Positions 1 to 64,000 of a stretch of 64,000 nucleotides of DNA are shown here, one piece after another. This DNA comes from Owenia fusiformis (Eukaryota > Annelida > Polychaeta > Sabellida > Oweniidae), in assembly GCA_903813345.2 (NCBI GenBank), contig CAIIXF020000011.1, positions 28,882,166-28,946,165 on the forward strand, read 5' to 3'. Each line of letters opens with the position of its first letter. Within the stretch, counting starts at the first letter, position 1. Both the position numbers and the translations under genes were made by a program. The notes under the pieces are model-generated. The model had not been told where the DNA came from and did not search any database. It worked only from the letters and a program-made list of their open reading frames with translations.

Positions 1-1788
1 ATTTAATTTGATAAAAATTTTGTTATTCCTCGAATACATCATGCACTTGATTAATCAAAATATTTATCTCCACATAAAAGTGTGAAAAATACTCTAGATA
101 TTTCATTAATTATTGATCAATTCTAGAATGGGATGCTAGTAACTCTACTAAAAATACTTCATTTTTAATGATAGCTTCTAGTAAGGGGTCAGATCAATAT
201 ATCATTAAGATTGAAGGCTTAAATAAATATAAAGTATATGCAAAGAAATGTCTCAAAAATTGAGTACAGTAATTAATTTTGTTTTTGAGGGTAGACCATT
301 TTTTATGCCATCAACTTTTGCTAAATAAAAGTAGTGAAGAGAGTGAAGATCAATGTTTTAACAAAGTTATAAGAACATTATTTGACACCATTAATATGTT
401 GACCTGACCCATAAGTTACTCTTAAACATGTATTTATTTATAAAGCTATAATAAATATCTTACATTCATATTTTACACTTTATATACAAAATGAAATTGA
501 ACAAATTTCATTGTTCAATAGAAAGACATTTCTTGAAGTTACCTCGAGTTAATAGTACTTTGTATTTGTATGAAAAAAAATGACATAACATTTGATAACA
601 GTTGCAGAATGAAGGCATACACAGCCAATCTCTAACAGTTACCATACAGTGCTGTTTTGGCTAGGGTACTGTTCTGTACGGTAAACTATGGTACTGTACA
701 GTACGGTATCATAGACTCAAACAGTACTGTACAGTATCATACTCTTAATGTACCATATGGTACAGTGATTTCAGAATGTGCATTAAGGTAGGACTGTCTT
801 AGAAAATGCTGAATTCTTTGCACTAATATAATTCCACCTGATGTCAATTTAATTGCACTTGTACATTAAGGTAGCCAGAGTAGGATGCATGTTTGAAATT
901 AATAAACATGGAATCCTGTAAGGCCCTTATAGCTAAGAGTACATATCAGAACATTATTAGCTACAAAATGTTATAAATCCACATTGTAACCATGGATATT
1001 GTAACATCATAATATCGTTGCAGATAATAGGCCTAGAAATTCTTAATTTTACAAAATCTTGTTATGTACCCTGGTTTACTCAGTCTACTTTGCCTACCTT
1101 AATCTGTAAATATCATGTGTATTTAGAACATCATGGATGCATACTTTCTGAAGAAGGAACATAGAGACTGGGTCCCATAATGACATATAGTGTAGTATAT
1201 TAGGTTACAGTTGTACATCTATATATGGGTCCTAATATTGTATGTCCATATAAGAGCCCTTTCCAATATATGTCCATATTTGGTTCCTTTTGAGTTGTAT
1301 GTCCATATTGTGGCTCTATTTTGTTGTATCCTCAACGTGTACAGGCAGGGCTCAAAAGTCCTTATGGGTTACACTCTGTGGATATATATTAGATCTGATG
1401 GTTATTACAAATTACTGCACAAAACGTTGTGATGCTACATGGCACAGCTTTATCCAAATATCATAATATTGTACACAGTTTCGACTGAAAAACAAAAGAT
1501 ACCATATATAAGGTATATTGTGCATGTATTGTCATTGTAGAGAAACATCAAATATTGAATCAAATGACAATCTTTAATGTTATTGATTATTAATTACCTA
1601 ATTGCAAAAATGACTGCACCTAAAGCACCTTGAATGGCAGGAAGATTATTCACCAAGTTTCATTGCTATTTCATCTTTTAAATGCAGATATATGAACATT
1701 AAAAATAGATTAAAAATACCACTGACTCTGTTATGTTAATTCGCATATAGCCATATGAGAAATACTACAAATTGAAATAAAAACTGAC
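1..1788. other. No gene recognised; left edge, downstream of last recognised RPGR exon
   Basis: AT-rich sequence without a convincing exon on either strand. Because the last recognised RPGR exon ends at a good splice donor (1789/1788), this stretch is most likely RPGR intron, with the terminal exon(s) left of the window. It contains a cluster of overlapping TAC/GTAC palindromic words at about 645-775 (repeated TACAGTAC, GTACTGTAC), similar in flavour to the larger TACAG array at 42361-42712. Confidence 0.5.
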
Positions 1789-4700
1789 CTTTTTAGGGGC
1801 ATCCTCTTTTTCATCCTTTTTATCTTTTTCACCTTTTTTCTTCTTGTCCTAAAACAAAATGTCAATTATAATATTTTACTTTAAGTAAAGGAAGCAGAGC
1901 TCTTGCCTCATTTAAATCCTTAATGGTTACTTATGAAATTTCCTAAAATCTCATAAAAACAAGATTTCACTGTTAGTGCAAGTTTAAGATCCAGACTCTG
2001 ATATTTGTTCATATGATAGTGCATGCGCTCTATAATCAAAAGGAGAAATTGTCTTACTTTTTCTTTATTTGCTTTTTCCTCTTCATCTTCTTCATCATCT
2101 TCATCGTCCTCATCTTCTTCATCATCTTTTCCCTTCTTCTTTTTATTGTCTTTGTTATCCTTTTTCTTGTCATCTTTTTTCTTTTTGGAGTCTGATAGTA
2201 AAACACAAATTGTAAGCATAAATGACATTTAAATAATGGTTTGGGAAAACTGCAGGAAGAGTTCATAGTATTTCAAATTGTTGGATTTTAATTTCAAAAA
2301 GGTTTAATATAAGGACGAAATCTGTCATTTTTAACATATTGAGGAAAACATTACAAAATATAACAAGGCATTAACATGCAAAATGTCACTATCTGCCATT
2401 TGTCAAACACCGAATGCCTATTGCTGAACACTAACCACCGAACACCATCCACAAAAAGTTGGAAACTATAACAATATATCACCACTTGTGGATATGGAAA
2501 ACTGTAAATGAGTCCATAGTATTTCAAATTGATTGCTTCACCATGGGAGGTAGCCCATGGTTTCACCTTGCATATGTCAACATTTCATATCATTATTTTT
2601 CATAGTTCTTACCTTTTTTATCTTTTTCCTCCTCTTCCTCATCATCATCATCCTCATCCTCTTCTGATTCCTCAGCTTTCTTTTTACCAAATAAACTAAA
2701 TCCTCCTTTTTTCTTTTTAGTGTCCTTTTTAGTGTCTTTCTTAGTTTCCTTTTTCTTATTGTCTTTTTTATTTTTTATATTTTCCTTTTCAGTCTCTTCA
2801 TCTTCTGATTCCTCCTCTTCTTCCTCTTCTGATTCCTCTGAGTCTTCGATTTTCTTGCCCTTCTGAAAAATTCATATTAAAATACAGCAAGATTTTAATA
2901 TATTTCCCAACATTTTGTGTATCTTTATGCAAAATTATGTTGATCTGTTCATTACAAATCACAAAAAAAGCAATGTTTTTTTACTCTGGTAGCTATGGAT
3001 TCAAAATTTAGCACTGTCTTCAAGGTACTTTGATTTTTAAAAGCTATACTTTTGAGAAAGCTTCATCCTTTTGTGTGTGTGTGTGTATAGATGAAAACGA
3101 TTTCCTCTTTCAAAAGGTTGGGACCACTGCAGCAACCAATCCAGGGCTCAGTAAAACAAACACGTAATCCATAATCAAAGTTCAAACTGAAAATGTCAAC
3201 CCTCATTTTTTATAAAAAATCATCCACGTCTAAGATGGAGATAAAGATAAATGAGAACTTACTTTATTTTTAAGAATTCCTTTTTTCTTATCTTTATCTT
3301 TGTTATTTTTAGATTTCTTGGTATCTTTTTCCTCTTCACTATCTTCTTCACTTTCAAATGTGGTTTTCTTTCCTTTCTTTTTGGCAATTTCTTTCTGTTT
3401 TGACTGAAATAGAAAACATTCATCTTCAAGATAAAGTCTAAATGATCTAAACGGGACAAGGAGATTTAAAATACTGCTTCGCTAAATAAACAAGTTCAAA
3501 AGTGCTTGGATTCTTGCCTGAAAGAACCTTAAAAAAGTACAATGTACACGACTACGTGTGTATGCATATTGAGACTTAACACAAATAATCTTAAACCAAG
3601 TGTCTAAACCACCTGACTATACTCTCTACATCATGCACACTGTGTTTATTGGGAGATCAATATGTTTTTAATAGAATAAACAGACACTCCTGACCTTTTG
3701 TTTGATGATTCCTTGACCTTACCTTTTTCTTAATATTCATAATATTATGCTTTATCATGTAAGGGTATTGGCATAACCATCAGAAATGATGTCATCTGTT
3801 ATCCCTACTATATGTACTTTATATAATTACATGTATGTTATTAAGAAATAAAATGAATTGAATTGACAAATCATTTATTTCCTTATGAGTGCCTACCTTA
3901 AACTTTGACTCTAAATCATCCTCTTCTTCACTGTCTTCTTCTTCCGATTCTTCTTCTTCCTTCTTATCATTCATGGAAGTCTGTAAACACAGAGAATCAT
4001 CCCAGCTCAGTTTGGAGATTCAGTATTTTAAGGGAAATCAACATGCAGAACTGCTTCATTTTCGCAATAACATTTTAGAGGTCTACCATATAATTCAATG
4101 ATTATAAAATCAAAGAACATGTTTACTAAAATTAGCATATCATATAGAGATTATGTGTTTTATTTGATTATTTTATTCTTCATATTTATCTCTCAAGCCA
4201 TACATCTAGTAAAACAAATCGTTACACAACAATACTAATAATAGTACAAACATGTAAATATGGAAAGGCGGTGACGCTGCTTGGTAATCAATCAAAATTA
4301 ACATTAACATCACAAATGTACCCGAAAGACTAAACTCAACAAGATTTTGTCCTGCCAATCTGTCCGGCAAACTGATATAGCACCTGAGTGTGCAATAAAA
4401 TTCAAAAGTAAATATAGTATGAGCAACGACTTTCATAATAGTACATAAACTCAAAGTTTGTTGAGCAAGTTACATACCGAGTTAAGTTTTTTATTGAGCT
4501 TTCTGATTTCATGATCATCTGGAGAAAATGTGCGGGTATGGTTAGGTCCCTTGGCTAGTATGTGTCGCTATAAATACAAAAATAAATAAATAAAAGAACA
4601 TAGTACAAATTACGACAAAAGTTCACTGTGCACAGACTCTTATCTGTTATCCCATATGTTGTGTTACTAGTAACTAGCCTATATATTACAAGTACATTTT

Positions 4701-7700
4701 GAAAATGCAAGATTTTCATTTTTATCCATTAGCAATAATGCATTGATCAATATTTTGACATAATTTTGTATCATTTTGAATTTCTTGTCATTCATGCATT
4801 TTACAGCATGAAAGAGAACATCTAGTAAAATAGAGATATGAACTCTTGGAATAAAAAACAAAACAATCAGACAACGATATTACACTTCTACACATTTACA
4901 ATCTATAAAGTATCTATTAAATAAATCTACCATTTGTCTCTTATGAGCACACAGTTCCAATGAGTGCACATGCAACTTATGTTGAATATGTTCTCAAGAA
5001 AACACAAAGTATAATGCATTAGTTAGGGAATACAGAAAATTTTATTCTGTTCATTGTTAAAAGAATGAAATCGTATAGCGATTGATGTCTTTGGCAATGG
5101 CCAGAATAAAATCTTTCTAAATCTTTCGTATATGTGCTAATTAAAATCTCTCTAACCCTTTTAAATTTCAACTTGGAAACCACTGTGTGCTCATTAGGAG
5201 AATATGGTATTACAAATTTTAAACATTGGGGGTTCTGTTCTTAAAACAAAGGCTTTCAGTGCTACATATAATATATGAGTCAAGGTAGTGGGGAAGGAAG
5301 TTATGATAGTCTTTAACAAATGATAGTACATACGTGTATTGTAATGGAAAGGAAGTGGGGGTCATTATCTATATTTGAGACAGATTAACTAAAGAAGAAA
5401 AGATATAAGAATAAAACAGAATCATAATCGATAGGATCATATACAGTCTACAGAAGGAGGGCTGGTCTATGTTATTGAATTTTGGCCACCATCTTGAATG
5501 ATACTAACTGCAGTTAGACTCATCCAGCTGTGGAAGTTGGAACAGTGAGTTATGAGTAGGAATAAAACAGAATCATAATCAATAGGATCATATACAGTCT
5601 ACAGAAGGAGGGCTGGTCTATGTTATGGACTTACTCCCTCCACACCAGGTTTTGGTTTTGTTTTGTCTTGCTTAGTTTTTGCAGCTATATTAGATTTTCC
5701 ACCAGCCTTATCCTTGGTCTATAAGCATGCATTAAACCAATCATAAATTTTGAACTGAGAAACGGATTTGTTTAGAAATTAACATATAAGAATAACAATT
5801 ATAATACTGCAAGATGGATCAGGGGCCTAATCTTTTCATAAATAATATGTTTGGCTTTGATAAAACTAGATAACAAATCTATCAGGAGTTCTTACATTCT
5901 GAAATATGTGAGGATCCTGACCTCAATTTAAAACAAAACAAAACAAGCATATCACCTCTGACTGTGTTATTATAAAAACCTAGCTATGCGGTAATTAACA
6001 TTAAAAAAATTAACTCCAGATGACTTTTAAAGTCATGAATGATAGATGACAACGAATGATAAAAACATTTTTTAACTTAACACAGGGTCTTTAAATTTTC
6101 TATGTACTCTACTAGGCTGCAATAATACAAATATCACGTTCTAATTTTTCCCACTTTGCCAAAATTAATACTCACTCTGTTAAGAGGTTCCTCATCTTCA
6201 GTATCTTCCTCCTCTGAATCTTCAGGGGTCACTGATACCTCACTTTCATCATCATCTTCATCATCCTCGTCTTCATCTTTCGCTGGTTTCTTATCTGCAA
6301 ATAGAGTTTCAATGATGGAACTTTTGTAACAAGAAAATATCAACTTTATTTTAAAAAACAACATTTCTTACACAAGGCATTAACATGTAAAATGTCACCA
6401 CCTAACATTTGTTACAGACATCAACCAGTAAACACTAATTAGTGCCAAACATCAACCATCAAACGCTGAAAACTGTCCACAAAAAAAGTTGGAGACTATA
6501 ACAATATGTCACCACTTGTGGTAGTGACACAACAACATCTCCAACTGGAGTTTTCATTCACCAATATCAAATGAAACAATCCGATGTAGCAAAATGCCCG
6601 AAGAGTTCAATGACTTTATTGAGGTAACTCTCTTAATTTAGGACAAATTGTACCTCAAAAGCAGCTACAATTGAATGAATTCCTCACTTAATTGATCATG
6701 ACCATGACAAATGTTAAGAAAACCTTTAAATGTAGACACCTGCACCTGCTAACACTGGTCCAAGAGGTATTCACAGTTTTATTGTACTTTGTAAGAATGC
6801 TGACTGTTTTATTCCATTGCAAGAATATAAATTCATTCTTACCATCATTTTTGATAGGAGCAAGTGTCCCTCTCTGGAATGGGTCACTTCGTTTGGCAGG
6901 AATTGGTTGAGTTTGGCCTAAAGGTGGCCCTCCTAAGGGTGGTAGTGCTCGAGAGCCACCTAGTGGTGGCAATGTGCGATTCAGCTTTAGAGGTTCCTAA
7001 ATGAATATATTGCAAACAATGTAATTCATGAAGTAAAGAGAGTTTGAGGGAATGTGTCAGTGTAAGAAGTTAATATGGTTTCAAAATTAACCAGGCTATT
7101 TTCAAATAACAGTGAGATGTGAAATTGCAAAATATACATTTATTGCACATGAAATACAATACCTTTTTAATATTCAGAGCATTTGGGTCTTACTAAATGG
7201 AATCAGTTACTTGGCTTTTCAAACTTTGCAAACTAACATAAACTGGAAAGGTAAACACTGGAAATGGGGTCTAAGGTGTTCCTCATATATGATCACATTA
7301 AGTTGAATGAAATGTTAGAATATTCCTTATATAGTAAGGTTTTATCAAGGAATAAAAGATCTGTTATTGCTAGAATTCAATCAGGTACTCTTCATCTCAA
7401 CACAGAAACTGTTCTATATGAAGGCCTTGCTGTTGAACAATTATGTGAGGAATGTAAAAATGGACATATAAAATCTGAGAAACATTTTCTTCTAGATTGC
7501 TCTTGTTACAAAGATTTGAGAAAAACAATAATCAGGCCCCTATGTTTCATGATAATCAAGATTTGTTGAAACAGCTTATTTCAAAGAAAAATTATGTAAA
7601 ACTTACAGCAAAATTCATAATATCAGCTCTTGAAAAATGACAAAAAATTGTATAAATAACACATTGTAATTATACATATGTATTTGTAACTAAGCCTGAT

Positions 7701-7731
7701 AAGGCTGGGTGTCGATTATGGTGCATGGCAC

Positions 7732-7762
<31 letters not shown>

Positions 7763-10700
7763 GTATTTTACACAATTTCCCACTACATTTTTATGATAAA
7801 ATAAAGCAATAAAACAAACCTCTTTCCGTCTCCGTCTGTTCCTTGCAGCCGTCATACTGCTAGATAGGTCAATGTCATCTCTGCCCCGACTGTTCCAGGA
7901 GTTCTTCAAATTTGTCTGCTCCTCCTCCTCCTCTTCTGAAGAGCTTATCTCACCATTTTCTGACTGCTTTTTGTGAGCAAGGGCTAACATGTGACATCCA
8001 CCACAGGATACCTGGATCAGGAAATTAAAAGTCAAGAATTCATAATAGATAATCAGCTATACTTTGATTCCATCTGAAGCTTTCAACCATAAATCCTTTC
8101 TCATGTACATGTATTAGACAAATAGATAATATCCCACCACCTGTCACAACCTGGTTGGAAATACAAAAGTGTCATCATTTGCTGAAAACAATGACAATGG
8201 ACACCATTTTGCCATTCCAAAAAAAACTTGTGACTTCAATAATACATCACTCTTGTGAGTTGTGAAATAATAATGATTTACTCACACTTTCTACGTCAAA
8301 ATGTTTAAATCGTGAGACTCTGCATGGTTTAAATTGATTAGCAAAGTTTTCAGCACCAAGTCCTAGTTTCCCATGGCGACCATCACCGAATGTGAATAAC
8401 TGACCAGTATCTGAAACAGAAAAACAATAATAAGTTAGAGATCTAGGAGAAGACCTTTGTTTTATTGTTATTCCATGCCTTCTGAATCCCACACTGTTCG
8501 TTTAATAAACTTGAAAAATGGTCATATCATCTGTGTAAAAGGACAGCACAGTAAAACCTGTCTAAATAGAACAACTTTGCTACCTCTAAAAAGTGTTCCA
8601 CTTGGAAGATGTTCCACTAATAGAGGTTCATTTAACAGTAAGTCAGTTTGTATTTGGACTCTAAAAAGTGTTCTACTGTTCCCCTGTTAGAGGTGTTCCA
8701 CTTTACAGGTTCCTCTATATCTACAAAATCTTTCAAGAAGTAATATTTTTATCAAGTAAAAGGTGATTTGTACAGCATCAATGCTTTGCGATAGAAAAGT
8801 GGAAAAGGTCTTAATATTGACATTGGATTATTGAAATGACTTGAATTTGTACCTGTTATGACTGCTGTATGACTTTCTCCACAATAAATTGCAATTATTT
8901 TTTCTGTTCTAAGATTTGAGACCATGGTTGGTTCTGGTGTATTGAGCAGCATTGTTCCATGACCTAACTGTCCATTGGGGCCATCTCCAAATGTATAGAC
9001 ATGACCTTTCTCTGCAAAGTAAACAAAATGACAGGTCTTTCTCTTATGCTTCTAGCAATCTTGCTATTTAAGTTTTGTCTCCTAATGTAAAGAATATTAT
9101 AAATTTTAAAATTTTACAAAACTATTTTGCCTGAAGTTCAACTTACCTGTTAAGGCTACCGTGTGAGATCCACCACAAGCTACTGAGATCACTTTATCTT
9201 TTATTGCAGTGACGTGTTGTGGGGTTGTGTTATTGCCATCCTGCCCCAGTTTACCACCATCACTCTCTCCAAATGTCCACAGCTTCCCATCAGCTGAAAA
9301 CAGCAAAATACAAGGTCCGTCAATAAATTCTGAGAAAAAGATTCTTATATGGAGTTTTGGGACTTTTTATTTAATCAAATGTTCATAGATCATATTGAAT
9401 AATGGCACAGACTGGAGTTCTAATTTTAGGTCATAAAAGATTTATGTTTGTATAAATATTAGCACTTAACGAAACTGATCTAGTACAATGAACCAGTGCT
9501 ATACTAGATCTATACAAAGTACTACTACATGAACATGTACCTGTAACAACCGCAGTGTGATAATAGCCACATGAGACGCATGTGACATCCTCTATAAACT
9601 CAAGTAATGTTGGTGTTGTCAGCACATCATCGTCTACCTCCCCTAGGCCTAGCTGACCTTCACTATTACCTCCCCACACATACACTTCACCTGAATCTAG
9701 AAATACAAACAAGATAGGTTTATGACAAAGCAATTATGTTGACAAAAAAGCAGGTTCTATGACAATATGGCAAAACAGACAATAATTTAACAAGACTGTA
9801 TGACAAAGAAAGCTGTATCTAGGCAAAATGTATGACAAGGCAATTACAATGTAGAGCTATGTATTATTAGGCTAGATGCATTCCTAACTAATGTGAGATT
9901 GATTCCATTTATAATTGCAATTCAACAGAGCAAATCAGGAACATTGAGTGATTTATAAGTAAATAACTTATTAACATGTAGATCACAGGAACAAAAAAAT
10001 TGGCAGATCCCTAACTTATTTCCACTACAGTAAGTACACTCACCTGTTAATGCGCAACAATGATCGGTTCCAGCCGATAATTGCTTTATATCGTAATCTA
10101 TACCAATTATTTCCACTGGTATGTTAGAGGAAGGGGAGTCTTCTAAGCATAGCTGACCCTCTCCATTAGCACCAAAACCAAAAAGTTTACCACTTTCTGA
10201 AATAAACAATTGTAACACATAAATACAAGGCATTAACATGCAAAATGTCAGCACCTGCCATTTGTTACAGATGCCGACCACCGAACACCTTCCACAACAA
10301 GGCACAGGACGTGAACGAGATCACACCATCAAATAGGCAGACACTATAAACCAGGAAAACTGTTCTCCTATTATGTTTACAAATTTCAAGAACAAGAAAA
10401 CAAGATGGCTGCCCAAAAGTTAATCAGCTCTAGTACTTGATATCCTCTATCATTTGTGTAAAGGATCTTGTACACCTGCCATTATGATCTCCCCATGAAC
10501 AAAATGAATCATTTTTAGGTGTAATATAAAGAATACAATGTTACATAATACTTTGGAAAATATTTAAGCGTTTGGCCCCACATGGGCTGAGGTTGGGGTC
10601 ATTAAGTTCAGCAAGGGTGTATTGACTTGACATTGGATGTGTTCTATTGACTTAACATGTGGATACCATCAGATTCCAATGGAGGCCATTGGTTTCTATT

Positions 10701-13700
10701 GATTTTCACAAAAATACCTAAAATACACTATGACCTGAATCGATTGCAAATTAAATAATTTCACAATATGACACAAATGGTATTTCAGATCAGATGTGCA
10801 AATATAAAGTTTGCAATCGATTCAGGTCATACTTCAAATTAAAAGATTATTCATTTTTTTCATCATTTTTTTCCTACAAAATGGCTATAGAAAAATGCTT
10901 CAAAAGCAACTTTTACACTTATGAAATCCCATACAACTTTGTAAATCCAAAGATTATACTGTTATGATTCATTAATTAATAACATATTTTGATAAGATGT
11001 AGGGATGTGTAGGATGCAAATGGATTTTGACAGACACAAAAAGACTTCCTGGTTTGGCATCTCTACCCCTGTACACTTTATGATTGAATATTGCCCTAAA
11101 AAGTGGCCCATTCATCAATACAGTGCTGAATATAGGTCAACAAGATACTAGTGTACATATAAATGTAATAATAAAAGCAGTATATTTATTTTGAAAAATC
11201 AGATGAATTTATTTTTGTTCATGGGGAGATCATAACGGCAGGTGTACAAGATCCTTTGAAGGAAATCCGATGAGCGGTTTTCCTGAAATGGCGATGACAA
11301 GATTTTTCGAAAAACCTTCAAAATGGCCACCAGAAAACAAGATGGCCGTCCAAAAGTTAATCAGCTCTAGTACTTGATATCCTCTATCATGTGTGTAAAT
11401 TTGAAGGAAATCCAATGAGCGGTTTTCCTGAAATGGCGATGACAAGATTTTTCGAAAAACCTTCAAAATGGCCACCAGAAAACAAGATGGCCGCCCAAAA
11501 GTTAATCAGCTCTAGAACTTGATATCCTCTATCATGTGTGTAAATTTGAAGGAAATCCGATGAGCGGATTTTCTGAAATGGCGATGACAAGATTTTTCGA
11601 AAAATCTTCAAAATGGCTGCCAGAAAACAAGATGGCCACCCAAAAGTTAATCAGCTCTAGTACTTGATATCCTCTATCATTTGTGTAAATTTGAAGGAAA
11701 TCCAATGAGCGGTTTTCCTGAAATGGCGATGACAAGATTTTTCGAAAAACCTTCAAAATGGCCGCCAGAAAACAAGATGGCCACCTAAAAGTTAATCAGC
11801 TCTAGTACTTCATATGCTCTATCATCTCTGCGAATTTGGAGAAAATCTGATGAGCAGTTTTCCTTAAACGGCGATGACAAAAAGCAGGACGATCACGATC
11901 ACGACCACGACCACGATCACGATCACGACCACGATCACGATCACGACCACGATCACGACCAGTATGACGACTATATCCCACCGATGGTGTGATAAAAAAG
12001 TCTGAGACTATAACAATATGTCAGAACTAATCGTGGTGAGATAAAAACCTTATTAAAATTGTAAAGAGACCACTGAACAAGATTATAGTAGATGTAATCC
12101 TGTATAATCCAGAATTTAAAAAATATATTATTTTAATTATATCATTTATGTCCTGACGGTCCAAAAATACTCATTGGCTGTTCCATCTCCCTCCCAGCAC
12201 AAGTTTTATCATTATGACTTATGATATAACTCTGACATTGTCACAGTCAAAAGAAATGCCATTCTCCATGTTAAGAAGTAAGTAAAGGTAATATGATTAA
12301 TTTCCTCTTTACTATGATAGAATCAATAGAATTATGATGAAGTTAATTACTGTAGATGAATAGTGTGGAAGTATTTAGTTCTTTATAGACTGAATATAGG
12401 GATCAGCCATTGCCTCCTCCTAATGGAACCTCTGCAATTAACCATAATAGAGTTTTGATTTAGAAAGGCTGAAGTTCTGCTTGAATGGCTGTACCTGCAG
12501 GCCCGTAAGACACTTTTCTCCAAGGGGGGTGCGGTTTTTAGCTTACTAAAGAGAATATAAAATTGTCATTTTTTTGCCGCGTAAATCAAATCGCGTAAAA
12601 CAGAGGGGGGGGGGTCAGTTACTCCCTATATTGGTCTGGAATTAACAAATGCAACTTCCAAACGTGCCAATTGTTTTGTGGGGGGTGTGAAGTGGTCCAC
12701 TCCCTATAGAAAATTTTAGTTTTGAGATGCTATTTTGTGCTTTCTGGGCACTTTCAAAGTGTAAGTTTCTAAGTAGTACGCCACCACCACGGGAATAAGA
12801 GTTGAGTGAATAAAAAACCGAGCATTCAGGGGGGTCTGGGGGTTCTCCCCCAGGAAAATTGTGAAATTTGGTTGTATTTGGAGCGAATTTGCAACCATCT
12901 GGTACGCCTGTGCGTTATGAGTCAATACGAAAAATGTGAATTTTTTCAAATTCTTTTGGGGGTGTCAAAGGGGATGAGAGGGTGAAGTGGGGTGGGGTGC
13001 CAGTAGGGGAGCAAGGGGTTGTCCCCCAGAAACATTGACCATATCAAGGTGCTATTTGATGATGTCTGGGCACTTAAAAAATGTCTGAGACAATACATGA
13101 AATTCAGAATATTTTCTTTTGTTTTGTGGGGGATGTGAGGGGTGGCTAACTCTCCTAGAAAATTTTACAATTTAAAGATGATATTTGGTGCTTCTGGGCA
13201 CTTTTAAAGTGTATTAGTCAATAAAAACATTGAAAAACAATCACATTTTTTTTCAAATTTTGGGGGTGTCAAAGGGGGGGGGAGGGGTGCCACAGGGGGA
13301 GGTGGGGCTGGGGTGCCAGAGGGGGAGCAAGTGTTTGTCCCCCATATCAAAATTTACAATATCAAGATGCTATTCGATGAAGTTTGGGCACTTTAAAAGT
13401 GTCTGTGCCTAAAAGTGCCTATTTCCCAAGAAAATTTTACAATTTTAAGATGCTATTTGGTGCTTTCTAGGCACTTTCAAAGGGTATGAGTCAATAAAAA
13501 AATTTGAAAAATCTCAATTTCTTTTTTTGGGGGGGGGGGGGGGTGTTAAGGGAGGGAGGCTGCCAGAGGGGGAGGTGGAGTGGGGATGCCAGAGGGCGAG
13601 TAAGTGTTAGTGTTCCAGAATCATTAACTTTATCAAGGAGCTATTTGATGATGTCTGGGCAATTTAAAAGTGTCTGACAAATTCAGAATTTTTCCATTCT

Positions 13701-16700
13701 TTTGTTTGGGGTGTGAGGGGTGGCCCACTCCCCCTAGAAAATTTTACAATTTTACGACGCTATTTGGTGCTTTCTGGGCACTTTCAAAGTGTATGAGTCA
13801 TTTAAAGAATTTGAGAAAATCACAATTTTTTTTGGGGGGGATCAAGGGGGGCGCCAGAGGGGGGGGGTTATGCAAGTGCAAGATGCAAGAGGGAGAGTAA
13901 GTCCCCCAGAAACACTAACTATATCAAGGAGCTATTTGATGATATCTGGGCACTTTAAAAGTGTCTGAGACAAAACTCTAAAATAAATTTAGAACTTTTC
14001 CATTGTTTTGCGGGGGTGTGAGAAGTGGCCAATACCCCTAGAAAATTTTACAATTTTAAGATGCTATTTGGTGCTTTCTGGGTACTTTCAAAGTGTATGA
14101 GTCAATGAAAAAATTACAAAAAAAATATTTTTCAAATTTTTTTTTTCAAATTTATTTTGGGGGGTGACAAAGGGGGGTGCGGTCGCACCCATCGCACCCC
14201 CCCATCTGACGGCCCTGACCTGTATAGAAATTGTAAAGACCAAAATGCTACCTCTTAAAAATCAATGTGATATTTTGTTTATGTGGGTGGGAATTAGAAT
14301 GAAATTCTTTTTTAGCATACATTATTCAGGATTGTCTCAATTATGGTTTTATGCGATCCCTTACATCCTCCAAGACATCAATTTTCCTTATTACTGTTGA
14401 GGTACTTAAAGCAGTTAGAAGCAGTGAATGACTGATGATCATACTGTAAGCACTGGCTTAGAGTCACTTTGCCTATGCTATCAAAATGTGATATTGATCT
14501 CGGGACTTGTAGTATTGGTGTGATTTTGTGCATGACTGAAGAAAAAGAATTTCTGTCAATAAAATGAAACGTTTACTTTATCACAAGGATTTTTCAAAAG
14601 GCAATTTCATGATGGATAGACTTAACATAGTTCTGGAAAGTAAAAATGTATCTTAATGTAAAACAAGTTACAGAGCACAGTGTCTGGCCTGCACTACAGC
14701 CTTCAGGGCCGTCAGATGGGGGGGTGCGATGGGTGCGACCGCACCCCCCTTTGTCACCCCCCAAAAAAAATTTGAAAAAATTCTTTTTGAAAAAATTTTT
14801 TTTTGAAAAATATTTTTTTGTAATTTTTTTTCATTGACTCATACACTTTGAAAGTACCCAGAGAGCACCAAATAGCATCTTAAAATTGTAAAATTTTCTA
14901 GGGGTATTGGCCACCCCTCACACACCCCACAAAACAATGGAAAAGTTCTAAATTTATTTTAGTGTTTTGTCCCAGACTTTTAAAGTGCCCAGACATCATC
15001 AAATAGCTCCTTGATATAGTTAGTGTTTCTGGGGGACTAACACTTGGTCCCCCTCTTGCATCTTGCACTTGCATCCCCACCCAACCTCCCCCTCTGGCTG
15101 ACTTGACCCCCCCCCCCCCCCAAAAAAAAAAAAAAAAATTGGATAAAAGTTGTGATTTTCTTAAATTCTTTAATTGACTCATACACTTTGAAAGTGCACA
15201 GAAAGCACCAAATAGCATCTTAAAATTGTAAAATTTTCTAGGGGTATTGGCCACCCCTCACACACCCCACAAAACAATGGAAAAGTTCTAAATTTATTTT
15301 ACTGTTTTGTCCCAGACACTTTTAAAGTGCCCAGACATCATCAAATAGCTCCTTGATATAGTTAGTGTTTCTGGGGGACTAACACTTGCTCCCCTCTTGC
15401 ATCTTGCACTTGCATCCCCACCCAACCTCCCCCTCTGGCGCCCCCTTGACCCCCCCAAAAAAAATTGGATAAAAGTTGTGATTTTTTATTAAATTCTTTA
15501 ATTGACTCATACACTTTGAAAGTGCACAGAAAGCACCAAATAGCGTCATAAAATTGTAAAATCTTCTAGGGGGAGTGGGGCACCCCTCACACCCCAAACA
15601 AAACAATGGAAAAGTTCTGAATTTGTTTTATGTATTGTCTCAGACACTTTTAAATTGCCCAGACATCATCAAATAGCTCCTTGATATAGTTAATGATTCT
15701 GGAAGACTAACACTTACTCGCCGTCTGGCATCCCCACTCCACCTCCCCCTCTGGCAGCCCCCACTCCACCTCCCCCTCTGGCAGCCCCCCCCCTTGACAC
15801 CCCCCCCCCCCCCCCCCAAAAAAAGAAATTAAGATTTTTCACATTTTTTATTGACTCATACACTTTGAAAGTGCCCAAAAAGCACCAAATAGCATCTTAA
15901 AATTGTAAAATTTTCTTGGGAAATAGGCACTTTTAAAGTGCCCAGACTTCATCGAATAGCACCTTGATATTGTAAATGTTTCTGGGGGACAGATATGGGG
16001 GACAGATATGGGGGACAAACACTTGCTCCCCCTCTGGCACCCCAACCCCACCTCCCACTCTGGCACCCCTCCCTCCCCTTTGACACCCCCAAAATTTGAA
16101 AAAAAATTGTGATTGTTTTTCAATGTTTTTATTGACTAATACACTTTAAAAGTGCCCAGAAGCACCAAATATCATCTTTAAATTGTAAAATTTTCTAGGA
16201 GAGTTAGCCACCCCTCACATCCCCCACAAAACAAAAGAAAATATTCTGAATTTCATGTATTGTCTCAGACATTTTTTAAGTGCCCAGACATCATCAAATA
16301 GCACCTTGATATGGTCAATGTTTCTGGGGGACAACCCCTTGCTCCCCCTCTGGCACCCCACCCCACTTCCTTTTTGACACCCCAAACTAATTTGAAAAAA
16401 AATCACATTTTTCTTATTGACTCCTACACTTTGAAAGTGCCCAGAAAGCACCAAATAGGATCTCAAAACTGTAAAATTTTCTAGGGGGAGTGGACCACTC
16501 CTCACAACCCCCACAAAAACGTTTGGAACGTTTAGAAGTTGCATTGTTAATTCCAAACCGATATAGGGAGTAACCGACCCCCCCCCCCCCCTCTGACTTA
16601 CGCAATTTGATTTACGCGGCAAAAAATTGACAATTTTATATTCTCTTTAGTAAAAACCGCACCCCCCTTGGAGAAAAGTGTCTTACGGGCCTGGCCTTTC

Positions 16701-19700
16701 ATCGTAATAGAATAGATACCCATACAAACTATCCATCTGCTATTGGCAGCCCATACTTCTATCAGTTAATATGTGCCCTGTATTTGGCATGCATTTACAA
16801 GATTGGTTCTCAATTTCAAGGTTTAGATCAATTAGGGATATAACATAAAGGGTGACAGAGAATTCACCAAGCATACAGGACTTTGTTTGACAAGCCTTAT
16901 TGAATTTGTGTATACTGTATAATAATGTAATTTCCAGTTATCGCTTTCAAGCAATCTGATGAAAACTAATTAATTACATAGATATTCTTTTTATAAATGT
17001 TTCCCTGTGTTACAGTGACCTTTTACATTGCAATACTGCATCTATAGTCTAATTGCAATCTAAATAATTCACCTTTTTAGTTAATATACTGGTATATGTA
17101 AATAATATTATTTCAATGGTCTCACATGGGAATATGTTATGCGCATTTACCAATCCAATAATTCTACTTTAGTTTCTGGCAAAGAACACTAGGTAAACAG
17201 TCAATCCACATCCACATGGAACCCATACCATGAGGATCCACGATGAATCCTCGTGGAATCCACACGTGGATCGGATCCCGGGGATCGGATTGGGGGTGTA
17301 AATACCGTAACTCATAGCAACAGTCTCTCTTTGAAGATTGATCAAAATGTATCTCATAAAATTGCAATTTATATCATTATGATCACAGATACAGAAAAAA
17401 TAAAAATAGGAGAAATATTTCTAACACCCATACAACTCAAAATTCTACATGAATATGAACATGAATACAACAATGAGTTCATGGTACACACATAATGTCT
17501 CGTCTCACATATGAGATGAGACATTAACATGCAAAATGTCACCATTCGCCATTTGTTACAGTATGAATTCAATTAATGTCACCATGATTATAAAATTTAT
17601 TTCTATTTACAAATTACAAAAATATTGATTGAACATTACTATAGAAATGCTCCAGACACTGAGACTAAGAACATAACAACCAATAACAAGAATACCCTGA
17701 TTCCTTTCATGTTCATACCACCCTCTGATTATAACTGAGGATCTTATACTTTTAATGTAAATAAGATCTCAATGATCCAAAATGCAGCATGCATGACATT
17801 TTACAGGAGTTTGAATGTTGACGAATGTCAGTTACTTAACATACATAAAATGTGTTGTGATTTTAATGATCTAAATGCAGCTTTTATATTTTCTTATGTG
17901 AATTTGAATGTTGATTAATTGTCGATTAATCAAAGGAATATGTCTTGTGGATTTCTGACCCCATAGTCAGAATGTATTCAAGATCAAGGAATTATCTCTA
18001 ATTTACAGAGTGTAGAAGTGAAGCTTATTCAAAGGGTACAACAAATGATATGTAATAACCAACCTGTGGTAAGCAGCGTATGGGACCTGCCACATGCTAT
18101 TAGCTTTACACTCTCAGCTTTTAGATCTGAAACATAAAAATAGAGATATACATACACAAAGAACTGTTAAGTGCTGCTGAAGTAGAACATATATGTTGGG
18201 TAGATCAATTTTCAAGGTAATTAGATCTACTGAGTTAATGTCAAGTGAAACACCTCTGAAATGAACACTTCTTGTGGTACCAAGGGTGTTCAACTTACAA
18301 AGGTTTTAAAGTGATGTGTATGCAAAGTGAAATCACACAAAAACATCTTGATAAGCATATTCAAAAATAAGATAAAAGATCTACGATCAAATCATAACAG
18401 ACTTGCCATATTACAAGGACTGCTGATTTTTTTCACATCATAAGTAAAAGACCATTATCCCCTAATTATTTTTTTTAGATTTTTTCTTTTTTTTCTATTT
18501 GTTACACAAGTTGCCAGAAAAGTAGGGTGTGAGTTTATTGGAGTATGTACATCTATTAGAGAGAATATGATATTACATCAGATTGTTAAATACCTGAAGA
18601 AAAATATGTACAACGATGTGAACACTTTATAAACAGATCATGTTCTATATCAACAAGCATGTTGTATTTAGGTGCTGTATCTACATACTTTGACAGAATC
18701 AATATTTGGCACTCAAAATATTAGCTTAAAACAAGAGATGTTGCTACTTGACATATTAGCTCATCCTATATAATAATATAAGTCATTTCGACACAATTAC
18801 ATATAGACTAGAATCAGGGGGTTGAAAATATAATGACATGTTATATTTTGTCGAGCAGGCAAGTCATGTTTACTAATTGAAAGGAAAAGGGTTCCTAAAT
18901 TGATACTGAGATTTAACAAGACGAAATAGGTGTCAAAATGTGTTTTTGTGTAAAAAATGTGTTTTTTGCAGAATTTTTTTTAAAAATTAAATTTTTTTTT
19001 TAGAAATTTTATTTTAGTAAATACAGTCTGGTTGATTATGGAAAAGTGAAAATAAATCAGTTTTGATCAATTTGGGTGATTTTGGAGAGGTTTTAGAGAT
19101 TTCTCTTGTGGTTGGCATAGTGAAATGAATGTAGAATAGAATCAATGCGTTGAAAATATAATGACCTCTTATTGACGAGCAGGCAATTCATGTTAACTAA
19201 TTGAAAGGTAAATGGTTTCTCAATTGATACTGAGATTTAAGAAGAAAAAATAGGTGTCAAAATGTGTTTTTGGGTAAAAAATGTGTTTTTTGCAGAAAAA
19301 CATTAAATTTTTTTAGAAATTTTATTTTAGTAAATACAATCTGGCTACAGAGTATAAAAAAGTGAAAATAAACCATTTTTGATCGATTTTGGGAAGCTTT
19401 TAGAGATTTCTTTAGTGGTTGGCATAATATGGATAGTGGAATAAATAGTCAATTTACTACTTTTGCATAACTAATAGAGACAATATTTAGGTTTACTACT
19501 CGAATTAGCATTTCACCAAAGATAACAATATATTCTTATTCAATTTTATTCAGTACTACATTTTGTCATATTCCTTCAGTTATATTATTCAAATATTCAT
19601 AAAAGTAAAGAATATCATACCAAAAATGCATACTTTAATATATTCAATACCTTTGCAAACACAATGATCAGTTTGCTAAATAACACTATAAAATTGACAT

Positions 19701-22700
19701 TGATACATACAATGTTATATGGAAACATATTCTTCAGTATCATCACCACAGGCTGTCATCGATCAGCCATTTTGAACAATGGGGTATACCAGGTTGTATT
19801 TACAAGTTTCAATGTTTCCACACAATTTCTTTCTCTCACATCTGACAACTAAGAACATGTTCCTCTAAGCAGCAGAAGATAATTCACTTGTGAGAGAATG
19901 CTGCATGCCAAATAGATACTGAATCACGTTTGAATTTTGAAAGAATAGTCTCGATGATCTTTGCATTTCATTGACATTAGGTGATACCAATCCCAATGAT
20001 GGATATTGTTGGTACTATCGAGAATTATATTATACTGGTGGTTGTGTACTATCCCGGGTGTACTATACTGGTATATCAGAAATGTATTGTGCTATTTTAA
20101 CTTTTGTGGAGTTGTACCTTCCCCATTGTTGAAAATATATCATATGATTTATGAATTATCTGTAGAGATCCTGTTTGGATGTTATGCATCAATTGTATTT
20201 TCAAGGGTCTCTTTATTGTGTTCGACTGTTTCTTTTGAGCTTTTTATAACGTTTGACCTTCTTCTGGATTTAGTACAGAAACTGCATACTGTTTTCTGTG
20301 TGATAGACCCCACTGTCTGAACCATTGACTAACAAGTCTATTTTGATAGGGAGATGATTGTGAGTGGTGATTATTGGTACTAGACCGTACTAGTTCAATA
20401 AAGCCAATCAAACCAGAAAGAGTACCATTATCGTAACACTAGATTGGCTGGCAGAGCTCCAACCTGGCACAATGACAAGTTAACCACAACTATTTATGTG
20501 GTGATCAACACTGATTGTATTGTTTGAACTAGTTAAGGGATGAAGAATATTATTTTAATTAATTGTCTAATTAGTGCCTTTTGACACCTCGTTCACCATG
20601 TTAAATCTCACAAATCTTTTGTTATATATAAAGGAGTATTTTGATACAGGTCTCTTGCCTGCTCGTTGAAATATAAGTACTTTCATTTTCTAGAGGCTTT
20701 TATCATCATATGATTCTAGTCTAATATATAAACGTGTACAAAAGGTGGGAATGTATATATAAATTGACACTGATATTTTGTCACCTTAACTTTGAAGATG
20801 TACATCCTCAAACTCAAAAGACACCAATAATCTAAATTCAAAACAGCACACAAGTTCTCAATTTTATCAATTGCTCTGTTGAATCAATACAAGCACATTT
20901 GACCAGGTAAATCACTTAAATATGACCATGTGTAGAGAGTGAACATACTGTCAAGTGACTCTTTAAATATCATCTCAAAATTGATTGACTAAACAAGTTT
21001 TACGATGAACATATTAGGGTGATCTTAACTTACTTTTTATACAGCTAGGCTTTGTTTGGGGTTTAGTGTTCCCTAGTCCCAGCTGACCCCAGTCGTTTGC
21101 ACCAAATGTGAATACTCGGCCACTCTCTGGAAGGCAATACTTTTTTTAATTTTTGTTGTATGTCGTTTTAGACATGGTCAATCATACTCCCCTATGGCTT
21201 TTGACCACAAACTGTAAATGTTATATTGTACACCTACATGTAGAATTAAGAGTAGACTTTTTTTTTAATAAATAATGTAACATGTTTAAACATATATATA
21301 AGTACTCTGAATTCCCTCTTTCTTAGAAAACATTATTTCTCTCACTATAACCTGTGACCCCCAGGATATTTCATTAGGGAACCACAAGGCCTAAAGCGAA
21401 ATGACTTTGAGTATTCTTCACATCTTCATATACACAGGCTGAACAGAGTCATTGCAATCCAGGCTATTTTGAGCTCTCATTCATTTACCTGCGACTAAGG
21501 CAGTATGTTCATCTCCACAGCCAACCAGTTTCACTCTGTCATTGCGTATCCAGAACTTATTTGGAGTGTTGTCAGCAAACTTGCTTTTTCCATATGTAAA
21601 CACGGCTCCAGTTTCTATAAAAAATATAAAGACTTCTGTTATTACAATAGCTAGTAAATGTGGCCCATTAATTTGTCTTTGCCTTGCATTCACGTTTGTA
21701 TTTCCCACGTGATCAGTCTACTATAGAGGAGGACACCTCAGCTGATATCAATGTCAAATATAAAGAGGAAAGACAGCTGAATCTCCCGTCTACTCAAAAA
21801 ATTAGTTTTCATGATATTATGTGAGGATATTTATTTATTTATATTATATCCTCTGCTCATTGACCTATTGATACATAAAGATCTAAAATGATGCATTGGA
21901 ATAACAAACTAAAATTGAAACATGACAAAGCTTTTTTGCAATAACAGAAAATGACAAATGGAATGATCTTTTAGATTTGATTTTCTTTCCTAAGAATGTC
22001 TTCACTGTCTTGTTTGGCAGAGTTTCACAATGTGACTTAGGGCGTCAAAGGACTTATTGGATACTGGAAGGTAAACACTAGAGGTGTCAAGTATTAACCG
22101 GTTAACCGGTTAACCGCCGATAATGCCTTGACCGGTCTGAGTTTTTATGGGCGGTTAGTTGACCGTGTATAATTCTGTTATTTCCCGCGCTTATTTTGCA
22201 TGCTAATCCGTTTGGTTTTATGGTGTCAGTTTCACGTAAGCTATTCATACATGTCATAAGTCCCATAACTCCTTACAAACATCCGATCAGCAACTTTAAT
22301 CCCTGCCACATTGCTTTCCCGCGCTTACTTTGCATTTTAATCTGTTTGTTTTTCAAGCGTCAGTTTCATGTGAGCTACTCATACATGTGATAGGTCCGAT
22401 AATTCCTTACAAACATCCAATCAGCAACTTTAATCCCTGCCACATTGCTTTCCCGCGCTTACTTACATAGATCGAAGATGAAGATTTCATTTGAAATTAT
22501 AAGTTCAAATTTCCCGCCGGTTAACCGACTTTAACCGGTAAAAACCCCCGGTTAACCGGTTAATGCTCAAGCGGTTAATTGACACCACTAGTAAACACAT
22601 GGTGAGCTAGGCAACAACAAAGCCAAAGCGTAGCAAATCCCATCGAACAGCCATGGCTGGCATTTTTACAAACAAAGTAAATAGCAAAAATGGCAGCCAT

Positions 22701-25700
22701 TTTTCAAAATGGCCACCTTCTACGAAAAGTGTCATTAGACAGTGTGCCATCCTTATAGTATTCACATACCAAATATGAACAAAATCGCTGCACTGCTTTT
22801 CGAGTTTATAGTAAAATACGTTAAAATGGCGGCCATTTTGAAAAATGGCCGCCATCTACCAAAAGTGTCATAAGACAGTGTGCCATGCTTATAGTACTCA
22901 CATACCAAATATGAACAAAATCGCTCCACTACTTTTCGAGTTATAGTAAAATATGTTAAAATGGCGGCCATTTTGAAAAATGGCCACCATCTACCAAAAG
23001 TGTCATAAGACAGTGTGCCATGCTTATAGTATAGTATAGTATTTAAATTTCTTATTATCAGGGCTAAAGATTAAGGTTAAAGCAGATATGAAATGGTATT
23101 TTTGACCTAAAGGAATCAATATAATTTTTTGATAAATGTATTTGGACATGTTTTCTCATTACCAAGAGTACTGTATGACCTCATGATTGGGAATGTGTTT
23201 CACGCCACTTTGCAACATTGCATAATTTTAGCTTCATTTGACGTTATTCGGAGGACTTTTAAAGATATAATATTAGTCAGTATTTTTCTATAAAATAAAA
23301 AAATTGTATAAAATTTTATAAAGATCATGGGCGTAGGGCTATAATTTGAGTTGGTATGCCCACTTTGGGATTGCATTGCCTAAGGCCGCGCATCTTGGGG
23401 GTCTGGGGGAAATTTTTATGGAAGACATTATTTGATGCAATCTGAGCATTTTTATCATCTTAAAATAGTTCTATTCTTTGGTTAAATATAGCCTACAAAT
23501 ACAGAATCATCAATAAATTCAAACACATTTTTAATTTTGTCAAATTCATTTGGTACGCATGGGCGCACTGTGCGTAACAGGCGCTATGCACATGAAGATC
23601 AATTAATTTAAAGGTCAGTGTGTACATGTGCTTTTGGCCATTTTGATGAGATTACATAACTCATTAAGAAAAATGTATCTTCCTACAATCAAATTTTTTA
23701 TTCTGTCAATCAGTTCATATGGTTAGAATAAGGAAAGAATGTGATGTAACCACGTGTCTACTTACCGGCTTGTTCTATGTCATCCATCGGACTAGGTTAC
23801 ATCGTGGAACGCAGCCGAACAGGACGCTGAAGGCAACAGCATATCTATCTTGATCGTCCATTTTGCAAGCTCACGTGACTGACACGTGACACATGTCTGA
23901 TCACGTGACTAGTTACTGTATCGATCATGTGACTTAATCACGTGTCAATGACGTGTCACCCAATCATGTCTTCAAGGAAATCGGAAGTAAATATTTTGGA
24001 AAATGTTTTCCGAGCATTTGCTACTGATTATAGAAGGCCCAATTACGCAACGAACGAAACTGCTAAATTGTTTTCGTGCCTAACATGCGCAGTACGCAAT
24101 GGAAGAAACTGCTAAATTGTATTTTTAGAGCTGTTTATTGATCTATTGATTCATAAAGACCTGTAATGATGCATTCAAATAAGACCGCCTCCTAAATGAA
24201 AACAGTACACATAAGGTGGTGAAAAAACAACGAACTAAAGTTGAAAGATCGGAACGTTCGCTACTTTGTTCAATTCCGGAAATCTCCAAGGGGCTGCAAA
24301 TGGGAAATTATTTAGATTTAGATTTTATAACCTCAGAATACTGGCTTCATTGTCGTGTTTGGCTGCGTTCCACGATGTAACCTAGTCCGATGGATGACAT
24401 AGAACAAGCTAGTAAGTAGACACGTGGTTACATCACATTCTTTCCTTATTCTAACCATATGAACTGATTGACAGAATAAAAAATTTGACTGTACCTTTAA
24501 TCACCTGGTACTAGATGAGAATATCGTCAAGATTGAGTGAAACAAATTCCCAAGAATTTCCATGGGCTTTCAACTCTTTCTCGCGGGACAGATAATAGTT
24601 TATAAGTAATTTTCCGTCCTAGGCAGACATTGCCTGTATGACAGTTCTGATACTTTTTGAAACTAACGTAGCTTGGGGGCTACTTGTACGCCAGCAATTT
24701 CGTAATTGAATTTTAAAGGATGGTGATACCAATGTGCATCTAGGCGGTTCTTGAACTGGTTGACATGGACTGACTGCACTACGTACTCTGGGAGACTGTT
24801 CCAATTGTTTGTTACCCTGTGGCTGAAAGTGTTTTGTCTCATTGAGGTTTTGCAGTGGGCTTTTAGGAGTGGTTGGGAATTTCCTCTTCTATTGTGTGTT
24901 TCTCTTGCTTGGAAATTAGGTAATGTTGCTGTTGTGTTGACATCATAGTATGAGTTGATGTATTTGAACGTCTCTATCATATCACCACGTAGTCATCTGT
25001 AGGCAAGTGTTGTAAGGTCTAGTGCCTTTAGTCTCTGGGGGTAGGGTAGAGCTTTAAGTGTTGGAACTATACGCGTTGCTCTTCTTTGTATTTTCTCTAG
25101 GGCTTCTATATCCTTCTTCATGTAGGGATTCCACACTGATTGTGCAAACTCAAGTTTGGGTCTGACTAAGCCATTGAATAGTAATTTAAATGTATCAGTG
25201 TCCCAGTATGTAAAAGATCTTTTTACCATTCCAAGCACTTTGTTTGCATTGTTTGCTATGGTTTTGACATGGTTACTGAATTTGAGATTTGTATCCATAT
25301 AAACTCCAAGATCTCTTTCACAGTTACTATGTCTAATTGTAGATTTCTGGTCTGAGTTGTTGTCTTTCATCAGGTAGTCGAAATTCCTGTTACTTCTTCC
25401 AATATGTAGTACGCCACATTTTTTAGTATTGAATTTTAATTGCCAATCTTGAGTCCATTTTTGAACATTGTCAATATCCCTCTGTAGTAAAGTTTAATCA
25501 TCTATGGAGATAGGGCATTTTGATCAAATTCGTGGGATTTCGCGAGACTATTCGAGGGACAAACATGCTAATCGAGGGACAGTTAACTGAGATTCACTGA
25601 GGGACAGATCTTTTGGACAAAGTGCCCCAAATTCGTGGGAGTTTGCGGGACATCCACCTAAATTTGCGGGCTGACGCGGGACATTCAAGGAATTTGTGTG

Positions 25701-26118
25701 ATTGGGAAATCCAAAATTCGCAGGATAATCCCGCCATTCGCGGGACAGTTGACAGCTCTGTGTAAAATATTGTCAAGCTGCCCTGGCAGTCTTATTTCTT
25801 GGATAAAATGGCATATTTGAGAAAGATAGGGTCTTTGATATAGTGGAAAAACGTCAAAACTTTCAAAACCACTGGCCTAGTAGACTGCGTTTCACAAAAA
25901 TTCAACTCAAAAAGTTTTCTCAAAAAAATAAATGGGACTTTTCCACATCTGTCCATTTTTGATTATGTCTGTAACGCCTGTACTCATTTTTCCCCATTCA
26001 ACATTTGAACACATAAACATGAATTAAGTTGCGGATGTAAAACTATTTAGACAGAGCCAGCGAATGCAAGTACAAAGCAATGTTTACCTGGAATGTCCGA
26101 GTCGTCCTCCGTCGCCAT
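1789..26118 (-). CDS. RPGR: RPGR orthologue: X-linked retinitis pigmentosa GTPase regulator (RCC1-like), 19 exons, 3' end outside window
   Basis: Exons in order: 26118-26088, 21614-21489, 21126-21034, 18126-18064, 10196-10044, 9696-9541, 9293-9147, 9011-8853, 8410-8286, 8011-7820, 6996-6843, 6294-6176, 5718-5635, 4567-4478, 3980-3897, 3403-3263, 2862-2613, 2191-2058, 1848-1789. Together they give 2361 bp, 787 codons, with no in-frame stop and consistent phases. Residues about 11-360 form a seven-bladed RCC1 propeller. Landmarks shared with vertebrate RPGR include [57 protein letters not shown] and CGGCHM. Residues about 366-787 are a low-complexity tail rich in Lys, Glu, Asp and Ser, comparable in position and composition to the glutamylated ORF15 tail. 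The family acts at the ciliary transition zone with RPGRIP1 and PDE6D. The final exon lies at a donor, so the C-terminus is missing. The start ATG (26118) lies in a CAAACATGGCG context. Family call is near certain; tail exon edges are slightly less so. Confidence 0.95.
2365..2492 (+). mobile_element. Helentron/pearl-like short element, copy 1 (3' truncated)
   Basis: Begins with the family 5' motif AAGGCATTAACATGCAAAA followed by TGTCAC, and contains the ACTATAACAATAT motif and CACCACTTGTGG, but the right half of the 3' hairpin is missing. In an RPGR intron between exons 17 and 18. Confidence 0.6.
3074..3088 (+). repeat. (TG)n microsatellite
   Basis: Short run of about seven TG dinucleotides in an RPGR intron. 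Confidence 0.7.
5409..5626 (+). repeat. Direct duplication, 151-bp offset
   Basis: A ~67-bp segment starting GAATAAAACAGAATCATAAT at 5409 recurs at 5560 with a single obvious change. The second copy abuts the splice donor side of RPGR exon 13 (exon ends at 5635), so the duplication endpoint lies at the exon boundary. Confidence 0.75.
6373..6529 (+). mobile_element. Helentron/pearl-like short element, copy 2
   Basis: Nearly complete 157-bp copy: 5' AAGGCATTAACATG, a body with CCA/ACC-rich spacer, AGACTATAACAATATGTCAC and the terminal hairpin GTCACCACTTGTGGTAGTGAC. Lies in the RPGR intron between exons 11 and 12. Confidence 0.65.
7290..7761 (+). mobile_element. 3' fragment of a LINE (reverse-transcriptase C-terminal zinc knuckle) with (AAAT)n tail
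   Basis: The plus frame encodes a segment with [15 protein letters not shown], then [19 protein letters not shown], the Cys-x2-Cys...His-x4-Cys zinc-knuckle pattern found downstream of the reverse transcriptase in several LINE clades (zf-RVT type). The reading frame stops at 7567; non-coding 3' sequence follows and ends in a clean (AAAT)n run at about 7731-7761, as expected for a LINE 3' terminus. It is 5'-truncated and lies in RPGR intron 10, opposite to the host gene. Confidence 0.65.
8546..8715 (+). repeat. Copy of the AGTAAAACCTGTCT dispersed repeat
   Basis: Starts CACAGTAAAACCTGTCTAAA and carries repeated GTGTTCCAC(T) words, resembling the element at 46635-46992. Lies in an RPGR intron between exons 8 and 9. 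Confidence 0.45.
10463..11254. mobile_element. 792-bp terminal-inverted-repeat element nested in the 145-bp array, no target duplication
   Basis: Terminal inverted repeats of 38 bp (10463-10500 and 11217-11254) differ at one base and begin GGATCTTGTACACCTGCC. The array unit resumes exactly across the insertion (GTGTAAA on the left, TTTGAAGG on the right, together the uninterrupted unit sequence), so no target bases were duplicated or lost. A second internal inverted repeat pairs about 10730-10751 with 10810-10831 (core GACCTGAATCGATTGCAAA). No coding capacity is seen. Confidence 0.7.
11255..11885 (+). repeat. 145-bp tandem repeat array
   Basis: The word AAACAAGATGG recurs at 11335, 11480, 11625 and 11770, an exact 145-bp period; a further partial unit lies at about 10390-10462, left of the nested element. 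Each unit includes AAAATGGC and GGCGATGACAAGATTTTTCG. The open frames on the minus strand here are repeats of one another and are not considered genes. Confidence 0.85.
11891..11960 (+). repeat. (GATCAC/GACCAC)n hexamer microsatellite
   Basis: About 12 tandem hexamers alternating GATCAC and GACCAC, inside the right part of the Helentron-like copy 3. Confidence 0.85.
12498..14217 (+). mobile_element. G-rich non-autonomous DNA transposon, left copy, with internal ~300-bp tandem subunits
   Basis: Bounded by terminal inverted words CAGGCCCGT (left) and ACGGCCCTG (right) and flanked on both sides by ACCTG (12493-12497 and 14218-14222), a 5-bp target-site duplication. Inside are about five subunits (anchors CTGGGCACTTTCAAAGTG near 12745, 13192, 13470, 13773 and 14078) each containing AAAATTTTACAATTTTAAGA and poly-G runs. 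No transposase is seen. A hAT5-like origin is possible from the 5-bp duplication, but that is inference. Confidence 0.7.
14218..14703. other. Unique spacer between the two inverted G-rich elements
   Basis: About 486 bp of ordinary AT-rich intronic sequence with no recognised feature; it would form the loop if the flanking arms pair. Confidence 0.6.
14704..16693 (-). mobile_element. Same G-rich transposon family, right copy, inverted
   Basis: Starts CAGGGCCGTCAGATGG and ends ACGGGCCTG, the mirror of the left copy, and is flanked by GCCTT on both sides (14699-14703 and 16694-16698), a separate 5-bp target duplication. About six ~300-bp C-rich subunits. The two copies share their outer ~190 bp (the CAGGCCCGTAAGACAC end) almost perfectly, so the pair forms a 4.2-kb inverted repeat in RPGR intron 4. 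Confidence 0.7.
17519..17560 (+). mobile_element. Helentron/pearl-like fragment, copy 4 (5' end only)
   Basis: Carries ACATTAACATGCAAAATGTC and the CCATTTGTTACA word of the family, preceded by a small imperfect palindrome (AATGTCTCGTCTCACATATG and its mirror). Confidence 0.45.
18826..19430 (+). repeat. ~320-bp direct repeat, two copies
   Basis: The words GTTGAAAATATAATGAC, AGGTGTCAAAATGTGTTTTT and TTTTATTTTAGTAAATACA recur in the same order about 320 bp apart. Lies in RPGR intron 3. A related inverted fragment (TTGCCTGCTCGTTGAAATATA) is found near 20660, suggesting a larger decayed element. Confidence 0.65.
19431..21033. other. RPGR intron 3 remainder; nothing further recognised
   Basis: AT-rich intronic sequence; short open frames here have no coding character that I can recognise. 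Confidence 0.5.
22082..22586. mobile_element. 505-bp terminal-inverted-repeat MITE with tandem 134-bp core
   Basis: Ends AGGTGTCAA and TTGACACC followed inward by multiple AACCGGTTAACCGG palindromic words; flanked by ACTAG on both sides (22077-22081 and 22587-22591). The core holds two tandem 134-bp units that begin TTTCCCGCGCTT (22181, 22315; third start at 22449). In RPGR intron 1, no coding capacity. Confidence 0.65.
22687..23030 (+). repeat. ~135-bp tandem repeat, about three units, with ATGGCGGCCATTTT palindromes
   Basis: AAAATGGC(G/A)GCCATTTT recurs near 22688, 22826 and 22960, with AGTGTCAT(A/T)AGACAGTGTG after each. Two overlapping minus-strand open frames are simply repeat copies. 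Confidence 0.75.
23766..23787 (-). CDS. Candidate alternative RPGR first exon
   Basis: The minus strand reads ATG, six further codons (D D I E Q A) and a single G before a strong GTAAGT donor at 23765. The phase (1) is exactly that of the upstream exon 1 and fits exon 2, giving a short N-terminus before TGAVFTYG. It lies 2.15 kb upstream of exon 2 inside intron 1, in one arm of a long inverted repeat; the other arm holds a mutated mirror copy with the donor changed. A CACGTG cluster lies 85-160 bp upstream. It could be chance, because a 22-base coding segment is weak evidence. Confidence 0.35.
23871..23960. promoter_or_regulatory. Cluster of CACGTG E-boxes (USF/TFEB-like)
   Basis: Four CACGTG cores occur at 23872, 23883, 23902 and 23939, two of them as TCACGTGAC, plus a CATGTGAC and an ACGTGTCAC variant, all within 90 bp. 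TCACGTGAC is close to the USF and CLEAR (TFEB/TFE3) consensus. The cluster sits inside RPGR intron 1, upstream (minus strand) of the candidate alternative first exon at 23787. Confidence 0.5.
24600..25495 (-). mobile_element. Truncated LINE (CR1/jockey-like reverse transcriptase C-terminus), with premature stop
   Basis: The minus strand encodes, continuously from about 25494, [20 protein letters not shown], then [31 protein letters not shown] and [11 protein letters not shown], classic thumb/connection motifs of non-LTR reverse transcriptases. One in-frame TGA near 24990 interrupts an Arg-rich position; the frame then resumes with [12 protein letters not shown] and [17 protein letters not shown] to 24663. 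The 5' part with the catalytic YADD is absent. Dead copy in RPGR intron 1, same strand as the host. Confidence 0.85.
25520..25762. repeat. Degenerate GCGGGACA-rich dispersed repeat
   Basis: Repeated words GAGGGACA and GCGGGACA, ending CGGGACAGTTGACAGCTCTG. A related end (GGGACAGTTGACAGGCCTG) occurs at about 33473-33491, so this is a dispersed family. Confidence 0.5.
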
Positions 26119-26153
26119 GTTTGTTGTCAAAACGACTTCTAAGTGCCCGGATG

Positions 26154-26159
26154 TTTATA
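26154..26159 (-). promoter_or_regulatory. RPGR: Candidate TATA box upstream of RPGR exon 1
   Basis: The minus strand reads CTATATAAACA about 36-41 bp upstream of the start ATG at 26118. If used, the transcription start would be near 26125 and the 5' leader would be only a few bases, so either the leader is extremely short or the true start is elsewhere. Confidence 0.35.
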
Positions 26160-26444
26160 TAGGTGGCGCGTCATGACAGGTGTCTCAAACTACTACAAAA
26201 TTCAGTTGTTTTCCACTACTCAGTGGAAACAAAGCACAAGCAGCAAAACTTGATAATAGAATTTAAAATCATCCCATCCAAGTCCTTAGTCTTTACGACC
26301 TTAACACCAATGAGTATAGCATTGCAGTATTTCATTTATAAACTTATTAGCAGGATAGGGGTATACATTTAAAATGATCAGTGAAATACAGACCCTTGAC
26401 CCGGACCTTGAGGACTTCCAATCAATGACCTCTATTTTGTTGTT

Positions 26445-26515
26445 ATTTATTTATTCATTACACCTTTAAAACGGTGGCACACCAACACTGGGTGCCCTTA
26501 CAAAAATGTACATAA
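26445..26515 (-). mobile_element. LINE 3'-end fragment
   Basis: Read on the minus strand it ends GTGTAATGAATAAATAAATA after a GGTGTGCCACCG word, a LINE-type 3' terminus resembling that at 7690-7761. A similar fragment is at about 59330-59430. Confidence 0.4.
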
Positions 26516-26914
26516 AATACAAAACATATTCATAATCATTTATGTTATCATTACAAAAATAAGTTAAAAGTTGTTAACATTAATAATTGAAGTCATTCAA
26601 AGGAGAGGTCCCAGTTCATTTATGTTTTATCAGTCAACCCTCAACAGAGGCCAAATATGTAAATTCTTGCTGAGTGTGACCACTGAAGATTTGAAATCAG
26701 TGGTTGGCCTCTGGGCCCTAACATATTAGGACAACACCATCTAGAATTCATTCTACAGTTACTCAATTACTATTTCTGATCCTAAAATACACCAATATTG
26801 ATGTTAATGGGCATGTCAGTCCAATAGACAATAGGCACAAGAATATATATTGATTTTTTGATTTTTGTGAAAATAAAATAAACTATAAATAAAAAAAAAC
26901 ATGAATATATTGTA

Positions 26915-27103
26915 AGATGTAACAGTTGCACTCCACTATTCTTTGTTGCCCCTTTAACAGTTTAAGAATCATTGTGGGTCAAGGTCACCCAAAGATGGGT
27001 TAATGTCAGATGTAACAGTTGCACTCCACTATTCTTTGTTGCCCCTTTAACAGTTTAAGAATCGTTGTGGGTCAAGGTCACCCAAAGACGGGTTAATAGG
27101 TCA
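26915..27103 (+). repeat. 94-bp tandem duplication carrying TCAAGGTCA
   Basis: Two nearly identical units beginning AGATGTAACAGTTGCACTCC at 26915 and 27009. Each contains GGGTCAAGGTCACCC, a perfect extended nuclear-receptor half-site (TCAAGGTCA, ERR/NR5A type). Lies between DNAJC8 and RPGR. Confidence 0.75.
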
Positions 27104-27405
27104 ATGCACTGGGATTGTATCTAATTTTCCTAAGAACAGAATATGAAATCATAAATAATGTTTTTTGTCTCTTTATTTTTTTTATTTACTGTGCATATCA
27201 TACATGACATAACAAAATTTAGTAGATTGTGATTATATGTTCCATTTACTGAACACTAAAGCCTTAATTAGTGGTCCATAGAAGATACCATGTACATTGC
27301 ATGTGTAGCTGTACAGTAAAAGTTGTTTTTTGTAAGCTCTGATTTTTGATCAACTAAAAATGTTTACATTTTATTGGATTATTTTTAAACATTAGCATAT
27401 GGGAA

Positions 27406-27652
27406 CCAAGGAGGATTGGAAGCCATTATTCAAACTCGATACTTCGTTGCCTGGCGTAGATCAATTTGGTAACAATATTACTCATATTTTGAAAACTAGA
27501 ACTGCTAAGTAAGCTTGCATGAATACCACCAAAATATTCGTAACGACCATCTTTCAACGAAATACTTGGTCCAAAGAGAACCTTATAGAAATACTTTTAC
27601 TAAATTGCTCCTTGGAGTATGGAGTTTGAATAATGGCTACCAATCCTCCTTG
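27406..27652. mobile_element. hAT-like MITE with 8-bp target-site duplication
   Basis: 247 bp bounded by ~36-bp inverted repeats starting CAAGGAGGATTGG and continuing AGCCATTATTCAAACTC, with two mismatches. TATGGGAA flanks both sides exactly (27398-27405 and 27653-27660). No coding capacity. Lies just downstream of DNAJC8. Confidence 0.85.
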
Positions 27653-27677
27653 TATGGGAAACAATGACAAAATAAAT

Positions 27678-27683
27678 TTTATT
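27678..27683 (-). terminator. DNAJC8: Candidate DNAJC8 polyadenylation signal
   Basis: AATAAA on the minus strand, about 190 bp after the DNAJC8 stop codon and just outside the MITE at 27406-27652. Confidence 0.45.
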
Positions 27684-27869
27684 CCAATTAAATATAACTA
27701 AGGCTTTTCCAATCAGATGGCATGTTCATATTCACAGATTCTTCCATATTTTCAATTTCATTAGATTCACAACACTTGGCACAAACTGTACATATTTTAC
27801 ACTTTTTACAGTCCCTGATATTAGTTGTCTTCAATATAATCAGATGACAACCTTATGTTTACCCCACTG

Positions 27870-30800
27870 CTAGCGTTGCTCAGGTTTGGGTTTTGGTGGC
27901 CGAAATCCTCCAAGGTAAGGTTTAGATTTCTTATCTTTATTTTTCTTAGTTTTTCCTCCTTTCCCTGTAAAGCTTCTCCAGCTGTCTACCCGACCTGTCC
28001 TACTTTCCTGGAATAGATAGAAGACACAACTTGATTCCAGCTCACTAAAATAATGTTCAAAAAGTATTGGTGTTCTCTATCCCTCTGCCCCCCCCCCCCC
28101 TCCCCTGTATTTTACCATGTGGGTGCAGGTATCTAAATATTATAATCACGTATGTCATCCATAAGATAAAATAAGTCCTTTGATGGTTCAGAAAAACAAA
28201 TAAAAACTGGGCCATGTGATAAAAAATGTTAACAAACCTCAAAGTTTTTATTCCATTCTTCCTGTTCTTTCCTCTTAATTTTCTCATTCTCCTCTTCTTC
28301 AGCTGCCTTTTTTCTAAAATTGAAGTTATATTTTTTCTTATCTAGAACAATTCCACATGTAAAGCACAGGTGGATGATTCATTGCCATGCCAATCAAGAC
28401 CCATATACAAGATAATTGTAGTTTATTAATTTTCAATAGTGGGTTGCTTTTCACAATATTAAACTTTCAAATACAACTTCTATATTAATCAGGGGGTCAT
28501 TAACAGAATGTTCGCAAAGTTACAAATTCGCAAGTCAATTGTTAATTGTACGAATTTAGTAGATGTGCATTAACAGAACTTTCGTAAAGTTACGAACGAT
28601 TCACAAAGTTACGAAAAAATGACGTCACATGTGCTTTCGTTCGTAACTTTAATACCACCTCAGACCCTTTCATAACTTTGCAAATTGCATATTTCTCATC
28701 CAGTTCTTATGTAAGGTATACAGGTTGGTAAAAAGAAATGGTTCTTTATATGCATGCTAAGTTTCAAGCTAAAATATCCACCTATTCTTACATGATTAGC
28801 AAATATGTTCCTGAGCTGGGAATCTTTGAAATCGCGGAGACAGGTTTAATCACAGCGCGAAATGATATCAAATGACATCATATTTTTATTTGTGCTAAAT
28901 AATGATATAAGATGACGTCACAATATGAAATTCGTTTACGAACGATAAAACTTATGAATGACTTATGAAAGTGTTCTGTTAATGGCCGATTCGTAACTTT
29001 ACAAATTCGTAAATCATTCGTAACTTTTTAAATATTTACGAATTTCATAAAGTTACGAATAACAAAATCATAACTTTGCGAAAGTTCTGTTAATGACCCC
29101 CTGACTATTATATTTTTATAATTAAATTATTCTATGCTTTATGATTCATTATAAGAGGTTTCAGGTATCATCAATGATATTTACATTCAAAACTTTTGAG
29201 GTAACTTTTGAATACATAGTACATACACTATAATTAAACCCACTGAATTCTGAGCCACCTATTGGCAGTCCTAAAAGCCAATGATTCATTCTTAGAATAT
29301 CAATGATTGGAAAAAATGTGAAGAAAAAATATAATGCCAGTATGAGTTAAGGTAGAATTTATTTACTTACTTTTCATGCATTTCTTTCATCTGAGTTTCT
29401 CGTCTTAACCGTTCAAGATCAGCAAATAATTTGGTGGTCTGTACATAGAGGGCATGCTTGTACTGAAAATAAAACATGAAAACATTGCTTTAAGTTGGTC
29501 TGTTCCCAACTGGGGGGACAGAACAGATTCATTCTGTGCTAATTAGGCTAATTAATGTGTCTCAAAGCCGAGTGGAAACAGGTGAATTTTAGTGTGGTTG
29601 AATTAAATGTTTAGTGGGTCAATGGCCATTGGCCTTTAATTTGAAGGTGACACAACATAAACATAAATTTTGATAATACTTGTAGTAAAGATTCTCTAGG
29701 TTCACACTTGCAAAACCTCAATAGTTGATCAAATAAATGAACTGGAAACAAACAGTGATAAACTAATTTCTCATTTTCAAATTCACAAAAATACTAAAAT
29801 AATCTGCACAAAAATGTTTTTACTATCGGCCTACCTAACAAACTTTAACCTGGCAATAGAAGTTCAGCAAACCAAACCAGGATAACTTATTCTAATTTCA
29901 AGACATGTATTTTACCTTTTCTTGGTCATCTTCAGGTACAACTTGTGGCTTTCCCTCTTTCTTTAACTCTTTCCTTTTCTTTGTTATCTGTAAGCAAAGT
30001 CAATTATTTAAAGGAATTGCCTTGACAATGATGTTTAGGCATACAATAATTTGAAGGTCAAAACAATAATTCTTTGGATTTCAGACCAAAATGATATATT
30101 TTTTACTGTACGAACCTTGCATAGGTATGCGGTTCCAACTTTGCTTGAAACTGTTAATTTGAAATTCAAGGATTGTGGGTCTCATACTGCACCATTTTCC
30201 TCATACTCAAAATCCTTGATTTTTAAACATCTGGTAGGTCTAAAATTCAAATTAACGGTTTTCAATGTGCAAAGCTGGACCTGCATGATAAAGCCTTTTA
30301 CTGCATAAAATAAAATGACAATAGTGAAAAGAGGAGAGGAGATAATTTTAGAACAAGATGGTGCAGGAGCAATAACTTTTTAGGTTGATCATCACGAATC
30401 TGGTCAATTTATCTTGGTTCCTTAGTGTAACAAAAGGTAACAGGATTCATCGGAAAAGTCAGTATTACATCTCTCTGTTGCAAACCCACATACCATGTCA
30501 TCTGTACGTATTTTTGCTTCTTCAATGACTTCCTGACATCTTTTGTATCCTTCTTCATTCTCTAAAGTCTTGTAGGCATTATTCACAGCTGAAATATAAC
30601 AGGCATTTTAAATTGAAATAGGCCTACTAATGAACAGAAGAAATATTGGAAACTTAAGATTATTAGTTAGTGATTTGCTTAAAGGCATATTTCTTCTACT
30701 CCTTTTCCTATCTGTATGGGTTGATTAGCAGGTAATGGAGTACACATCTGGAACACTAATGCTGTAAACCTAGAAAATTTTTCGAGTAAAGAATAAACAG

Positions 30801-32500
30801 TACAAAGTCTTTAATTATAAAGGCCAACAAATATGTAAATAGTATCCATCCTTTTTTCATGTGTGTAACCTGGGATCCCACACTAACCTCTGACTACAAA
30901 AGATAATTTTAAGGTTTGCATGCCAATAATGAACTACATATTCTGATTGGGACAGTACGTGAGATCAAAGAATTATTTCTCATCTAAAGAAAATAAAGAA
31001 AGTGTCCCTCTTCCAAAGAGGATTAAAAACAAACCTTCAAAAGCTTTCTGTGCTCGTTCTTCATCATCCTGGTTCTTATCTGGATGCACCAATATGGACA
31101 TCTGTCTGTATCTCTTCTTCACTTCATTTAGGGGAATATCAGAGTCTACCTGGAGCACCTAGGAGATAAACTTACTAACTTATTGTTTGAAACATGTTAT
31201 TTTTTGGGCTCGATTGGAAATGGCAATAACGCAAATGCGAGTAGGTAGTTACCAGTTTTACCACCAGGTGGCTCGCTCGGGTCAGATAGCATGGCGGGTA
31301 TAGTAGAAAGTTCCCTTTAACTTAAATTACATCTGTTTTAGTGGTTCAGTTTTCATATAGCCCTTGTGTATCGAATAGTTATGCAAATTAAAGTATGTCC
31401 AGTAAAACAAAATGTTATATGTCCAATACAAGAAAAGATATTTCACTTTTTGTGATTTTGCAATATGGGGCCTATGGGGAATCAACCCGAACTAGAAGTC
31501 ACATTTTCAAAAAAGATTAAATTTTCAAAGTAAACAATTTTCAAAACCATATTTTTAGATGTATTTTTACATGTAGATTTCAAATATGACATCACTTTGA
31601 CTGAATTTTGAATATTTAATGACGTAAATCACGATCATTTCTACTCGCATCTAGTCTTATTCCATTGTAAGAAACAATCCATGTGTACAACATTTGCTCT
31701 AAAATCTGTCTATTGGGTGACAAATCAGAATGTTCACAAATACTAGGCATTAACATGTCACAAACTGCCGTTTTATACAAATGCCAACTGCTGAACACCG
31801 ACCACCAAACATCATCCAGAAAAAAAGTTGGGACTTGGAGACATAATGAGCATAAAAACTCCATGCAATAAACTGCACATTCTACGCTATCATCCAGGGG
31901 TATCAATTTGCGCTAAAAGGTAAATCATATTAATACAAGTAAAAGCCAGTAAAACATTACCTCAAATGGATTAAGATTGAAGTATGAAGCACCAGGTCTG
32001 AGTAAACGATCAATCTGCTGCTTTGATGTCAATACTGAATCTCGTGTTTCTATAGCTTTCACCTTAAAAATAAAGAATAGAAGTCATAGCACAACAAGTC
32101 TCAGAAGCAGTTAGTCTACCCTCAGAAACCAAGATGAAGGGTACAGGAATAGGAACTGTGAAATATCATTCATTTTCCTCGAGATGTGGAATTAATTTTT
32201 GAATTGTATATGAAATTTTGGAGGTCCACAGCACCCTTTTTACTAGACTCGAATTCATTCATTGAATTGACTTGTTTATTTTTCTTTCATTTCTCAATCT
32301 TGAAGTTGAAATTGAATCTGTGCAAAGAAAGAATTCTATTCTCAAGTTATTACATATGTAGAATAAAAATTTCAAGTTCTTATGTGATCTCTTATGCATT
32401 AAGAAAAGAAGATCGTATATCTTACTTCTGAGTAAAATGTATCGAACGCTTGGTCAGGTTTAACCTGGGTAGAACCACCTGAATGTGTAGCTTCTGCCAT
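27870..32500 (-). CDS. DNAJC8: DnaJ homolog subfamily C member 8 (complete, 8 exons)
   Basis: Exons: 32500-32426, 32062-31961, 31158-31035, 30588-30494, 29987-29916, 29462-29371, 28313-28238, 28007-27870. They total 774 bp: 257 residues plus TAG, matching the ~253-residue family length. All phases agree. The J domain is in exons 2-4: SYFNLNPFEVLQVDSDI, KKRYRQMSILVHPDKNQDD with the HPD motif, then AQKAFEAVNNAYKTL. Family signatures outside it include RDSVLTSKQQIDRLLRPG near the N-terminus, EEWNKNFE, RTGRVDSWRSF and the Pro-rich C-terminus FRPPKPKPEQR. DNAJC8 is a nuclear J-protein that associates with the spliceosome and SR protein kinase, stimulating Hsp70. It is divergently arranged with MEAF6. 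The internal Glu/Lys coiled-coil spans exons 5-7. Confidence 0.97.
28490..29103. mobile_element. 614-bp MITE with CAGGGGGTCATTAACAGAA ends
   Basis: Inverted ends of about 35 bp (CAGGGGGTCATTAACAGAA ... and its complement at 29070-29103). The body is filled with repeated GTTACGAA/TTCGTAA words in both orientations. No convincing target duplication. Lies in DNAJC8 intron 6. Confidence 0.7.
31745..31850 (+). mobile_element. Helentron/pearl-like fragment, copy 5 (decayed)
   Basis: Contains AGGCATTAACATGTCA, GACCACCAAACA and AAAAAAAGTTGGGACT, the family word order, but the 3' hairpin is lost. In DNAJC8 intron 2. Confidence 0.5.
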
Positions 32501-32696
32501 TTTTAGTGGGAACACATTCTATATATGTTGAAATACTAAATCAAGCCTTCAAATATGTATCAATTCGAGTGTACGTAGGCTCTTCTCTGATTATACCTTA
32601 CATATCATTTTGATGTCAATAGTAATCAAAAATTAATACAATACTAATAAGATTATGATGAAATAATATTTGGAATGTGTCCTCAATTTAAACAAA
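32501..32696. promoter_or_regulatory. Candidate bidirectional promoter DNAJC8/MEAF6
   Basis: Only 196 bp separate the two divergent start codons, so both 5' leaders and any promoter must fit here or overlap. The sequence is AT-rich, without CpG enrichment or an obvious TATA box. The MEAF6 start lies in AAAATGGCG, a YY1-like word overlapping the initiation codon. Confidence 0.7.
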
Positions 32697-39122
<6,426 letters not shown>

Positions 39123-40510
39123 GGAGGAACCAGTTCCCAAAAGCAACATAAAGGGCGTAATTACTAATTATGTCAGCACGGAAGTTGGATGCCATTGCCA
39201 TATTAACAAGCAATTACAATATGGATACATTCACATCAATGGTAATCATGGAAATGAGCACAATTAGTAACCATGAGAACATATAATATTTGTTGCCATG
39301 GAGAAGAGAGTTATCATCACATCAGTAACAATTGGCACAAAAACAGATAGAGTGGCACAGATAGTAACAATGAATACAAACAGTAACCATGGAAAAATTT
39401 AATTATTGGGTACAATCAGAAACATACATAAACAAATGATGGAAAATGATAAATAGCCATCAACAGTAACCAATGGTTACTAACCATCGATATAGGTGTT
39501 AGCCATAACAAGAAACATCGTATTTATTCTGCACAAGCCATGAAAACAAACAATTACATTACATTAATAGTAAAAACAGATGAAGCATGCACATTAATAG
39601 TAAAAACAGATGAAGCATGCACTCATTTGAATGGCATGATACAAGATATAAGCTTAATCAATGATCATATAAAATATTTAATGAAACGTGTTGCATGTTT
39701 TTATATTATATCCTTTAATGTAAGTGCACTTTGGTTATTAGGATCAATTATTAAAGAGGCCTGGACTGACCTTATGATCCAAACAAGCAAAAAATCATTG
39801 ATATCTGTGATTTGTACTTCACATGAAGAACTTACTTCAACCTCAATACAATATAGCAGAAAGATTTCTCAGACTTTGAAGGTATTTGAAAAACATTGAT
39901 TTCAGATTATTGATGATACATGCTTGTACGCAACTTTTAGGAATGCTCTGAATTCTGTTCACGTTAATTGATATATATTTTTTTAAATCTGAAATATTAA
40001 TGGGTGCATGATTTCTTTTTTTCTCGATGATTGATTTGAACATTTATTTTGTCATATTAATATCAATTTGTGTAAGACAAGGGGTGAAATCAACTTTTTA
40101 AGAAAACTTAGAATAATGTATTGTACAAACTTTATTAAAGTTGATATATTTTAGCCATCAATTTTCAAATATGCACTATAGGTCGGACATGTATATCATA
40201 GACATATTAATTGTATCATTTGTAAGTTTCTTTGACATTTGTGCATATTACATTTTACCACAGCTGCTTAAGTAACCAAAAGGGGTGGTGTCAAAATATC
40301 AACTGACATTTTTCCATAATTGTTAACATTTTGACACCATCCCTACACCTAAATGCTAAACTGTATTGGAATGGTGAACCTAAAATTTCTTCTGTTTGTA
40401 TCATGCTTGAGACATAATATTGTAGGGGAATAGTTAAATGGTACAATAGATATGTTGTTTCCGTAAACTATGAGTGTGAAAAGTCTGTTATAGGCAAATT
40501 ATATAATAAA
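39123..40510 (+). other. MEAF6: Probable MEAF6 3' UTR, ending at an AATAAA
   Basis: Follows the MEAF6 stop codon directly; the first good AATAAA on the plus strand is at 40505-40510. Contains repeated AGTAACCATGG-like words (39240-39480) and a 30-bp duplication at about 39565-39620. The 119-codon open frame here has no family resemblance. Confidence 0.4.
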
Positions 40511-41317
40511 TGTATATATGTACATAAACAAACGTTTTATAGTATTGTTTTGTATAGAATTCACTTGTGATTGTGGCATTAAAATCTGAACATTGAAGGA
40601 CTGCGAAAAAATATTTAAGTCAGAAAATTTCTAACTGCCAGTTCTTGTACACTATGACATCATCATCATCATCATCATAATTATCATCATCATAAGGACG
40701 TAGTGGTTTGCTAGTGTATTGAAATATACAAAAATCAAATGTTCTACTCCAAGTGATAGGTGGATAATGAAGGACATTGGGGAAAGGTATCATACTTTCA
40801 AACATGGCCTTGTATCCAGCTACAACGGAAACTCTGTTCCCGAAGATTATAGGAGGCTTAGATTTCTATATAGGCTACAATGCATGTTGATGCAGCAGTA
40901 ACAATGTTCAGTAGGAATACAGTAAAGCAGTTCATCTGTCCAAAATTCCACACATACAATAATCTATTTCATATATATTCCATTTTAAAATATCTGATCC
41001 CCAGGGGCTGCACATGGTGGTAAAAAAACAGGAATTTTTGTTGATTTTGAAATCTTTCTGAATTGTGACTTTTTTATAAACAAATGAAAGGCATTTTTGG
41101 AAATCTAAAATGCCTACTACTACTACTGCAAAAATGAACAATACAGCTGTAATTAGATTTCATCAAAGTATGGCTATATTATCGTGAAATAGGGGGTACA
41201 GTGTACTTGCAAATATTGTACCTTCTTTCTGCTGAATCATCCCCTTGAAATTTAAAAATGATACCTACACCTTTAACTGATTGGCAATCTGAAATGTTCC
41301 TGATGTATGTCTTTTAT
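40511..41317. other. Intergenic; nothing recognised
   Basis: AT-rich DNA with a short ATC/ATG trinucleotide run at about 40658-40695. Confidence 0.5.
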
Positions 41318-41842
41318 CACTGGTGATCCACTCGATTATGCTGGTTACCAAAACGAACCGTTTTGACATTTGAAAATGTCGGAACGTCGAAGGTACGATT
41401 TTTCTTTTTTCCTTATTTCACGCGTTGTAGGCAGAATCCCCACGACGTTTTTTCTCACAACGTGCATCAGTATCATATGTTTTAGAAAATGTACATGTTT
41501 GCGAAAAAATAGCTCAGAAAACAACAGAATCGTCGATTTACTTCCTCACTTAAGTTACATAAACGGTTTGGGTTAAAAGTGCAGATCTTAACTGTTTTTC
41601 AAAAAACTTAAGTGAGGAAATAAATCGACGATTCTGTTGTCTTCTGAACTATTTGTTCGCAAATATGTACAATTTCTTAAACATATGATACTGATACACG
41701 TTTGTGTTAAAAAATGTCGTGGGAATTCTGCCTACAACGTGTAAAATAAGGAAACGAGAAAAATCGTACCTTCGATGTTCCGACATTTTGTTACCAAAGC
41801 GAACCGTTTTGGTAACCAGCGTAATCGAGTGGATCACCAGTG
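41318..41842. mobile_element. 525-bp near-perfect palindromic MITE
   Basis: Left arm (41318 to about 41556) and right arm (about 41608-41842) are complementary along nearly their whole length, with a ~50-bp loop. Ends CACTGGTGATCCACTCGAT and its mirror. TTTAT flanks both sides (41313-41317, 41843-41847), a 5-bp target duplication. No coding capacity. Confidence 0.8.
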
Positions 41843-42360
41843 TTTATGTGAAAATTGAATTTTTAACATACATGAGATTATAAATATTGAAATTGAGGTA
41901 ATTATTTTGATCAGATTCATAGCAATTTGGTTGCCATTTGCTTAAGTGGAATTGCCGTTTCATTGAACTTTCAAGCACCCTCCACATCCTCTCAAGTTTT
42001 TAATATAAAATGTCCTGAAAGAACAAATATAATTTATTTGTAAATTTTATTTATTTCATTTGATATAACGTGGGGACAAATACACATACAGATAGATGTA
42101 CACGGTAGATCATTTGATAAAAAATGTGTCTATCAAAAAGCATGCATTGTATGGTATATCAAATTATCAAATAACACACTCCTGAGCAATGGATACATAA
42201 GAAAGTCTATGAAAAATATTCATTATAACAACAATTCTATTGCATAAACAATCAAACAAAATTATCACACAAAAAAGGATAAAAAGGAAATCTTTATACA
42301 CATGATTGTATTAGTTCATATGAAAGTACATGAATATTATTTACAATTTATTAAAAGTTA

Positions 42361-42712
42361 AACAGTGCTGTACCGTACAGTAAAGTACAGTTCAATAGTG
42401 CAGTACAATAAAATACAGTTCAGTAGTGCAGTACAATAAAGTACAGTTCAGTAGTGCACTACAATAAAGTACAGTTCAGTAGTGCAGTACAGAATAGAAC
42501 GGAACAGTACAGTTAAGTATGGTACAGTACAGTTCAGTAGTGCAGTACAACACAGTACAGAACAGTAAAGTACAATTCAGTAGTACAATACAGTACAGAA
42601 TGGTACAGTACAGTACAGTTAAGTAGCGCAGTACAGTACAGAACAAAACAGTACAGAGTAGTACAGTACAGCTCAGTAGTCCAAAGTTCAGTACAGTACA
42701 GTACAAGAACTT
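42361..42712 (+). repeat. TACAG-based minisatellite, ~27-bp higher-order unit
   Basis: Degenerate array of AGTACAGTTCAGTAGTGCAG units and TACAG pentamers over 350 bp. Overlapping minus-strand open frames rich in Cys/Thr/Val/Leu/Tyr are low-complexity translations of the array. Confidence 0.85.
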
Positions 42713-43653
42713 TGAAAAACACTTTTCTTGAAATTAAATCTGACTTTCAGTTCACATTCACAAAGCAATGCGAGAAGTTGGGATTACTCTATATACATTA
42801 AATGCATTGTTATGCATATGTTAAATTGTGTTTATTTCATATTTTCATATATATTATTTGATTCATAAATTAATAACAACATTATATACAAACAGAACTA
42901 TGTGTTTTGTTCATTTTAACATTTCTTGCTTTTAGCAAACAAAAATTTCATAAAGTATTTACAAATCTAAATTACAAGTCGTATTAGGTAAAATCAATCA
43001 TTATCCTTCAAAACAAACAAAAAATTATATTTTGAATTGACATTTCTCAGAGGCACATGTTTGCACATTTACACAGTTTTTACTAAGGATTTGAAATCAA
43101 CATTTTCAATGGTCATAAAAGGTGTCAAGCAAAATATAGTTATTGTTTGTGTTTGTGTTTGGAGGACAACTGATACCTTTCAATTAACTAATAGATTGAC
43201 CTTAACAGTAGTTCCCTCTGGAAAGTTTTTACTTTCACAACTTACAGTGTTATTAAGACATCAATTTTTGCTCACGATGACTTCCAGTAAACTTCACGCT
43301 ATTTACTAATCATACAATTATTGCATTGGTTTAAATCTAACTTTACAGAATTTTGTATAATACACAGATATAATGGCACTTCTAATATGGCAAGAAATCA
43401 AATTCATATACATGTAGAGTAAAACCTATCTAATAAGAATGCCATTGGGACCAGGCAAGTGTTCAAATTTTGAGGTTTTTAACATGGAACATGGGAGAGT
43501 TAAAAATGGGTGAAACTGTTCAGATTAGAGAGGTGCTTGTTATCAATTTACCATAGCATACAGTAGTGACAGAGGAAAAGTGGAATGAACATCAACAGAG
43601 CTATCTTTGTTTCATCCGCGGTTAGATACTTTTTCTATGAATACATGTAAATA

Positions 43654-45403
43654 CAAGGCATTAACATGACAAAATGTCACCACCTAAAACAATTTGGTCA
43701 ATTTAAAGCAAGTTGGAAAATACCTTTTGACCTTGAGGTGGTCAAAGGTCAAATCTAAAGTCAGATTTGAACTTCTGAGAACTTGTAAAGTCAAATTTGA
43801 ACTTCTGAAAAGATGTAGATGATTTTGAAAAAAAAATTTGGTCAATTTGAAGCAAGTTGAAAACAGACCTTTTTGACCTTTTTTGAACTTGAGAAGGTCA
43901 TTAAAGGTCAAATGTCAAATCTAAAGTCAGATTTGAATTTCTGAGAACATGAAGATGATTTTGAAAAAACAAATAAGTCAATTTGAATCAAGTTGAAAAT
44001 AGACCTTTTTGACCTTTTTTGACATTGAGAAGGTCATTGAAGGTCAAATGTCAAATCTAAAGTCATATTTGAATTTCTGAGAACATGTAGATGATTTTGA
44101 AAAAAAATTTTGTCAATTTGAAGCAAGTTGAAAAAAGACCTTTTTTACGTTTTTTGACTTTGAGAAGGTCATTGAAGGTCAAATGTCAAATCTAAAGTCA
44201 GATTTGAATTTCTGAGAACATGAAGATGATTTTGAAAAAAGATTTAGTCAATTTGAAGCAAGTTGAAAAAATACCTTTTTGACCTTTTTTGACTTTGAGA
44301 AGGTCATTGAAGGTCAAATGTCAAATCTAAAGTCAGATTTGAATTTCTGAGAACATGTAGATGATTTTGAAAAAAAATTTAGTCAATTTGAAGCAAGTTG
44401 AAAAAAGACCTTTTGACCTTTTTTGACTTTGAGAAGGTCATTGAAGGTCAAATGTCAAATCTAAAGTCAGATTTGAATTTCTGAGAACATGTAGATGATT
44501 TTGAAAAAAAAATTTAGTCAATTTGAAGCAAGTTGAAAAAAGACCTTTTTGACCTTTTTTGACTTTGAGAAGGTCATTGAAGCTCAAATGTCAAATCTAA
44601 AGTCAGATTTGAATTTCTGAGAACATGTAGATGATTTTGAAAAAGATTTTTAGTCAATTTGAAGCAAGTTGAAAAAAGACCTTTTTGACCTTTTTTGACT
44701 TTGAGAAGGTCATTGAAGGTCAAATGTCAAATCTTAAGTCAAATCTTAAGTCAGATTTGAATTTCTGAGAACACGTAGATTATTTTGAAAATTTTTTTTA
44801 GTCAATTTGAAGAAGGGTTGAAAACAGACCTTTTTGACCTTTTTTGACCTTGAAAGGTCATTGAAGGTCAAATCTTAAGTCAGATTTGAATTTCTGAGAA
44901 CACGTAGATGATTTTGAAAAAAAAATTTAGTCAATTTGAAGCAAGTTGAAAACAGACCTTTTTGACCTTTTTTGACCTTGAGAAGGTCATTGAAGGTCAA
45001 ATGTCAAATCTTAAGTCAGATTTGAAGGTCAAATGTCAAATCTAAAGTCAAATCTAAAGTCAGATTTGAATTTCTGAGAACATGTAGATGATTTTGAAAA
45101 AAAATTTAGTCAATGTGAAGCAAGTTGAAAAAAGACCTTTTTGACCTTGAGAAGGTCATTGAAGGTCAAATGTCAAATCTAAAGTCAGATTTGAACTTCT
45201 GAGAACATGTAGATGATTTAGAAAAAAATTGAAGTCAGTCTAAACAGTATTTGTTAAGTTATAGGAAGTTGTAAGAAATTGGTACAGACGCCGGACGCCA
45301 ACCTCCAACCACCAACCACCAACCTCCAACCACCAACCACCAACCGCCATCGCAAAAAAAACGGAGACCATAACAATATGTCACCACTTTTGGTGGTGAC
45401 ATA
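43654..45403 (+). mobile_element. Helentron/pearl-like element, copy 6, with ~135-bp tandem array core
   Basis: 5' end AAGGCATTAACATGACAAAA and 3' end GGAGACCATAACAATATG followed by the hairpin GTCACCACTTTTGGTGGTGAC bracket ten to eleven tandem units of about 135 bp (43680-45235), then an ACC/CAACC-rich linker (45285-45350). Each unit contains GAAGGTCATTGAAGGTCAAA and GTAGATGATTTTGAAAA. Lies between MEAF6 and OSTM1. Confidence 0.7.
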
Positions 45404-46237
45404 AAAACTTGTCAAATAGGTGGGATGACCCTTTGAGCAGGATTTGCAAATAACCCTTAAATACAGTGAAATTATGGATAACATTTAAGCGGACATGGCT
45501 TACACCATTGCATGATATAATGTATGTTCAGTGTATGTATAATTCGCATAAAATATTTACATTAAAATATTTCAAAAATACTGAAATGGGGAGGAATAAT
45601 ATTAAATACAACTGAACACATGAGGCAGATTCAAAACACTTTAAATCTTAAATATTTTGTTCTAAGATAAAAAAAAAGTGGAAATGCACCTCTATCTTGC
45701 ACATTGATTTCCAAGTTTGCCTTACATTTTTTTTAAATACTGTTTCGTCATGGATGCAAAATGAGGTATCCATGGCAATATATTTTTGACAAAAGTTACA
45801 GATATAGTGCAAATATAATAAATGCACTTATTACATGTTGCTAATTGTCTATTGATATGAACATTTTTATGATTAGTATTTCGGATGTCATATTTAGAGT
45901 ATCCTCACTTTTCATTTAAAATGGTATGGTTTAGTAACTCATAGACACAGTGGGTCACATCTGGGTTATCGAAATCCTGTAATTGTTAACAAATTGTAAA
46001 TCTATGTTGAGTAAATTGCTATTAAGTGCAAAAACCCAGTACATGGTCACCATCTTCTGACTGTCACATCCCACATTAAAACATTATTGCTTGAATTTGC
46101 ATACGGTACATTTATATGTACAAATATTGATATTTGGTTTTCTTAAACTAGTCAATTGCTTAATATTTAGTGATTTTCAGCATGACAACTATTTGAAATA
46201 AATACAATGTTTTATAATATTGGTTGTTAGGGTGCTT

Positions 46238-46345
46238 CTCCCTGGATTTGGGTATCACTCCTATATGTTGTGGTTCTCCCTGGATTTGGGTATCACTCCT
46301 ATATTTGGTGGTTCTCCCTGGATTTGGTATCACTCCAATAAGTTG
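46238..46345 (+). repeat. ~38-bp tandem repeat, three units
   Basis: CTCCCTGGATTTGGGTATCA recurs at 46238, 46276 and 46313. Confidence 0.8.
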
Positions 46346-46634
46346 TCTTTAGTCATTGGCACAATTGTGGATAGCATGGGTGGAATTTCTTTAACTGCTG
46401 CTATTAAGTCGTTTCTCTGAAAAACATACATCAATACATCAATAATATGTGTTTATCGATTAATGAACTTTATTTTCCCCTACCAATATCATATACATTA
46501 ATATTAATGACTTAGGAGATTATGTGAGTGAAACCTTTTAATTAATATTGAACATGCAGCATATATTGTAAGTTGTATGATAAATGTGAGGACTTCAATT
46601 CTGATATAACTGTTATTTCTCCACATTTGGATAA

Positions 46635-46992
46635 TACAGTAAAACCTGTTTGAATTGAACATTTCTTTGCCAAGAAAAAACGTTCAATCTTGGTAGTAGT
46701 GTTCACTACAGAGAGGGTGATTTATACAGAGGGTGATTTATCAATAGAGTATGTGTGGAGTAAGGATGTCTACTAGAGACAGGTGTTCACTAGAGAGAGG
46801 TGATCACAAAGACACTGTACACTGTATTTCAATGATTACTTGGATCAGTGTAACAATTTAAGTCTACCATTTATCATCTTGTGCTCCAAACTTATAGATT
46901 TATACAGAAGTCAATAGAGTATGGATGAAGAGTGTCTACTAGAGACAAGTGTTCACTAGAGAGAGGTGTTCACTAAGACAGGTTTTACTGTA
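46635..46992. mobile_element. 358-bp TA-flanked MITE (TACAGTAAAACCTG ends)
   Basis: TACAGTAAAACCTG on the left and CAGGTTTTACTGTA on the right are exact mirrors and include the TA that Tc1/mariner-type insertions duplicate. Internally, CTAGAGACAGGTGTTCACTAG-like words repeat in tandem. Related copies lie at 8546-8715 and 36906-37016. Confidence 0.65.
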
Positions 46993-47858
46993 ATATTTCA
47001 TTGAACCCAGCATATGGGGTCTGTGTATCCCAGCTTAGTAGATAGAGTAGGGAATGCCCAAAATATTTAGATTTTATTTTTTGATAAAACTTTTAGGTCA
47101 AGGTTATACAAGTAAAGATTTTGGTAAAAGTTAAGTTGCTAGGCTTTACAGAGAAACATAGTCATAAGTTTTACCACTTGACATGCTCAGGGATGTTAGA
47201 GTTTTATAATATTTGCATTGAACTCAAAGTTTTTCACTTGGCACCTTTAAGATAGATCATGGCTATGGAATTAACAGTCAAGAAATAGATGTATCTTGTT
47301 TATGTATTCTACATCTTCTATTCTTTCGTACTCTACATGTATATAATGGACTTGTTGCAAATTTGCCACCCCTTATGCCCGATCGTGTCTAATTCACATT
47401 TTCTTTCAAAGGAGGCATTACAATAAAATGAATTACTTCTTTCGCCATGAGTTTTATTTTATACAACCAAACAATAGAATCTATGAATCATTGGGGTAGT
47501 TTGTTAACTTAGGTTTTTGATTAATTGTGTTTCAATTCATCAAAGAGAATGCACTATCAGTTAATACAGACATACTTGAGAATATAGCAAATCTTCCCTA
47601 CTCAGGGAGTGTTTGATATTCTGTTTTAACCACCTGAATCTGATCATCTGGCAAGTATGTTTTTATTAAAGGAGAGCAATGCACATTTTTTATACTGGAA
47701 TAGCTTCAGGGTATACCTCAACTTATATACCCCATTTGCTTCTGATTTGATCGTTTATTATTGGACTTTATTTAAATTTCCAAATATGAAGACTGACCTA
47801 TTCTTATTTAAACGGCAACTTCAATAGTTTACAGTACAATTTTAAATTATGCTACTAC

Positions 47859-47864
47859 TTTATT
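47859..47864 (-). terminator. OSTM1: Candidate OSTM1 polyadenylation signal
   Basis: AATAAA on the minus strand, about 47 bp beyond the OSTM1 stop codon. Confidence 0.45.
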
Positions 47865-47910
47865 CAAATTTGGTTCATATAATGTATGTATTGTAAGGGA
47901 CTTCATTGTT

Positions 47911-50900
47911 TCAATGATTTCTCAATATATGATTACTCCAAAATATGTTAAAAATAGCTCTAATCAAAGTGTCAAACTTACGCTTTATAATTTTTCTTTC
48001 TTGTTTCACACCATGTATTTTGCTGCCAATATAAAAGACTATGGGAAGGAGGCTGAAGAAGACGGTGAGGCAGATGACGGGGATCAGGTCACGAGACTTC
48101 ACCGTGCAATGGAATTGATCGCTCCACATAATTCTTGTGTAGTTCATCTAAACAGAAAAATTGTTTTAACAGTAAGCAAAATGTAATGTACAGAAGGAAA
48201 TATTACAACCCAAAATTTTGAAAAAAATGTCAGAATTTCTAGTCATTTTGGACATATTTTTTTATTTGACTTTTGATGAAAATGCCATCCCATGGGTTAG
48301 ATTCCCAAAACAAACCTTCCCTTCTCTATCTCTATGAATTCTATTCAAAGGTGGACAAGAAGTGCTGTGAAAATGAAATTCTGTTTCCTTTTTGAAAAAG
48401 GAGCAAAGCCCAGCTCTCTCTCTCTCTCTCTGTATACTTACAGCATCTACAAGGTCTACACAGACATGGTTGTGTGTCTCATGCTCTATATGGGCATAGT
48501 GCTTATTCAGCTTGTTATATGAATCAAGACATTTAGTACACACTAGGGCACCCCCTTTACTTGTGTGGTTATATGGAGATATCCCACCCTGAAAAGATAA
48601 CATCAGATAACATTGGTTTTATATTTGACCATACATAATCATATAAGGGGTAGAGAAAAATAATTGCCTGCATAAATTGTTGTCTCAGGAAATACTTAAC
48701 CCTCTTTTAAGGAAAACAGCACCCTGTCATATTTGGGCATACCACTCCTTTTACAATCAGAGTAACCTGAAAATCATCTTTTACTTGTCCCAAAACTAAG
48801 GTATCAAAGCTTTACTACAGAAATATTAAAGACTAACAGGTACTTTGTATTGAGTGATATTTTTACTGAATTCATAACAAGAGTGAGACCGAGAAATGTT
48901 TAGCTAATACTGATGTTTTCCCATTTCCAATTAATAGAAGCTCATTTAATCTGCTTAAAGACCTAATTATAGCTTACCCCTGTCACATTGGACACACATG
49001 AGGCTACTTCTTGGAAGAGTATTTCAAACTCATGAGCTCCATGTGAAGATTCCTTCTCAACTGTTCCATTCACATCCTTGTATGATGAAAAACAGCCTGG
49101 AATAACACAGTGAAATATGTTTTTTATTAAAGTATCTAACAAATTAATTTCAACATTATATTTTCTTTTATTGTTGATGTTTAATTCAAAGTTTTTGATA
49201 ACAACACACATTTTCAACTGCTGATGGCATTTTGTACATTGTCATTGTCATATTGATACATAAATCACACATACATACAACAAAACTTGTAGATGATTTG
49301 GAAAAAAATTGAAGTCAGTCTACACAGTAGAAGACCTTTGAAAGTCATTGAAGGTCAAATCTTTTTGAAGGTCAAATCTATAGTCAGATTTGAACCTTTG
49401 AGAGCTTGTAGATGATTTTGAAAAAAAATGGTCAATTTGAAGCAAGTTGAAAATAAGACCTTTTTGACCTTTGTTTAACTTTTTTTTTGACCTTGGAAAT
49501 CACTGAAGGTCAAATCTTAAATGTAAGGTCAGATTTGAACTTTTGAAAACTTGTAGATGATTTGGAAAAAAATTGAAGTCAGTCTAAACAGTATTTGTTA
49601 TTGGAAGTTTTAAGAATTTGTTACAGACGCCAATCGCCACCCACCAACCATCAACCACCAGCCACCGCCACAAAAAACAGAGACCATAACAATATGTCAC
49701 CACTTATTGGTGGTGACATAAAAATCTTGTCAACATTTCACTAAATGCAGTGATGAAATATCTTTCAACAACAGTGTTTCTTTTCTTGATTATTTGTATA
49801 TTCACTATAACTATGTGAATCCACTTAGCCTTTTATCAAATAATTAGATAGAGTATCACCTTAACAATAGTTTAAGTGAATAATTATCTGACCCTTATAG
49901 AAATTGTCAACAATTTACTACTTGAAAAACTGTACATCTCCTTCATTTTGGACCTACAATTTGTTTTAGGGTCTTTTTGAAGAGATTTTTATTTTTTGTG
50001 GGAATCTTTTTGCATTAAAATTCTGCAAGCTTAAATTAGTTTTTTTTGTTCTGTTTTTCATAACTTCAATAGTTCAAAAGATTTGCTTATGTCTTCAGGG
50101 GGTGGTTTTCACTGGCAAATGTCAAATACAGTCTGATACTTTTATTCCAAAAAATTCACAGTGATTACAATAAAAAATATAAAACATCCTTTTCGTGGTA
50201 AATTGAATATATTTAGGAGATCGAACTAAAATATAGTATTTCGGTTTTCATTATTCTCAGGGTCAGAATATTAGGACATGTCTTATCATAATTATGTAAA
50301 TTGTAATTACACATACAACGCTTAAATATGTATGTTCACCAATTTGGTAATTATTTAATTTAAAGTATTTACAGTAAAAGATTTTTTACTTAGCTGATGA
50401 TTAGCTTTAAAATGATTATCCTAAAAAAAATGGAGATCATTGAATATTTTGAAAAAAGTGGTATGTTCAATGGTTTGAATTCTATAAACTGTAAACAAAG
50501 TCAATGCTTCAGCTAGGTTATATTCGAGATCAATAACCAAGTTAATATGTGTAATGTGTGGGTCGTAGTAATGGCGGACCATGATGAATATTCGAAACAA
50601 TTTGGTGAGTTTTCATGTTCGAATCGTAATATAGACCTCAGAGCAGGGGTAATATCGTCGAATACACCCCTTGGGGCTAGGCACAAAAGCAGAAAACGTT
50701 TGTGCCTAGCCCTGCGGGGTGTATTTGACCATATAACCCTGCTTTTCTGTCTATATTTCTTAAATAAGTTTGAATGTTATAAAAAGAGAATTAAAACCCA
50801 TTTAGTTTATACCCAAAGCCTTGTTACTACTTAAGATTGTAAAAAACTTGAAATGAGTAAAAATAGTACGTTCAATTAGACGACGGTTGTTAGAAAGGTA

Positions 50901-53900
50901 ACATTCTGATATCTCTATGTTTGTAAACTAATAAATCACACAGTAGGTAAAATAAATGAAACAACAATGAGATAAAACTGGTTGAAACTATTTAAATAAT
51001 CTGACAATAATAGCTTCGATAAGAGATAAGGCTATTTTTACAATCTGTAGCTATACTTAGGAAACTTTGTAACATGAAATTCAAATTAAGCTACTGACTT
51101 ATCTTTTACTGACTTATCATTTACAAATAGACAAAATTTTAAAAATGTGTTGATTTGTAACAATTGTATACATTGTGACTTTCACAAATGACTTTGAGAA
51201 AGTTCTCATTTTTAGAGCGGGTGACTTAACATAAAGCTTTATTGAAATGTAATTACATGATGTTAAACAAAGTCCTTGCTATTTGACAAACAGATATAAT
51301 TAAAGGTATGGCTGTTTTTAAACTTTAATCAGGGCATTTCTGAAAATCAACAAGAGGCAAGAAATAACTTCATAATATTCTTAACATCCTACACTATGTG
51401 TCTCTCTGAGAATCTGGTAGTTTTATTTGACTTTGAGACATGAGTAATTTAAGTATAAAATTGTTGCTTTGATTATTGTTCCATAGTATTCTGACATCTT
51501 AATATTTTCATTTAGACCCCAAGTGTCTGTTAACCCTTCATATGCAATCCTGTGATTCCTGTGGCTATATCTCAATCAAAAAAAGTTATTGCCAAATTAA
51601 AAATAAGGACATTTGGCCCACCCTGTATATTGCCCTGTACTTACTGCTACAGTAGCCTTTAGACCACATGTCATCAACAAAAGACCATGTTTTCTTCACA
51701 ACCTGTATCCTATCTCTGCTGAGAAGAACATCTTTACATGTGGAACCTGTAGAATCTTTTATGTCATCCTGAAAAAGAAACACAGATACTAGAATTTGCA
51801 GAATTTGGGTTTTCAAAATTTTTGCAGAATTTGATTTTTTGCAGAAAACGTGATTTTTCCAGTCAACCACATCATCTCATCTCATATGTGTCACTCACCT
51901 AGACAGTCCTTAGACAGTCATCTGTCACCAGAAACTGGATTTCAAAGGAGAAATGTGAAACCTGTTTAAAATTCTCAAATTTCCCGCTTTTGTATTTCAC
52001 GATTATGTCTAATATGTCACGAAATAGTTCCGATGAAACCGCTGCTTGAAGAATTTATCGCTGAATTCAGTATTTCATGCAGAATTTGGCGCATAATTTT
52101 TTCATGCAGAATTTCTGCGCAGAATTTGCATTTTTCTCATGGAGAAAACTAGGATGTGTGAAGAAATGATTCAAGGTGATAAAAGAAAAATCAGGTATTA
52201 GAGCAAACTTTCCAACAACCTCTCTAGTTCAGTATTTTTTGTCTCACATCCATCCTTGTCATGACTTTTTATAATAAGAGAGTAGTTGCCTTTGAACATG
52301 CTTTTTCCCTGTCTAACTTATTCAAATTGTTCGAAATTCTATATGTATAGCTGGAATGTGAAATTCTCAATAAATACCATTTGATTCTCGTTGCACATGT
52401 TTTCTCCGATTTCAAGGCATTTTAAGTAACAAAAGGACCTGGACCCAAAAGTAATGAATATTTAAACTTAATAATGATATTATCCATTTTATTTTAATAT
52501 ATATGTACAAGAGTAAGTAGAAACTTAATACTGTAGCTGGAGTTTCTCAGCCTGAAAATTTTGAAAATCATACTTCTGCCAATGGTGTGTGAAAACAAAT
52601 ATAAACAAAAATTGGAGGTCATTGGTTTATTTAGGTAAGCTAACATTTAAAGTAAAGCATATCTGTTTAGAGAAATTTAAAAATGCACTACATAAGGAAT
52701 GAGAAAGGTAAGACATTTGCATGTAAACCAGATAGGAAAATATGATGATAGTGATATTCCTGAGAACATCTCAATCTTTTGCCTGTTCGATTATAACATG
52801 GGAGAAGAATTCACGCCTCCTACACTTTAAAATACCTACTTCAATAAATTCCTGAGTATTTTAGCAATTCTTTTTGTGGAGGTGAATCTCCAATCATCTG
52901 GGTTTACCGGCAGAATGAGGGCATTTTCCTTTTTCATCGAGAGAGAGGTTGGATTTAGAGGGGGAATCCCTGTATTGACTGGTGCTACAGTCTCAGCTTG
53001 GATGTACCAATAAATGGAGGAATTTGATGGTTGAAATAAGTCAAACAAGGCATGACAAAATGTCACCACCTAGTTGAAAAAGACCTTTTTGACCTTTTTT
53101 TACTCTGAGAAGGTCATTAAGGTGAAATCTCAAATCTAAAGTCAGATTTGAACTTCTGAGTACTTGTAGATAATTTTGAAAAAAATTGGTCAATTTGGAG
53201 CAAGTTGAAAAAAGACCTATTTGACCTTTTTAGACCTTGAGAAAGTAATTGTAGGTCAAATCTTAAGTCAGATTTGAACTTCAGAAAACTTGTAGATGCT
53301 TTTGAAAAAAATTGAAGTCAGTCAAAACCGCTGTCACAAAAATGGAGACCATAACAATATGTTACCACTCCTTAGCTGTGACATAATAACACACAAAAAT
53401 TGCTATCAAAAACGAAAATTTCCTCGTTCTGCCAATAAGCCCAGATGATTGGGGATTCAGCTACATAAAAAGAATGCTAAAATACTTAGGAATTTATTGA
53501 GGTAGGTATTACAACTGTAGAAGGAGTGGATCATTCTTCCATTTTGTAATCGTACAGGCAAAAGATGGTGGCCTTCCCAGGACTTAAGTGCACGATAACA
53601 TCAACCCCTTTACTGTCTTATTCACTTAGCATGTTTATAAATAAACAAATTTATATAAATATGTCCTACCTCTGCAATGGCTTTATATGCAGACTGCACG
53701 TGGACATAATCATCAATGCAGCTTTGACAGAAATGAAGAGGTCTAGCGTGACGTACACTACATTCTACAAAATTTGCTGCCGATCGTGCCATGGCTTCTA
53801 CAAATGCTAAGCATGTCTGATCTATTGCTTGCCATGGAATATATACAGAACCCTGGCCATGGCCAGAGTCAGTGTGAGCTGAATGTCCCTGTAATTCTGG

Positions 53901-54020
53901 CTGAGGAAGATGTCCTTTATATGGCACAGAATGTTCACTGCCAGATGCAATAGTAGTAGTCAGTACACTCCAAGTACATAAAACACTTATATACAGCTTT
54001 ATACAGCTATTTACAGACAT
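47911..54020 (-). CDS. OSTM1: Osteopetrosis-associated transmembrane protein 1 (complete, 5 exons)
   Basis: Exons: 54020-53670, 51768-51645, 49096-48978, 48588-48442, 48147-47911. They total 978 bp: 325 residues plus TGA, close to the ~334-residue mammalian protein. Start at 54020 is the first ATG of the exon and gives a signal peptide (KLYISVLCTWSVLTT core). The luminal region has the family Cys pattern: CSVRHARPLHFCQSC, GYCSSCFSSY, EVASCVSNV, LVCTKCLDSYNKL and HNHVCVDLVDAMN, with several N-glycosylation sequons (NGT, NVT, NHT, NYT). A single membrane segment follows (LIPVICLTVFFSLLPIVFYI), then a basic cytosolic tail. The family is the beta subunit of the ClC-7 chloride/proton antiporter in lysosomes. 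A consensus donor (GTAAGT at 47981) lies within the last exon, so the final ~25 residues may be intron read-through and an alternative last exon may exist. Confidence 0.93.
49287..49720 (+). mobile_element. Helentron/pearl-like element, copy 7 (5' truncated)
   Basis: About two degenerate units of the same AGGTCA-containing repeat as copy 6, then a CAACCA-rich linker and the intact 3' end AGACCATAACAATATGTCAC with hairpin GTCACCACTTATTGGTGGTGAC. In OSTM1 intron 2. Confidence 0.65.
50571..50604 (+). CDS. Candidate unassigned first exon (weak)
   Basis: ATGGCGGACCATGATGAATA and two-thirds of a short exon precede a consensus GTGAGT donor at 50605. It encodes MADHDEYSKQF plus one base. It lies inside OSTM1 intron 2 on the opposite strand. 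I could not find a following exon, so it may be chance or a YY1-like AATGGCGG site. Confidence 0.15.
50628..50757. mobile_element. 130-bp hairpin MITE
   Basis: Arms of about 60 bp: AATATAGAC at the left end and GTCTATATT at the right end, with AATACACCCC and GGGCTAGGCACAAA mirrored near the short loop. No coding capacity, no clear target duplication. OSTM1 intron 2. Confidence 0.65.
52817..53528. mobile_element. Inverted-repeat element split by a Helentron-like insertion
   Basis: Arms of about 120 bp (52817-52935 and 53410-53528) share ACCTAC(T/C)TCAATAAATTCCT, AGTATTTTAGCA and CCAATCATCTGGG as mirrors. The Helentron-like copy 8 (53046-53385) lies in the loop. In OSTM1 intron 1. Confidence 0.6.
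53046..53385 (+). mobile_element. Helentron/pearl-like element, copy 8
   Basis: 5' CAAGGCATGACAAAATGTCA, about two core units with TTTTTGACCTTTTT and AAATCTAAAGTCAGATTTGA, 3' GGAGACCATAACAATATG and a weakened hairpin ending GTGACATAATA. Confidence 0.6.
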
Positions 54021-54585
54021 TTTGTTCAATGTTTTGAAATTTTGTCTTCTTGTCAAACTCAAATGATCACATGATCAATGACAAGCCCCATAAAAGTACT
54101 ATTGGTGTATCAAAAGTACTTTCAAAGATATTATTTTTCCAAAGAAAGTTGACTCTTATTTACTTACTCTAAATATGAAATGAAATAGGACAGTTCACCA
54201 TACGTTCGCAATTGTAATTTTTATGAATCAGGTAGCTCTTCTATTGTGGTAATGAACTTGTAGAGAAAAATAAATGAAAAACAAGAAACGGCACGCAAAT
54301 TTGAATGTGGCATGTCATGGCGGCGTAAGGTTTCCGGTTCAAAATGAGTAAATCATGTATTCTCATAAATACTCGTCTTATTCATACGCTATCGAGGTAG
54401 GTGTACATAGTTATTGATCCATGAACTCCTAATAAACTAAGTCAAAATGAAACATGTGTATTATGATAGATTACATGTATGTGACGTTTTCTCATCAACC
54501 ACCATGATCATCTCACACATACAGTTGGGGACATAAATAAATGACAGGTGGATTTGCTGAAGTGAGGATTTCCTAGTATGTATCC

Positions 54586-54614
54586 AACAGACCGAATATA
54601 ATATTCGGTCTGTT
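54586..54614. repeat. 29-bp perfect palindrome
   Basis: 14-bp arms (AACAGACCGAATAT and its exact complement) around one A. Between OSTM1 and MRPS31. Confidence 0.85.
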
Positions 54615-55772
54615 ATGATTGATATATTTCCTGTGGAAATCGCGGTGATATTTTTTGCACATTAAGGGGCAACAAGGCCTGTAGAGAGAAAATAGGAGAC
54701 TTTTAACTTTTTCTGAGCTATCAAGGCAACATCTGCCTTAACATCTTCTTTGACATACCTATTTTCTTAAAATGTATGGATAAACTATCAATTTCAGCAT
54801 TAATAAGTGTAAATTCAGTTCAAAGCTTCAAAAAGGGGAAATCCGCTTTTATATTTTTAAGATCCACCCTGTTTCAAGAGGAATATCAGCTGAAATAATG
54901 TTTATCTAGGGGGTTTCTTAGTAGATATAAAAATAGATGTAAGTCTTGATGAAATAGCCAAACTTAAATATATTTTGACACTGGTCCCTGATCGTTGAAT
55001 GGCCCCTCTGCACTAATTGTTGCAACTTTAATTTCTCGTTTATTATAAGAATGTTCACCTTGAAAATTGGTGAATATATTGAAGAGATGTTCATCTTAAA
55101 CTAGAAGCAAAAATATTTGTATAAGGCGGGTACAAGTTGATATAAAATAATGAAATGTTCAGACTCACCGAAACTTCAGGATGTGTTCATAAGTAGATCG
55201 CGAAATCAATGTCAAGGACGTTTGAGTTCACGAGATCCAAACGAGATATGCAAATTTTGAACTTTGACAACACATGACCACTTGATTACCTCGGCCTTCT
55301 TCATGAATATTTCCGCTCTATTTACTATAAGTGAAGAAAATTAATCGGGATAATGATAATAAATGACTAGATCTAATAAATTCCCGCACAAATGGAATTT
55401 AGCAATACGCTTCCGTAATGTTGCTCCCGCTCCACGTGTTATTTGTTTACAAATAGACTGCCGTCACTGGCTAAATCTCGTTTATCGTGAGAATTGGCAT
55501 TGCCAAAATGGCTTGACCTAATCAATGGCTTCGCTACAAGAAGCGTCTGTACATTTTATGAATATCTTCAGTAAGAGGACAATATACGAAAAAATAATAT
55601 TGTGAGTTCTTTAAAAGGTAATCATTTTATCATTAAACAAACTTATTTGTAACATTTATACAACACCACATTTTACAATAGGTGACTTACAGTCTGAATA
55701 TTTATTCAGACGAAGGATACAGTCTAGAGGATTTCCCATGTTAAAAATAAGAGAATTTACAAGAGGCCTTAA
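54615..55772. other. Intergenic; nothing recognised
   Basis: No exon, repeat or RNA gene that I can support. Confidence 0.5.
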
Positions 55773-56779
55773 GGCGACGCTATATTAAATAATAAGTACA
55801 AAAAATGACGGCCATATTTTTTTGATAAAGACACATGTTTTTAAAATCTGTTTACCTTGTATATGAATTGTGTATCTTGACTAATGAAACATGTCAAAGT
55901 TAACATCACACATAAACGCATTTTTCCAAACTATGAATTGGAGGTGCATGGATCCCCAAAGCTAGCATGAAGAGTGCGAAGTGAGGCTAATTTTTGAAAG
56001 TTTCAAGGAGTAGCCTTGCAACAGTCACACATTTGCAAGAGTCTAAAATTTCCACAAATCATCTTACCTTTCCCAGGAACAACGAAGGAGCATGAAAATG
56101 TGCACTTCTTGCATTGTTAGAGTATAATAAACCTCAAACCATTGTAAATTCCAAATATTTCATGTCCACATTTTGTTTGCCGGAACTACTTCTAGACTTC
56201 CTGATTAATCCTCATGCAAGTTTTGTGACTACACCAAGTGGCATGGATTATCACTTGTATGTTTTATCTATTACAGTGTTATTATCATGATAGATACATG
56301 ATAGAGGCTTTATGAATGATAAACAATGGAAACATGAATGAAGATAACTCTGGACTAAAAAATAGTTCCAGGAAACAAAATGGTGGACATGAAATATTTA
56401 GAATTCACAATGGTTTGAGCTTTATTATACTCTAACAATGCAAGAAGTACACATTTTCGTGCTCCTTCGTTGTTCCTTGGTAAGGTAAGATGATTTGTGG
56501 AAATTTTAGACTCTTGCAAATGTGTGACTGTTGCAAGGCTACTCCTTGAAACTTTCAAAAATTAGCCTCACTTCGCACTCTTCATGCTAGCTTTGGGGAT
56601 CCATGCACCTCCAATTCATAGTTTGGAAAAATGCGTTTATGTGTGATGTTAACTTTGACATGTTTCATTAGTCAAGATACACAATTCATATACAAGGTAA
56701 ACAGATTTTAAAAACATGTGTCTTTATCAAAAAAATATGGCAGTCTTTTTTTGTACTTTTTATTTAATATAGCGTCGCC
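55773..56779. mobile_element. 1007-bp foldback element with ~410-bp arms, TTAA-like target
   Basis: 55773-56185 and 56371-56779 are nearly perfect inverted copies with a ~185-bp loop. Ends GGCGACGCTATATTAAATA and mirror. TTAA precedes the left end (55769-55772) and ATAA follows the right (56780-56783); a third, partial copy at 58549 is also preceded by TTAA. This suggests a piggyBac- or Kolobok-type TTAA target. No transposase seen. Confidence 0.75.
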
Positions 56780-57125
56780 ATAAATCAGTGGATGAGATTA
56801 TACAAAATGTAAAATATACAAATTTTAAGGGATATGTATCTAGACAATATTGGAAATTATGGGCTTTCAGACCACCATAATTAGGAAATGGTGATCGAAA
56901 ATCGACCTGTCTTTTATTTTTGTCCCCAACTGTAGGCAAAGGCCGATAGGAATATTTTTAAATAAAGATGTCATGGTAATCGATCTGTGTTTATTTATAG
57001 GTATTCTCTTCAGGTAATCAACGGGAGCCGAAGTGGTATTTTTAAAATCCACATTTTCTCCTAAATGCCGATCGTTCTTGTGAACAGCTCTACTGTTTGC
57101 TAAAAGACATATCCATATACATACT

Positions 57126-57531
57126 AAGGGGAGGCATCAAAAGTTCGATGTCGGATCGGAAACTAAATAAATCTAGTTTTGATTCAGACCCCCCTCTCCC
57201 CCCAAAAATTAAATACCGTGAAAGTTGATCGCTTACTTCCGGTTTGAGAATTTGAAAAATTATTGCTAAACACGATCTAGTTTTTGTTAATTCCTATCGT
57301 AATTTGCGGCTTTTAACAACTATTGATAGAATAGAATCCATTGGAATGATCTTGACGAAGAAAGCATCAGGTAAAATCTTTATTTTTAAACCATTCCAAG
57401 GCATTCTGAGTTGAAATTGCCAAAAATTTGAAATTTGTGGGATAGCAAACTGAAATGGGTTTGAACCCCCTCCCCCCAAACTAGATTTATTTAGTTTTCT
57501 ATCCGACATCGAACTTTTGATGCCTCCCTTA
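57126..57531. mobile_element. ~406-bp MITE with GGGAGGCATCAAAAGTTCGA ends
   Basis: AAGGGGAGGCATCAAAAGTT on the left and its mirror AACTTTTGATGCCTCCCTT on the right, extending about 70 bp inward with CTAAATAAATCTAGTTT mirrored. No coding capacity. Confidence 0.65.
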
Positions 57532-57598
57532 AGTGTGTAGTGTCGATCAAACACTAACTGAAATAGGCATAATATGCCTAATAACAGCAAAATTGTGG

Positions 57599-57838
57599 TT
57601 TGCGAAATTGGCCATGGCAGATTTCCGGAAGTAGTAATTATTCACTTCTCTCTTCGATTAGACGTTTATTCTCAAACATCTACAAACTATCTGAAATGAT
57701 TTTTTCGTATTTTTAGAAAGTTTTTAGAATGGTATGCTATTTTAAGGCTTTGCTAAAAATCGGTAAGTACCAATGGTATGCTTTGCGCATGCGCAAAATC
57801 AATAAACACTTGATTCCTGCCATGGCCAATTTCGCAAA
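57599..57838. mobile_element. ~240-bp MITE with TTTGCGAAATTGGCCATGGC ends
   Basis: TTTGCGAAATTGGCCATGGC at 57599 is mirrored by GCCATGGCCAATTTCGCAAA ending at about 57838. Confidence 0.65.
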
Positions 57839-58548
57839 GCGGGACAGTGCCGTTTAATGACATGTCATATCGATTTTATGTGCTAGGTAGTTCAATCCAT
57901 ATGTTTTCTTTATATCTAGTTATATTTTTCCCTTTGGAAATAGTGTTAAGTCGACATAAATTGGTATTCAAAAACTACATCAACAACTCGTTGAGCACCT
58001 GAGAGAAAAATATAATACTGGATTCTGTTGGTGCTGCCATCTTTATATCGGCCCAGAACCTATGATCTCACATTTGGCTGTGGTGTGGCCCCCAGTGGTA
58101 CAAAGGCAGGGCAAATTATATGGGCCCTGTAAGAGGTTTGACAATTACAAGTCAGTACAGGCCAAAAGGAACACACTCCTCTATGGCCTGTATGGGGCTG
58201 TTTTCGAGTTTGTACAAGCAAGTACGAGGCATGTTATTATTATTTCGAGCCAGTAAGATGTAGGACTCAGGAGGCTTGTATTTTTAAATTCAAGGACTGC
58301 ACTCAGGAGGCTTGTAGTTGTATTATTCTTCGAGCCCTAAAAAGTACGAAAAGTACGTTAGTACAGTGGGGAACATAAAGAATTACTACAGCTATGAAAA
58401 ATACATCCTGTCGCACATGTAATAAATTTTTACCTCAGTGTATTCAGTGCTCTATTTTCTCCGTCCTAGTAAGTCCAAATATAGTGGAATTTGTGTCCAT
58501 AATCACAAATTAGAATTTAAAAATTTGAAGTGGATATTCATATGTTAA

Positions 58549-58653
58549 GGCGAAGCTAAATTAATCAAAAAATGACTGCCATATTTTTTTGATAAAGACA
58601 CATGTTTTTAAAATCTGTTTACCTTGTATATGAATTGTGTATCTTGACTAAAG
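58549..58653 (+). mobile_element. Partial copy of the 55773-56779 foldback family
   Basis: Begins GGCGAAGCTAAATTAATCA after TTAA and follows the family arm (GATAAAGACACATGTTTTTA, TTTACCTTGTATATGAATTG) until TCTTGACTAA, then diverges. Confidence 0.75.
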
Positions 58654-58686
58654 ATGTTGAAGTGATTTTGGAGCCCGATTACCCCG

Positions 58687-58815
58687 CAAGGAGGATTGGC
58701 TCCCATAATGCAACATGACACGTGCCAGCTTTCAAAATGCCGTTCCGCCATTTTGAAACCTGTCACGAGTAAACAAGGTTAACTGATGTTGCATTCTGGG
58801 AAATAATCCTCCTTG
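58687..58815. promoter_or_regulatory. Palindromic MITE-like sequence forming the probable MRPS31 promoter
   Basis: Ends CAAGGAGGATT and AATCCTCCTTG share the terminal word of the MITE at 27406-27652. The arms also mirror CCCA(T/G)AATGCAACAT and TTTCAAAATG. TTCCCAGAATGCA (minus strand, 58789-58803 region) and TCCCATAATGCAAC (plus, ~58701) resemble ZNF143/Staf sites; CAAAATGGCGG (minus, ~58746) resembles a YY1 site. It ends 10 bp before the candidate MRPS31 start codon. Confidence 0.5.
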
Positions 58816-58825
58816 GATCACAAAC

Positions 58826-61800
58826 ATGGCGATTCATGAAAACATTCATTCTATTTGGTAGGAATTTATCCATCATTTGCAGGTATGAAACTTTGGATTC
58901 ATTTATTGTGCTACTTAAAGTGAACGGGAATTTTTTTTCTTCTGCTTGGGAGAGTTTGAGACACAAAACTTAGAATTAAGCTCATGGTGACAACTTTTGA
59001 TGGTTGAGGTTTATCAAATTAACTCATTCTATACATGGTCTACATCTTTCATTTTTCAGTTTACCTAGATTATTAATTATCCCATATGACATATGACATA
59101 TGATTTCAAATTTTATGATTACAACATGACCAGTTGTTCATGCAGGAATATATCTTTACTAGAAGGCCACAATATAGTGGCCTTAGAAGAAGGTAACTTA
59201 AAGTGAACAGGAATTATTTATCTTCTGCTTGGGAGAGTTTGAGACACGAAACTTAGAATTAAGCTCATTGTGACAACTTTTAATGGTTGAGGTTTATTAA
59301 TGTCTCCGACTTTAGATGTATTCAGATATATTTATTTTATTTATTTTATTATTTATTTAGAAACTACATCTTTGAAACGATGGCACACTAAAATTAAATT
59401 GTTATAGGTGCGTCTAAAACATGTTACAGTATATATATATATTAACTCATATTAACTCATTTTATACAAGATGATGGTCTACATCTTTCATTTTTCAGTT
59501 TACCTAGATTATTAATTGAGGTTGATCATTCTTTAGAATGTATGAATAACTAGAATTTTCAGTGGCCTACTTTCAAAAATTGCCAAAAAATTCCAAACAG
59601 ACTCTGACCTTTAACTTACCAAATGTATACATTTAAATTCTTATTTAACATACTCTAAATTATCCTCGGATACTACGCTAACCCTTAATACCCTAACAAT
59701 CAAAATAAATTACTCTCGTTTGACGATGCTGAAGGTAATGTATTTATATGCATGTTTCCCATGAGGTGATAAATATGTTGTCAATTTGTTTCTTAGCTTT
59801 ATACCGTTCCATCACATGATTACAGGCTGTTAATAGTTATAAAATATTTCATATTATTTATTCCCATTTAAGTATAATTGAACTGTAATTTTAAATGGAC
59901 CGAAAAAAAGTTTATCGAAACTAATGAGCCATTACGTGGCAAGTATGTTGGTCAAAAATTATGGGTTCTTACGAGGATCGTAATGACAGAGCTTGGAACT
60001 AACGAGCTATTAAGTGCCTCGTTACAATCAATGTAATGAATATGGGTCAAAAATTACCAGCAGATACGGCCCCCGTATGGGCAAGTACATGGGTCAGAAA
60101 TTACAGGTTCTAACCTAGTAATCCCAACCCAAGACGAGGCCCAGAAATTACAAGGAATTACGGGACTTGTTACGAGACCCATACACGGTTATACAGAGCC
60201 CATTGAGGAATGGGGTTCATACAATCTCGTATGGCCCCCAATGTTATTTGCCTGTGTACCCACATAAATGTGGGGTTGATTTTTTAAATCACTCCAATAG
60301 CTACTTGTGTCTTGAAATCTTGGAGTTCAAAATAAGCTGGATTTATTCGGGTCTCTGGCTTACAGCTAGATGTGACTTCACGTACATGTCACATGAACCT
60401 AGAACACCTATTTAATAAGTTTTAGAAATATTTATAAGAATATCAATTATATTGAGATCGAAGCAATTGCTTGTCTGGAGTTAGATATTTCAAAAAAAAA
60501 TTTCGGAAAGAACCTAAAACTCAATGGATCACCATTTATAGTAAAGCTGGATTATTGATTATTTAGGTAAAATTCTGCTCTGATTCAACTCCTGACAACG
60601 TTTTAAAACCCCAAGATTTCTCAATACACAAGTAGTTGTGGGGGTGATTTTCTTGTAGCATTTTTGTCAAAAATAGGAGAAAAATTCTGTTGTTTTCCTT
60701 GCAAGATGGCATCATGTGTTTACCATCACAACATTTTGCAATCATAACTATTATAAAATATTTGAGACAAACTTGTCCCAATTTTTTTTTTTTTTGTGTG
60801 TACATAACATTCAAACACAACATTCAGCTAGTGCTCTGTTTGTACTTCTGTTTCAACCATTTCAATCATTTTTACCTTTTAAATTCCAGGCTTGTTAATC
60901 ATCAATTGAGGCCTCAGGCAGCAGTAGTGCTCCAAAGATGCATGTCAAATAATTCAGACAGTGGAGATAAACCCAGAGTAAAATTGACAAGGCCCCCAGA
61001 GAGGCGACCACAGGCAAGCAACAACAATGGTAGCAGTAGCAGCAGTGATAGCGACAGTAGTAGTTCAGGCAGTGATAGCGATAGTGACAAGTGAGTCTCA
61101 GTTTCTTATTTAGAGTATGTTTAGGGTAAATGTACAGGGTGTCAAAAAACAACCGCACCCCCCTCTACAGCAAAAAGTCCTTTGTGTTACATATCCTGTC
61201 ATACCTTGTTTGAAAGATAATTTAATTCTGGAGTAACTCATCAAATTTCTTTTAATAAAACTTTATATTAAAAAAGTTACATTGTTTCAAAGTTTGCTAC
61301 TTTGGTCCTTTGCTTGCTGCTCTGTTACGAGTTATTTGTCAAATCTTCAGAAAGTGGAATATGAAAGAATTAGCCCAGATTTCAATTGCACTGAACATAT
61401 GGGTTCAGTTCTGAAAAACAGGGTAAAGGAATTGATGGACAACGAGCCTCTTGAAAAAAAGATGAAGTAAGGATGTTATTCTGAAGAATGTGAGGAAAGT
61501 GCTAAGAGGATTATGCAATGCTACACCTTTATCTGAATTTTCATTGAAATCATATCAATTCAGATAAGCTGCAATTTGAGCAGTAACTGGTGGTCATACC
61601 GACTACTAAGAGTCAGCTGTAAATCTGTAAAATTATATGATATAAAGCTGATATTTCTCAGGTAACTGCAGAATTATATTGTCTTTAAAATGAGATATGA
61701 CACACTATGTAACATTAAGTAATTTTTGCTGTAGAGGGGGGTGCCGTTGTTTTTTGACACCCTGTATAAAGCATTTAACATTGATGCATGTCTCCTAATG

Positions 61801-63422
61801 CCCACCCCTCCCCAATAAGGCCCTCCCCAATAAGGCGGGTCATTGCCAGGTCGCCGTTGACAGCAATAGGTTAGGAGAATAACCTCAAATCTAAATGGTC
61901 AATGAACCATGAGGCACCTCAATTTTGGCACCCATCAGGGCCTAATGAGAACATCCTAAATTTCAAGCATACATGTACATGTATTCCATTCCAGAGATGC
62001 CAAAGTTGATGGTGAGCTAGTGTATGCGGCTCGCAAGGTTGCCACAGCGATGGGAGGAAACATCCGGAAAATAGAATCTGACTTACTGAATCAATTAAAG
62101 TCCCATGTAAAAGAAACAGAAGAAGCAAAGAAAGGTGTAACAAAAGAAACAAATCTGAGGTGAGGGAAGAAAAGGTGGACTATTTTATCACCTTGGAAGC
62201 AGAGTTTAACAACTGTTTCATCACAAATATACTGTCCCAATTTCATTAGTTTTTACAGTAAGCAACATGTCACTACAACAAGTGGAAGTGGTGACATATT
62301 ATTATGGTCTCCAACTTTTTTTGATGTGTTCAGTGGTTGATATTCAACGGTTGATGTCTGTTGCAAATGGCAGGTGGTGACATTTTGCATGTTAATGCCT
62401 TGTCTGATTATTTTCAAGGAATGACACCATATTATGTCCAGTACTTCGCATCTTTATTTACAAACTTTACAAAAACATGAATACCTTTGTTTTATGGATT
62501 GTTGCTATGAATTAACCATTTTGGTTCTTATCCGACATTTCAGTGATCTGTTTGCGGGAATGAGGCTCGAAAAAGGACCTAAGAAAACAAGACGGTACCA
62601 AGGACAAACACAGGGTAAGGTGACTTTTTTAATAATGAATGGTGACTTTTTAATAATGAATGGTGACTTTTTAATAATGAATGGAGTATATGTACTGATA
62701 TCAAGCTCTACCAAAACCTTGAAGGTTTTGGTAGAGCTTGAAATAAAAGGAACATGAAAATGGGATCTCTTAGGAAATAAATCTTGAAAAATTTGCATCA
62801 ATATGTTAAGTTAGCCTGTAATGCACATTGCGCTAGGCAGCGACCTGTGTACCTCTTTTGACTGCAATATGATTGAAATAAATGTATAATGAACCAAAAA
62901 TATGTTAAGTTAGTGATAATGTTAGCTGTTAATAGAGTTGTATTGCTTCATCTCAAGAATGTGGATGTTATTTTTGAATTGAAGACAAAGACCATCAACC
63001 AGATGAACCAAGTCAGCAATATAATTCATTGAGCATTGAAAATGGTATAATATAGAATAGATATAATTTTGATGTTTTATTTGTTACCTTTTCTTTTGTA
63101 AGTGAATTAGCCGAATAAAGTTGAAATGAAGTTGAAACTATAATAATATAATGTTTGAAAATACAATAATAGTATCTTATTATACAATATAATAATATTT
63201 AGAAATTATATAATACTTAAAAGTACAATATTATACAAATGAATTGAAAAATGTATGAATATTCCCGAAGTTCCTAACTTTACTATTATATATCGTAGCT
63301 CAGAGGGGCCAGGATGAGGCGGTAGCGCCATCTGCACCATGGAGTGAGGGACTAGGAAGAAACACAAAATCAAGAGACTTTAATCTAGCTAATAGGAACC
63401 AATACGCAGCAGGTGGAAAAAG
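58826..63422 (+). CDS. MRPS31: Mitochondrial ribosomal protein S31 (mS31), 5' part, gene incomplete in window
   Basis: Exons: 58826-58857 (candidate first exon, ATG in CAAACATGGCG), 60890-61090, 61995-62159, 62544-62614, 63299-63422, then a GTATTGG donor; later exons lie further right or beyond the window. 197 codons plus 2 bases, all phases consistent. Family matches are RVKLTRPPERRPQ (as TTKPPKRRPL in human), GELVYAARKVATAMGG, IRKIESDLLNQLKSHVKE and DLFAGMRLEKGPKKTRRY, in the order seen in vertebrate MRPS31. Residues ~48-76 are a Ser/Asp/Asn low-complexity insert. The N-terminus up to LRPQAAVVLQRCM is a plausible mitochondrial presequence. The protein belongs to the mitochondrial small ribosomal subunit. 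Exons 2-5 are well supported; exon 1 rests on phase, Kozak context and promoter-like sequence only. TG|G at the junction gives Trp. Confidence 0.78.
59130..60889. other. MRPS31 intron 1 repeats, otherwise unassigned
   Basis: A ~50-bp stretch (AAGTGAACGGGAATTTTTTT, GGGAGAGTTTGAGACAC) near 58918 recurs near 59200, about 285 bp apart. A LINE 3'-tail-like T/A-rich run lies at 59330-59430. Around 59930-60240 there are GGGTCAAAAATTA/GGCCCCCGTATG words related to 58060-58210. Confidence 0.45.
61135..61764 (+). mobile_element. Tc1/mariner-like element remnant with ~44-bp inverted repeats
   Basis: CAGGGTGTCAAAAAACAACC at the left and its mirror at the right, flanked by TA on both sides. The plus strand inside encodes SPDFNCTEHMGSVLKNRVKE (about 61370-61430), the segment around the last catalytic acid of Tc1/mariner transposases (usual pattern SPDLNPIEHLW..LK..V). 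Most of the transposase is deleted. In MRPS31 intron 2. Confidence 0.7.
62266..62403 (-). mobile_element. Helentron/pearl-like element, copy 9, minus orientation
   Basis: Complement of the family: GTGGTGACATA-type hairpin first (62266-62300), GGTCTCCAACTTTTTTT, then CAGGTGGTGACATTTTGCAT and GTTAATGCCTTG at the 5' end. In MRPS31 intron 3. Confidence 0.65.
62624..62741. repeat. Three 21-bp direct repeats followed by a 41-nt perfect palindrome
   Basis: GGTGACTTTTTAATAATGAA occurs three times (about 62619-62684). Then 62701-62741 is a palindrome with 20-bp perfect arms (AGCTCTACCAAAACCTT core) around a single G. Ten bp after the MRPS31 exon 4 donor. Confidence 0.8.
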
Positions 63423-63587
63423 GTATTGGTCATGCAACTTACACTGGTTCCATTCACACACAAAAGTAGGAGTAAAATACATGTACTACAGGAGTTAAAT
63501 TGTCTTAATAGAATATTTAGGCAATACGAGGAATAGAATGACACTCCAATATTCTGATGTAGACATCATTTAAAAACATACTTCTTA

Positions 63588-64000
63588 TACAGGCTGTTTC
63601 ATAATGATCGTCCCCCCACCAATCCAAGATGGCATGCCTCCATGTGTTATACAGGCTGGTAAGAAATGGCAACCCAGTATTTTCCTCATATCTTTTTAGG
63701 AAATACACCCTGTTATTTGGCACATTTGTACATCATTCAATTTCCTACCATATTTCATGACCATCAGATAATCACAATATTACAGCACTTTGAACAACAT
63801 GCCCCAGGTGTGACCATCATCGTGCTGTAGGCAAACCTGCATAAGCTGTAAATGACCCGACTATTCTTCAGCAGGTTTTGCCTGAAAGACACAGATATCT
63901 CCTTTGAGGTCTGCAGTTGTCCTGAGGTCATTCTTGTACACTAAAGTACAAACATTTTGGACGATGTATGCAGGTTTACCTACAGAGCAATAGTGGTCAC
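63588..64000. mobile_element. Possible Tc1/mariner-like fragment running off the right edge
   Basis: ATACAGGCTGTTTCATAATG at 63590 and TACAGGCTGGTAAGAAATGG at 63650 resemble mariner termini. On the minus strand a decayed segment reads RTTADLKGDI-like near 63915, reminiscent of the helix-turn-helix region of transposases, but stops interrupt it. Weak. Confidence 0.3.

Follow-up and report, generated by a model that had tools for sequence, protein, structure and literature searches.

Genomic context

The window, a stretch of 64,000 nucleotides of Owenia fusiformis DNA, contains a NuA4 (MEAF6-type) domain match on the plus strand (36385-36522) and OSTMP1-domain matches on the minus strand (47977-48312, 48373-48573, and 53670-53813). 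Between these lies a complete non-autonomous Helentron (HINE), at 43653-45404 on the minus strand, with both ends identical to the ends of its family and to those of autonomous Helentrons. The domain matches on either side agree with the initial annotation, made from the sequence alone, which had placed the element between MEAF6 and OSTM1. An inverted repeat at 55769-56783, with 413-nt arms that are 96% complementary and 189 nt apart, is probably another mobile element.

Other copies of the family were found on the minus strand of the window. The copy at 6360-6532 has both ends but no core and contains no AGGTCA. Two older copies, at 49240-49721 (left-hand bound provisional) and 53045-53386, lie in the OSTM1 span. 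Neither contains an exact DR4, defined as two AGGTCA half-sites separated by a 4-bp spacer, and each carries a one-mismatch DR4 (49342 on the plus strand and 53222 on the minus strand, respectively). The earlier proposal that these copies extend the DR4 array into OSTM1 holds in part: they lie between OSTMP1 matches and have related units, but the exact motif is missing from both.

Structure of the HINE

The canonical 5' end of the element is on the 45404 side, and the plus strand, on which it was first read, shows the element reversed. At this end, a minus-strand terminal hairpin with a 10-bp stem, ATGTCACCAC-TTTTG-GTGGTGACAT (45378-45402), comprises the canonical 5' subTIR and a complementary inverted repeat (IR). 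It is adjoined by a 7-bp microsatellite, (CCAACCA)n, at 45298-45349, occupying the same position as the left-flank microsatellite of Cg_HINEs (PMC7492417). Its minus-strand sequence consists of GGTTGG-type repeats, which might fold into two-layer G-quadruplexes next to the hairpin. The tandem core array spans 43786-45222, with about 10 units of ~135/136 bp; TRF gave a period of 136 bp, 9.1 copies, and 90% matches for 43786-45026. At the opposite end, the 3' subTIR of the minus-strand element (43674-43684, ATGTCACCACC on the plus strand) overlaps a terminal palindrome at 43667-43679, which reads TGACA-AAA-TGTCA on the plus strand and TGACA-TTT-TGTCA on the minus strand.

SubTIRs were found at both ends, with ATGTCACCACC near one and its complement at the other. 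The minus-strand order is ATGTCACCACC-AAAA-GTGGTGACAT, the microsatellite (45349-45298), and then the array, and 27 of 28 complete copies of the family keep the 3' palindrome intact. This order of subTIR, IR, microsatellite, repeats, and subTIR with palindrome matches the published HINE and Cg_HINE layout. It is a complete HINE and a young copy of a large family. The original label, Helentron-like, thus stands on firmer ground, with the structural marks of a HINE present and with autonomous Helentrons that share its ends.

A HINE would be expected to enter T-rich or TT sites and to leave the target unduplicated. The flanks around family copies are A/T-rich. A single weak empty-site candidate was found (L035 versus L059, 80% across 119 columns with a gap at the junction). 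Most of the other empty-site matches traced to tandemly repeated ends of the element or to a 114-bp satellite near L064, and they were discarded.

DR4 motifs within the element

Nine exact plus-strand DR4s (AGGTCA-N4-AGGTCA) lie inside the HINE. Eight have a TTGA spacer (AGGTCATTGAAGGTCA), at 44031-44046 and with further starts at 44166, 44301, 44435, 44707, 44855, 44984, and 45153, and one has a TTAA spacer (43895-43910). A one-base variant on the same strand, with AGCTCA as its second half, is found at 44571-44586. Two exact DR4s are on the minus strand, on the other arm of a palindrome described below: TGACCT-TTTT-TGACCT (AAAA spacer on the minus strand) at 44835-44850, and a second at 44963-44978. 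The initial annotation had recorded the eight intact sites, at positions 2-5 bases too low, together with the TTAA form, the one-base variant, and the opposite-strand pair, and all of these were recovered. When one mismatch was allowed, the whole window contained 20 DR4 matches, compared with a mean of 0.33 and a largest value of 2 in 100 shuffles. No exact DR4 was found in the rest of the window outside 43653-45404.

Distribution of the family and of AGGTCA pairs in the genome

Family copies have a common left end, ACAAGGCATTAACATGACAAAATGTCACCACC, and a common right end, TATGTCACCACTTTTGGTGGTGACATAA. A search of the 498-Mb genome for the exact 23-bp core of the terminal hairpin gave 1,281 matches (657 plus and 624 minus; reversed control, 0), and exact AGGTCATTGAAGGTCA was found 10,824 times (5,393 plus and 5,431 minus; reversed control, 1). 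The 28 complete copies among the collected loci are 258 to 2,571 bp long and carry 0 to 16 exact plus-strand DR4s, with none in four of them. Since coreless copies (window 6360-6532 and L020) keep both family ends, movement seems not to require the core with its DR4s. A loop variant of the hairpin, TTATT, gave only five exact copies, and a second anchor was therefore used for locus choice.

Some copies are joined to one another. L018 contains three head-to-tail copies at 1058-2260, in 472-bp steps with a few bases at the joints. The 5' terminal hairpin plus ~25 bp is repeated two to four times in tandem, in ~48-bp steps, in L013, L016, and L080 (1130-1210, part of an autonomous copy on C11), and also at C1 9864733-9864898. 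The head-to-tail copies of L018 and the tandem hairpins of L013 and L016 would suit rolling-circle copying.

A genome scan for DR4 spacing, as the initial annotation had proposed, identified 20,262 DR4s with any spacer, against 113 in the reversed control. This was the commonest AGGTCA spacing measured. Pairs from DR0 to DR12 together numbered 51,801 (reversed control, 2,443); 39% of the pairs in this spacing range are thus DR4, and 53% of DR4s have the TTGA spacer. DR3 was found 762 times (reversed control, 445). DR6 was likewise repeat-amplified, with 9,693 occurrences against 111 in the reversed control; to our knowledge, it is not among the classical receptor spacings. Among 100 DR6 places listed, the spacer was AAATCT in 42 and AGAACT in 27, often ~477 bp apart. 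Given these two dominant spacers and the recurring distance, another repeat seems to be behind most DR6. DR6-bearing members of this separate repeat family were seen at C1 92450, 284931, and 3414820-3430255, among other places.

Autonomous Helentrons sharing the family ends

The Helitron_like_N profile gave 58 genome matches, 57 of them above the cut-off. Twenty-four of the 58 Rep matches sit in open frames of at least 2,900 codons, which suggests recent activity of autonomous elements belonging to several subtypes. The published Helentron Rep signature is (V/I)ExQxRGSPHxH (PMC4067079). RGSPHxH, the Helentron form, was present in all 11 of the Rep loci examined, and nine of these have V or I in the first place of the motif.

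A Helentron at C11:29198329-29210188 (L080 and L075) has exact 5' and 3' family ends around a 2,424-codon frame with a Rep domain (Rep match, C11:29204960-29205493). Its 5' end, at C11:29198329, matches the family end in 33 of 33 bases, is repeated once in tandem, and is followed by a core array that stops ~1.3 kb before the Rep frame opens. Its 3' end matches in 34 of 34 bases and lies ~1.2 kb past the frame stop, after a partial core unit. The possibility that this match is a stray insertion was rejected; the canonical orientation shows it to be the Helentron's own 3' end. The exact 34-base end was found in all three Helentrons of one subtype, on C11, C6, and C10 (L078, L079, L081, and L082 cover the last two). 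Alignments among the three have 97.5-99.7% identity and stop at the 3' end; C6 and C10 align to C11 with 97.9% over 1,031 columns and 99.7% over 917, respectively, and the C11/C10 alignment runs two bases past the 34-base end. The terminus is fixed by these alignments, since they stop there or two bases later. The 5' end is exact in C10 as well, and the C6 piece stops short of it. Autonomous partners with the ends of the HINE are therefore represented by C11 and C10 (both ends) and C6 (3' end).

DNA 3' of Rep was searched at seven of the 58 matches: continuously for C11, C1, and C12, from ~5.4 kb on for C2, from ~4 kb on for C5, and, for C6 and C10, over the 1.4-1.5 kb expected to contain the end. 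The C2 piece carries a separate complete HINE. Family ends were absent downstream of Rep in the C1 and C12 Helentrons in the continuous search, indicating that not all Helentrons here belong to the family of the HINE. Because the HINE keeps the 5' end, the array, and the 3' end and lacks the Rep gene, it looks like a deletion derivative of an autonomous Helentron.

Origin of the motif in the core unit

The core unit contains a ~75-bp stretch rich in GACC, GGTC, and GTCA words in both orientations. GTCA and TGAC words number seven in the young unit, compared with 1.05 in shuffles, and six in the old unit, compared with 1.06. In the core unit, TTTGACCTTTTTTGACCTTGAGAAGGTCATTGAAGGTCAAA is an imperfect 41-base palindrome with 10+7 or 9+7 pairs, depending on the strand. 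The plus-strand DR4 is its right arm and the minus-strand DR4 its left arm, so the plus- and minus-strand motifs of the initial annotation are one palindromic feature. The DR4 itself consists of two AGGTCA words one 10-bp step apart.

Conservation of half-sites and spacing

Conservation of the DR4 was analyzed in two sets of loci, both chosen blind to the motif. For the young set, loci were picked by an intact terminal hairpin (27 loci and the window array; 216 units with a mean divergence of 4.7%). For the old set, they were picked by anchors outside the core (29 loci and two window copies; 80 units with a divergence of 9.3%). Except for the five TTATT-variant loci, these were the first places among the matches listed, on contig C1, and are a non-random sample. 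Four overlapping loci (L014, L017, L019, and L046) and L034, which is the copy near 49 kb in the window itself, were removed before counting, and in both sets matched stretches covering <60% of the model were excluded. Rare substitutions (≤5%) were compared between the 12 half-site positions and the rest of the unit. As units of one array are not independent, p-values are approximate.

Neither set had a significant constraint on the DR4, by rare substitutions or by indel-free frames. Rare substitutions in young units affected 42 of 2,487 half-site bases (1.69%) and 329 of 21,570 elsewhere (1.53%; 1.11x, p=0.55), and in old units 41 of 931 (4.40%) and 274 of 7,503 (3.65%; 1.21x, p=0.28). With all substitutions counted, old half-sites were changed in 98 of 931 cases (10.5%) versus 688 of 7,503 (9.2%; ratio 1.15, p=0.21). 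The 16-bp DR4 frame was free of indels in 199 of 216 young units (92%; median of frames 0.894, or 89%; rank 48 of 113) and in 68 of 80 old units (85%; median 0.806, or 81%; rank 43 of 114). The autonomous arrays, for which 37 of 44 matched stretches were kept, had no significant half-site constraint either (16/444, 3.6%, versus 177/3,897, 4.5%; p=0.475).

Some counts go against a neutral reading. All substitutions in young units were fewer in half-sites (42/2,487, 1.69%) than in the rest (1,065/21,570, 4.94%), a ratio of 0.34 with p=9e-16 for units that are non-independent. The intact 6-4-6 frame was retained in 174 of 216 young units (median 0.551, rank 9 of 113), in 27 of 80 old units (median 0.237, rank 30 of 114), and at 0.757 in autonomous units (median 0.486, rank 19 of 113). 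The lead of DR4 among the AGGTCA spacings measured genome-wide points the same way. The avoidance of half-sites by common-variant columns in the young set is nonetheless compatible with chance (0 of 16, the half-sites being 12 of 128 positions; P=0.186), and 5 of 36 such columns in the old set fall within them.

Neighboring exact AGGTCA pairs at spacings of up to 14 bp in the same loci have the 4-bp spacing in 219 of 239 young and 43 of 54 old cases, a prevalence that inheritance alone explains. The refutation test set with the initial annotation, which asks for excess conservation of the half-sites or of the spacing, fell on the neutral side in young, old, and autonomous copies. Functional conservation of the DR4 was not found in any of the three kinds of unit, by tests that are blind to exaptation of a few copies. 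Because the pair gathers mutations at roughly the pace of the surrounding unit, the DR4 appears to be carried along passively rather than kept as a switch.

Interpretation

We consider it likely that the HINE family comes from an autonomous Helentron and that the DR4 is incidental to the core unit, multiplied with it and then decaying neutrally. The family would derive from a Helentron with its Rep frame between the array and the 3' end, and the Rep/helicase of autonomous copies would move the HINE by rolling-circle copying. Array expansion and transposition would have multiplied the DR4, two AGGTCA words 10 bp apart that form one arm of the imperfect palindrome. After insertion, it would decay at the rate of the remaining unit. 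In this way, a core repeat would have amplified a consensus hormone-receptor motif ten-thousand-fold, while selection on the motif went undetected in the units analyzed. The DR4 share of AGGTCA pairs given above calls for caution in motif-based prediction of receptor targets in Owenia.

Among the alternatives, the core array could be the Helentron's own promoter or enhancer, with host receptors at the DR4s helping to transcribe Rep and the HINEs inheriting the leftover. Such a role is conceivable because all three autonomous copies inspected have the array on the upstream side of their Rep frame. On the strand opposite the frame there are 10 (C11), 11 (C6, partial array), and 7 (C10) exact DR4s, compared with 4, 8, and 4 on the frame strand. 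The DR4 is also part of the consensus in young, old, and autonomous units, and the C11 array ends ~1.3 kb before the frame, as noted above. The half-sites are, however, not significantly constrained even in autonomous arrays, and DR4 number per array varies among the three copies, so that we regard this role as unlikely. It is the most interesting reading remaining, and one that has become directly testable. In an extended and similarly doubtful form, the array would be a hormone-responsive promoter timing transposition, while more than ten thousand HINE-borne DR4s would titrate RXR heterodimers and act as enhancers at a few genes.

The palindrome that bears the DR4 may instead be what matters, if single-stranded DNA folds there and serves rolling-circle copying or array expansion. 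Folding as DNA is predicted at -12.6 kcal/mol for the young and old consensus alike, and pairs changed on both sides slightly exceed expectation (15 versus 9.7 in old units, 7 versus 3.9 in young units), with six compensatory double changes in old and two in young units. This excess was judged too small to claim covariation. Against folding, old units have lost the pairing in 142 of 972 pair cells, 19-26% of 147 near-full units are missing the columns for one repeat of the left arm, and coreless copies exist. We find this explanation improbable.

The initial annotation had suggested a host function, in which dispersed arrays form a nuclear-receptor platform acting as decoy, enhancer, or landmark. 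The host has nuclear receptors, with 66 zf-C4 (nuclear-receptor DNA-binding) exon matches in the genome, and the 10,824 identical DR4s offer many sites. Two zf-C4 exon matches lie at C11:28969930-28970621, ~24 kb past the right end of the window. The premise that DR4 is preferred by TR/RXR-type dimers comes from vertebrates; oyster TR binds DR4 among others, but ranks it fifth of six (DR3 > DR2 > DR5 > DR0 > DR4 > DR1; PMC4692385), and the vertebrate rule should therefore not be transferred. Transposon-borne motifs do get bound elsewhere: Alu-borne DR2s recruit RARs in vivo, at several sites by ChIP (PMC1785376), and Arabidopsis RC/Helitrons distribute PHE1 sites, with binding and nearby-gene expression measured (PMC6914339). 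Incidental receptor binding by some HINE copies thus stays plausible, and may occur. As a host function, the platform is very unlikely: constraint after insertion was not detected in young or old copies, the old intronic copies have no exact DR4, and DR6, which is not known as a classical receptor spacing, is repeat-amplified too. The host-regulatory reading has no support beyond the motif, the conservation tests went against it, and it gains little from our analysis.

Comparison with known systems

The accessible part of the literature searched yielded no report of receptor motifs in HINE cores. In multiplying a consensus receptor motif by a mobile element, the family resembles primate Alus with their DR2 and DR4 motifs; ~50% of human consensus DR4s sit in Alus (PMC1785376). 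Unlike the Alu motifs, with RAR recruitment by ChIP, the HINE motif is known from sequence and belongs to a tandemly repeated core. Among rolling-circle elements, the RC/Helitrons of Arabidopsis likewise spread a transcription-factor motif, that of PHE1, and differ in that binding and expression were measured there (PMC6914339).

With HINE/DINE-1 elements and Helentrons (PMC4067079), the family shares subTIRs, a 3' palindrome, optional tandem repeats, an autonomous partner, and the Rep motif RGSPHxH; host, end sequences, and core unit differ. The closest parallel in layout, by which alone the two were compared, is Cg_HINE of Crassostrea gigas (PMC7492417). It has a 5' subTIR of 11-12 bp with a nearby complementary IR, a microsatellite, central tandem repeats (13 clusters, consensus 138-181 bp), and a 3' subTIR followed by a palindrome, and it forms thousands of dispersed arrays. 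No mention of nuclear receptors or AGGTCA was found in the accessible part of that paper. Its authors were unable to connect Cg_HINEs with autonomous Helentrons, whereas the satellite-bearing HINE family of Owenia is tied to an autonomous parent that shares its ends and its array.
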